A stretch of 42,683 nucleotides of DNA, from positions 16,739 to 59,421 of the forward strand of contig NZ_PKUB01000053.1 of the NCBI RefSeq assembly GCF_002868845.1. The letters run 5' to 3'. The position numbers and the translations under genes are program-made. This document shows, in pieces, positions 1 to 42,683 of this stretch. Every line of letters starts with the position of its first letter. The stretch's first letter is position 1. This DNA comes from Desulfuromonas sp. Its GTDB lineage: Bacteria; Desulfobacterota; Desulfuromonadia; Desulfuromonadales; BM501. The notes under the pieces were generated by a model. That model was not told where the DNA came from. It made no database searches and saw only the letters and a list, made by a program, of their open reading frames with translations.

Positions 1-157
1 GGTAAAACCGGGCGCCCAGGCCGACGGCATGGGACGCTTCGAGAATGTTCTCCAGAAAGTTGCGGACCGTGATGATCGCCAGCAAGGTCGCGAAAAAGGT
101 GGCGACCCCGACCCGCTTCGCCTCGATCCGTTCAATCACCCTTGCGACAAAATTCAT
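1..157 (-). CDS. Partial membrane protein of unknown function (N-terminal 52 residues)
   Basis: An ATG at 157 opens a minus-strand frame that stays open to the window edge, giving 52 residues that begin MNFVARVIERIEAKRVGVAT. A short basic amphipathic start is followed by a hydrophobic stretch at about residues 17-30, consistent with the first membrane segment of a polytopic protein. It lies 100 bases downstream of the second WD40 gene on the same strand, with no terminator visible between them, so it could be the fourth gene of that transcript. The fragment is too short to assign to a family. The upstream bases are purine-rich (a GGGAAAGG-type sequence about 10 bases before the ATG), which gives modest support for the start. 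Confidence 0.5.
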   Translation of the reverse strand, partial: MNFVARVIERIEAKRVGVATFFATLLAIITVRNFLENILEASHAVGLGARFY

Positions 158-257
158 GCCCGACGCCTTTCCCCGGGCGGCAGCCCTTTCTCGTCATCCA
201 GCGCAACGGAAATTTCCCGACAACACCTCCACCCTGCAATGGTTCCCGTGCGGGATT

Positions 258-2939
258 TCAATGGGTAACGACTTCAACATTATTGACCCAACGCATAGAG
301 TCGAAGGTCCTGTCAGCAAATGACGAGTGATAATCTTTCATTACCTTGCCTTTCGGTGCAATGACAGTGTCTCCAACGACCACTGAAAATGCGGGTGCCC
401 CTACCCATGTCTTATCGACAAGAACATAAGTGCATCCCCCCGCATTTATGCATTCCACAACTTTGCCTCTGAGGCTTCCGGCCTGCCAGGCCCTGGCTTT
501 GTCAGCTTTGGCTTTGGCCTTGGGAATGGGATTTACATCCGTAACCGGCCAGACATAGGCGACCTTGGCATCCAGGCTACTCTTCGGCACCCCCTTGACG
601 CTATGTTTCACCCGATACTCGTAAGCACTGAAAAATCCGGACGTCTTCTGGGTCACATCGACGGTTTCGGTGGCAAAAGGGGTCTCGTATTTGACCTTGA
701 GCGGTTTTTTCGACGAGATAAACACGGTCACAGGGTTATCGAATGCGCTGTCATAGTCGCTCTTATCATATTCGAGGTTGATCGTAACTTTCTCAATATT
801 TGCTTTGGAAAAGCGGTCGTCCCGGTCCTGGATGATCTGATTCCATCGGCGTATGAGCTGGGGCCACCACTCGCGGACCAGCTCGGTTTTCAGATAGCCG
901 TCGATCAGGGCGAGGTCGGTATTCTCCTCTTCCATAGACCGGACCAGGCCCTCGTAAAACCGCTTCGGGATCACCGTCACCGTCACCGGAACGTTCACCA
1001 GGTCGGCCGGTTCCTCTTCGCCGAGTTCAAACTGGTACTTGTGCTTGTCGCCCGGCGCCAGCACAAAGGACTGGGGGTACGAAGAGGCGCTTTTATTTGT
1101 TTTCAACTCACTGTATTGACCATCCTTATCGCTCCAGGCACCGTAACTGCCGGTGACGTATCTTGAATAAACTCCCGTCCAGTCGGACTTCATCTGGACG
1201 AGGTAATGATTTTTCGACTCGTTTTTGACTTCGTAGATCGCCTTGTACCCGTAGACGTCCTCGTCGTGGCCGCCGCTGGAAGACGAATGTTTCTGGTTGG
1301 TGCTGTAGTTGATCGCCTCGCCGTTAATCATCATGTAGTCGTTATTAAAGCTTGTGTAAGACGAGGTGGTGTAGGGGACGTAACGCTCGCCGATCTTGCC
1401 GTGTTTGATAGAGTTGCGGACGCGCAGCTGGTATTTACTCAGGGCGTGTTCGGCATGCCTTTGCTTAAACGAAGGCACATCGACCAATAAAGATAGTGGC
1501 AACCTAAGGGCTTGCCTGTAGTCAACGCCCTCAAATTGGCTGTTCAGAAAGTAGCTTTTGGCTTCATCTTTAAACTTTTTTACATGCTCAAAATTTGGCA
1601 TCTTTGTGACAGAAATAAAACCGCCACTATCTCCGGAAACGATTTTCCCTTCCCCCGTTGCTACAGACAACACACGAGGGCTAGGATTAGGATAGCTAGA
1701 TAACAGCTTCCCGCTCTTCAAATCCCAAACCTTGACTGTAGCGTCATCACCACCGGAGACAATCCGGCCCTCGGTGACGACCACCGAATTGGTATCAGCT
1801 TTATGCCCGGAAAGGGTATGCAGCAGGTTGCCGCTCTTCAGATCCCAGATCTTGATGGTAGAGTACTTACCGACGGAGACAATCTGGCCACCGCTGATGG
1901 TCACCGATTTCACCCTATACCGGTCTCCCTCAATGGTGTATAGCAGTTTGCCGCTCTTCAGGTCCCAGGTTTTAATCATGCAGCTAACACCAGTGCCGCC
2001 AACATCACCTGAAACAATCCGGCCCTCACCTATGGCCACCGTCGACACCCAGCGATGATGTCCAGAAAGGGTGTCCAGGAGTTTGCCGCTCTTCAGATCC
2101 CAAACCTTGATGGTGTCGTCATCACTGCCGGAAATGATCCGCCCCTCACCGACAGCCACCGAGTTGATATCATATTTATGCCCAGAAAGGGTATTCAAGA
2201 GCTTGCCACTTGCTAAATCCCAAACCTTAATTGTGTTATCTTCACTGCCAGAAATAATTTTTCCGTTATTAACTGCAACAGAAGTAACGCGCCTTTCATG
2301 TCCAGAAAGGGTCTTCAATAGCTTGCCACTCGCCAGCCCCCAAACCTTAATTGTGTTATCATTACTACCTGATACAATTCGTCCTTCAGCGATAGCAACG
2401 TAGCGAATACGGTCGCTGTGTGCAGGAAAATAATGTGGGATACACCCACCATAAAGGCTGGCTCCTTCAATCGCCTCACTTAAATCCGCAAACAATTCAT
2501 ATTTGAAATAGTCTTGAACCGAGACATCAAAAGGGGAGATCATCTCAATTTCAAGGGCGAAGCGGATCTGTTTCTTCTTTTCCTGCTCTTCCGGAGTCAA
2601 CCCACGCGCCTGCTTTTCAGGGGGCGCCGGCAGTTCCCACACGGCGACATCCTCTTTTGCTGGAGACGGTGCATTTTCCGTATTTTCATCGGGCCCGCCT
2701 TCCATTTCGGCGTAGGTCGAAATAGCGTCGCTTTCATATTCAATGCAAAACAGGATGGATCCGACAAGGAGCGATGGGAGCAGGAGACCATACACAATGG
2801 TCAGCTTCAGACGGCTGCGGTTTTTCTTTACAAAAAAGAGCATAACGTTTCTTGCCCCAGCCGAAAAAAGCCCGACCAGCCACAATATGCAAACAAGTCC
2901 CAGAAGTGCTGCTAACGACAAAAAAACTACCGAATCCAT
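258..2939 (-). CDS. Membrane-anchored seven-bladed WD40 protein with C-terminal NrfJ-like domain (893 aa)
   Basis: Function unknown. Two hydrophobic segments (about residues 5-26 and 48-67) flank a basic loop (KKNRSRLK). By the positive-inside rule the loop is cytoplasmic and everything after residue 68 lies outside the inner membrane. Residues about 174-447 contain seven WD40 blades of roughly 40 residues with the repeated core GRIVSGS-D-TIKVWDLKSGKLL, which is enough for one closed propeller. An unrecognised conserved region follows (about 450-810). The last 70 residues resemble the small NrfJ-type module seen in Geobacter-like genomes: GKVVECINAGGCTYVLVD, then VGDTV, then a K-YHS-F-DRTFD motif. 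The upstream paralogue lacks this module. ATG start; an AGGGAGA Shine-Dalgarno lies just upstream in a leader also present before the paralogue. It is the third gene of a minus-strand set with the lipoprotein and the first WD40 gene. Structure calls are sound; any role is guesswork. Confidence 0.85.
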   Translation of the reverse strand: MDSVVFLSLAALLGLVCILWLVGLFSAGARNVMLFFVKKNRSRLKLTIVYGLLLPSLLVGSILFCIEYESDAISTYAEMEGGPDENTENAPSPAKEDVAVWELPAPPEKQARGLTPEEQEKKKQIRFALEIEMISPFDVSVQDYFKYELFADLSEAIEGASLYGGCIPHYFPAHSDRIRYVAIAEGRIVSGSNDNTIKVWGLASGKLLKTLSGHERRVTSVAVNNGKIISGSEDNTIKVWDLASGKLLNTLSGHKYDINSVAVGEGRIISGSDDDTIKVWDLKSGKLLDTLSGHHRWVSTVAIGEGRIVSGDVGGTGVSCMIKTWDLKSGKLLYTIEGDRYRVKSVTISGGQIVSVGKYSTIKIWDLKSGNLLHTLSGHKADTNSVVVTEGRIVSGGDDATVKVWDLKSGKLLSSYPNPSPRVLSVATGEGKIVSGDSGGFISVTKMPNFEHVKKFKDEAKSYFLNSQFEGVDYRQALRLPLSLLVDVPSFKQRHAEHALSKYQLRVRNSIKHGKIGERYVPYTTSSYTSFNNDYMMINGEAINYSTNQKHSSSSGGHDEDVYGYKAIYEVKNESKNHYLVQMKSDWTGVYSRYVTGSYGAWSDKDGQYSELKTNKSASSYPQSFVLAPGDKHKYQFELGEEEPADLVNVPVTVTVIPKRFYEGLVRSMEEENTDLALIDGYLKTELVREWWPQLIRRWNQIIQDRDDRFSKANIEKVTINLEYDKSDYDSAFDNPVTVFISSKKPLKVKYETPFATETVDVTQKTSGFFSAYEYRVKHSVKGVPKSSLDAKVAYVWPVTDVNPIPKAKAKADKARAWQAGSLRGKVVECINAGGCTYVLVDKTWVGAPAFSVVVGDTVIAPKGKVMKDYHSSFADRTFDSMRWVNNVEVVTH

Positions 2940-3011
2940 CTCATTCTCCCTGAATTAGTGAGAGGCCTGTTAATCCCCCCCGACTCCCGAGCAGCACTCT
3001 TTTCGTAAGGG

Positions 3012-5432
3012 CTATTTCTCAACATGCCAGACATAGGCGACCTTGGCCTCAAGTTTTCCCTTCGGCACTCCCTTAACCTCATGTTTCACCCGATACTCGT
3101 AGGCACTGAAAAATCCGCCAGCCTTCTCTGATACGTTGACCGTTTCGTTGGCAAAGGGGGTTTCATATTTGACCTTGAGCGGTTTTTTGGACGAGATAAA
3201 CACGGTCACGGGGTTATCGAATGCGTCGTAGTAGTCATTGTCATCATATTCGAGGCTGACCGTAACGCCCTCGATATTTTCTTTGGAAAAGCGGTCGTCC
3301 CGGTCCTGGATGATCTGCGCCCTGCGGCGCTTGAGTTGCGGATGCCACTCTCGGACCAGCTCGGTTTTCAGATAGCCGTCGATCAGGGCGAGGTCGGTAT
3401 TCTCCTCTTCCATGGACCGGACCAGGCCCTCGTAAAACCGCTTCGGGATCACCGTCACCGATACCGGAACGTTCACCAGGTCGGCCGGCTCCTCTTCACC
3501 GAGTTCGAACTGATACTTGTGCTTGTCGCCCGGTGCCAGCACAAAGGACTGGGGGTACGAAGAGGCGCTTTTATTTGTTTTCAATTCCCTGTAATCACCA
3601 CTCTGCTTGCTCCAGGCACCGTAACTGCCGGTGACGTATCTTGAATAGGCTCCCGTCCAGTCGGACTTCATCTGCACGAGGTAATGATTTTTCGACTCGT
3701 TTTTGACTTCGCAGATCGCCTTGTAGCCGTAGACGTCCTCTTCGTGGCCGCCGCTGGAAGACGAATGTTTCTGGTTGGTGCTGTAGTTGATTGCCTCGCC
3801 GTTAATCATCATGTAGTCGTAATTGTGCGTTGTATAAGACGAAGTGGTATAGGGGACGTAACGCTCGCCGATCTTGCCGTGCTTGAAGGCTTGCCGGACG
3901 CGCAGCTGGTATTTTTCAAGGGCGTGTTCTGCATGCCTTTGTTTGAACGAAGGCACATCGACCAATAAATCAATGGGCAGCTCAAGGGCTTGCTTATAAG
4001 CCTCGCCCTCAAAAACGCTGCTCAAAAAGTAGTTTTCAACTTGACTTTTAAACTTTTTTACATCTTTGCCGCTTGGAATCTTTGTGACAGAAACATCACC
4101 ATTACTATGTCCTGAAACTATCTTATCGTCCGTCGTTGCCACAGATAAAACAAAAGAGCAAGGATAGCTAAACAGCAGCTTACCGGTTTTCAAATCCCAG
4201 GTCTTAATTGTTTTATCATTACTGCCTGACACAATGCGACCATCAGAAATCGCTACTGAAGTTACCCTGTTGCTATGGCCGGCTAAAGTATGCAACAATT
4301 TTCCGTCTTGAAGATCCCAAATTTTAATTGTTTGATCTTTACTACCTGATACAATTCGCCCATCAGAGATCGCTACTGAATTCACACCGTCGCCATGACC
4401 AGCCAAAGTATGCAACAGTTTTCCGCTTTGAAGATCCCAAATTTTAATCGTTTTATCATCACTACCTGAAGCGATTCGCCCTTCACCAACAGCCACCGAG
4501 TTGATAAAAATCGCCCCTCCCCACCCATTTGTACCACGATGTCCGGCAAGATCATGTAAAAGCTTGCCACTGTTCAAATCCCAAACCATAACAGTATTTC
4601 GATCACTGTCAGAGACGATTCGACCTTCACCGGTCGCTACCGTTGTCTCATCAGTAAACAGAAGGTGCTTATGCCCAGAAAGGGACTGCAAGAGCTTGCC
4701 ACTCTCTAAATCCCATATTTTGATTTTTTTATCCCAACTACCAGAAACAATTTTTCCGTCAATAATTGCAACAGCGGTAACATCCCTTTCATGCCCAGGC
4801 AGGGTATGCAAGAGCTTGCCACTCGCTAAATCCCAAATTTTAATTGTTTTGTCATCGCTACCTGATACAATCCGTCCTTCAGCGATTGCTACGGAGTTAA
4901 CATGGTCGCTGTGTGCAGAAAAAACATATGGAAAAAACCCATCATAAAGGCTGACACTTTCTATCGCCTCACTTAACTCCTCAAATAATTCATATTTGAA
5001 ATAGTCTTGAACTAGAACATCAAAAGGGGAGATTATTTCATTTCCAAGGGCATAGCTGATCTGCTTCTTCTTTTCCTGCTCTTCCGGAGTCAACCCACGC
5101 GCTTGGCTTTCAGAAGACGCCGGCAGTTCCCACACAGCGACATCCTCTTTTGCTGGAGACGGTGCATTTTCCGTATTTTCATCGGGCCCGCCTTCCATTT
5201 CAGCGTATGTCGGGATGTCGCCGCTTTCATATTCCAGGCAAAACAGGATTGATCCAACAAGGAGCGACGGGAGCAGAAGGCCATACACAATGGTCAACTT
5301 CAGACGGCTGCGGTTTTTCTTTACAAAAAAGAGCAACGCGTTTCTAAGCGCAACCGAAAAAAGCCCGACCAGCCACAATATGCAAACAAGTCCCAGAAGT
5401 GCTGCTAACGACAAAAAAACTACCGAATCCAT
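3012..5432 (-). CDS. Membrane-anchored seven-bladed WD40 protein, tandem paralogue (806 aa)
   Basis: Function unknown. Architecture matches the downstream paralogue: two membrane segments around a KKNRSRLK loop, an acidic linker, a seven-blade WD40 propeller at about residues 172-449, then a conserved C-terminal region ending YVWHVEK. It lacks the terminal NrfJ-like module. Blade length varies: blades 3 and 4 carry insertions (HKHLLFTDETTVATGEG and HRGTNGWGGAIFINSVAVGEG). The first 60 residues and the post-propeller region are nearly identical to the paralogue, while the blades differ clearly and their DNA is visibly more AT-rich (about 4100-5000). Blades within the protein are very alike (for example DLQSGKLLHTLAGHGDGVNS and DLQDGKLLHTLAGHSNRVTS), suggesting recent blade duplication or gene conversion. 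The ATG has an AGGGAGA ribosome site. It is 66 bases downstream of the lipoprotein gene and probably co-transcribed with it. Confidence 0.85.
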   Translation of the reverse strand: MDSVVFLSLAALLGLVCILWLVGLFSVALRNALLFFVKKNRSRLKLTIVYGLLLPSLLVGSILFCLEYESGDIPTYAEMEGGPDENTENAPSPAKEDVAVWELPASSESQARGLTPEEQEKKKQISYALGNEIISPFDVLVQDYFKYELFEELSEAIESVSLYDGFFPYVFSAHSDHVNSVAIAEGRIVSGSDDKTIKIWDLASGKLLHTLPGHERDVTAVAIIDGKIVSGSWDKKIKIWDLESGKLLQSLSGHKHLLFTDETTVATGEGRIVSDSDRNTVMVWDLNSGKLLHDLAGHRGTNGWGGAIFINSVAVGEGRIASGSDDKTIKIWDLQSGKLLHTLAGHGDGVNSVAISDGRIVSGSKDQTIKIWDLQDGKLLHTLAGHSNRVTSVAISDGRIVSGSNDKTIKTWDLKTGKLLFSYPCSFVLSVATTDDKIVSGHSNGDVSVTKIPSGKDVKKFKSQVENYFLSSVFEGEAYKQALELPIDLLVDVPSFKQRHAEHALEKYQLRVRQAFKHGKIGERYVPYTTSSYTTHNYDYMMINGEAINYSTNQKHSSSSGGHEEDVYGYKAICEVKNESKNHYLVQMKSDWTGAYSRYVTGSYGAWSKQSGDYRELKTNKSASSYPQSFVLAPGDKHKYQFELGEEEPADLVNVPVSVTVIPKRFYEGLVRSMEEENTDLALIDGYLKTELVREWHPQLKRRRAQIIQDRDDRFSKENIEGVTVSLEYDDNDYYDAFDNPVTVFISSKKPLKVKYETPFANETVNVSEKAGGFFSAYEYRVKHEVKGVPKGKLEAKVAYVWHVEK

Positions 5433-5463
5433 CTCATTCTCCCTGAATCAGTGAGAGGCCTGT
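3026..5463. repeat. Tandem gene duplication (pairs with about 547..2970)
   Basis: The segment holding the 806-residue WD40 gene and 31 bases of its leader (5433-5463) is repeated at about 547-2970. The leaders 2940-2970 and 5433-5463 differ at a single base. Similarity stops on one side at the shared ccagacatagg (about 548 and 3027) and on the other just past gaggcctgt. The ends of the unit are close to identical, whereas the WD40 section in the middle has diverged. Confidence 0.85.
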
Positions 5464-5498
5464 CTCAGTTGCCAAAAACACGCTCGTTGAACCGACGG

Positions 5499-6800
5499 CT
5501 ACTCGCTGAACAGCAGCTCTTTGTATTTGGCGTTGGCCACTTTGATAAGTTCAGCCGCATCGGCGTCGTCCCTGTAGGCGCTGATGAAGGCTTCGAGGTT
5601 TACCATCGACCTTAAGGCAATCGCCGCGTCGAGCTGCGGTTTGATCTTCGCCAGTTTCTGCCGTTTGAGCTCCGCCTCTTTTTTCACCTGGGCGATGCGG
5701 CGCTTCTCGGCTTCGGCGGCACGCTGCCGCTGCTTCCGAAGCTGGATGTTCTTTGCGATCGCGGCTTCCTCCTTTTTGGCTTGCGCCAGCAGGGAGGATA
5801 GTTGATTACCGGCAGAACTTACAACACCTGACGCGGCAGGTTTCAGGTATTGCCTGCTGACCCAATACTTACCCGAATACTTTCTATTTTTCTCGGCACC
5901 TGAAAATTGCACCCATCCGCCTTTGGTTTGAAGCACATTACAGATAGTGTCTTTTTCTCCCAAGGTAAAAGCCACGCCGTGTTTTGTGCCGGGACCTTTG
6001 CGTACATTGAGTTTTGATATTGTCGGCGTAAGGCATGGGGAGGAAAAGACTTCGGAGTATTTTTCGATAAACGCTTTTAGCTCTGCAATGCTGTTTTTGT
6101 CCAAACGGTCAAAGTCGTCATCAGCAAACCCTGACAGGGATTTCAAGATGAACGGGCTGGAAGCAAGTCCTGCCGCAGGATATTTTTGAACGAACTTTTC
6201 GATGGAATCGATATCTTTCACCGCCAAGGTCAACTCTTCCAGAAGCAGGTTGTTGACATGCTGACCAACCCGGTCCACCTGATCGCTGTTTATTTTTTTA
6301 TCTGTTACCCCCGCGCGAATCATATTGTAGGTTTCAACTGGTTCAAGAATTAGCAAAGCGGCAAGGAGTGGAGAAGTGACGGTATTGGCAAATATACCCC
6401 CAGCATTCGGCGTTGTTTCACTGAACAAACTTCCCTTGGGAGTGTTGTAGCCGTAGCACGTGCTGAATTTTCCAAGAGAAGAGATGGTAATGCATTCCTT
6501 CAGAGTTGTGCTGTCGGCCTTATCAACACCTACCCGTGCCAGGGTCGAAGCATTTTTTTCGTACAGTTCTTTTAATTCTTCAGTAGACACATCACCCTTC
6601 ACATCCTGCACGGCGATCTTTCCATTTTCGATATCAATCAAAACAGAGAGTTCTCTCTGCCCCAAAACCTTCACAACGTTTTCACTGCGTGTGGATGATT
6701 TCAAATCGAGATCAATCTGCTCTGAAACAGGGGCGGCACACCCGGAAAATAAACATGCCGACACGATGCACAAAACGATGCAAAACACTTTTGTCCTCAC
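5499..6800 (-). CDS. Lipoprotein with bacterial SH3 domain and coiled coil
   Basis: Unknown exported lipoprotein of about 433 residues. The signal peptide ends in the lipobox LFSGC (Cys at about 21), with Ala-Ala at +2/+3, which predicts outer-membrane sorting if Lol rules apply. Residues about 255-325 look like an SH3b domain (KLNVRKGPGTKHGVAFTLGE, then GGWVQFSG and YWVSRQYLKP), typical of peptidoglycan or protein binding. A charged Lys/Glu/Ala-rich coiled coil follows (about 335-395), then a short helical tail ending LLFSE. Start choice: two GTG codons lie in tandem at 6803 and 6800. AAGGAGG (6812-6806) is only two bases from the first but five from the second, so 6800 is preferred. It is the first gene of a minus-strand set with the two WD40 genes, suggesting a shared envelope role. 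I see no convincing sigma-70 promoter upstream. Confidence 0.8.
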   Translation of the reverse strand: MRTKVFCIVLCIVSACLFSGCAAPVSEQIDLDLKSSTRSENVVKVLGQRELSVLIDIENGKIAVQDVKGDVSTEELKELYEKNASTLARVGVDKADSTTLKECITISSLGKFSTCYGYNTPKGSLFSETTPNAGGIFANTVTSPLLAALLILEPVETYNMIRAGVTDKKINSDQVDRVGQHVNNLLLEELTLAVKDIDSIEKFVQKYPAAGLASSPFILKSLSGFADDDFDRLDKNSIAELKAFIEKYSEVFSSPCLTPTISKLNVRKGPGTKHGVAFTLGEKDTICNVLQTKGGWVQFSGAEKNRKYSGKYWVSRQYLKPAASGVVSSAGNQLSSLLAQAKKEEAAIAKNIQLRKQRQRAAEAEKRRIAQVKKEAELKRQKLAKIKPQLDAAIALRSMVNLEAFISAYRDDADAAELIKVANAKYKELLFSE

Positions 6801-6978
6801 CACAACCTCCTTGCGTTAAGCCAACAAACCGAATTCAATACCGAACCGTCGGGACCGATATCGATCCCGGGGATATTAGATTCAAACCATTTCAGAAAGA
6901 TCTGCTTTACCCACAAGCAGTCGAAAAGACGGGAAGGCTTCACGAAGCCTTTTCCGCAAAGCCAACACTCCGCACAAT

Positions 6979-7012
6979 AAAAAAGGCCAGGGCAGCGATG
7001 CCCTGGCCTTTC
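6979..7012 (-). terminator. Rho-independent terminator after valS
   Basis: Arms 6983-6994 and 6999-7010 (AAGGCCAGGGCA and complement) enclose a four-base loop, followed on the minus strand by a run of T from the A-tract at 6978-6984. It begins about ten bases past the valS stop and insulates valS from the lipoprotein gene. Confidence 0.9.
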
Positions 7013-7020
7013 GTCCATCC

Positions 7021-9678
<2,658 letters not shown>

Positions 9679-9741
9679 GGACAAAGCATCATTCCGGCAA
9701 AAATATTGGTTCGACTGAGAGAGGAGCGTTTTCAGCCCCCG

Positions 9742-9775
9742 AAAAAGGAAACGGGGATTGTATCAATCCCCGTTT
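9742..9775 (-). terminator. Rho-independent terminator after the response-regulator gene
   Basis: Perfect 11-base arms 9749-9759 and 9765-9775 (AAACGGGGATT and complement) with a five-base loop. On the minus strand they are followed by CCTTTTT. The site lies 46 bases past the stop of the response regulator and upstream of valS. Confidence 0.75.
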
Positions 9776-9820
9776 CATCCGTCAATAGTGCCAAGCCCCC
9801 CCACGGGGGGGGACCGGTGA

Positions 9821-11599
9821 TTACTCGGCCCCTTCCTTGATCTTGCGAATCTCCTCGTTGATCAGGTTCTCGGCGAGATCGGGGACCACCTCCCAGGCGA
9901 CCTTTTCCAAAATGACGCTGGCCAGCCGCTCGATGACCGAGTTAACGACCTTTTCCACGACCCGGGCAAGATCTTCCTCCGAAAGGGAGCGGGCACGCTC
10001 CTCAACTTCGGCGGCGTCGGCGATGATGGCCGCCCCCGTCAACCCTGCTGCCGCGGCGGCGGCCGCCGGCGCAAGGGAGGGTTCTGTTTCAGGTTCGGAC
10101 TGGGCCCAATCCTCCTCGGCCAAAGCAGGCTCGGCCGACTCCTCGGCATCCAACCCTGCGGCCGCAAGAAGGTCATCCTCCGGCTCGGCGAAGAAGGCCT
10201 CGTCGTCCTGCGCGGATGTCTCGAAGCCGCCGAATCCGCCCTCTTCGAGCGGGGCCTCGACCGTCGCGGCCAGCGATTCAGGCTCCTGCCCGGCGCCAGG
10301 CTCCTCTTCCGCAACAGCTATCTCCAACTCATCGAAACCGGCCGTCGTCGGCCCGAAGGCCTCTTCAGCCTCAAAGGCCTCTTCAGCCTCAAAGGCCTCT
10401 TCAGGCTCAAAGGCCTCTTCGGCGGCGAAGGACTCCGGGGAAAACCCTACCGGCTGAGAAGCGGGCTCGGCAATCACTTCCTCCTCGGGAAGAGCTTCCT
10501 CGAAAGCGGACACCTCAGCGCCCCCGGCCAGGAGGTCCTCCTCGAAAGCGAGGTCCTCTTCCTCGAGGATGTCGCATTCGTCGAGTTCGAGAATCTCCTC
10601 GTCCTCTTCAAGGTCCAGGATCTCTTCATCCTCTTCGAAGGAGACCGCTTCGCCCTCGGGAAAGATCTCTTCCGCGCCCTCGGCAGGAAGGGATTCTCCA
10701 AAAACGTAATCATCGCCGGTGTTCTCGAAACCGGGGGGTTCGTGCGAGGCCTCTTCGGCCCCGAGGAAGGTTTCCTCGACGCCGGACCAGGGCTCCTCGG
10801 CAGGGGCGGCAGACGGCTCCTCAGCGAAATCAGCTTCGAAAAGGAAGTCCTCTTCGGCCCCGGGTCCGGCTTCGGCAGAAAGCTCTTCGCCCGGGGGAAA
10901 TTCTTCTTCCACTGCCCCCCAGATGTCTTCGACAGGGGGCTCCTCAGCGACCGGTTCCTCGGCTTCTTCCTCCAGAGAGACGCCCCCCCAGACATCCTCC
11001 TCGATCCCGAGCGCCGGGGCCTCATCGGCGGGCGCCTCCTCTTCCCACTCGCCGAGGGGAATCTCCTCCTCGGCGGGCGCCTCGACCTGACCTGCGCCTG
11101 CTGCGGCGGCTGCGGCCACGGCCAGAGCCGGTGCCACCTCCGGGGCGGGTTCCACGGCCGGGGCCGAAGCGAGGGGCCTCTCCGCCGCGACCACCGGGGC
11201 AGGGGCGGGCTCGACCAGCGCAGGCTCCGGCGCTTTGGCGAGAAGCTCCTCTACCCGATCGATCAGGGCCTGGGACTCGAAAGGCTTGACTATCCAGCTG
11301 TCGGCGCCGACGTTTCGGGCGCGGTTCTCATCAAAAGGCTCGAAGGTCCCGGTGAGGAGCAGAACGGGCACCGCGGCAAGGGCGGGATCCTGCTTGACAT
11401 CGGAGCAAAGCTCATAACCGTTCTTCCCCGGCATGTGCACGTCCGCCACGATCAGATCGGGATGTTCCAGGCGGGCCTTTTCCAGGGCGGTCGCACCGTT
11501 ATCCACCACTGTCAGATCGTAGTCCTCCTGGGCAAAAGTAATCCCTACGACCTTTTGGATGGTGATACTGTCGTCGGCCAACAGCAGTTTCTTGCTCAT
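9821..11599 (-). CDS. Response-regulator receiver protein with long acidic disordered region and C-terminal helices (592 aa)
   Basis: The N-terminal about 120 residues are a canonical receiver: acidic pair in LLLADDSITIQKVV, phospho-acceptor Asp in PDLIVADVHMPGKNGYELC, Thr in LLLTGTFEPF and Lys in WIVKPFE. No output domain follows. Instead about 400 residues of Glu/Ala/Pro-rich, strongly acidic low-complexity sequence include a short tandem repeat (AFEAEE units). The chain ends in a predicted helical segment of about 55 residues (LARVVEKVVNSVIERLASVI, then VVPDLAENLINEEIRKIKEG). This receiver-acidic linker-helix layout recalls polarity or scaffold proteins such as RomR, and the tail recalls PopZ C-termini; that is analogy, not proven homology. 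Start: ATG 11599 has AAGGAGG five bases upstream; an in-frame extension to 11644 lacks such a site. The partner kinase is not in the window. Confidence 0.85.
   Translation of the reverse strand: MSKKLLLADDSITIQKVVGITFAQEDYDLTVVDNGATALEKARLEHPDLIVADVHMPGKNGYELCSDVKQDPALAAVPVLLLTGTFEPFDENRARNVGADSWIVKPFESQALIDRVEELLAKAPEPALVEPAPAPVVAAERPLASAPAVEPAPEVAPALAVAAAAAAGAGQVEAPAEEEIPLGEWEEEAPADEAPALGIEEDVWGGVSLEEEAEEPVAEEPPVEDIWGAVEEEFPPGEELSAEAGPGAEEDFLFEADFAEEPSAAPAEEPWSGVEETFLGAEEASHEPPGFENTGDDYVFGESLPAEGAEEIFPEGEAVSFEEDEEILDLEEDEEILELDECDILEEEDLAFEEDLLAGGAEVSAFEEALPEEEVIAEPASQPVGFSPESFAAEEAFEPEEAFEAEEAFEAEEAFGPTTAGFDELEIAVAEEEPGAGQEPESLAATVEAPLEEGGFGGFETSAQDDEAFFAEPEDDLLAAAGLDAEESAEPALAEEDWAQSEPETEPSLAPAAAAAAAGLTGAAIIADAAEVEERARSLSEEDLARVVEKVVNSVIERLASVILEKVAWEVVPDLAENLINEEIRKIKEGAE
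10360..10431. repeat. Four-copy 18-bp tandem repeat inside the response-regulator gene
   Basis: The unit cctcttcagcctcaaagg is repeated head to tail at 10360, 10378, 10396 and 10414. The first two copies are identical and the last two increasingly diverged. On the coding strand it encodes repeated AFEAEE/AFEPEE blocks in the acidic region. Copy number could change by slippage without breaking the frame. Confidence 0.85.
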
Positions 11600-11663
11600 C
11601 CGAGCCTCCTTGAGGTTCACCGTGTCCAGGCCGCCCGATGTCAAAGGGCGTCCCCCCTTCCTT

Positions 11664-11681
11664 CAGCGTCCTGGGACGCTG
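11664..11681 (-). other. Hairpin in the response-regulator leader
   Basis: Seven-base arms 11664-11670 and 11675-11681 (CAGCGTC and complement) flank a four-base loop in the long untranslated leader implied by the promoter candidate at 11822-11850. I do not recognise a known riboswitch in the leader (11600-11820). Confidence 0.45.
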
Positions 11682-11821
11682 CGCCTCTTTCGCCCCGGGT
11701 CTTCTGAAACGCATGGGCATGGCGCATCTTTTTCCACCCCGGGGATGGGACCGGGGGCCTCCGGCCAGCGATAAAAACTACACCTTTGGTCGGGGTAAAA
11801 AGCCAACACAAATAGGCAGAA

Positions 11822-11850
11822 ACCGTATCACACCCGCCTTCGGGTGTCAA
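11822..11850 (-). promoter_or_regulatory. Candidate sigma-70 promoter for the response regulator, with hairpin in spacer
   Basis: On the minus strand a perfect TTGACA (11850-11845) is followed after 17 bases by TACGGT (11827-11822), which keeps the three most conserved -10 bases. A 7-bp inverted repeat (11830-11836 with 11841-11847) fills the spacer and could be an operator, or could instead be a weak dgt-end hairpin. Transcription from here would give a leader of about 215 bases. Confidence 0.4.
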
Positions 11851-11885
11851 CACAACAACCGGGAAATTCAAGGAGTTAGCCCCCC

Positions 11886-12923
11886 TTACAGGCTCTTCCA
11901 CGGTTGCGGCAAAAACAGCTGCTGATACAGCTTGAGAGCTAACCGGTCGGTCATCCCGGCAATGAAGTCGGCGACCGACACGCTCAGCGGATCGCCTGCC
12001 AGACGGCGGCCGCCATGGGCCCGAAGGGCCTTCTCGTCCGTAAAAAACTGAAAAAGCTCCCGAAGCATGCGGGAAGCCTTCATAAACTCGCAGTCTACCG
12101 ACTCCTCCCGGTAGACGTGTTCGAACAGCCAGTCCCTCAGATCCTCGACCGCCCCGACGACCCCGTCCGAGAGAAGGATTTCACGCCCCTCCGCTGCCAT
12201 CGACGTCTCGATCATGTCCCGAACCAGGGTGTCGATGCGACGGGCCGACCTCCCCCCGAGCGCGGCAAGAAGGTGTTCCGGAATATCCCGGCTCGACACG
12301 AGCCCGGCCCGCCGAGCGTCGTCAAGGTCGTGATTGACATAGGCGATGATATCGGCAAGACGCACCACGCGCCCCTCGAGGGTCGAGGCGAGCACCGAGG
12401 GGTCGTCGCTGAGGATGGGCCCCCGCCCCTTGGAATGTTTCAGGATCCCGTCGCGCACCTCGGCGGTGAGGTTCAAACCCTGCCCGTCCTTCTCCAACTT
12501 ATCCACCACCCGGAGACTTTGCCGCACATGGTGGAACCCCCCCGGGACGAATTCGGCAAGGACGCGCTCTCCGGCATGGCCGAAGGGGGTGTGCCCCAGA
12601 TCGTGACCAAGGGCGATGGCTTCGGTCAGGTCCTCGTTGAGCGACAAAGCACGGGCGACGGTGCGGGCAATCTGGGAGACCTCGAGGGTATGGGTCAACC
12701 GCGTCCGGTAATGGTCCCCCTCGGGGGAGAGAAACACCTGGGTCTTGTGCTTGAGGCGGCGGAAGGACTTGCTGTGCAGAATGCGGTCCCGGTCAAGTTG
12801 AAAAGCCGTCCGCACCGGACAAGGCTCTTCGGGAAGACGGCGACCGGCACTCTGTGCACTCATGCAGGCATAAGGGGACAGGATCTGAACTTCACGTTGT
12901 TCAAGTTGGTTTCGCACATTCAT
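11886..12923 (-). CDS. dgt: dGTPase-like HD-domain triphosphohydrolase
   Basis: Deoxyguanosinetriphosphate triphosphohydrolase-like protein of about 345 residues, the short form common outside enterics. The family removes triphosphate from dNTPs in the cytoplasm and helps control nucleotide pools. Visible motifs: KSFRRLKHKTQVF near the N-terminus, the metal-binding His in RTRLTHTLEV, and the HD motif GHDLGHTPFGHAGE at about residues 106-119. A later Asp in VVRLADIIAYVNHD completes the expected set. Start: ATG 12923 with GGAG nine bases upstream; an upstream TTG at 12938 in the same frame is less likely. The gene is divergent from the MucR gene. Substrate choice among dNTPs cannot be read from sequence. 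Confidence 0.9.
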   Translation of the reverse strand: MNVRNQLEQREVQILSPYACMSAQSAGRRLPEEPCPVRTAFQLDRDRILHSKSFRRLKHKTQVFLSPEGDHYRTRLTHTLEVSQIARTVARALSLNEDLTEAIALGHDLGHTPFGHAGERVLAEFVPGGFHHVRQSLRVVDKLEKDGQGLNLTAEVRDGILKHSKGRGPILSDDPSVLASTLEGRVVRLADIIAYVNHDLDDARRAGLVSSRDIPEHLLAALGGRSARRIDTLVRDMIETSMAAEGREILLSDGVVGAVEDLRDWLFEHVYREESVDCEFMKASRMLRELFQFFTDEKALRAHGGRRLAGDPLSVSVADFIAGMTDRLALKLYQQLFLPQPWKSL

Positions 12924-13212
12924 TTCCGATGGCTCCAAAATGCCGTTGCGCGCGCACCCCTTCTATACCTTACGAAGACGGCTCTTGCAAATAAATTCAG
13001 GATGCCTGAACCTTTCAAACCACAAGAAAGGAAACCCGTCCGCCCTCAAGCCTGGCAAGAAATTCAAAACAACGTTCGAACAATGCTTCCTGTCCGGATG
13101 ATGACCCAGGAAACACTTAAAACCCTCTTAACTCTTTACGGGCGGACAACCACATCAAAGCATCAACAACTTAAACCTTTCCACCGTTGACGTAAGGACT
13201 TCTTTTCTGACT
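12924..13212. other. Divergent intergenic region between dgt and the first MucR gene
   Basis: No gene is supported here. The half near the MucR gene is strikingly AT-rich, and several short frames across it have no family resemblance. It presumably holds promoters for both neighbours; a candidate for the plus strand is listed separately. Confidence 0.5.
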
Positions 13213-13240
13213 TTGTTTTTTTCTTGATTTTAAATATAAA
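13213..13240 (+). promoter_or_regulatory. Candidate promoter of the first MucR gene
   Basis: TTGTTT (13213-13218) and TATAAA (13235-13240) are spaced by 16 bases within an AT-rich stretch. The MucR start lies 61 bases further on. AT-rich DNA is the known binding preference of MucR proteins, so autoregulation is possible. Confidence 0.45.
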
Positions 13241-13301
13241 TATTGTATTAGTAGTCCTGTTCTTCAAAATCACTCTTACATCATCCTCGAGGAGGTAAAA
13301 C

Positions 13302-13739
13302 ATGTCGACTCTACTCGAAATGACGGCCGAAATCGTTGCCGCCCACGCTTCTATTACCCCGTTGACCAAAGAAGATCTGATCGCGGAGTTGTCCGACGTC
13401 CACGAGGCACTGGTTGCTCTGGACAAAGGAGAGCATGTGGCCACCGAAGCGGCCGAAGAGGCAACCGCCGCCCCGGCCGTCTCGCTCAAGAAGGCCTTTG
13501 GCAAGGACAAGGTCATCTGCATGATCTGCGGCAAGGAGATGAAGACCCTGGCCCGCCACCTGAAGACCTCCCACGACATGAAGCCCGGCGAATACCGCAA
13601 GCGGTTCGACATCCCCCGCACCCAGCCTCTGGCTGCCCGCACCTACTCGGAGAGCCGGCGGCAGATGGCCGTGGAACGCGGCCTCGGTGAGAACCTGGCC
13701 AAAGCCCGTGCCGCCCGGGCAAAGAACAAAAAGAAATAA
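13302..13739 (+). CDS. Ros/MucR-family zinc-finger regulator, copy 1
   Basis: DNA-binding protein of 145 residues. The N-terminal 60 residues (LLEMTAEIVAAHASITPLTK, then LIAELSDVHEALVAL) match the MucR oligomerisation region. The zinc finger CMICGKEMKTLARHLKTSH has spacing C-x2-C-x9-H-x4-H at about residues 73-91. The conserved tail includes YRKRFDIPRTQPLAA and RGLGENLAKARAA, ending in a Lys run. In alphaproteobacteria this family acts as an H-NS-like global repressor of AT-rich DNA. GAGGAGG six bases before the ATG fixes the start. It is a single-gene transcript closed by a strong terminator. A close paralogue lies at 40555-40983. Confidence 0.9.
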   Translation: MSTLLEMTAEIVAAHASITPLTKEDLIAELSDVHEALVALDKGEHVATEAAEEATAAPAVSLKKAFGKDKVICMICGKEMKTLARHLKTSHDMKPGEYRKRFDIPRTQPLAARTYSESRRQMAVERGLGENLAKARAARAKNKKK

Positions 13740-13758
13740 TCGTACCCTCACCTGTCGC

Positions 13759-13795
13759 CATCAAAAAAGCGTCCGATGCGGGCGCTTTTTTGATG
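13759..13795 (+). terminator. Rho-independent terminator of the first MucR gene
   Basis: Perfect 13-base arms 13759-13771 and 13783-13795 (CATCAAAAAAGCG and complement) flank an 11-base loop; the T tract lies in the right arm. It is 20 bases past the MucR stop. Confidence 0.85.
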
Positions 13796-13995
13796 CTCGG
13801 GGACCGGTCCGGCACTCATTCTCAAGGAACTGCCACGCGACGCCCCCGCCTTGCGCTCCGCCTTATCCACCGAATGGCCGAGCAGACCGACCGCCTCCCG
13901 TCCCCTTCAACCCGTTGGAGCCGAAACAGTTCATTCGACTGTCTTGCGCCGGTCGGCGCCCTCGGAACATGGGGGGGCTTTCATGGGGTTTTTTC

Positions 13996-14025
13996 TTGAC
14001 CGGCAGCCTCCCCTTCCTCCATAAA
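13996..14025 (+). promoter_or_regulatory. Weak candidate promoter for the PilZ gene
   Basis: TTGACC (13996-14001) and CATAAA (14020-14025) are spaced by 18 bases, 35 bases before the start codon. The rest of 13800-14059 holds no gene I can support. Confidence 0.3.
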
Positions 14026-14059
14026 TAGGGAAAAAACAGAGAGGCGGGTTTACAGAGGC

Positions 14060-14833
14060 ATGAAACGAATTCTGATCTGCGACAAGCGAGAGAAACTCCT
14101 CTCCACCCTGGAGGTCATCCTCAAGCATTGGGGATACAGGGCCCTTGCCACCTCCAGACCGGATGAACTCTCGGCCTTTCTTCGGGAGAGCTCCCTTGAC
14201 CTGCTGCTGCTCGGCTCGACCTTTCTGGCCGACGGCAGCCAAGCCCTCCGCGATACGTTGGCCTGCAGGCTCACCGACACGGGCTGTCCCCTCATCGTCC
14301 TGCAGGAGGATTCCACCTGCCCCGAGCTCGAACTGCCCTACGAAACCCTGTCAGTCCCGCTGAATATCTTCGCCCTGTTCGAGTTCACCCAGAAACATCT
14401 GGAAAAAATCCCCCGCCGCAACTTGCGCCTTGAAACCAAGCTGCCCGGAATGCTCTGCCAGGGTGAAACCTCTCACTTGGCGGAAGTGCTGAGCCTCAGC
14501 GCCCACGGCCTGTTTATCAAGACCGCCTCACGCCTCGAGAAAGAGGACCGGTTAAAGGTGACCTTCCCCCTGATCGGAATGAAAAAGGAGCTGGAAATCG
14601 ACGGACGGGAACTGTACCGGGTCCAGCCCGGACCCGAGAACAACTACCTTCAGGGCATCGGCATCGAGTTCAACGAGATGGGCGAGGAGGCCCTCCGGGA
14701 CCTTGAGGCCTTCATCCAAAGCCGTTTCCTGGGGGAAGTCTCGGAAAGCCCCAGGGGTCACCAGGGGCTGGATCAGGGCCAGATCCACGGGGAAGTCAGC
14801 AAGGCTTCCCTGCGCCTGGTCTGGGAGAAGTAG
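14060..14833 (+). CDS. Pseudoreceiver-PilZ domain protein
   Basis: 257-residue cytoplasmic protein. The N-terminal 115 residues have a receiver-like fold pattern (MKRILICDKREKLLSTLEVI, then LDLLLLGSTFLADGSQAL), but the phospho-acceptor Asp position reads Gly-Ser, so it is unlikely to be phosphorylated. Residues about 119-230 form a PilZ domain: RRNLR fits the RxxxR c-di-GMP motif, and SLSAHGLFI fits (D/N)xSxxG except that the first residue is Ser. The family binds c-di-GMP and controls motility, polysaccharide or gene expression; binding here is likely but uncertain given the altered second motif. The plus-strand gene converges on deoB with only 22 bases between stops. A decayed EAL gene at 28.6 kb is another trace of c-di-GMP signalling. 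Confidence 0.8.
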   Translation: MKRILICDKREKLLSTLEVILKHWGYRALATSRPDELSAFLRESSLDLLLLGSTFLADGSQALRDTLACRLTDTGCPLIVLQEDSTCPELELPYETLSVPLNIFALFEFTQKHLEKIPRRNLRLETKLPGMLCQGETSHLAEVLSLSAHGLFIKTASRLEKEDRLKVTFPLIGMKKELEIDGRELYRVQPGPENNYLQGIGIEFNEMGEEALRDLEAFIQSRFLGEVSESPRGHQGLDQGQIHGEVSKASLRLVWEK

Positions 14834-14855
14834 ACCTCACCCTCCGCCCCTCCCG

Positions 14856-16055
14856 TCACCCCCGCCCCTGCGCCGGGGGCAAAAGCTCCGGCAGAAAACT
14901 CTCCCCCGCAGAAGACGCCACTGAAAAGACAGCAGCCAAGGTAGCCGCCACGTCGGCGAAGCTGCCCCTGGTCCCGAGACTGACCCCGGCCCCGAGCCGG
15001 CGATGCCAGGCGAGCAGGGGAACGTATTCCCGGGTATGGTCCGTCCCAGGGGTGGTCGGGTCGCAGCCGTGATCGGCGGTGATCAGCAAAAGGTCGGTTT
15101 CTCCAAGCGCTTTGAGAAGCCTTGGCAGCCAGCGGTCGAACTCCCGCAGGGTAGCGCCGAAACCTGCGGGATCACGACGGTGACCGTACAGCATGTCGAA
15201 ATCGACCAGGTTGGTAAAGACGAGCCCCTTGTCGAGCCCGGCAAGGGCTCCCAGGGTTCGGGCCATGCCATCGGCGTTGCTTTCCGTGTAGATCGACTCA
15301 CTCACCCCTTTGCCGGCGAAAATATCCCCGATCTTGCCCACTCCGATCACGGGAAGTCCGTTTTGTTGCAGGTTATCAAGAAGGGTCGGCGAGGTGGGCG
15401 GCATGGAGAAATCATGGCGCCGGGGGGTGCGATGAAAATCGGTGGCCCCCCGCCCGGCGAAGGGCCGGGCGATCACCCGGGCGATCCCCCAGGGGTCGAG
15501 AATGCGGCGGGCCGTGCGGCAGATCCGGTAGAGGCGGTCGACGGGGATGACCTCCTCGTGGGCGGCGATTTGAAACACCGAGTCGGCGCTGGTGTACACA
15601 ATCGGGCGGCCGGTTCGAAGGTGTTCTTCCCCGAGCCTGCGAATAATCTCGGTCCCGCTGGCCGCGATGTTGCCAAGGGGCTCCAGCCCCGTCTCCCGGC
15701 TGAAGGCGGCGATGACCTCCTTTGGGAAGCCGTGCGGATAGGTCGGGAAGGGAAGGTCCCGGACGACCCCTGCGAGCTCCCAGTGACCGGTGGTGGTGTC
15801 CTTGCCGGCCGAGCGCTCCCGCATCTTGCCGTACCCGGCCGCGGGTCGCGCCGCAGCCGGGACACCGGGCAGGGGCAGGATATTGCCGAGACCAAGCCTC
15901 TGCAGGGTGGGCAGGTCGAGGCCGCCGCAGACCTCCGCCACGTGCAGCAGGGTACTTGCCTCGGCGTCTCCGTATTGAGCCGCATCGGGAAGGGCCCCGG
16001 CCCCCACACCGTCCAGAGTGATCAGCACCGCCCGGCGAAAGCCCGGGAAGCTCAC
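14856..16055 (-). CDS. deoB: Phosphopentomutase
   Basis: Interconverts (deoxy)ribose-1-phosphate and (deoxy)ribose-5-phosphate in nucleoside salvage. About 399 residues, the usual length. The alkaline-phosphatase-superfamily features are present: the metal Asp in AVLITLDGVGAGALPDA, the phosphorylated Thr in SAGKDTTTGHWELAG, and the metal ligands in NLVDFDMLYGHRRD, LLITADHGCDP and TDHTREYVPLL. Start: GTG at 16055 overlaps the deoC stop as GTGA, with GGAGG four bases upstream. The frame is open further upstream inside deoC, but that extension has no family resemblance. It is translationally coupled to deoC, whose product cleaves the deoxyribose-5-phosphate that DeoB makes. Confidence 0.93.
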   Translation of the reverse strand: MSFPGFRRAVLITLDGVGAGALPDAAQYGDAEASTLLHVAEVCGGLDLPTLQRLGLGNILPLPGVPAAARPAAGYGKMRERSAGKDTTTGHWELAGVVRDLPFPTYPHGFPKEVIAAFSRETGLEPLGNIAASGTEIIRRLGEEHLRTGRPIVYTSADSVFQIAAHEEVIPVDRLYRICRTARRILDPWGIARVIARPFAGRGATDFHRTPRRHDFSMPPTSPTLLDNLQQNGLPVIGVGKIGDIFAGKGVSESIYTESNADGMARTLGALAGLDKGLVFTNLVDFDMLYGHRRDPAGFGATLREFDRWLPRLLKALGETDLLLITADHGCDPTTPGTDHTREYVPLLAWHRRLGAGVSLGTRGSFADVAATLAAVFSVASSAGESFLPELLPPAQGRG

Positions 16056-16717
16056 ACCCCCTCCGCCCGCCGCCACTGCTCGAGAATGGCCGCCCCCGAA
16101 CGGGTGCCGATGCGGGTGGCGCCCGCCTCCAGAAAGGCCCGGCACTCTTCCCAACTGCGGATTCCCCCGGCCGCCTTGACCCCGATGCGCCCGGCGGCGG
16201 TCCCGGCCAGCAGGCGCACATCGTCGAGGGTCGCCCCGCCGCTGCCGAAGCCGGTCGACGTCTTGACATAGGCGGCCCCGGCGCGAACCACCCGCTCGGT
16301 GAGGGAAACCTTGAGAGGATCCGTCAGGCGGCAGCACTCGAGGATCACCTTGACGCGCCCCTCCGGGGCGGCCTCGACCACCTTGCGGATTTCACCCTCC
16401 ACCCGGTCGAGGTCCCCCGCAAGGGCTGCCCCCAGGTGGATCACCATGTCGATCTCCGCAGCGCCGGCGGCGGCGGCTCTGGAAGCGGCATAGGCCTTGG
16501 TCTCCGGGCAGTCGTAGCCGAGGGGAAACCCGACGACCGTCGCCACGGCAACCTCCGAACCGTACAGCCGGTTGGCGGCGAGGGAAACATAGGCCGGCGG
16601 GATGCAGACCGCGGCAAACCCGAACTCCACCGCCTCCTCGCACAACATGCGGATCTGGTCGGCGGTTGCCTCGGGTTTTAGCAGGGTATGGTCGATATTG
16701 CGGGCTGGAGAATTCAT
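16052..16717 (-). CDS. deoC: Deoxyribose-phosphate aldolase
   Basis: Class I aldolase that splits 2-deoxyribose-5-phosphate into glyceraldehyde-3-phosphate and acetaldehyde. 221 residues, normal length. Diagnostic motifs: IDHTLLKPEAT at the N-terminus, VVGFPLGYDCPETKAYA, EIDMVIHLGA, the Schiff-base Lys in AYVKTSTGFGSGGAT (about residue 151), and the second Lys in IGVKAAGGIRSWEE. The ATG at 16717 matches family starts, but no clear Shine-Dalgarno sequence precedes it. It sits 70 bases downstream of argJ on the same strand, an unusual arrangement for a deo gene, and overlaps deoB by four bases. No dedicated promoter is evident, so read-through from secA-argJ is possible. Confidence 0.95.
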   Translation of the reverse strand: MNSPARNIDHTLLKPEATADQIRMLCEEAVEFGFAAVCIPPAYVSLAANRLYGSEVAVATVVGFPLGYDCPETKAYAASRAAAAGAAEIDMVIHLGAALAGDLDRVEGEIRKVVEAAPEGRVKVILECCRLTDPLKVSLTERVVRAGAAYVKTSTGFGSGGATLDDVRLLAGTAAGRIGVKAAGGIRSWEECRAFLEAGATRIGTRSGAAILEQWRRAEGV

Positions 16718-16787
16718 GGTCGAGACGCGGCAATTCAGATTTCAGAAGTCAGTCTGTTGAATAACACAACCAAGTGGCTCCTGCATA

Positions 16788-17972
16788 TCAGGTCCGGTAG
16801 TCGGCGTTGATTTTGATGTAGTCGTAAGTGAGGTCTGAGGTGTAGTAGGCGGCCTCGCCGTCCCCGAGATTCAGATCGACGGTGACGGTGAATTCGGCCT
16901 GCTGAAGAACCCGGGTGGCCTGCTCCTCCAGTTCTTTTCCCGTGCCGAGCCCCTGGCGCGCCACAGGGACATCGCCGAACCGGATATCGACCCGGTCAGG
17001 ATCGACATCGGCCCCGGAATATCCGACGGCCGCAATAATCCTTCCCCAGTTGGCGTCCTCCCCGAAGAAAGCGGTCTTCACCAGACTGGAGGTGGCCACG
17101 CTCCGTGCGGCCTGTCGGGCCTGAACGGCGCTCGCCGCCCCGCGGATCTGGATCGTCACAAGCTTGGTCGCCCCCTCCCCGTCCCGGACGATCATTTTCG
17201 CCAGATCGAGCAGAACCGCTCCGAGACGCTTCTCGAAATCCTCTGCCGCCGCCGTCCCGCCGCAGATCTCGGGGCCGCCGGCCATGCCGTTGGCCAGCAG
17301 CAGGACCATGTCGTTGGTGGAGGTATCACCGTCCACGGTGATGGAGTTGAAGGAGCGATCGACGCACCGGCGCAGGGCCTCGCCAAGGAACTTCTCCTCG
17401 ACCCGGGCATCGGTCAGGGCGAAGCCGAGCATTGTGGCCATGTCGGGATGGATCATCCCCGCCCCCTTGGCCAAGCCGAGAATAGAATAGTCGCTCCCTC
17501 GGGAGTCGGAGAGCTTGGCGAAGGAGTCGGTGGTCATGATCGCCTCGGCCACCCCTTTGGCGCCGCCGGCTTCGAGCATCCCGGCCAGGAGGGGGACGTG
17601 CTTCTCCAGCCTTTCCATGGGCAGGGGAGCCCCAATCACCCCCGTGGACGAGACGGCCACGACGTCCTCGGAGACCCCGAGAACCCGGGCGGCCAGTTCA
17701 CCGCAGCGCAGAGCGTCCTTGAGACCCTGCTCGCCGGTACAGGCGTTGGCGTTGCCGCTGTTGACCAGCACCGCCTGGCAGGTGCCCCCCTTGATGCGCG
17801 GAGCGGTGACCACCACGGGAGCCGCCACCACCTTGTTGGCGGTGAAGACTCCGGCGCAGCGGGCCGGCACCTCGGAATAGATCAGCGCCAGGTAGAGCTT
17901 GCCCGGTTTCTTGATGCCGGCGGCCCGGGCGGCGAACTTGAACCCTTTTATTCCCTTGATTTCTTTGCCCAT
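16788..17972 (-). CDS. argJ: Bifunctional glutamate N-acetyltransferase/ornithine acetyltransferase
   Basis: Recycles the acetyl group between N-acetylornithine and glutamate in arginine synthesis; many members also use acetyl-CoA. 394 residues, as expected. The autocleavage site lies in VVAVSSTGVIGAPLPM at about residue 109, where Thr becomes the N-terminal nucleophile of the beta chain. Other family signatures are GVFTANKVVAAPV, VLVNSGNANACTGEQG, MIHPDMATMLGFALTDA, FNSITVDGDTSTNDMVLLLA and FFGEDANWGRIIAAVGYSGAD. The ATG at 17972 is preceded by a GGGGATGG sequence about six bases away. It lies 50 bases downstream of secA on the same strand, so the two are probably co-transcribed. Whether it is truly bifunctional cannot be read directly. 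Confidence 0.95.
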   Translation of the reverse strand: MGKEIKGIKGFKFAARAAGIKKPGKLYLALIYSEVPARCAGVFTANKVVAAPVVVTAPRIKGGTCQAVLVNSGNANACTGEQGLKDALRCGELAARVLGVSEDVVAVSSTGVIGAPLPMERLEKHVPLLAGMLEAGGAKGVAEAIMTTDSFAKLSDSRGSDYSILGLAKGAGMIHPDMATMLGFALTDARVEEKFLGEALRRCVDRSFNSITVDGDTSTNDMVLLLANGMAGGPEICGGTAAAEDFEKRLGAVLLDLAKMIVRDGEGATKLVTIQIRGAASAVQARQAARSVATSSLVKTAFFGEDANWGRIIAAVGYSGADVDPDRVDIRFGDVPVARQGLGTGKELEEQATRVLQQAEFTVTVDLNLGDGEAAYYTSDLTYDYIKINADYRT

Positions 17973-18022
17973 CGTTATCCATCCCCGGACTTAATAAGTC
18001 CCCATCGGCAAGACCGCCATTG

Positions 18023-20713
18023 CTAGCGGCCACAGCATTTTTTATATTTTTTCCCGCTGCCGCAGGAGCAGGGGTCGTTGCGTCCGACCTTGTCTTCCTC
18101 ACGGGTCGCAGGCGTCTTGGCCTGGTCCTCCCCCCCCGCGCGGTTGAGTACGATGCGCCGCTTGCGCTGCTCTTCCTCCATCCGGGAGACGTCATCCTCG
18201 CGCGCCAGCTGGATGCGGAACAGCTTCTGAAGGACCTCCTGGCGGATGCGTCCCATCATGTCCATGAAGAGGGCGTAGGCCTCCCGCTTGTACTCCTCCT
18301 TGGGGTTCTTCTGGCCGTAGCCGCGCAGGCCGATCCCCTCCTTGAGGTGGTCGACGGAGAGAAGGTGATCCTTCCACTGGGAATCGATGGCCTGCAGCAG
18401 CAGAACCTTCATCAGGTGCTCCATGACCGGCGAGGTGAACTCCTCCTCCTTTTCGGCCAGGCGGGCCCTGGCCTGATCCCGTATCTGCTCTTCGAGAACG
18501 GACGAGCTCAGCCCCTGGACTCCGGGGTCGTGCAGTTCGGGGTGGAAGTAGAACTGGGTGAAAAAATCTTCCTGAAGGCTGTCCCAGTTCCACTCCGCCG
18601 GCGGAGTCTTCTCCGGACAGAATGTTGCGACCATGTCTTCGGCGGTCTCCCCGAGGATGCCTTCGATGGTCTCGCGGATATTCTCCCCGCCGAGCACCTC
18701 CCTGCGCTGAACATAGATCACCTCGCGCTGCCGATTCATGACGTCGTCGTACTCGAGCAGGTGCTTGCGGATCTCGAAGTTGTGGCCCTCCACCTTCTTC
18801 TGGGCGTTCTCGATCGCCTTGGAAATGATGCCGTGCTCGATCGGCTCGTTCTCCGGGATCTTGAGCTTGTCCATCACGAAGGCCACCCGCTGCGAACCGA
18901 AGATCCGCAGCAGGTCGTCCTCCAGGGACAGGTAAAAACGGCTCTCCCCGGGGTCTCCCTGCCGCCCGCTGCGCCCGCGCAGCTGGTTGTCGATGCGCCG
19001 CGACTCGTGACGCTCGGTCCCGAGAATAAAGAGTCCGCCCGCATCGAGCACCTCCTGCCTCTCCCCGGCGCAGGCCTCCTGGTACTTGGCGGCCAGCTCG
19101 GCGAAGGCGGCTTCGGGATCCTCCGCTGTGGCCGCCTCGCGTCGGGCCATCATTTCGGGGTTGCCTCCGAGGACGATATCGGTGCCGCGGCCGGCCATGT
19201 TGGTGGCGATGGTCACCGAGCCCTTGCGCCCCGCCTGAGCGACGATTTCGGCCTCCCGCTCGTGATGCTTGGCATTGAGCACATTGTGCGGTACGCCGCG
19301 CTTCTTGAGCATGTCAGAGAGAAGCTCAGAGTCTTCGATGGAGATGGTTCCGACAAGGACAGGTTGGCCAGACTGGTGGCTCTCGACGATGTCTTCGATA
19401 ACCGCCTTGAACTTCTCTTTTTCCGTCTTGTAAATGACATCGGCCTGGTCCTTGCGGATCATCGGCCGATTGGTGGGTATGACCACCACCTCCAGTTTGT
19501 AGATCTCGGCGAATTCGGAAGCCTCGGTGTCGGCGGTCCCTGTCATCCCCGACAGTTTTTCGTACATCCGGAAATAGTTCTGAAAGGTAATGGTCGCCAG
19601 GGTCTGGTTTTCGCTCTCGATCCGAACACCCTCTTTGGCCTCCACCGCCTGGTGCAGTCCGTCGCTCCAGCGCCGGCCCGGCATCAGACGCCCGGTGAAC
19701 TCGTCGACGATCATGACCTCGCCGTCCTTGACCACGTAGTCAACGTCCCGCTTGAAGAGGGCGTGGGCCTTGAGGGCCTGGTTGACGTGATGAAGGGTCT
19801 CGATGTTGCGCGGCTCGTAAAGGTTCTCCACCCCGAGGAGCTTCTCGACCCTGGCCACCCCGTCCTCGGTGAGGGCGGCGCTCTTGCCCTTCTCGTCAAC
19901 AGTGAAGTCGCCGGTAAACTCCCGCATCGTCTGGCCGATCTTGCCGTCCCGGTGCTCGATCATCTCCCCCTTCTTCAACATGGGAATGACCCGGTTCACC
20001 GAGGTGTACAGCTCGCCGGAGGTCTCGCTCGGACCGGAAATGATCAGGGGGGTTCGGGCCTCGTCGATAAGAATGGAATCGACCTCGTCGACGATGGCGT
20101 AGTGATGGGGCCGCTGGACGTAATCGGCCAGGGCGAACTTCATGTTGTCACGCAGGTAGTCGAAACCGAATTCGTTGTTGGTGCCGTAGGTGACGTCGCA
20201 CCCGTAGGCCTCCTGACGCTGAGCGTCGGTGAGACCGTGCACGATGCATCCGACGGAGAGTCCCAGGAAACGGTGAACCTGCCCCATCCATTCCGAGTCG
20301 CGGCGTGCCAGATAGTCGTTGACCGTGATGACGTGAACGCCCTTGCCGGTCAGGGCGTTCAGGTAGCAGGGCAGAGTGGCGACCAGGGTCTTACCCTCGC
20401 CGGTCTTCATCTCGGCGATCTTGCCGCCGTGCAGGACCATGCCACCGATGAGCTGGGCATCGAAATGACGCATCCCCAGCACCCGCTTGCCCGCCTCACG
20501 CACCACGGCGAATGCCTCGGGAAGCAGATCGTCGAGGCTCTCCCCTTGCTGGTGGCGCCCGCGAAACTCGGCGGTTTTGGCGGCCAGGGCCTGATCGGAC
20601 AGGGTAGCGATCTCCCCCTCCAAGGCGTTGATTCTCTCTACGACAGGCTGCATCCGCTTGAGCTCGCGCTCATTCTTGCTGCCAACGATCTTTCTCACCA
20701 GGGAACCGATCAT
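18023..20713 (-). CDS. secA: Preprotein translocase ATPase
   Basis: Motor ATPase that drives proteins through SecYEG at the inner membrane. 896 residues with the full domain series: Walker A in [14 protein letters not shown] (about residues 98-111), [12 protein letters not shown] in the linker between the motor halves, the helicase motifs [14 protein letters not shown] and [15 protein letters not shown], and a C-terminal zinc-binding SEC-C tail ([20 protein letters not shown]) that contacts SecB and lipids. The ATG has GGAG seven bases upstream. A strong terminator separates it from the M23 peptidase gene, so it needs its own promoter (a weak candidate is listed). argJ follows at 50 bases. 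Confidence 0.98.
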
Positions 20714-20799
20714 TATAAGACTCCGTCAAGGTCTTGCCTGAATGAAATGTTTTGGGGCGCCGGGGGCAGAGATTTTCGCGGCCCGGCAAAGGTAGGAAT

Positions 20800-20827
20800 T
20801 TTATCATAAGGGCCGCCTTGCCCACAA
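20800..20827 (-). promoter_or_regulatory. Weak candidate promoter for secA
   Basis: On the minus strand TTGTGG (20827-20822) and GATAAA (20805-20800) are spaced by 16 bases, between the upstream terminator and the secA start. The context demands a promoter here, but the match is mediocre. Confidence 0.3.
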
Positions 20828-20863
20828 GGAAGAAAGGCCGTTTCAACACGTCCGGAGGAGAAC

Positions 20864-20897
20864 AAAAAAAATCCCCGGCAGGGCCGGGGATTTTTTT
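20864..20897 (-). terminator. Rho-independent terminator after the M23 peptidase gene
   Basis: An 8-bp GC stem (20872-20879 with 20883-20890, TCCCCGGC and complement) and a three-base loop are flanked by A-runs and T-runs. It would work on either strand, but sits 16 bases past the minus-strand M23 stop. Confidence 0.92.
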
Positions 20898-20912
20898 CTG
20901 AACTATTTGATA

Positions 20913-21782
20913 TCAAAGATACTTTTTGGGGTTGAGCGGAACGCCGTTGAGATGGACTTCGTAGTGCAGATGGGGACCGGTAGAACGACCGGTATTGCCG
21001 ACGGCTGCAATCTTGTCCCCCCGCTTCAACCGCTGGCCGACCTGGACGAAAATCTTGGAGTTGTGGCCGTAGTAGGTCTTGTACCCGTAACCGTGCTCGA
21101 CGACCACCAGCTTTCCATACCCCGACCTGGTCCCGGCCTGGCTGACTATGCCGTCGGCTGTGGCATAGATAGGGGTTCCGGTGCGGGCCGCGATATCGAG
21201 CCCCTCGTGCATTTTGCGCTTGCCGGTAAAGGGCGAACGCCGCATGCCAAAAGATGAGGTCATCCATCCCTTGACCGGCCATCCGACCGGCTTGGCCGCG
21301 AGCAGGGAACTCTGATCGTTGAGAACTCCGCGGATCTCCTCCTGGCTCTCGCGCCGCAGGTCGATGGCCCGCCGCACGTCGTCAATCTGCTGCTGAAGGT
21401 GGGAGAACTCGGCCACCGCGTCCGCTTCCGGGGGACCGCCAACGCCGGTCAGGCTATCCCCCTTGGGGCGGGTGAGCTGGGCCATAACCCGCACCTTGGC
21501 GTCATTTTGCGCAAGGACGACCATCTCCTGTCGGAGATCTTCGACCTTGGCGGCAAGTCGATGCAGATCCTGCTCCTGGGAACGGTTATGCACCCGCAGG
21601 TACTCCAACTCACCCCGGTCGACTCGCACGCGCAGGTAGTCGGCGACGAGCAGGCAGCCTCCGAGGACCAGAGCAACCCCCGCGACCGCGATGGCCTTCA
21701 CCAAGGTGCGCTGAAGGCTGAAGCGGCGGACCCGATGGGATCCCTCCGGAATAATGAGAACGGTGAACTTCCGTGCTGGCAA
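20913..21782 (-). CDS. M23-family (LytM-type) cell-wall peptidase
   Basis: Membrane-anchored peptidoglycan peptidase or amidase activator of about 289 residues. A single membrane segment (about residues 29-48, AIAVAGVALVLGGCLLVADY) is followed by a periplasmic coiled coil (residues 55-150) and a C-terminal M23 domain. Zinc-site motifs are intact: HEGLDIAARTG for HxxxD, and HLHYEV near the end, so it may be an active enzyme. Start: a TTG at 21782 has AAGGAGG exactly five bases upstream and gives the typical LPARKFTVLIIPEG opening. An in-frame upstream TTG at 21854 coincides with a consensus -35 box, so it is rejected. It is monocistronic, between its own promoter and a strong terminator. Confidence 0.88.
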   Translation of the reverse strand: MPARKFTVLIIPEGSHRVRRFSLQRTLVKAIAVAGVALVLGGCLLVADYLRVRVDRGELEYLRVHNRSQEQDLHRLAAKVEDLRQEMVVLAQNDAKVRVMAQLTRPKGDSLTGVGGPPEADAVAEFSHLQQQIDDVRRAIDLRRESQEEIRGVLNDQSSLLAAKPVGWPVKGWMTSSFGMRRSPFTGKRKMHEGLDIAARTGTPIYATADGIVSQAGTRSGYGKLVVVEHGYGYKTYYGHNSKIFVQVGQRLKRGDKIAAVGNTGRSTGPHLHYEVHLNGVPLNPKKYL

Positions 21783-21825
21783 GCGGCCCTCCTTGAGCAG
21801 GCGGAAAAACGAGGCAAAGGGAGAT

Positions 21826-21854
21826 TTATTAAACAAGCTGGCCCCTTCTGTCAA
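21826..21854 (-). promoter_or_regulatory. Candidate sigma-70 promoter of the M23 peptidase gene
   Basis: On the minus strand a perfect TTGACA (21854-21849) is followed after 17 bases by TAATAA (21831-21826), within the AT-rich TTTAATAAAT. The leader would be about 35 bases. Confidence 0.6.
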
Positions 21855-21875
21855 CCCCCTGGCCTTAGTCGCTAG

Positions 21876-21906
21876 AAAAATCGGGCGTTTAGGCCTTTGC
21901 AGCCCG
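21876..21906 (-). terminator. Weak terminator candidate after the GNAT gene
   Basis: On the minus strand CGGGC (21906-21902) pairs with GCCCG (21886-21882) across a long loop, followed by ATTTTTC (21881-21875). The stem is short, so function is doubtful. Confidence 0.3.
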
Positions 21907-21921
21907 GCCGGGGCGCCCCTC

Positions 21922-22371
21922 TCACAGCTCGATACTCATGGCGATCTCGTCACACTCGGGGAACTTGGCGCATTTCATACAGTCCCCCCAGATTTTGTGC
22001 GGCAACTCCGACTTTTCGATCAGCCCGAATCCAAGCTTTTCGAAAAAACCGGGCTTGTAGGTCAGGGCGAAGACCCGCTTCAGTCCCAACTGGCGGGCCT
22101 CGTCCAGGCAGATCTCAACAAGTTGGCGCCCGATCCCCCGCGACCCGCTATCGGGTGCCACGGCCAGGGAGCGCACCTCAGCGAGGTCCTCCCAGCAGAT
22201 GTGAAGGCAGACCGTGCCAAGGACGACACCGTCTTCCTCGAAAACATAAAAATCACGAATGAATTCAAAGAGCTCCGGCAGGGAGCGGGGAAGCATCAGT
22301 CCATCCCTGGCGTAATCGACCAGAAGCTTGTGGATGGCCCTGGCGTCGGGAATACGAGCCTTGCGGATCAT
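21922..22371 (-). CDS. GNAT acetyltransferase resembling short N-acetylglutamate synthases
   Basis: 149-residue GNAT protein. The acetyl-CoA loop is VRSLAVAPDSGSRGIGRQLV at about residues 68-87, followed by ALTYKPGFFEKLGF. The C-terminal ending WGDCMKCAKFPECDEIAM is the cysteine-bearing tail seen in short ArgA-like proteins that acetylate glutamate in the first step of arginine synthesis. The assignment is therefore probable rather than certain, and no symbol is given. ATG at 22371 with AGAGG seven bases upstream. It lies 50 bases downstream of recN on the same strand. With argJ 4 kb away, such an enzyme would top up the acetyl cycle. Confidence 0.8.
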   Translation of the reverse strand: MIRKARIPDARAIHKLLVDYARDGLMLPRSLPELFEFIRDFYVFEEDGVVLGTVCLHICWEDLAEVRSLAVAPDSGSRGIGRQLVEICLDEARQLGLKRVFALTYKPGFFEKLGFGLIEKSELPHKIWGDCMKCAKFPECDEIAMSIEL

Positions 22372-22421
22372 GGCGCGACCTCTGTCTTCATGCCTGTGTA
22401 GGGTTGCAAATGACGAGCCAA

Positions 22422-24089
22422 TCAGCCGGCGACTGACTGGGCAATGATTTCCCGGGCATGCTCCACGGTCCGCTCGGTGACCCGGGCGCCACCGAGCATG
22501 CGGGCCATTTCCTGGACCCGCTCTTCTCCGCCGAGGGAGGTCAGGCTGACCACGGTCCGCCCATCCCTCTCCGCCTTCTCCACCCGAAAATGCCGGCCGG
22601 CATAGGCGGCCACTTGAGGCAAGTGCGTGATGCAAAGAACCTGGCGGGTTCCAGCGACGGAGCGGAGTTTTTCCCCCACCGCGCTCGCCGCCACCCCGCC
22701 GATCCCGGCATCCACCTCGTCAAAAACCAGGGTCGCCACTGCATCGGCCTCAGGAGCGGCCCGCTTCAGGGCCAGCATGATCCGCGACAGTTCGCCCCCG
22801 GAGGCGATTCGGGCCAGGGGCTTGGGTTCTTCTCCGGGGTTGGGCGCCAGGAAAAACTCCCCCCTCTCCGCCCCGCGGGGCCCCGGTTCTTCCAGGGGAG
22901 CGAATTGCACCTCGAAACGGGCCTTGGCCAAAGCCAGGTCCCTTAATTCCCTCTCGACGGCGGCCTGCAGGCGCGAAGCCGCCTCGCGGCGACGCGCGGA
23001 AAGGGTCTTACCGGCACCATTGAGGGCCTGCCGCGCGGCATCGAGCTGATGACGCAGGTCCCTGCGGGCGGCATCGACATCGCTCAACTCCGCGATCTCC
23101 GCCTCGATCGCCGCCTGATACTCCAGCACCCCGCCAAGGGTCGGGGCGTACTTGCGCTTCAGCTCCCCCAGCAAGGCCAGGCGCTCCTCCACCTCATTCT
23201 GCCGTCCGGGCTCGAAGGAGACCTGGTCGCCGTGATTGCGAAGCTGCACCGCCACGTCCTCGAGGCCATACAAGGAAGACCGCACCGTCTCGGCCAGGCG
23301 CCCGAGGGCGGGGTCCACCTCCGCCAGGGCCTCCAGAGTCGAAGCCGTGGCCTCCAGGCGTTCGCAGACCGCCCCTTCGGCACCGTAGAGGGTATCATAG
23401 CCTCCGGAAGTCGCCAGCGCCAGGCGCTCCGCGTTCTGCAGCAGCAACCGTTCCGAGGCGAGGGCCTCGTCCTCCCCGGGGCAAAGGGCCGCCGCGGCGA
23501 TCTCCCTGGCCTGAAAGGAAATCAGATCGAGACGCTGCTGCCGGTCCCGCTCGGCGTCGGTCAGGCTTCGAAGACGCTCTGAAAGATCATCGGCCACTTG
23601 AAAATGGCCCCGGTACCGGGCCAGGTCCTCTTCCAGACCGGCATAACGGTCGAGCAGGTCGAGGTGGGTCTCGACCCGCTGCAGATGCTGGTGTTCATGC
23701 TGGCCGTAAATGGTCATCAGACCCGCGACAAGGGGCTGAAGCTGGTTCAGCGTGGCCAAGGACCCATTGATGAAAATCCGGTTTTTTCCGCTTCGGGAGA
23801 TGACCCTCCTGACCAGCAGCTCTTCGGCCTCGCCAAAACCCTCCTCGGCCAGCCGGCGGCTCAAATCGGGCCGGGCGGAAAGATCGAACATCGCCTCCAC
23901 CGTCGCCGACTCCTCGCCGGTGCGGATCAGGTCGGGCCGGGCCCGGCCGCCCAGGAGCAGGGCTACCGCACCGATAATAATCGACTTGCCCGCCCCGGTC
24001 TCACCGGTCAGGACGTTGAAACCGGAGCCGAAAGTGGCATGGAGCCGGTCGACAATGGCAAAATTGTGGATTATCAGATCAGTGAGCAT
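22422..24089 (-). CDS. recN: DNA repair ATPase RecN
   Basis: SMC-like ATPase acting in double-strand-break repair on the nucleoid. 555 residues, normal length. The N-terminal ATPase half carries LIIHNFAIVDRL and the Walker A GETGAGKS at about residues 30-37. Long helical arms form the middle. The C-terminal half contains the signature IASGGELSRIMLALK, Walker B TLVFDEVDAGIGG and the switch His in LCITHLPQVAAYA. ATG at 24089. It lies 76 bases downstream of nadK and 50 upstream of the GNAT, a common nadK-recN pairing. I see no obvious LexA-type operator at nadK or recN. Confidence 0.97.
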   Translation of the reverse strand: MLTDLIIHNFAIVDRLHATFGSGFNVLTGETGAGKSIIIGAVALLLGGRARPDLIRTGEESATVEAMFDLSARPDLSRRLAEEGFGEAEELLVRRVISRSGKNRIFINGSLATLNQLQPLVAGLMTIYGQHEHQHLQRVETHLDLLDRYAGLEEDLARYRGHFQVADDLSERLRSLTDAERDRQQRLDLISFQAREIAAAALCPGEDEALASERLLLQNAERLALATSGGYDTLYGAEGAVCERLEATASTLEALAEVDPALGRLAETVRSSLYGLEDVAVQLRNHGDQVSFEPGRQNEVEERLALLGELKRKYAPTLGGVLEYQAAIEAEIAELSDVDAARRDLRHQLDAARQALNGAGKTLSARRREAASRLQAAVERELRDLALAKARFEVQFAPLEEPGPRGAERGEFFLAPNPGEEPKPLARIASGGELSRIMLALKRAAPEADAVATLVFDEVDAGIGGVAASAVGEKLRSVAGTRQVLCITHLPQVAAYAGRHFRVEKAERDGRTVVSLTSLGGEERVQEMARMLGGARVTERTVEHAREIIAQSVAG

Positions 24090-24165
24090 AACTGAAGGCG
24101 TCCGAGGGCGGATGTCAGGAGCAAAACCTGCCCCTTTTCACGGCCAAATGGCGTACAGGGACCGC

Positions 24166-25020
24166 TTATCGCTCCCCCCATCGCAACTTGGTGCGCAGGA
24201 CCTCGAAATAGTTTTTGAAGGGGCTTTTGATCAGCAGGGTCGAACTGCGGGACTTTCGGATCTCCACCACGTCGCCCCCCTGCAGGGGCATCCCGGTCTG
24301 GCCGTCGGCGGTAAAAACCACGTCCTCATCATGGAACTTGACCTCCACCTTGATGATCGCTTCGTCGGAAACGATGATCGGCCGGTTGGTCAACATGTGA
24401 GGGCAGATGGGGGACACCACCAGGCAGTGCAGGCCCGGGTAGACGATCGGCCCACCCGCTGCCAGGTTGTAGGCCGTGGACCCCGTCGGGGTGGAGATGA
24501 TCAGACCGTCGGCCTTGAAGGTGGTGAGGTAGTCGTCATCCACATTCACTTCCATGTCGATGATCCGCGCCAGAGCCCCCTTGTTGATGACCACGTCGTT
24601 GAGAACCAGGTAGCGGCCGACCTCCTGCCCGGCCCGGCGCACCACGGCCTCCAGCATGAGCCGGCTAGAGACGGTGAACTGGCCGGCCAGCACCTGCTCC
24701 AGAACCGGGTAGAGCTTGTCCAGGGTGATCTCCGTCAGGAAGCCGAGGCTGCCGAGGTTCACCCCAAGGATGGGGGTGCGCAGGTCACCGACCAGGCGAG
24801 CGACCGAAATCAGGGTCCCGTCACCGCCGAGAACAATGATCAGGTGGACCATGGCGGGAATGGTCCCCTCGGTATAGCCCTGGCAGCCGCCGATCTGGGA
24901 GGCCAGTTCCTCTTCGAGGAACACCTCGAGACCGCGCTCCTCCAGCCAGGAGGCGAGCTCCCTCGCCACCCGGACCGCGTCCGGGTTGCTGCGTTTTGCG
25001 TAGATCCCTACCCGTTTCAT
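24166..25020 (-). CDS. nadK: NAD kinase
   Basis: Phosphorylates NAD to NADP in the cytoplasm. 284 residues. The signature GGDG (in VLGGDGTLISVARLVG, about residues 62-66) is present, as are LGVNLGSLGFLTE and the glycine-rich TPTGSTAYNLAAGGPIV. The usual NE pair in the mid-protein motif reads Asn-Asp here (VLNDVVINKGALARI), a conservative change. ATG at 25020 with AAAGGAG four bases upstream, a strong ribosome site. It is the first gene of the nadK-recN set and divergent from rarA across 182 bases. A TATGAT -10-like sequence occurs upstream but lacks a clear -35. Confidence 0.95.
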   Translation of the reverse strand: MKRVGIYAKRSNPDAVRVARELASWLEERGLEVFLEEELASQIGGCQGYTEGTIPAMVHLIIVLGGDGTLISVARLVGDLRTPILGVNLGSLGFLTEITLDKLYPVLEQVLAGQFTVSSRLMLEAVVRRAGQEVGRYLVLNDVVINKGALARIIDMEVNVDDDYLTTFKADGLIISTPTGSTAYNLAAGGPIVYPGLHCLVVSPICPHMLTNRPIIVSDEAIIKVEVKFHDEDVVFTADGQTGMPLQGGDVVEIRKSRSSTLLIKSPFKNYFEVLRTKLRWGER

Positions 25021-25202
25021 GAGTCTCCTTTGCCTAGCCGGAAAAAGCTATCATACCACCCGGGCAAAGTCTATCACTTTCAAAGACTTACCCCCGCAGA
25101 TGGCTTGCCGTCCGCAGCCGGCTGTTCTAGAGTCGTCGTCCAGAGGCGGTCCCTGCCGGACCGGCACCCTTTCCCCCGACCCCCCTACCTTTCGTATCGG
25201 CC

Positions 25203-26582
25203 ATGGATCTGTTCAGCCACGACAACGCCCAGAGCAAAACGACTCCTCTGGCCGAGCGCCTGCGCCCCCGAAACCTCGACGAGATGGTGGGCCAGACCCA
25301 CCTGCTCGGCGAAGGCCGCCTGCTGCGCCGCCTCATCGAGACCGACCAGCTGGCCTCGGTCATTTTCTGGGGCCCCCCGGGAACCGGCAAGACCACTCTG
25401 GCCCAGGTCATTGCCAACTCGACCAAGAGCCGATTCGTCTTCTTCTCGGCGGTCCTGCAAGGGGTGAAAGAGGTTCGAGAGATCGTGGCCAAGGCCCGGG
25501 AGGAAAAGGCCTACCACAGCCGCAAGACCCTCCTCTTCGTCGACGAAATCCACCGCTTCAACAAGGCCCAGCAGGACGCCTTTCTCCCTTACGTGGAACA
25601 AGGGGAGATCATCCTCATCGGCGCGACGACTGAAAACCCCTCCTTCGAGGTCAACCCTGCCCTCCTCTCCCGATCCAGGGTCTTCGTCCTGGAACAGCTC
25701 GGCCCGGGGGAGATAAAGGTCCTGCTGCGCCGCGCCCTGGAGGACCCCCGCGGCCTGGCCGACAAGAAACCGGACGTGGAGGAGGACGCCCTCGAACTCC
25801 TGGCCGAACTGGCGGGGGGGGACGCCCGGGTGGCGCTGAACACCCTGGAGCTGGCCGCGGCGACGGCCGGCGGGGAGAAGATCACCGCCTCCGTGGTGGA
25901 GGAGGCGTTGCAGAAGAAGGCCCTGCTCTACGACAAGGGGGGCGAGGAGCACTACAATGTCATCTCGGCCTTCATCAAGAGCATGCGCGGCTCCGATCCC
26001 GACGGGGCCCTGTACTGGCTGGCCCGGATGATCGATGCCGGGGAGGACCCCCTCTTTATCGTCCGGAGGATGGTCATATTCGCCTCCGAGGATATCGGCA
26101 ACGCCGACCCCCGGGCCCTTCAGGTGGCGATGGCCGCCCAGCAGGCGGTCCATTTCATCGGCATGCCCGAGGGGCGCATCCCCTTGGCCCAGGCGGTAAC
26201 CTACCTCGCCACCGCCCCCAAGAGCAACGCATCTTACCGCGGCATCAACGAGGCCCTTGCCGAAGTCCGGCGAAGCGGAGCTCTGCCCGTCCCGCTCCAC
26301 ATCCGCAACGCTCCGACGGGCCTCATGAAGGAGCTCGGCTACGGCAAAGGTTATCGTTACGCCCACGACTTCGACGGGGCCTACGCCCACCAGGAACACC
26401 TGCCCGAACGGCTCGAGGGAAAATCCTTCTACCGTCCCTCGGGGCGTGGCTACGAGAAAAGCATTGTCGAGCGGATGCGCTACTGGAAGGAGCACAGCCA
26501 CAGGAAGGCGCCATCCCCAAAGAACCCCGGGCAGGAGGATTCAGCGGCCCCCGAGGATAGCGGAGAGAAAAACGACGGCTAA
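25203..26582 (+). CDS. rarA: Replication-associated recombination protein A (AAA+ ATPase)
   Basis: RarA/MgsA-family clamp-loader-like ATPase acting at stalled replication forks. 459 residues: LAERLRPRNLDEMVGQ at the N-terminus, Walker A FWGPPGTGKTT (about 55-65), Walker B TLLFVDEIHRFNKAQQDAFL, sensor 1 LIGATTENPSFEV, an arginine-finger region ALLSRSRVF, and the family-specific C-terminal oligomerisation domain (DPLFIVRRMVIFASEDIGNA, YRGINEALAEV). The last 25 residues are a charged disordered tail. ATG at 25203; the preceding sequence has no clear Shine-Dalgarno, but no alternative start fits the family alignment. The plus-strand gene is convergent with the DUF4197 gene, 30 bases between stops, and no terminator is visible in the gap. 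Confidence 0.95.
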   Translation: MDLFSHDNAQSKTTPLAERLRPRNLDEMVGQTHLLGEGRLLRRLIETDQLASVIFWGPPGTGKTTLAQVIANSTKSRFVFFSAVLQGVKEVREIVAKAREEKAYHSRKTLLFVDEIHRFNKAQQDAFLPYVEQGEIILIGATTENPSFEVNPALLSRSRVFVLEQLGPGEIKVLLRRALEDPRGLADKKPDVEEDALELLAELAGGDARVALNTLELAAATAGGEKITASVVEEALQKKALLYDKGGEEHYNVISAFIKSMRGSDPDGALYWLARMIDAGEDPLFIVRRMVIFASEDIGNADPRALQVAMAAQQAVHFIGMPEGRIPLAQAVTYLATAPKSNASYRGINEALAEVRRSGALPVPLHIRNAPTGLMKELGYGKGYRYAHDFDGAYAHQEHLPERLEGKSFYRPSGRGYEKSIVERMRYWKEHSHRKAPSPKNPGQEDSAAPEDSGEKNDG

Positions 26583-26612
26583 ACAGGCCGTCCCCCAGCA
26601 TTTGCCCCGCAC

Positions 26613-27356
26613 CTAGCGGCCGAAGACCTTCTGCAGCAGATCGGTGGAGCGGGCCAGGGGATTCTGGCGGATGAGGCTCTCCTCCTCGGCGAGGACGGTG
26701 AAGAGACCGTCAAGGGCCCGATCGCTGACGTACCCTTCCAGGTCGAGCGACGGCTTGGAGACAAAAGGCAGGGCCGTGTAGCTCCCGACAAGCTGGTTGT
26801 AAAGCTGGTACAGGCCGACCCCCGACATCTTTTCGGCCACCACCGGCCGGAACCGGTCGCGAAGGGTCTTTTCGGTGCGGCCCCGGAAATAATCGGTCGC
26901 CGCCGTATCCCCCCCCCGGTAGATGGCATTGGCATCGGCCAGGGTCATCCCCGTGATGGCGTCCCAGAAGACGTCCTTGGCCTCGCCGGCAGCCTGCTCG
27001 GCCGCACGGTTCATGGCCATCTCCAGGGCATCGACCTGGCCACCGAGCCCGGTGGCGCGCAAGGCCCCGGCCATCGGCTGAAGCTGTTGCGGCAGACCGA
27101 TGCGGATCAGCTCGTTGCCCCAGAAGCCGTCGGCCTGCGAAGTCGAGGCGACCGCCCGCTCGGCTCCCACCCGCAGGGCGTCCTTCAGCCCCGAAGCGAC
27201 AGTCGACTCATCGAGAGTTTCTGCCCCGCCCCCCTGCCGAATTCGAAAAAGGCTCTCGTCCAGGCCGGCCGCACCGGCGGCGGGACCACATATCATCACC
27301 AGGGCCAGCACCAGGAGAAATGCCCGCCGCGACTCTCTACCGATCTGTCTTGTCAT
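26613..27356 (-). CDS. Exported DUF4197-family protein
   Basis: 247-residue protein of unknown function. It has a Sec signal peptide (RRAFLLVLALVMICGPAAGAA, cleavage near residue 29) and a helical body. The DUF4197 pattern is visible: a repeated GLKDALRVGAERAV element, IRIGLPQQLQPM, MNRAAEQAA, DAITGMTLADANAIYRGGDTAATDYF, and a C-terminal YVSDRALDGLFTVLAEEES followed by RSTDLLQKVFG. The ATG at 27356 has GGAGG four bases upstream; the frame continues further up only as an untranslated extension. It lies 47 bases downstream of amrS on the same strand, so the two may be co-transcribed, although no functional link is known. Confidence 0.85.
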   Translation of the reverse strand: MTRQIGRESRRAFLLVLALVMICGPAAGAAGLDESLFRIRQGGGAETLDESTVASGLKDALRVGAERAVASTSQADGFWGNELIRIGLPQQLQPMAGALRATGLGGQVDALEMAMNRAAEQAAGEAKDVFWDAITGMTLADANAIYRGGDTAATDYFRGRTEKTLRDRFRPVVAEKMSGVGLYQLYNQLVGSYTALPFVSKPSLDLEGYVSDRALDGLFTVLAEEESLIRQNPLARSTDLLQKVFGR

Positions 27357-27403
27357 AATCCCTCCGTCTTTCGGTTGTCGGTGTAATAAGCAACACTGCG
27401 GCC

Positions 27404-28423
27404 CTAAAGACCCACTCCGTCCAAAGTTTCTCCGCAAGAAGCGCACTGCCCCTCCTCGATCCGCACCGCTCCCAGACGGTACCCGGAGCGCTCGATAACC
27501 AGCTCCTTGCAAGCGGGACAGAAGGTGTTTTCCCCTCCCTCTCCCGGCACGTTCCCCTCGTAAACGTACTTGAGACCGGCATCCAGGCCGATCTGCCGGG
27601 CCCGGCGCAGGGTCGCCACGGGAGTCCGGGGAGAGTCGAGCATCTTGTAGGTCGGGTAGAAGGCGGTCACGTGCCAGGGCACTTCGGGGCCGAGTTCGCC
27701 TGCGATAAAGTCGGCGATCCCCGCGAGCTGCTCCTCGTCATCGTTGTGCCCCGGGATCACCAGGGTGGTCACCTCCAGCCAGATCCCGAGTCGCCGGTAA
27801 ACCCTGAGGGTGTCCAGGACCCCCTCCAGGGTCGCGCCGGCCACCTCCCGGTAGAACCTGTCCGAAAACCCCTTCAGATCGACATTGGCGGCGCCGAGAT
27901 GGGGGGCGATGCGTTCCAAGGCCTCGGGGGACGTGTAGCCGTTGGTGACGAAAACATTGTCGATCCCCTCCTGCCTGGCCAGCACGGCCGTGTCGTAGGC
28001 GTACTCGTAGAAAACCGTCGGCTCGGTATAGGTATAGGCGATGGTGCGGCACCCGGCCGCCTTGGCCTCCCGCACGATCTGCTCCGGAGGCAATTCCCGG
28101 CCGGGAATGTCCTTGCGCTCGCGGGGCCACTGGGAGATCTCGTAGTTCTGGCAGTGCAGGCAGCGGAAATTACAGCCGACGGTGGCGACGGAGAAACTCC
28201 GGGAGCCGGGGTAATAGTGGAACAGGGGCTTCTTCTCGATGGGATCGGCATTCTCGGCGATGCTCCTGCCGTACACGAGGGTGTACAAGACTCCCTTCCG
28301 GTTCTCGCGCACCCCGCAGACCCCCCGATGACCGTCGGCAATGAGGCAGCGGAAGCGGCACAGAGAGCAGCGCACGACGTCCCCTTCGACCGGTTCCCAG
28401 AACATGGCTTTGTGTGCGTTCAC
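27404..28423 (-). CDS. amrS: AmmeMemoRadiSam-system radical SAM enzyme
   Basis: 339-residue radical SAM protein of the AmrS family, normally associated with AMMECR1 and Memo-like partners; the reaction is not established. The [4Fe-4S] motif CNFRCLHCQN (CxxxCxxC) lies at about residues 84-93 after the family motif PIEKKPLFHYYPGS. The N-terminus carries a second cysteine set (CSLCRFRC and GVCGVR) and the C-terminus a zinc-ribbon-like pair (CPACKELV and CASCGE). Other family features are AYTYTEPTVFYEYAYD and NVDLKGFSDRFYRE. Start: GTG 28423 follows a GGGGGGAAGG purine run; an internal ATG at 28405 has no ribosome site. Neither partner is encoded in this window. Confidence 0.92.
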   Translation of the reverse strand: MNAHKAMFWEPVEGDVVRCSLCRFRCLIADGHRGVCGVRENRKGVLYTLVYGRSIAENADPIEKKPLFHYYPGSRSFSVATVGCNFRCLHCQNYEISQWPRERKDIPGRELPPEQIVREAKAAGCRTIAYTYTEPTVFYEYAYDTAVLARQEGIDNVFVTNGYTSPEALERIAPHLGAANVDLKGFSDRFYREVAGATLEGVLDTLRVYRRLGIWLEVTTLVIPGHNDDEEQLAGIADFIAGELGPEVPWHVTAFYPTYKMLDSPRTPVATLRRARQIGLDAGLKYVYEGNVPGEGGENTFCPACKELVIERSGYRLGAVRIEEGQCASCGETLDGVGL

Positions 28424-28570
28424 GGCCTTCCCCCCGGCTAAAATGGGTTAGCTGACACTGGACCGTCAGCGAGTCTCAACTATAACACTGTCAAATTTTC
28501 AACACGGAGAAGTCAAAATTATAACACACGCGTCGCTGCGCCCCCCTCTCCCGACCGGGAGGGACAGAAG
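28424..28570. other. Intergenic stretch upstream of amrS with short repeats
   Basis: No gene. An AT-rich patch carries TATAACAC twice (28482-28489 and 28521-28528) and GTCAAA twice (28491-28496 and 28513-28518). A 6-bp inverted repeat, GCTGAC/GTCAGC, lies at 28452-28457 and 28466-28471. It may hold the amrS promoter or an operator, but no good -35/-10 pair stands out on the minus strand. Confidence 0.35.
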
Positions 28571-28810
28571 GTGATCAAGGTCCTTCGCCACACGGGATCC
28601 ACGGTGAGATTGGACGATTTCGGCCCCGGCGTCTCGTCCCGGGGCTGCCTGACCAGGAACCCCATCGATACCTCAAAATCGACGGGTCCTTCGCCGGCGA
28701 CGTGGGGCCGGACGAAAAGAAGGGTTCGGTGGTCAGGGCGTTCATCGAGATGGGCCGGGGACTCGGCCTGGAGATCGTCGCCGAAGGGGGCGCAGTCTCG
28801 AAGCGGACCC
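28571..28810 (+). pseudogene. Remnant of an EAL-domain c-di-GMP phosphodiesterase (frameshifted, truncated)
   Basis: Read in one frame, the DNA gives STVRLDDFGPGVSSRGCLTRNPID, aligning position for position with the EAL-family segment LDDFGTGYSSLSYLKRLPID. After a one-base loss near 28670 the next frame continues LKIDGSFAGDVGPDEKKGS and VVRAFIEMGRGLGLEIVAEG, the following EAL motifs. The part before the DDFG motif (including the EAL tripeptide) and the end of the domain are missing, and no complete frame exists. It lies on the plus strand between minus-strand amrS and rodA. The rest of the gap to 28875 has no recognisable gene. Confidence 0.8.
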
Positions 28811-28875
28811 CGCCCTCCATGGGCGGAGCCTTCGCGACAGCGAGGCGGCGGGAGGGGCCTGAAGGGGGGGGGAGG

Positions 28876-29970
28876 TCAGAACATGAAACGGCGCATGCTC
28901 ACGTTGAGCAGCAGCCCGGTGCCGATCATCGTGGTGATCAGGCTGGTTCCCCCGTAGGAGAAGAGCGGCAGGGGCACGCCCACGACCGGAAGGAGACCGA
29001 TGACCATCCCGAGGTTGACCACGATGTGCCAGAAGAACATAGCCACCACCCCGATGGCCAGGGCCATGCCGAAGTGGTCCGAAGCGCGCCGGGCGATGTA
29101 AATCCCCCAGATGACAAGAAAGAGATAGAGCAGCAGAAGGGCCAGGCACCCGGCGAATCCCCACTCCTCGGCGAAGACCGAGAAAGCGAAATCGGTATGC
29201 CGCTCGGGGAGGAAAGAGAGCTGGGACTGGGTCCCCTTCATGAACCCCTTGCCGAAGAAACCGCCGCTGCCGACGGCGATCTTGGACTGGATGATGTGGT
29301 AGCCGGAACCGAAGGGGTCCCGCTCCGGGTCGAGAAAGGTCCGGATGCGCTCCTTCTTGTAGTCCCTCAGCAGAAACCATCCGCCGGCCACGGCGCTCAG
29401 CCCCATGAGGGCCAGCGAGACGAGGGTGGCGCGGCGCACCCCGACAAACAGGACCACCGTCCCGGCGATGAAAATCAGCATCAGGGAGGTCCCCAGGTCG
29501 GGCTGCTTCATTATCAGCAGGGCCGGCAGGCCGAGCAGGAGGAGGGGCCCCCCCAGGTCCCGCAGGGAAAGGCCGCGCACGGCCCCCTTGCGGCTGAAGT
29601 AGCGGCCCAGAGTGATGATCATGACGATCTTCATCACCTCGCTCGGCTGGAGGTTGAAAAAACCGAGGTTGATCCAGCGGGTCGCTCCCATGGAGGTCTT
29701 GCCAAACAGGATGACATACAGCAGCAGGGCGACGGCCACCCCGTAGAAGAAAAAGGCGAGATGCTCGAGGTGGCGGTAGTCCACGGTGCAGACCGCCAGG
29801 GCGACGAGAAGCCCCGCCCCCATCCAGGAGAGCTGCTTGAGGTAGTAGGGCGTTGCCATGTCCCAGCTGGCGGTGGCGCTGTAGAGGTTGAGCACCCCGA
29901 TGCCGGCGATGATGAGAACGGCGAAAAGAAGCGTCCAGTCGAAATGGGTGATCAGTCTGCGGTCAAACAT
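28876..29970 (-). CDS. rodA: Rod-shape peptidoglycan glycosyltransferase RodA (SEDS family)
   Basis: SEDS-family polymerase of the elongasome, an integral inner-membrane protein that polymerises lipid II in partnership with PBP2. 364 residues with about ten hydrophobic segments. Family motifs: GATRWINLGFFNLQPSEVMK, KQPDLGTSLML, ERIRTFLDPERDPFGSGYHI, and the late PERHTDFAFSVFAEEWGF containing the catalytic Asp. The C-terminal LPLFSYGGTSLITTMIGTG is typical. ATG at 29970 lies three bases past the mrdA stop, so the two genes are coupled. It is the last gene of the mre-mrd set, with no clear terminator downstream. Confidence 0.96.
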   Translation of the reverse strand: MFDRRLITHFDWTLLFAVLIIAGIGVLNLYSATASWDMATPYYLKQLSWMGAGLLVALAVCTVDYRHLEHLAFFFYGVAVALLLYVILFGKTSMGATRWINLGFFNLQPSEVMKIVMIITLGRYFSRKGAVRGLSLRDLGGPLLLLGLPALLIMKQPDLGTSLMLIFIAGTVVLFVGVRRATLVSLALMGLSAVAGGWFLLRDYKKERIRTFLDPERDPFGSGYHIIQSKIAVGSGGFFGKGFMKGTQSQLSFLPERHTDFAFSVFAEEWGFAGCLALLLLYLFLVIWGIYIARRASDHFGMALAIGVVAMFFWHIVVNLGMVIGLLPVVGVPLPLFSYGGTSLITTMIGTGLLLNVSMRRFMF

Positions 29971-29973
29971 CGG

Positions 29974-31839
29974 TCATTCATCCCCCAGGGCAACCACCGC
30001 GGCCGTCTCGGCGGCCTCGATTCCGAAATAACTCTCAAAGACCCTTCGGGCCACGGGCGCCGCCGCGCTGCCGCCATGGCCGCCGTGCTCCACAACGACC
30101 GCGACAGCGATTTTCGGATCTTCGGCGGGAGCATAAGCCACGAACAGGGCGTGATCGCGGAACCGGTAAGGCGTCACGTCCTCGGCCTCCAACGCCTCTT
30201 CTTCGTCGGACTTGCGGCGCACGACCTGGGCGGTGCCGGTCTTGCCGGCCACCCGGATCGAATCGAGGCGGCTGGCCGCCCCCGTGCCGCGGGACTCGTT
30301 CACCACCGCCTCCAGCCCCAGGCGCACCGCCCGGAGGTGAGCCGGCTCAAGGGCCTGGGACCGAATCGCCTCGGGAGCGCTCTCCAGAAGGACGTTGCCC
30401 GCGAAATCCTCGACCCTTTTCACCACCTGCGGACGCAGTACGGTGCCTCCGTTGGCCACTGCCGCGGTCATCACCGCCAATTGCAGGGGAGTCGCCAGCA
30501 CGTAGCCCTGCCCGATCGAGGCGATGACCGTCTCGCCGGGATACCAGCTCGTGTTGAAGCGCCGCTTTTTCCACTCCCGGTCCGGGATCAGCCCCCCCTT
30601 CTCCCCCTCCAGGGGAAAGTCGAGAGGAGCTCCCAGGCCCAGCTCCCGGGCCATCTGCGCGAGGCGGTCGATTCCGAGTTCCAGGCCGACCTGATAGAAC
30701 CAGACATCGCAGCTCTCCCGCAGGGCCTTTTTCAAGTCGGTCGCCCCATGCCCCCGCTTTTTCCAGCAACGGTACACGGCATCCCCCAGTTCGAAACTCC
30801 CCGTGCAGTTGAAGGTGGTGGCGGGGCTGGCCACTCCGGCGCGCAGGGCGGCAAGGGCGGTGACGATTTTAAAGGTCGATCCGGGAGGGTATTGGCCGCG
30901 AAGGGCCTTGTTCTGCAGGGGGTGGCGGGAGTTCTGGACCAGTTCGATCCACTCTTTGCCGGCGATTCCACGGGCGAACAGGGCCGGGTCGAAGGCGGGC
31001 CGGCTGACCAGGGCCAGAACCTCGCCGCTGTGCACGTCGAGGGCCACGACCGCGCCGGCGCCGTCGCCCAGACCTTCCTCGGCCGCCATCTGCACGTCCT
31101 GCCGCAGGGTCAGGTAGACCTTGTTTCCGGGGCTCGGCTCCTGGGTCTTGAGAATGCGCAGCTCCTTCCCCTTGACGTCCACCTCCAGACGGCGCTCGCC
31201 CTCCCCCCCCCTCAGGTAGGCCTCGAGGTGCTTCTCCAGGCCGCTCTTGCCCACGTAATTGCCCGCACGGTAGCCGGAGAAGGCCTCGGCCTGCAATTCC
31301 CGCTCGGTAATCTCCCCGAGATAGCCGAACAGGTGGGCGCCCAGCTCACCGTAGGGATAAGCCCGCAGGGGACGAACCTCGGTCAGCACCCCGGGCAGGT
31401 CGACCGAGTTCTCCTGAATCTGCTCCAGGGCATCCCGGCCGATATCGTCGGCCAGGGGCAGGGGACGGTACGGCGGGAAACGGCTGCCCTCCTGCCAACG
31501 TTTCAACAGGTCCTCCCGGCTGACGGGAAGGATGGCGGAGAGGCGATCCAGCAGCAGGTCCCGGTCTTCCACGTCCTGGCGCAGGACCGAGGCTCTGAAG
31601 GAGGGTCGGATATCAACGAGAAGTTCCCCGTTGCGATCGAAAACCGGCCCGCGTGGCGCGGCGATGGGGACATAGCGGATGCGGTTCTTCTCGGACAGGG
31701 AGAGGTAACGCTCGCCGTTGATCACCTGCAGAGTCCACAAGCGCAGAGCCAACAGAAGAAAGACGGCCACGGCAGCCAGGGACAGAAAGAGAAAACGAGT
31801 TTTGAGGGCGGGGGCCTCGGACCAGGGATTAAGACTCAT
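29974..31839 (-). CDS. mrdA: Penicillin-binding protein 2 (elongation transpeptidase)
   Basis: Class B PBP that crosslinks new peptidoglycan during elongation together with RodA. 621 residues: short cytoplasmic tail, one membrane segment (about 15-35), a dimerisation region with APRGPVFDRNGELL, and a transpeptidase domain. Catalytic motifs are complete: SxxK as PPGSTFKIV (Ser about 318), SxN region as ESCDVWFYQVG with Cys in the middle (SCD), and KTGT as AGKTGTAQVV (about 531). ATG at 31839, overlapping the mreD end by 11 bases, which suggests translational coupling. The periplasmic location and partner RodA follow from the family. Confidence 0.96.
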   Translation of the reverse strand: MSLNPWSEAPALKTRFLFLSLAAVAVFLLLALRLWTLQVINGERYLSLSEKNRIRYVPIAAPRGPVFDRNGELLVDIRPSFRASVLRQDVEDRDLLLDRLSAILPVSREDLLKRWQEGSRFPPYRPLPLADDIGRDALEQIQENSVDLPGVLTEVRPLRAYPYGELGAHLFGYLGEITERELQAEAFSGYRAGNYVGKSGLEKHLEAYLRGGEGERRLEVDVKGKELRILKTQEPSPGNKVYLTLRQDVQMAAEEGLGDGAGAVVALDVHSGEVLALVSRPAFDPALFARGIAGKEWIELVQNSRHPLQNKALRGQYPPGSTFKIVTALAALRAGVASPATTFNCTGSFELGDAVYRCWKKRGHGATDLKKALRESCDVWFYQVGLELGIDRLAQMARELGLGAPLDFPLEGEKGGLIPDREWKKRRFNTSWYPGETVIASIGQGYVLATPLQLAVMTAAVANGGTVLRPQVVKRVEDFAGNVLLESAPEAIRSQALEPAHLRAVRLGLEAVVNESRGTGAASRLDSIRVAGKTGTAQVVRRKSDEEEALEAEDVTPYRFRDHALFVAYAPAEDPKIAVAVVVEHGGHGGSAAAPVARRVFESYFGIEAAETAAVVALGDE

Positions 31840-32365
31840 AACGGCGATCCAGATGGCGCAGTCCCGGGATTCCGGCCCGGGGCGCGAGGCGTCTCTGAAG
31901 CGGAACGAGCCCCTTGAGGAGCACCAGGGCGGCGAACAGGTTGATCAGGGCTTGAGCTCCAAGTCCACCGAGGATAAAGGACCACAGAGTGCCGGCATCG
32001 GCCATGAATCCCACGGAGAAGGCGAGCAGTCCCCCCTCAACGAAGGTGCCGAAGAAAGTGAGCATCAGCAGCAGAAGAGAGCTTTCGGTGTTGAGGCGCC
32101 CGCTCGCCCCGCGCACCGCGAAGAAGGTGACCAGCAGGGCGAAGCCATGAAGTCCGAAAAGGCCGCCGGCCATGGCATCGGTCAGGAAGCCGAGTCCGTA
32201 GGCGATGATCCCGCCACGCAGGGAATCCTCGTTAAGACCGAGGTAGATGACCAGGATCAGCAGCAGGTCGGGCTTGAGTGCCCAGGGAAGAAGCGCAGGA
32301 AGCAACGCCGTCTGCACCAGGAGAAAGGCGAACCCCGCGGCGAAATAGGCGAGAGCCCGTTTCAC
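31829..32365 (-). CDS. mreD: Rod-shape-determining membrane protein MreD
   Basis: 178-residue polytopic inner-membrane protein of the elongasome, linking MreC to the membrane complex. Sequence is mostly hydrophobic with five or six segments. The MreD-like features are the opening ALAYFAAGFAFLLVQTALLP, the short acidic PDLLLILVIYLGLNED and GGIIAYGLGFLTDAMAGGLFG. Identity rests on hydropathy, length and its place between mreC and mrdA, since MreD is weakly conserved. ATG at 32365 overlaps the mreC stop by four bases (ATGA), and its own end overlaps mrdA by 11 bases. Confidence 0.92.
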   Translation of the reverse strand: MKRALAYFAAGFAFLLVQTALLPALLPWALKPDLLLILVIYLGLNEDSLRGGIIAYGLGFLTDAMAGGLFGLHGFALLVTFFAVRGASGRLNTESSLLLLMLTFFGTFVEGGLLAFSVGFMADAGTLWSFILGGLGAQALINLFAALVLLKGLVPLQRRLAPRAGIPGLRHLDRRYES

Positions 32366-33180
32366 GGCTCCTCCCCGAGCAGGACCAGCACCTCTTCCAG
32401 GCGCGCGAAATCGGTGGCGGGTGCCATCTCGACGCTCTGGAACAGCCCGTAGTCCCCGCGGTAGACCTTGACAACCTCCCCGATGACAAGCCCCTTGGGA
32501 AAGACCCCTCCCATTCCGGAGGTGACGATCCGGTCGCCGGCCTTGATGTCCTCCAGGCGCAGTGCGAACTCCAGGGTCAGAGTCTGGCCCCGCCCCCGGC
32601 AGACCCCTCGGGTCCGGTTGCGCTGCACCAGGGAGGCGACGGCGGACGAGGCATCTGTGATCAGGAGAACCCTCGCCTGGTGGGCACCGCAGCGGATGAT
32701 GCGTCCCACGACTCCCTCGGCCACCACCACCGGCATCCCCTCCCGGACGCCGTCCTCGAGCCCCTTGTCGATGACCACGGTACGAAACCAGTTGGAAGCG
32801 TCCTCGGCCACGACCTGGGCCGGCAGAGCCGGCAGCGCCACCCGGTCCCTGAAATCAAGGAGGAGGCGCAGCCTCTCGTTGGCAAGACGCACCTCCTGAA
32901 GGCCTGCCAACTCGGCCTTGAGGGTGCGATTCTCCTCGTGCATCCGGGCGTTGTCATCCTCGGTGCGAACAAGGTACAGGTAACGCTCCCATTTGTCGGC
33001 CAGAAGTTCCCAGGGTGCGGAGAGAGCCCCCTGCAGTGGGGCGGCCAGGCGCAGGACGGCCCGTTCGAAAAGGGTGGTATGCTCGCGTTTTTTCAAATGC
33101 CCCGAATAGAGCAGGAGGGCGGCCAGCAGGAGAGCGGTCGCAACGAGGGATCTTCGGTATTTTCTGAGCAGTTCAAACAT
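32362..33180 (-). CDS. mreC: Rod-shape-determining protein MreC
   Basis: 272-residue periplasmic protein anchored by one membrane segment (about 9-26, SLVATALLLAALLLYSGHL). It is followed by a coiled coil (about 65-95, RTEDDNARMHEENRTLKAEL) and paired beta domains with RVLLITDASSAVASLVQRNR, VTSGMGGVFPKGLVIGEV and a final VLLGEEP. It links MreB/MreD to PBP2. ATG at 33180. No clear Shine-Dalgarno precedes it, and only about 20 bases separate the start from an intrinsic terminator after mreB, so expression must depend on read-through. Confidence 0.95.
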   Translation of the reverse strand: MFELLRKYRRSLVATALLLAALLLYSGHLKKREHTTLFERAVLRLAAPLQGALSAPWELLADKWERYLYLVRTEDDNARMHEENRTLKAELAGLQEVRLANERLRLLLDFRDRVALPALPAQVVAEDASNWFRTVVIDKGLEDGVREGMPVVVAEGVVGRIIRCGAHQARVLLITDASSAVASLVQRNRTRGVCRGRGQTLTLEFALRLEDIKAGDRIVTSGMGGVFPKGLVIGEVVKVYRGDYGLFQSVEMAPATDFARLEEVLVLLGEEP

Positions 33181-33199
33181 TCGGACACAATGACGAATA

Positions 33200-33228
33200 A
33201 TTAAAAAGGAGGGCCGGGGGCCCTCCTT
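33200..33228 (-). terminator. Intrinsic terminator between mreB and mreC
   Basis: Ten-base arms 33206-33215 and 33219-33228 (AAGGAGGGCC and complement) around a GGG loop are followed on the minus strand by TTTTTAATT. It falls 50 bases past the mreB stop and about 20 before mreC, so it is probably a partial terminator. Confidence 0.85.
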
Positions 33229-33277
33229 GCCGGCACTGTCCAGCGCCCTCGGCTCCGCCGACCCTGTCGGGAAACGC

Positions 33278-34426
<1,149 letters not shown>

Positions 34427-34429
34427 TTA

Positions 34430-34458
34430 TTGCATTTCGACTCCTGATCAACTAACAT
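34430..34458 (+). promoter_or_regulatory. Candidate promoter for the ppiD-like gene
   Basis: TTGCAT (34430-34435) and TAACAT (34453-34458) are spaced by 17 bases, about 50 bases before the start codon. It lies in the divergent region shared with mreB. Confidence 0.4.
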
Positions 34459-34509
34459 GCGCCCTCTGTTTCTGAATCCCGTAAAAACCACCAAAGGAGA
34501 CGGTCCCCA

Positions 34510-36450
34510 ATGCTGGATCTGATTCGCAAAAAACAAAAATCTGTTATTGTCAAAATCGTATTCTGGGCCATTATCGCCACCTTCGTCGGCACCATCTTCC
34601 TGGTCTGGGGCAAAGGCTCCGACGGCGGACCGGAAGCCAGCAGCGCGGCGATTACCATCAACGGCAGTGAAATCAGCTTCGAAGACTATCAGGTGTCCTA
34701 CAGCAACCTGTACCGCCTCTACCAGAATATCTACCGGGAGCAGTTCACCCCCGCCCTCGAGAAGAAACTGAACCTGAGGCAGCAGGCCATCGACACCCTC
34801 ATCGACCAGACGCTCCTGATGGAGGAGGCGAAACGCCAGAAGATCAAGGTCTCCAAGCAGGAGCTGGTCGATTCCATCGCCCAGGTCCCCGCCTTTCAGG
34901 AAAACGGCGTGTTCAACAAGGAGCGCTACCTCCAGGTTCTCAGCTACCAGCGCATGACCCCCGACGGCTTCGAACAGATGCAGAAACGCCAGCTTCTCAT
35001 CGGGAAGGTCCAGGAGCAGCTCAAGGCGGAGGTGACCGCCACCGCCGATGAAATCACCCAGGAATACCGCGAACAGAACGAGATGATCAATCTGGAGTTC
35101 GTGCGCCTCGCCCCCGCACTCTTTGAAAAGAAGGTAAAGGTGGACGAAGAGCAACTCCAGGCCTTCTTCTCAGAGAACCGCGAGGACTTCCGGTTGCCCG
35201 AGACGGTCGCCCTGCGCTACCTGCAGTTCGACCCCGCCCGCTACGAAAAAGACGTTACCCTGTCCGAAAAGGAACTGAACAAGCATTACCGGCGCCACCT
35301 CGACCGCTACGAGATCCCCGAACAGGTAAAGGCCTCCCACGTCCTTATCAAGGTGGCCAAGGACGCCGACCAGGACTCCCGCGCCAAGAAGCGCGCCCTG
35401 GCCGAAAAGGTTCTGGAAGAGGCCCGCTCCGGCAAGGATTTCGCCGAACTGGCCGACACCTACTCCGACGATGCCGGCAGCGCCGCCAAGGGCGGCGAGT
35501 TGGGCTTCTTCACCCGCGGCACCATGGTCGCCCCCTTTGAGCAGGCAGCCTTCGCCCTCAAGCCCGGCGATATCAGCGGGATCGTTGAATCGTCCTTCGG
35601 CTTCCACATCATCAAAAGCCAGGGTTACATCGAGGCCGGCATCAAGCCCCTGGCCGACGTGCTGGAGGAAGTCCAGAGCAGCCTGCGGGTCGAGAAGGCC
35701 GGGCGCCTGGCCCAGGAAAAGGCCATGGACGCCTACAACGTGAACCGCAAAACGGGCGATCTCGAAGCCGCCGCCAAGGCCAACGACCTCGGCATCAAAG
35801 AGACCGGCTTCTTTGGCCGCGGCGAGCCGATCGACGGCATCAGCGACCCCGCCAAGGTCGCCGCCTCTGCCTTCGCCCTCCAGGCCGGCGAACTGGCCCG
35901 CCCGGTCATCCTCCCCGAGGGCATCGTCCTGCTCTCCGTCAAGGAGCGACGCGACAGCAGGCTGCCCGAGCTCGACGAGGTCCGCGACGCCGTGGAACAG
36001 ACGTTCCAGCGCGGCAAGCGCGAGGAGCAGGCCCGCCAGGCGGCCGACGAGATCCTCGCCGCCCTGAAGGAGGGCAAAAAGCTCAAGGCGCAGGCCAAAG
36101 AGCACGGAGTCGAAATCGAGGAGACCGGCCTCTTCGCCCGCACCTACGGCGACTTCATCCCCCGGCTCGGCAATGTCGAGACTCTCGCCCAAACCGCCTT
36201 CGACCTGACCATGGAGTCGCCGGCCGCCGACGAGGTCTACGAAATCGAAGGCAAGTACGTGGTCGCCGCCCTCAAGGAGCGACAGGAAGCCGACATGGAG
36301 AAGCTCGACCTGGCCAAGCACGAGCAGGTCCGGGCCACCCTGGTTACCCGCAAGCAGGAAGAAGCCCTCAAGGAGCGCCTCCAGCAGCTGCGCGACGACG
36401 CCGAAATCATCATCGCCCCGACCATCGTCGCGGCGATCGAAAAGGACTAG
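34510..36450 (+). CDS. PpiD-like periplasmic peptidyl-prolyl isomerase/chaperone
   Basis: 646-residue membrane-anchored chaperone of the SurA/PpiD type. A short basic N-terminus leads into one membrane segment (about 13-33, IVKIVFWAIIATFVGTIFLV), so the bulk is periplasmic. A SurA_N-like helical region spans about 45-250 (ITINGSEISFEDYQVSYSNL). A single parvulin rotamase domain lies at about 277-370 (ASHVLIKV, GGELGFFTRGTMVAPFEQAA, GFHIIKSQGY). Long helical C-terminal repeats follow. The architecture and length match PpiD, which helps proteins emerging from SecYEG. The ATG has AAGGAG ten bases upstream. It lies only nine bases before purC, so the two are probably co-transcribed despite unrelated functions. 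Confidence 0.92.
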   Translation: MLDLIRKKQKSVIVKIVFWAIIATFVGTIFLVWGKGSDGGPEASSAAITINGSEISFEDYQVSYSNLYRLYQNIYREQFTPALEKKLNLRQQAIDTLIDQTLLMEEAKRQKIKVSKQELVDSIAQVPAFQENGVFNKERYLQVLSYQRMTPDGFEQMQKRQLLIGKVQEQLKAEVTATADEITQEYREQNEMINLEFVRLAPALFEKKVKVDEEQLQAFFSENREDFRLPETVALRYLQFDPARYEKDVTLSEKELNKHYRRHLDRYEIPEQVKASHVLIKVAKDADQDSRAKKRALAEKVLEEARSGKDFAELADTYSDDAGSAAKGGELGFFTRGTMVAPFEQAAFALKPGDISGIVESSFGFHIIKSQGYIEAGIKPLADVLEEVQSSLRVEKAGRLAQEKAMDAYNVNRKTGDLEAAAKANDLGIKETGFFGRGEPIDGISDPAKVAASAFALQAGELARPVILPEGIVLLSVKERRDSRLPELDEVRDAVEQTFQRGKREEQARQAADEILAALKEGKKLKAQAKEHGVEIEETGLFARTYGDFIPRLGNVETLAQTAFDLTMESPAADEVYEIEGKYVVAALKERQEADMEKLDLAKHEQVRATLVTRKQEEALKERLQQLRDDAEIIIAPTIVAAIEKD

Positions 36451-36459
36451 CACAAGACC

Positions 36460-37350
36460 ATGACACCACTCGTATTGCAGACGGACTGCCCCGACCTTCA
36501 GCTCGCCAACCGGGGCAAAGTGCGCGACATCTACGACCTCGGAGAGCACCTGCTGATCGTGACCAGCGACCGCATCAGCGCCTTCGACGTCATCATGGAC
36601 GAGGCGATCCCCAACAAGGGATACGTCCTGACCCAGATCTCCAAGTTCTGGTTCGACCAGATGGGGGACATCGTCCCCAACCACATCGTGGCCACTGAGG
36701 TCGACGACTTCCCCGCCGCCACCCACAAATACCGGGACCAGCTGCAGGGTCGCAGCATGCTGGTGAAAAAGGCCAAGCCCCTGCCCATCGAGTGCATCGT
36801 CCGGGGGTATATCTCCGGATCGGGCTGGAAAGAGTATCAGAAACTCGGCAGCATCTGCGGCATCGACCTGCCGGCGGGGCTGACCGAGAGCCAGATTCTG
36901 CCCGAGCCGATCTTCACCCCCTCCACCAAGGCCGAGATCGGCGAGCACGACGAGAACATCTCCTTCGACCAGGCGGTCGATCTGTGCGAGCCCGGACTGG
37001 CCGAGAAGGCCCGGGACGTCACCGTCGCCATCTACCAGAGGGCCCGCAAGCTGGCCGACGCCAAGGGAATCATCATCGCCGACACCAAGTTCGAGTTCGG
37101 CCTCTACGAAGGCGAGCTGATCTGGATCGACGAGGCCCTGACCCCCGACTCCTCCCGCTTCTGGCCCAAGGACCTGTACCGGGCCGGCGGACCCCAGCCG
37201 AGCTTCGACAAGCAGTTCCTGCGCGACTACCTCGAAACCCTCGACTGGGGCAAGGTGGCGCCGCCTCCGCCCCTGCCCGAAGAGATCGTCCGCAAGACGG
37301 GCGAGAAATACGTCGAGGCCATGACCCAGCTGACGGGTCTGACCCTCTAG
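36460..37350 (+). CDS. purC: SAICAR synthetase
   Basis: Phosphoribosylaminoimidazole-succinocarboxamide synthase, the ATP-dependent step joining aspartate to CAIR in purine synthesis, cytoplasmic. 296 residues, the longer of the two common bacterial forms. Motifs: [20 protein letters not shown] near the N-terminus (ATP site), [60 protein letters not shown] and [18 protein letters not shown]. The ATG at 36460 is nine bases after the preceding stop, with no strong ribosome site, so coupling is likely. A strong terminator follows. The next gene is a purine permease with its own promoter. Confidence 0.97.
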
Positions 37351-37359
37351 AAAGCCTTT

Positions 37360-37390
37360 GGCCGGAGCCCCCCGCTCCGGCCTTTTCTTT
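37360..37390 (+). terminator. Rho-independent terminator after purC
   Basis: Nine-base arms 37360-37368 and 37374-37382 (GGCCGGAGC and complement) around a five-base C loop are followed by TTTTCTTTT. It begins ten bases past the purC stop. Confidence 0.92.
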
Positions 37391-37474
37391 TCCCGGTGCC
37401 GGCGTGTCAGCCGCCCCCCCCGACTAGCGCCCCATCCAGTCCCCCCCCTTTCCAGCCCCCCTCGGCAGGAACGA

Positions 37475-37504
37475 TTGATTCCACCTGCGCCGCCGTGCTA
37501 TAAG
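37475..37504 (+). promoter_or_regulatory. Sigma-70 promoter of the NCS2 permease gene
   Basis: TTGATT (37475-37480) and TATAAG (37499-37504) are spaced by 18 bases; the start codon is 29 bases further on. I see no purine riboswitch in this short leader. Confidence 0.65.
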
Positions 37505-37532
37505 AGCATTCTCATCCCACGGGGAGATCGCC

Positions 37533-38819
37533 ATGCTCGAGCGCACCTTTCAGCTCCGCCGCCACGGCGCCACCGTCCGCACCGAGGCCGTCGCCGGGGC
37601 CACCACCTTCCTCACCGCCGCCTACATCATCTTCGTCCACCCCTCCATCCTCGCCGGGGCCGGCATGGACAAAGGGGCCCTGACCACGGTGACCTGCCTG
37701 GTGGCCGCCCTGGCCACGCTGCTGGTCGCCCTGTGGGCCAACGCCCCCCTGATGATGGCCCCGGGCATGGGGCTCAACGCCTTCTTCACCTACACTCTGG
37801 TCCTCGGCCAGGGCATCGCCTGGCAGACCGCCCTCGGGGTCGTCTTCCTCTCTGGGATCGTTTTCCTCGTCCTCTCCTGGCTGGGAGTCCGTGAGCGCCT
37901 CGTGCGGGCCATCCCTTCCTCCCTGCGCCTGGCCGCCTCGGTCGGCATCGGCCTGTTCATCGCCTTTATCGGCCTGCAGAACCTGGGGATTGTCGTCCGA
38001 AGCGAAGCGGTCCTGGTCCAGCTCGGTGCCTTTACCACAGAAGCCATGCTCGGCCTGCTCGGCCTGCTCCTGGCGATCCTTCTCGAGGCCCGCCGGGTGC
38101 GCGGCGCGATCCTCCTGGCCATTCTCGCCACCGCTGCCGCCGGAATGGCCGCAGGCGTCTCCCCCCTCCCCGCCGGCCTGGTCGCACTGCCCCCCTCGCC
38201 CGCCCCGATCGCCCTGCAGCTCGACATCGCCGGGGCGATGCAGATCGCCCTGTGGTCGAGCATCTTCTCCTTCATGTTCGTCGATCTCTTCGACAGCCTC
38301 GGCACCCTGCTCGCCGTCTGCCGCGAGGCGGGAATGGCCGACGACCGGGGAGAGATTCCTGCGCTGCCCCGCATGCTCGCCGCCGACGCCTTCGCCACGG
38401 TCGGCGGGGCCCTGCTCGGCACCAGCACAACGACCGCCTTTATCGAGTCGGCCAGCGGCGTCTCCGCCGGCGGACGCACCGGACTCACCGGGGTGTTCAC
38501 CGCCCTGTTCTTCCTGCTGGCGGCCTTCTTCACCCCGCTGATCGCCGCGGTTCCTCCCTACGCCACCGCCCCGGCCCTGATCGTGGTCGGCATCTTCATG
38601 ATGCGCGGAATCGGCCAGATCGACTTCTACAATTTCGAGGAAGGGGCCCCCGCCTTTCTCACCCTCCTCCTCATGCCCCTGACCTACTCCATCGCCACGG
38701 GACTCGCCTTCGGATTTCTCTCCACCGTCCTGCTCAAACTCTTCCTCGGGAAAATCCGCCAATGCGACCCCTTCCTGGTCGGTGCCGCAGCCCTTTCCCT
38801 CGTGAGCCTTCTCGTTTGA
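37533..38819 (+). CDS. NCS2-family purine (adenine/guanine/hypoxanthine-type) permease
   Basis: 428-residue integral membrane transporter of the AzgA/PbuG branch of NCS2, which imports purine bases with protons. It has about 12-14 hydrophobic segments. Family signatures: AGATTFLTAAYIIFVHPSIL, ALWANAPLMMAPGMGLNAFF (the conserved helix before the substrate site), DLFDSLGTLLAV and ALLGTSTTTAFIESASGVSA, GGRTGLTGVFTALFFLLA, and a late MPLTYSIATGLAFGF. The substrate among purines cannot be read from sequence. ATG with GGGGAG six bases upstream. It follows purC, separated by a terminator and promoter, so it is independently expressed but functionally linked through purine supply. Confidence 0.92.
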   Translation: MLERTFQLRRHGATVRTEAVAGATTFLTAAYIIFVHPSILAGAGMDKGALTTVTCLVAALATLLVALWANAPLMMAPGMGLNAFFTYTLVLGQGIAWQTALGVVFLSGIVFLVLSWLGVRERLVRAIPSSLRLAASVGIGLFIAFIGLQNLGIVVRSEAVLVQLGAFTTEAMLGLLGLLLAILLEARRVRGAILLAILATAAAGMAAGVSPLPAGLVALPPSPAPIALQLDIAGAMQIALWSSIFSFMFVDLFDSLGTLLAVCREAGMADDRGEIPALPRMLAADAFATVGGALLGTSTTTAFIESASGVSAGGRTGLTGVFTALFFLLAAFFTPLIAAVPPYATAPALIVVGIFMMRGIGQIDFYNFEEGAPAFLTLLLMPLTYSIATGLAFGFLSTVLLKLFLGKIRQCDPFLVGAAALSLVSLLV

Positions 38820-38902
38820 TTCCCGAATCGGATGCGCCAGCGCTGATCGATTCGCCAAAGCATGTCTTCTCCGGGAAATTTTTCTCGGCGGCAAAAAAGA
38901 AG

Positions 38903-38932
38903 TTGACACCCCAGAGCCCCTTTTGCTATAAA
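38903..38932 (+). promoter_or_regulatory. Promoter of tRNA-Ala
   Basis: Perfect TTGACA (38903-38908), an 18-base spacer, then TATAAA (38927-38932), 15 bases before the tRNA. Confidence 0.85.
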
Positions 38933-38947
38933 GTGTCTCCGTTGCAC

Positions 38948-39023
<76 letters not shown>

Positions 39024-39031
39024 AAAACGAC

Positions 39032-39064
39032 AAGGGGTTAACCGAAAGGTTAACCCCTTTTTTC
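39032..39064 (+). terminator. Rho-independent terminator of tRNA-Ala
   Basis: Perfect 12-base arms 39032-39043 and 39048-39059 (AAGGGGTTAACC and complement) with a GAAA tetraloop, followed by T residues to 39063. It begins nine bases after the CCA. Confidence 0.95.
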
Positions 39065-39137
39065 GTACCACTCTTCTTAGCGGTCACCCAGCTTCTCTCC
39101 GCTCACCGCACAAACATCGGTCACTCATTTAGCGTTT

Positions 39138-39380
39138 TCAGAGTCTGTGATGTCTCTGGGTGACTAGACTCTGCATCCCACCATTGATTATCCAACTGTA
39201 AAAGTGGCTGACCCTCTGTTTCCCCCCGTAAGCTCCCCCAAAGGATAGACATTTCAAAAGTAGAGATTCCAGCTTTTTTGGGATGCATTCAGCGGTCGTC
39301 ATATCTCCCGGCGAACCATGGGGACGCTGCTCGTTGTAGCCGACCATCCACCAGTACGTCGCCTCTCGGGCCTCGCATTG
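39138..39380 (-). mobile_element. IS3-family transposase remnant (C-terminal end only)
   Basis: On the minus strand, in one frame, the DNA reads EAREATYWWMVGYNEQRPHG, then SPGDMTTAE, which matches the end of IS3-family OrfB (pattern W--DYNE-RPH-SLG--TP-E). It continues to a stop at 39138. Everything upstream in the transposase, including the DDE catalytic region, is missing, because the stop of the exported-protein gene abuts it at 39384. Family residues are decayed (SLG reads SPG, TP reads TT). No terminal inverted repeats were identified. It lies 75 bases past the tRNA-Ala terminator. Confidence 0.75.
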
Positions 39381-39383
39381 AAG

Positions 39384-39920
39384 CTATTGGCCTGCCTCAG
39401 TAGAGGGTGGGGCTTTCTCTGCTTTGGCCTCCGGAACTTCGGCTTCTTTGGCTTTCTCGGTGCTCTCTTGCTTATTGGTGTCTGGCCTCCTGAGTGTCTC
39501 ACCCGTTTGCTGAAAAACCTTGGCCAGAGTCGAAGTTTCTTTAAACCAGAGATCGAGAGCCTCTAGATTTCGAAGAATGCCATCCGTGTTTGCGGCATCG
39601 GTTTCGAGATACCCGATCATCTCGACAACAATGGCAAGGAACTCGCGGTTCGCCGGGTCCGTTAACGGTGCGAACGAAGGATTCAATGTTCCGAATTCCC
39701 TGTTGATGGCCTCCAGAATTTCGAGTTTGTTCTCCGTGGAGAGAACTTCAGGATTTTCCCTGAGATGGTCTCTTATTCTTCCGAGTTCGACAATCTTCTC
39801 GGCGGGGAAGAACGATTCGGCAAAGGCCGCCCCTGGAGCAAACTGTCCCAGACAGAGCGTAACAACAAACGCAAGGACAATGCTGCAGACCCCATAATGC
39901 TTCTGACAACGACATGACAT
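39384..39920 (-). CDS. Small exported protein of unknown function
   Basis: 178 residues. The signal peptide (IVLAFVVTLCLGQFAPGAAFA, cleavage after Ala at about residue 35) is followed by a helical, acidic domain (FFPAEKIVELGRIRDHLREN, FGTLNPSFAPLTDPANREF, MIGYLETDAANTDGILRNLE). A low-complexity tail of about 40 residues is rich in Lys, Glu, Ala and Thr. I do not recognise a family. The ATG at 39920 follows AGGGGA by nine bases; the frame extends 32 codons further upstream, but the signal peptide fixes the start. Its stop directly abuts the transposase remnant, so the 3' end may have been altered by that insertion or deletion. Base composition is less GC-rich than neighbouring core genes. Confidence 0.7.
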   Translation of the reverse strand: MSCRCQKHYGVCSIVLAFVVTLCLGQFAPGAAFAESFFPAEKIVELGRIRDHLRENPEVLSTENKLEILEAINREFGTLNPSFAPLTDPANREFLAIVVEMIGYLETDAANTDGILRNLEALDLWFKETSTLAKVFQQTGETLRRPDTNKQESTEKAKEAEVPEAKAEKAPPSTEAGQ

Positions 39921-40491
39921 AATCTGTGTTCCCCTATTGATTTCCAAGAGGTGCGTGTATCTCACTATGGAAAGCAGATCTGTAACAATCGAACGGGTAA
40001 AAGCCCGTTCATGCAATGGGGAAATTAATCACAAGCCAGGATATTCGTCAACACCGAATCCAATGGGAAACAAAATTCGGCCTTCGGAACAGTCATTTTT
40101 ACTTCACCAGAAACGAGTCGAGAGACCGGCCCTTTTACGTGTCGCAAGCCAAAATCTCCCACCCTGTCGATATCAAACCGGCAGACAAGCCAGCCAGAAT
40201 TTTTCGAGCAGGTCGTTTACCTTTGATCGAAAAAGCCTGCCTTCCATCAGCAGAGGCAAGGCACATGCTTTGCTTTGTTCCAAAGACTTGAAAGTTATCG
40301 GTACCGCCGCCTTGCCTACCTTGAAATCTTCTTTTCGCCTTATCCTTTCGGGCGCACATTGATTCAGAAAAGCATGCCAGCAAGTCCATCCCTATTTGCC
40401 GTGGCAGACAAAATGATCTGAAATGAAATTTTTTCAACGAAATAATCAATCCCTCGATACTTTTTATGTTACACTGTCTCAAAATTTATCT
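39921..40491. other. Long gene-free stretch upstream of the second MucR gene
   Basis: About 570 bases without a supportable gene. Overlapping frames on both strands (for example plus 40016-40291 and minus 40135-40482) lack ribosome sites and family resemblance. Composition is markedly more AT-rich than the core genes, especially 40420-40520. It may be decayed foreign DNA. Confidence 0.5.
39991..40010. repeat. Inverted repeat upstream of the exported-protein gene
   Basis: Seven-base perfect arms GAACGGG (39991-39997) and CCCGTTC (40004-40010) flank a six-base loop. There is no T-run, so it is more like an operator than a terminator. It lies about 70 bases before the exported-protein start. 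Confidence 0.45.
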
Positions 40492-40520
40492 TTGATATCT
40501 GTAATGGCCCATGTTATAAG
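40492..40520 (+). promoter_or_regulatory. Promoter of the second MucR gene
   Basis: TTGATA (40492-40497), a 17-base spacer, then TATAAG (40515-40520), in AT-rich DNA. The start codon is 35 bases further on. Confidence 0.7.
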
Positions 40521-40554
40521 AACGCCCCAAACAACAATTCAAAGGAGAACTGAA

Positions 40555-40983
40555 ATGGCAAACCTGCTGGAAATGGCCACTGAAATCGTCGCTTCTCACG
40601 CCTCTACTTCCCCCATGAGCAAAGAGGACCTTATCGCTGAAATCAGCGAGATCTACAACGCTCTTTGCGCCATTGAGAAGGGGGAAACTCCTGTTGTGCA
40701 AGGTGTTGAAGAGGAAGCCGCTCCCGCTATCTCCAAGCGCAAGGCATTCGGCAAGAAACAGATCATCTGCATGATCTGCGGCAAGGGGATGAAGACCCTC
40801 GCCCGTCACCTCAAGACCGCACACGGCATGACCGCCAAGGAGTACCGGGCCCAGTTCGACATCCCCCGCACACAGGCCCTCGCCGCCAAGGATTACTCCG
40901 AATCCCGCAAGCAGATGGCCATCGACCGCGGCCTCGGCGAGAACCTGGCCAAGGCCCGCGCCGCCAAGGCCAAGAAGAAGTAA
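40555..40983 (+). CDS. Ros/MucR-family zinc-finger regulator, copy 2
   Basis: 142-residue DNA-binding protein closely related to the copy at 13302-13739. It has the N-terminal oligomerisation-type region (LLEMATEIVASHASTSPMSK), the zinc finger CMICGKGMKTLARHLKTAH with the same C-x2-C-x9-H-x4-H spacing, and the shared tail FDIPRTQALAAKDYSESRKQ, then RGLGENLAKARAAKAKKK. The N-terminal half differs more than the finger and tail. The ATG has AAAGGAG seven bases upstream; an in-frame upstream extension crosses the promoter and is rejected. It is a single-gene unit with a good promoter and an intrinsic terminator, placed at the edge of an AT-rich, IS-scarred patch. Confidence 0.9.
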   Translation: MANLLEMATEIVASHASTSPMSKEDLIAEISEIYNALCAIEKGETPVVQGVEEEAAPAISKRKAFGKKQIICMICGKGMKTLARHLKTAHGMTAKEYRAQFDIPRTQALAAKDYSESRKQMAIDRGLGENLAKARAAKAKKK

Positions 40984-41010
40984 GCAGGCCTCCAGAATAC
41001 AGACGCAACA

Positions 41011-41046
41011 AAAGCTCCTCGGCCCGGTCGGCCGGGGGGCTTTTTC
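41011..41046 (+). terminator. Rho-independent terminator of the second MucR gene
   Basis: Arms 41011-41024 and 41030-41043 form a 14-bp stem with two G-T pairs and a five-base loop; T residues run from 41041 to 41045. It starts 27 bases past the MucR stop. Confidence 0.85.
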
Positions 41047-41076
41047 ATTCCGACGGCCCGTTCCGCCTGAAAACGA

Positions 41077-41112
41077 CAGGAGCCCCCAGGTTGAACAACC
41101 TGGGGGCTCCTG
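41077..41112. repeat. Perfect 36-bp palindrome between convergent genes
   Basis: Arms 41077-41092 and 41097-41112 (CAGGAGCCCCCAGGTT and complement) flank a four-base centre that is itself complementary. On the minus strand it is followed by TCGTTTTC, so it may end transcription of the DUF4019 gene, whose stop is 110 bases upstream, but the T tract is poor for both strands. Confidence 0.75.
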
Positions 41113-41222
41113 CAATCTGTGCCCTGCACTTCCCCGGCGAATTCGGGGACGGCTTTCGGGTGGGTCCGCCCGCCCCCGGTTCATTCCGGTTGGGCCGAAG
41201 GCGCTTGCCGGTCAAAGCAAGG

Positions 41223-41663
41223 TTACTTGACAAAGTAGCCGGCGACCCGCCAGACATTGTCCTCTTCGAGCATCAGGGTGACCTGTTCTTTCGCGCTCTT
41301 TTGAACTTCAAAGCTGGAATCGAAGAACATCAGGATGTATTCCCCTTCGGGGCTGTCCTTGGCCGCGGTATTAAAGCTCATCCTCTTCTGGGTCCGCTCG
41401 AGGAGCGGCCCTGAGATGGAGCGGATTCGCGTCAGCTTGTCCACCCACTCCTCCTGGGTGACCTTCTCCTTCATAAGGCTCGCGGAAATTTGCCAGCTGC
41501 GTTCGTACTCCCCCGCATCGAGCAGGTCGAGAAATTGGGCCGCTGCGGCGGTCGCCTCTTCGCCTTTTTCCGAATCGGGTTTCTGGTGGATCCTGGGACC
41601 GAAAATGATCGCCAGGCAGGCCAGGATGAGCACGATGTGAATGCCGTATCGCTTGGGAATCAA
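41223..41663 (-). CDS. Membrane-anchored DUF4019-type protein
   Basis: 146-residue protein of unknown function. One N-terminal membrane segment (about 8-22, IHIVLILACLAIIFG) is followed by an extracytoplasmic domain matching DUF4019: AAAAQFLDLLDAGEYERSWQ, EEWVDKLTRIRSISGPLLER and a final VWRVAGYFVK. Start: TTG at 41663 has GGAGG five bases upstream. An ATG four codons further up (41675) overlaps that ribosome site and is less likely, and a TTG at 41684 has none. A perfect TATAAT promoter lies upstream. The gene stands alone, convergent with the second MucR gene. Confidence 0.85.
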   Translation of the reverse strand: MIPKRYGIHIVLILACLAIIFGPRIHQKPDSEKGEEATAAAAQFLDLLDAGEYERSWQISASLMKEKVTQEEWVDKLTRIRSISGPLLERTQKRMSFNTAAKDSPEGEYILMFFDSSFEVQKSAKEQVTLMLEEDNVWRVAGYFVK

Positions 41664-41707
41664 TGCAACCTCCATTGGTGTCAATTAAATGGTGAAAGCG
41701 AAAATTC

Positions 41708-41736
41708 ATTATAAGCGGGATAAACAAAGAGAGCAA
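41708..41736 (-). promoter_or_regulatory. Promoter of the DUF4019 gene
   Basis: On the minus strand TTGCTC (41736-41731) and a perfect TATAAT (41713-41708) are spaced by 17 bases, about 45 bases before the chosen TTG start. Confidence 0.7.
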
Positions 41737-41778
41737 ACATTTGATGCGCCCGGCCGGTTATACGCCCGGTCCGCGCGC

Positions 41779-42462
41779 TCAATCGCCACCGGCCCGGGGA
41801 ACAAGGCAGTCCGGCCCCTCGTTTCGCGGGTTCTTCACGGTCTCAGCCACCGGCACGGCAATCAACGGCCCGGAGAAGGGACCCAGCATCTCCCGAAGGA
41901 TCTCGACCTCCTGTGGCCCCGGCGCCAGCCAGGGGCCGTAATCGGCAGGGTCCAGGATGACGGGCATACGCTCGTGCAGGTGGCTCACCGAGGCGTTGGC
42001 CCCGGTGGTAAGGATCGTGCACGACTCGATGACGCTCCCCGGTGAGGCAGGGTCTTCCCACCGCTCCCACAGCCCCGCGAAGGCCATCGGGCCCCTGTCC
42101 CTGCGCCGAACGTGAAAAGCCCGCTTGCGCCCGCCCACCTTCTGCCACTCGTAGAACCCGTCGGCGGGGATCAGGCAGCGCCGGCTGCGAAAGGCGGCAC
42201 GGAATGAGGGCTTGGCGTAGGCGCTCTCGGAGCGGGCGTTGATCATCCGGACGCCGACCCCGGGATCCTTCGCCCAGCCTGGCACCAGCCCCCAGCGCAA
42301 CAAGACCAGACGACGCTTGCGGCCCGGCCCCTCCAGGCGGACCGCAGCCACCGGCTGACTCGGGGCGATGTTGTAGCGGGGGGAGAGGTCGGGTACCTCG
42401 TCGAGGGCGAAGGCCTCGGCCAGTTCCCCGGGGCTGAGAGTGAGTGTATAACGGCCGCACAT
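41779..42462 (-). CDS. SOS-response-associated peptidase-family protein (SRAP/YedK)
   Basis: 227-residue SRAP domain protein. Family members crosslink covalently to abasic sites in single-stranded DNA through Cys2 and protect them. The residues expected are present: MCGRYTLT (Cys2 after Met removal), PRYNIAPSQ, LRWGLVPGWAKD, MINARSESAYAKPSFRAAF (Asn and Glu of the active site), RRCLIPADGFYEWQ, TTGAN and the catalytic His in HERMPVIL. The ATG at 42462 is required to place Cys at position 2; an in-frame extension to 42486 would abolish this. No strong ribosome site is seen. It is divergent from tRNA-Leu and 116 bases upstream of the DUF4019 start on the same strand. I see no LexA-like operator. 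Confidence 0.95.
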   Translation of the reverse strand: MCGRYTLTLSPGELAEAFALDEVPDLSPRYNIAPSQPVAAVRLEGPGRKRRLVLLRWGLVPGWAKDPGVGVRMINARSESAYAKPSFRAAFRSRRCLIPADGFYEWQKVGGRKRAFHVRRRDRGPMAFAGLWERWEDPASPGSVIESCTILTTGANASVSHLHERMPVILDPADYGPWLAPGPQEVEILREMLGPFSGPLIAVPVAETVKNPRNEGPDCLVPRAGGD

Positions 42463-42556
42463 GACAAAACCATACCATCTTTCCACAGAGGATGGCAGGC
42501 CCCCGGGAAGGACCTGAAGGGGTTCGCCATGCCTCGATTTGCATCCATTTATCTGC

Positions 42557-42585
42557 TTGACCGGCCCCCCATATCCCTCTATAAT
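42557..42585 (+). promoter_or_regulatory. Promoter of tRNA-Leu
   Basis: TTGACC (42557-42562), a 17-base spacer, then a perfect TATAAT (42580-42585), 12 bases before the tRNA. Confidence 0.85.
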
Positions 42586-42597
42586 TCATTCCGCTTT

Positions 42598-42683
42598 GCC
42601 GAAGTGGTGGAATTGGTAGACACGACGGTCTCAAAAACCGTTGCCCTCCGGGCGTGCCGGTTCGATTCCGGCCTTCGGCACCA
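42598..42683 (+). tRNA. tRNA-Leu (anticodon CAA)
   Basis: 86 bases including an encoded CCA, ending on the last base of the window. Acceptor GCCGAAG pairs with CTTCGGC. The anticodon stem ACGGT/ACCGT encloses CTCAAAA, giving CAA. The long variable arm (GCCCTCCGGGC) is the class II feature of tRNA-Leu, and the T-loop is TTCGATT. A consensus promoter precedes it. Confidence 0.97.

Follow-up and report, generated by a model that had tools for sequence, protein, structure and literature searches.

Pereira and Lupas (2022; PMC9218822) described β-propellers in which blades were amplified independently while other parts of the protein stayed conserved, including local amplification within differentiated propellers. 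In the near-identical Mastigocoleus paralogues from the same work, the propeller alone differs, with 6 versus 9 blades (PMC9218822). The HNWD proteins of Podospora, represented by het-e and het-d, exchange WD40 blades (PMC1805685, PMC2873952), and codons 7, 9, 25 and 27 of HET-E are under positive selection (PMC1805685). Prokaryotic highly repetitive WD40 proteins exhibit a bacterial propeller with raised internal identity (PMC5587647).

How do the two WD40 proteins of the present locus, W1 and W2, compare with these systems? Like locally amplified β-propellers, W1 and W2 appear to combine private blade duplication in a differentiated propeller with preserved flanks, but their blade number is equal (7/7), their blades are older and their median blade identity is lower. 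They share WD40 blade exchange and variability at the same loop positions with the HNWD proteins but differ in having two predicted transmembrane helices, no near-identical repeats, an equal blade number and no shown positive selection. Compared with the prokaryotic highly repetitive WD40 proteins, W1 and W2 have a bacterial propeller and raised internal identity in common but add a membrane anchor and an orphan C-terminal region. The evolutionary process is already known for propellers, and the new element is its setting on an otherwise unique protein in apparently inserted DNA. The pair provides a clear natural mosaic within a closed propeller fold, in which outer blades are inherited and inner blades seem to be re-made in two copies that stand side by side. 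We propose, with a probability of approximately 60%, that W1 and W2 are membrane-anchored tandem duplicates whose propellers were altered by blade-level recombination after the duplication, yielding copies with different faces and partners.

The window, that is, the whole stretch of 42,683 nucleotides that was analyzed, covers positions 16,739-59,421 of the forward strand of contig NZ_PKUB01000053.1 from Desulfuromonas sp. (GCF_002868845.1). An SH3-type lipoprotein gene, W1 and W2 follow each other in this order of transcription on the minus strand with intergenic gaps of 66 and 72 bases. Both WD40 genes pass the PF00400 cut-off of 27 bits (104 and 126 bits), and a genome-wide search places all WD40 matches of the genome in W1 and W2. 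The sequence-only reading had recognized tandem WD40 paralogues, and we confirm two minus-strand genes with seven blades each in the sequence register. It had assigned them to 547-5463; the leader match stops exactly at 5463, but the outer gene ends lie at 258 and 5432, and so the W2 tail falls outside that interval. In both proteins, two predicted N-terminal transmembrane helices are followed by a WD40 propeller of seven blades and by a C-terminal orphan region. The features are as follows (RY, purine/pyrimidine coding).

258-2939, minus strand: W2, tandem WD40 gene 2 (893 aa)
261-515, minus strand: tail present in W2 only, a homologue of the N-terminal domain of an order-wide lipoprotein
540-1589, minus strand: W2 orphan C-terminal region, 84-90% amino acid identity to W1 past residue 500
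1635-2177, minus strand: W2 counterpart of the divergent W1 segment (about residues 255-435)
1728-1847, minus strand: W2 blade 6, closest to blade 3 of the same protein; AU test rejects orthology with the sixth blade of W1
2103-2222, minus strand: W2 blade 3, with W2 blade 6 as its closest blade (75% nucleotide, 92% RY identity)
2940-2970, minus strand: W2 leader, a copy of the W1 leader (upstream comparison)
3012-5432, minus strand: W1, tandem WD40 gene 1 (806 aa)
3015-4067, minus strand: W1 orphan C-terminal region (residues 456-806), no family and no relatives in the searches given below
4068-4931, minus strand: W1 seven-bladed WD40 propeller (residues 168-455; AF2 and Foldseek)
4113-4670, minus strand: W1 segment with its own genealogy (residues 255-440; likelihood segmentation and permutation scan)
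4200-4439, minus strand: W1 blades 5 and 6, putative private duplicate pair (82% nucleotide, 95% RY identity)
5235-5423, minus strand: W1 hydrophobic helix pair (near residues 4-26 and 45-66; Kyte-Doolittle scan)
5433-5463, minus strand: W1 leader, common with W2 (31 bp, including the ribosome-binding region)
5499-6803, minus strand: SH3-type putative lipoprotein gene upstream of W1 (434 aa; LFSGC lipobox)
6973-7272, minus strand: 3' end of valS with its terminator; second copy at G000:C53:14940-15233, beyond the window

As the sequence-only reading anticipated, divergence is not uniform when identity and dN/dS are followed along W1 and W2. In the W1-W2 codon alignment, the flanks and the propeller differ in nucleotide identity (0.88 versus 0.685), amino acid identity (0.85 versus 0.62) and dS (0.29 versus 1.25), and the contrast in synonymous identity gives a Fisher p of 2e-14. 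Likelihood segmentation of synonymous identity places segment edges at W1 residues 255 and 440. Synonymous identity is 0.43 over this segment, compared with ~0.81-0.87 across the flanks, the first two blades and the last part of blade 7, and the observed contrast was reached in 0/300 permutations of a permutation scan. The dS value is 0.24 in the N-terminal flank, increases through blades 1-3 (0.39, 0.67 and 0.87) to 1.9 in blade 4, is saturated in blades 5 and 6, and returns to 0.66 in blade 7 and 0.25-0.30 in the C-terminal region. The dN/dS ratio is about 0.2-0.5 and is below 1 in every region with computable dS. Given that both dS and dN are higher in the propeller while dN/dS stays below 1, the contrast reflects different genealogies rather than fast protein evolution. 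The central 4.5 blades have a genealogy that is separate from that of the rest of W1 and W2.

The boundaries of likeness are less simple than had been expected from near-identical flanks around seven differing, AT-rich blades. The near-identity of the leader is confirmed, with one difference in the 31 bp before the ATG and no similarity further upstream. The first 60 residues and the post-propeller region are similar, but their near-identity was overstated, since amino acid identity is 86% in the N-terminal flank, 67% over residues 456-500 and 84-90% in the C-terminal region. The blades differ over W1 residues 255-440, from the end of blade 3 to blade 7, but blades 1-2 diverge less (dS 0.39-0.67). 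AT richness applies to the W1 propeller (GC 0.43, GC3 0.35) but hardly to that of W2 (GC 0.49; 0.54 in blades 4-6), and the whole three-gene cassette is AT-rich.

The mosaic is resolved further at the level of single blades. In blade trees based on 120 nucleotides per blade and two genes only, blades 1, 2 and 7 pair between W1 and W2 (supports 98/92, 99/98 and 100/99), and blades 5 and 6 of W1 form a clade with a support of 96/90. Among several AU tests that were run, one rejects that the two sixth blades are orthologous (p = 0.0014), and another does so marginally for the two fifth blades (p = 0.037). For blades 3 and 4, positional pairing is neither supported nor rejected by the tree and the AU tests. 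RY coding was used to lessen the strong GC3 difference between W1 and W2 in blades 4-6 (0.34 in W1 versus 0.64 in W2). RY identity is 95% for W1 blades 5 and 6 and 92% for W2 blades 3 and 6, compared with 79% between the fifth blades of W1 and W2 and 83% between their sixth blades. Composition bias is ruled out as the cause of the W1 blade 5-blade 6 grouping, which holds under RY coding. W2 blade 6 is 75% identical to W2 blade 3 in nucleotides and 72% in amino acids. These two blades do not form a clade in the tree, where W2 blade 6 groups weakly with blade 5, and their grouping is not rejected (p = 0.196). Private loop insertions are located in W1 blade 3 (4 aa), W1 blade 4 (8 aa) and W2 blade 4 (5 aa). 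Private blade duplication or replacement after gene duplication is supported by these comparisons. The blade shuffling suspected in the sequence-only reading is borne out by the W1 clade and by the rejected orthologies, both of which are robust to RY coding.

The tandem duplication, the mosaic genealogy, the blade pairings and the bracketing valS repeat are directly shown by the data. We propose that the duplicated gene encoded an inner membrane-anchored WD40 propeller protein. In W1, one of blades 5 and 6 would then have been copied onto the other, in either direction, and in W2, blades 3 and 6 would constitute a related pair. As a result, the central 4.5 blades of W1 and W2 would no longer trace back, blade for blade, to one shared ancestral set. 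Blades 1, 2 and 7, the membrane anchor and the C-terminal region would have diverged ordinarily or been held alike by gene conversion. Gene conversion could also be assigned the leading role: W1 and W2 would be an old tandem duplicate with flanks re-matched by conversion, and the propeller centers would be the old unconverted part, unshuffled. Such a history accommodates the patchy, conversion tract-like similarity of the flanks, which show zero synonymous differences over residues 2-50 and a synonymous identity of 0.81 over residues 51-254, as well as the high dS of the internal blade pairs, which suggests old blades. However, we consider it possible but on balance unlikely, given that positional orthology is rejected for blade 6 and marginally for blade 5 and that W1 blades 5 and 6 are nearest to each other in RY coding too. 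This blade evidence speaks for private copying of blades in W1 and in W2 rather than for flank conversion alone. Flank conversion may still be additional and may have contributed to the lack of synonymous change in the first 50 codons.

Alternatively, a WD40 gene of unrelated descent or horizontal origin might have recombined into the center of one propeller and displaced it. The GC3 contrast in blades 4-6 and the fairly sharp segment edges are consistent with such a replacement. We regard an outside donor as very improbable, however, because the genome contains no other WD40 protein that could serve as a third donor, the best outside matches are 42-49% identical compared with the 72% amino acid identity between W2 blades 6 and 3, and the blades keep the local consensus GRIVSGS..IKxWDLxSGKLL.

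The blades within each protein are less alike than had been claimed. Median amino acid identity, computed over the five full 40-residue blades of each protein, is 62.5% in W1 and 55% in W2, relative to the threshold of >60% for a highly repetitive propeller. Synonymous sites are mostly saturated in within-protein blade pairs, with a lowest dS of 0.53-0.97. Since most internal pairs are saturated, the blades are mostly alike by motif constraint and not by recent homogenization, and concerted evolution finds no backing here. The likeness to fungal NLR-type proteins fails on both domain architecture and blade identity. A NACHT or STAND NTPase is absent among the Pfam matches listed for W1 and W2 (best 25 of 36 and 42) and from separate searches of the N- and C-terminal parts. 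A defense-system assignment was also discarded, as PADLOC matched through the WD40 repeats only.

Does selection on a recognition surface explain the difference between W1 and W2? Variation within the 40-residue unit is among the highest at positions 16, 17, 18, 34 and 36, of which 16, 18, 34 and 36 correspond to HET-E codons 7, 9, 25 and 27 in our own motif alignment. Pooled pN/pS at these four positions is 0.6-1.0, compared with 0.3-0.4 elsewhere, and exceeds 1 in W1 blade 5 versus blade 6 only, where a value of 2.0 is based on about 2 synonymous sites. The pattern appears to be relaxed or weakly diversifying, and a recognition surface is only hinted at. For the recognition surface proposed earlier, the variable positions coincide with the HET-E sites, but the pooled ratio does not exceed 1. 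Diversifying positive selection of the HNWD type as the driver of the W1-W2 difference could draw on this coincidence and on the value of 2.0, but we judge it quite unlikely. In addition to the modest pooled ratio and the few sites behind that value, gene-wide dN/dS is well below 1, loop positions are variable in any WD40 family and synonymous divergence is as strong as protein divergence.

The membrane scaffold posited for both proteins is supported by two hydrophobic helices predicted at the N-terminus. An AF2 model of W1 from a two-row alignment contains seven blades with pLDDT values of about 80-93 over most blades, and Foldseek matches of the W1 propeller are WD40 propellers, including prokaryotic 5yzv_B (TMt 0.88). 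The rest of the protein is modeled poorly, with helices at residues 2-39 and 45-66 of low to moderate confidence. The N-terminus displays a basic loop between the two hydrophobic helices, here delimited at residues 1-37 and 44-68, and acidic residues after the second. By the positive-inside rule, the helices and charges fit an N-out/C-out topology, and the lipoprotein-like tail of W2 fits an extracytoplasmic C-terminus. Both protein ends and the propeller probably face the periplasm from an inner membrane anchor. W1 and W2 would share one type of anchor but expose distinct propeller faces, each with its own protein partners, and the propeller pair would act together with the SH3 lipoprotein encoded upstream. 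Their most likely role would be to bind proteins at the membrane through two unlike propeller faces, in concert with this lipoprotein. The lipoprotein has a weak SH3_3 domain (Pfam E 6.6e-6, just below the cut-off) and a coiled-coil-like C-terminal part, and the 58 genomes of the order search yielded SH3-sized matches only and no full-length relative.

The C-terminal region of W1 and W2 has no Pfam or PHROG family and only an insignificant NCBIfam match. Its AF2 pLDDT is below 50 within W1 and 41 when modeled alone. No relatives of the region were found in overlapping sets of 395 phylum, 277 class and 136 order genomes, which included no other genome of the host's genus or family, or in a plasmid collection. 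Two genome-contig scans and one viral scan by strict peptide patterns, which detect close relatives only, returned nothing. A 17-bit match with an internal stop in genome G606 was taken as chance, and the PDB matches are antibody chains with insignificant scores (E 0.034 or worse). The other order-search matches are mostly open frames of 370-410 aa with 24-28% identity and were taken as other β-propellers, presumably BamB/PQQ-like, rather than as relatives of the scaffold. The W2 tail, for which no significant Pfam or NCBIfam model was obtained, is homologous to the N-terminal domain of an order-wide lipoprotein, with 46-54% identity in the best matches. The domain is present in 18/20 order genomes searched, including the host's own, within open frames of 226-330 aa. 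The own-genome copy (L028 1384-2154) begins with a lipoprotein signal, and its 77-residue domain is 46% identical to the tail. We take this lipoprotein to be NrfJ-like. It shares the 77-residue domain with W2, but in W2 the domain is fused behind a WD40 protein.

The three genes differ in composition from their surroundings, with a GC content of 0.47-0.50 in the cassette of lipoprotein, W1 and W2 versus 0.62-0.66 in the neighboring genes. Furthermore, a direct repeat of the valS 3' end flanks the cassette on both sides. The intact copy lies at 6973-7272, and a second copy of the 3' end and terminator (301 bp, 77% nucleotide identity) is found outside the window at G000:C53:14940-15233 (L017), beyond W2 and a UbiA-like gene, where it is decayed by in-frame stops. 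The genes recognized between the repeats are the SH3 lipoprotein, W1, W2 and the UbiA-like gene, with no integrase among them. In three relatives, ptsP is also located downstream of valS with unrelated genes between. Given its low GC and its position between intact and decayed valS 3' ends, the cassette looks like an insertion, into a variable spot, that duplicated the 3' end of valS. Such a setting and the orphan C-terminal region make a lineage-specific surface system possible, in which a recognition or defense role is conjectural. On a bolder reading, which we hold to be a long shot, the cassette would carry a two-gene system in which a fixed novel anchor and C-terminal region bear periplasmic propellers that exchange central blades for new specificities. 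Such a system would be an extracytoplasmic counterpart of blade-shuffling recognition proteins.

Several minor observations accompany this analysis. The valS-ptsP intervals of the relatives (L053, L054 and L055), read by eye from translations, contain electron-transfer flavoprotein-like, GGDEF/EAL-like and methyltransferase-like genes. Within the window, a direct repeat of ~420 bp with 71% identity connects 13311-13729 and 40564-40979 and probably represents two related small genes. One relative (L026:3201-7469, minus strand) has a gene for a 1422 aa protein that seems to start with a TIR-like part and contains NTPase motifs and numerous WD40 blades. A WD40 gene on an Arcobacter plasmid (L031:5001-6074) adjoins AAA ATPase and SbcCD-like genes; its annotated start falls within the propeller match and a further gene has been called antisense to it, which is probably misannotation. 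Finally, a Haliscomenobacter plasmid (L032) carries two adjacent WD40 genes, which could serve for comparison with other propeller paralogues in tandem.

Follow-up and report, generated by a model that had tools for sequence, protein, structure and literature searches.

RomR was described in 2012 as a response regulator composed of a receiver, an unstructured linker that varies among lineages, and a C-terminal domain, RomR-C, that is alpha-helical, with many conserved Glu residues and an invariant Trp and Pro (PMC3441718). According to the available text of that source, RomR-C is not homologous to characterized domains, Geobacter and Pelobacter are among the RomR carriers, and RomR almost always co-occurs with MglA and MglB. 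In Myxococcus xanthus, D53 is the phosphorylation site of RomR, and the D53E and D53N substitutions alter reversals (PMC3441718). The M. xanthus RomR-C is both necessary and sufficient for the formation of dimers and trimers; polar localization depends on it, and it also binds MglC (PMC10329633). How it finds the pole and oligomerizes is stated there to be unknown. Within the open-licence literature, PMC3441718 was the sole source found to treat Geobacter RomR with type IV pili and polarity. In PopZ of Caulobacter, the conserved C-terminal domain is PF10691, or DUF2497 (PMC5182065). Condensation of PopZ is driven by the helices of this domain, fluidity is tuned by its acidic linker, whose charge is -0.28 per residue (PMC9512792), and a model with a trimer and a hexamer has been presented (PMC9926476).

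Our window, the whole stretch of Desulfuromonas sp. DNA that was analyzed (42,683 nucleotides), includes a minus-strand ORF of 592 aa at 9821-11599, with its ATG at 11599 and its stop codon at 9821-9823. Pfam detects a single domain in the protein, Response_reg, at residues 6-116 (E 3.8e-21), and by this match and residue positions the receiver occupies residues 1-122 (11234-11599, minus strand). The phosphorylation residues are present, namely the acidic pair D9/D10, the phospho-acceptor D53 (11441-11443), T83, and K105; position 83, usually Thr or Ser in receivers, is variable among homologues. The receiver is followed by about 400 Glu/Ala/Pro-rich residues and then a conserved helical end. 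A sequence-only reading of this gene had proposed the same layout, with an intact receiver and no DNA-binding or enzymatic output, and the Pfam result and receiver residues agree with it on each of these points.

The linker comprises residues 123-528 (406 residues; 10016-11233, minus strand), as delimited by composition: 26% Glu, 21% Ala, 10% Pro, and 5% Asp, with Lys absent and a single Arg. Its net charge is -126, or -0.31 per residue, which is nearly the charge density of PopZ (-0.28; PMC9512792). In the 41 homologues with a placeable start (out of 54), linkers range from 138 to 526 residues with a median of 29% acidic residues. The tail had been called giant; its approximately 400 acidic residues are real, but such a size is ordinary for the family. 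The linker pLDDT is mostly <50 in a full-length single-sequence fold, which is uninformative on disorder because the same model also gives the receiver a pLDDT <50. The acidic spacer is probably disordered, and its composition and length variation fit a lineage-variable linker of the RomR type. Two motifs recur in the homologous linkers. The motif D/E-I-W-G-x-V-S-x-E-E (residues 200-212; 10964-11002, minus strand) is found as D/E-I-W in 29 of 41 homologous linkers, versus a mean of 9.5 and a maximum of 16 of 41 over 100 shuffles of these linkers. The motif E-E-I-L-x-L-D-x-x-D-I-L-E-E-E-D-L (residues 322-357; 10529-10636, minus strand) is found as E-I-L-x-L-D-x-x-D-I-L in 31 of 41, versus a mean of 0.11 and a maximum of 1 of 41 in the same control. 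The linker also includes short in-frame repeats of 18-nt units encoding EEAFxP/A (10355-10420, minus strand).

The RomR-C-type helical domain covers residues 529-592 (9824-10015, minus strand), based on conservation across the order and on invariant residues. Of the 58 genomes of the order, 56, the protein's own among them, have a counterpart of the last 92 residues; each has one copy, and G011 alone has an additional, weak match (E 0.0062). We gathered 54 C-terminal sequences and aligned 38 as A1, in which W38, P42, E46, and E52 are invariant across all rows; W569, P573, E577, and E583 are likewise invariant in a 13-row alignment, A3. The end is therefore conserved in fact as well as in appearance, as had been surmised. 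Single-sequence AlphaFold2 of the last 92 residues predicts helices at 510-536, 541-570, and 572-591 (mean pLDDT 72.9), with a break between the invariant Trp569 and Pro573. Helix 541-570 (9890-9979, minus strand) ends just past Trp569, and helix 572-591 (9827-9886, minus strand), which begins at Pro573, is by profile comparison the predicted counterpart of the last PopZ helix. In the full-length single-sequence model, the helix from 541 continues unbroken to 591, and receiver and linker are without confidence.

Within the phylum, the A1 profile has matches in 146 of 395 genomes, and in other families of the class RomR-C is shorter, as part of the first helix is missing (model positions ~18-58 versus 1-58). 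Pfam and NCBIfam scans of the C-terminus returned sub-threshold matches only, so no unrelated known output domain was found there. Among solved structures no relative of the end was found (no match better than E 0.17), and an A1 scan of viral contigs returned no relative. A scan of genome contigs with the full protein found the receiver match only, because its patterns derived from the receiver and linker and not from the end. Two RomR-like proteins (L151, L153) have extra helical stretches in the linker that weakly match the RomR-C model several times, and short ORFs of ~80-230 aa in the phylum also match RomR-C (e.g., in G485, G662, and G733).

We assigned the protein to RomR by described features, in the wording of PMC3441718, and not by alignment or a tree with named RomR proteins; on that basis, membership is supported. 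The N-terminal receiver has a phosphorylatable D53 (Response_reg E 3.8e-21), the extreme C-terminus is alpha-helical and Glu-rich with an invariant Trp and Pro, and MglA and MglB are encoded in the same genome. The MglB and MglA genes are adjacent. Among PDB chains of the respective name, the best match of MglA is 5ymx_A (342 bits, whole length) and that of MglB is 6h5b_B (210 bits). RomR proteins are further marked by polar localization, MglC binding, and GEF activity with RomX, and the genome has an MglC homologue in a second Roadblock protein, which matches 7ct3 with 84 bits over residues 2-116 of 119. It has Y-D-x-I in place of F25-D26-x-I28, which binds MglB, and keeps two of the three RomR-contact residues K104, R106, and R110 (roles as given in PMC10329633); R110 is replaced by Ser, with an Arg adjacent. 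The genome also encodes four PilT-family ATPases above the family cut-off. By eye, the MglC homologue at L228 (G000:C13:122692-122919) is beside a TPR-repeat-like protein and aroQ- and pepP-like genes. Altogether, the domain order, Asp53, the Trp/Pro/Glu signature, and the presence of MglA, MglB, and MglC bear out the suggested likeness to RomR, and the 592-aa protein is very probably a RomR-family response regulator, with an oligomerizing RomR-C at the pole and a role in MglC/MglB/MglA polarity.

The wider co-occurrence points the same way to differing degrees. Where RomR-C is matched at E <= 1e-9 (42 genomes), 41 genomes encode a Roadblock protein, versus 126 of 353 others, a comparison that is uncorrected for phylogeny and uses a threshold picked with the list in view. 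Across all 146 RomR-C genomes the co-occurrence is weaker (81 of 146 versus 86 of 249).

Downstream of the gene is a conserved neighbor, valS (7021-9684, minus strand; Pfam tRNA-synt_1 and Val_tRNA-synt_C). For loci L010-L039, valS adjoins the gene in 29 of 30; for loci L130-L159 the figure is 26 of 30, with 17 of 21 outside the order. It was also seen in 11 of 25 further order loci, where flanks were taken short or one-sided. An intrinsic-terminator-like hairpin lies between the gene and valS (9748-9776, minus strand; 13-pair stem and T-run), and terminator-like matches across the region as a whole show no excess over shuffles. Elsewhere in the window, 258-2939 and 3012-5432 (minus strand) encode two large neighboring proteins that contain WD40 beta-propeller repeats, and 14060-14833 (plus strand), a few kilobases from the receiver gene, encodes a PilZ-domain protein with possible c-di-GMP binding.

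The resemblance to PopZ noted earlier had been one of layout, and here the profile comparisons go further in supporting a common C-terminal domain. For PopZ we used 45 C-terminal (DUF2497) sequences found in the phylum to which G058 belongs; as a positive control, the PF10691 search had a match in Caulobacter. Direct comparison of the RomR-C and PopZ profiles gave P 9.9e-5, probability 58, and a score of 24.5, and a second comparison gave 8.4e-5 and probability 60. The top score among 600 column permutations (300 keeping heptad position) was 18.6, and reversed profiles scored 11.4 and 16.4. The window protein alone scores 8.2 bits against DUF2497, below the Pfam cut-off of 27, and no DUF2497 match was found in its whole genome. 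The 592-aa protein was thus rejected as PopZ itself: it is below that cut-off, and its N-terminus is a receiver in place of the client-binding helix, with no client-binding helix motif. Single A1 members match DUF2497 in 14 of 38 cases, below cut-off (best E 0.015), though no other family is matched as often; the runner-up has 7. Single-sequence Pfam scans hinted at the first RomR-C helix as the PopZ match, and the window protein's weak DUF2497 match falls on that helix, out of register. This candidate was set aside because the profile comparisons point to the last helix, as do the bridge proteins; both kinds of match could be accounted for if RomR-C contained an internal repeat.

The bridge proteins were found with A1, which consists of RomR-C rows alone. 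In part of the 299 genomes searched, from the phylum of G058, A1 finds short proteins of ~110-150 aa (best E 2.9e-10), and several of these loci are matched by both A1 and PF10691 (e.g., G111:C29, 1.6e-6 and 6.5e-5, respectively; G088:C147, 5.8e-4 and 7.1e-7). Profile comparison gives P 1.3e-14 (probability 98) for RomR-C to bridge and P 9.7e-11 (probability 97) for bridge to PopZ, and these alignments and the direct RomR-C/PopZ alignment all end in the same register. The PopZ-type N-terminal motif PSMEEILASLEDLL occurs in 15 of 25 bridge loci examined, versus 2 of 2760 ORFs of other loci, so some bridge members are PopZ-like proteins with a RomR-C-like end. We then combined 33 RomR-C rows and 15 bridge rows, with none from the 45 PopZ loci, into a joint profile (A2) and searched the 299 genomes, of which 66 bear PopZ (PF10691 E <= 1e-15). 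Among the matches listed in these PopZ-bearing genomes (to E 0.035), A2 fell on the PopZ locus in 40 of 40; A1 alone fell on PopZ in 5 of 29 of those listed, weakly (E 0.29-0.65). Single A2 members match DUF2497 weakly in 25 of 48 cases (best E 0.00039; the next family has 4). When 4921 ORFs were searched iteratively, starting from RomR-C, the number of PopZ loci found at E <= 1e-3 was 0 at first, then 3, 35, and 45 of 45, with 1, 0, 0, 0, and 0 reversed decoys at that level over five rounds.

Thus the direct comparison alone is moderate, and it is through the bridging proteins that the C-terminal oligomerization domain is related to the PopZ helices, though the window protein itself is below the DUF2497 cut-off. 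From these profile comparisons, we consider with good confidence that RomR-C is homologous to the PopZ oligomerization domain. The broader reading, that the two form one family and that RomR is a PopZ-type condensate scaffold with a receiver replacing the client-binding helix, appears likely, if somewhat less so. What is new is the link between the RomR-C and PopZ domains; the protein itself belongs to a known RomR kind. We found no statement of RomR/PopZ homology in the open-licence literature, including the available text of PMC3441718, PMC11025332, and PMC10547168, and one may be printed elsewhere. PopZ/RomR-C-like domains also appear in other settings: five proteins (L167, L169, L182-L184) have an N-terminal part that is CheX/CheC-like by eye and the domain at the end, and most of a set of short proteins of ~100-170 aa (L160-L166, L168, L170-L172, L175-L179, L189) have two such units in tandem.

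The similarity to PopZ might instead represent convergence of short amphipathic Glu/Lys/Arg-rich helices without common descent. The common stretch is indeed short, amphipathic, and charged, its invariant Trp is offset by two residues from the PopZ Trp, and the direct comparison reaches only P 8.4e-5 to 9.9e-5 (probability 58-60), with single RomR-C sequences below the DUF2497 cut-off (14 of 38, best E 0.015). The out-of-register first-helix match of the window protein, the 2 of 5 direct A1 matches on PopZ loci that sit on the first-helix part of the model, and the one reversed decoy that passed E 1e-3 in round one of the iterated search can be read the same way. Against convergence, RomR-C and PopZ each match the bridge proteins, and do so in one register (P 1.3e-14 and 9.7e-11); 15 of 25 bridge loci examined, versus 2 of 2760 background ORFs, bear the PopZ-type N-terminal motif; the A2 profile falls on PopZ in 40 of 40 matches listed in PopZ-bearing genomes; and 0 of 600 column permutations exceeded 18.6 versus the 24.5 seen. 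We therefore regard convergence as unlikely and favor common descent of the two domains.

Two further alternatives concern the function of the protein. A polar scaffold of the RomR/PopZ type could serve a task other than MglA (e.g., chromosome or chemosensory placement) and have the architecture alone in common with M. xanthus RomR. Such a role would suit the RomR-C matches in genomes that lack Roadblock proteins (65 of 146, many weak), the occurrence of the C-terminal domain in several other architectures, and the description of RomR as a broad hub with many partners in Bdellovibrio (PMC11025332). Set against this are the Roadblock protein in 41 of 42 strong-match genomes and the MglA, MglB, and MglC of the protein's own genome, which make a role apart from MglA improbable. 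That the protein is an ordinary soluble single-receiver protein with low-complexity filler as its acidic tail is scarcely credible: the linkers do vary greatly in length (138-526 residues) and sequence, but the conservation of two linker motifs and the terminal helices beyond shuffles or chance already contradicts it. A RomR-family protein acting in MglA polarity remains our preferred reading.

As a RomR-family protein, it may operate as follows. RomR-C would self-associate and gather the protein at the cell pole, and the long acidic linker would hold chains apart and bear short docking motifs. RomR-C would recruit MglC, MglC would then recruit MglB, and RomR would promote MglA-GTP at the pole, with phosphorylation of D53 changing polarity. 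In such an assembly, RomR-C would act as the sticker and the linker as a spacer that bears docking motifs, while the receiver would serve as the switch. We infer self-association, polar localization, MglC binding, phospho-control, and condensate formation for the 592-aa protein, which by analogy with M. xanthus RomR may be a phosphorylation-controlled polar organizer.

If the domain link holds, knowledge of PopZ could be brought to bear on how RomR-C finds the pole and oligomerizes, including the tuning effects of linker charge and length, the models with trimers and hexamers, and transplantation in the manner of PopTag. A two-component signal would then sit directly on a polar condensate, and the polar hubs of Myxococcus/Bdellovibrio and Caulobacter, which have been studied apart, would share an assembly module. 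There is also a practical aspect. RomR has been studied with the POLAR assay (PMC11025332), in which baits are fused to the H3H4 helices of PopZ; if RomR itself has a distant version of this module, as it may, such experiments would need a control for cross-assembly.

Compared with described RomR proteins (M. xanthus MXAN_4461, Bdellovibrio Bd2761, and Geobacter/Pelobacter homologues), the Desulfuromonas protein has in common the receiver D53, a linker that is probably lineage-specific, a helical end rich in Glu in which a Trp and a Pro are invariant, and occurrence with MglA/MglB/MglC, and it adds a case of RomR with all three in one genome. It is longer than M. xanthus RomR (592 versus 420 aa), its linker is Glu-rich with two conserved motifs whereas the M. 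xanthus linker is described as rich in Pro (PMC3441718), and its first RomR-C helix is longer than in other families of the class. With Caulobacter PopZ (PF10691) it shares, by profile comparison, a related C-terminal helical oligomerization domain and a similar linker charge (-0.31 versus -0.28 per residue; PMC9512792), and a trimer has been proposed for PopZ (PMC9926476) and seen for RomR (PMC10329633). It differs in having a receiver where PopZ has an N-terminal client-binding helix, a much longer linker, and a Trp placed two residues closer to the Pro at the beginning of the last helix. FrzS/AglZ-type proteins, which act in polarity control, combine a receiver with a coiled coil, in that the receiver is carried on an extended tail that binds partners. 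The 592-aa protein is like them in carrying a receiver on an extended tail; its tail, however, is acidic with few order-promoting residues, and no long coiled coil was seen in it.
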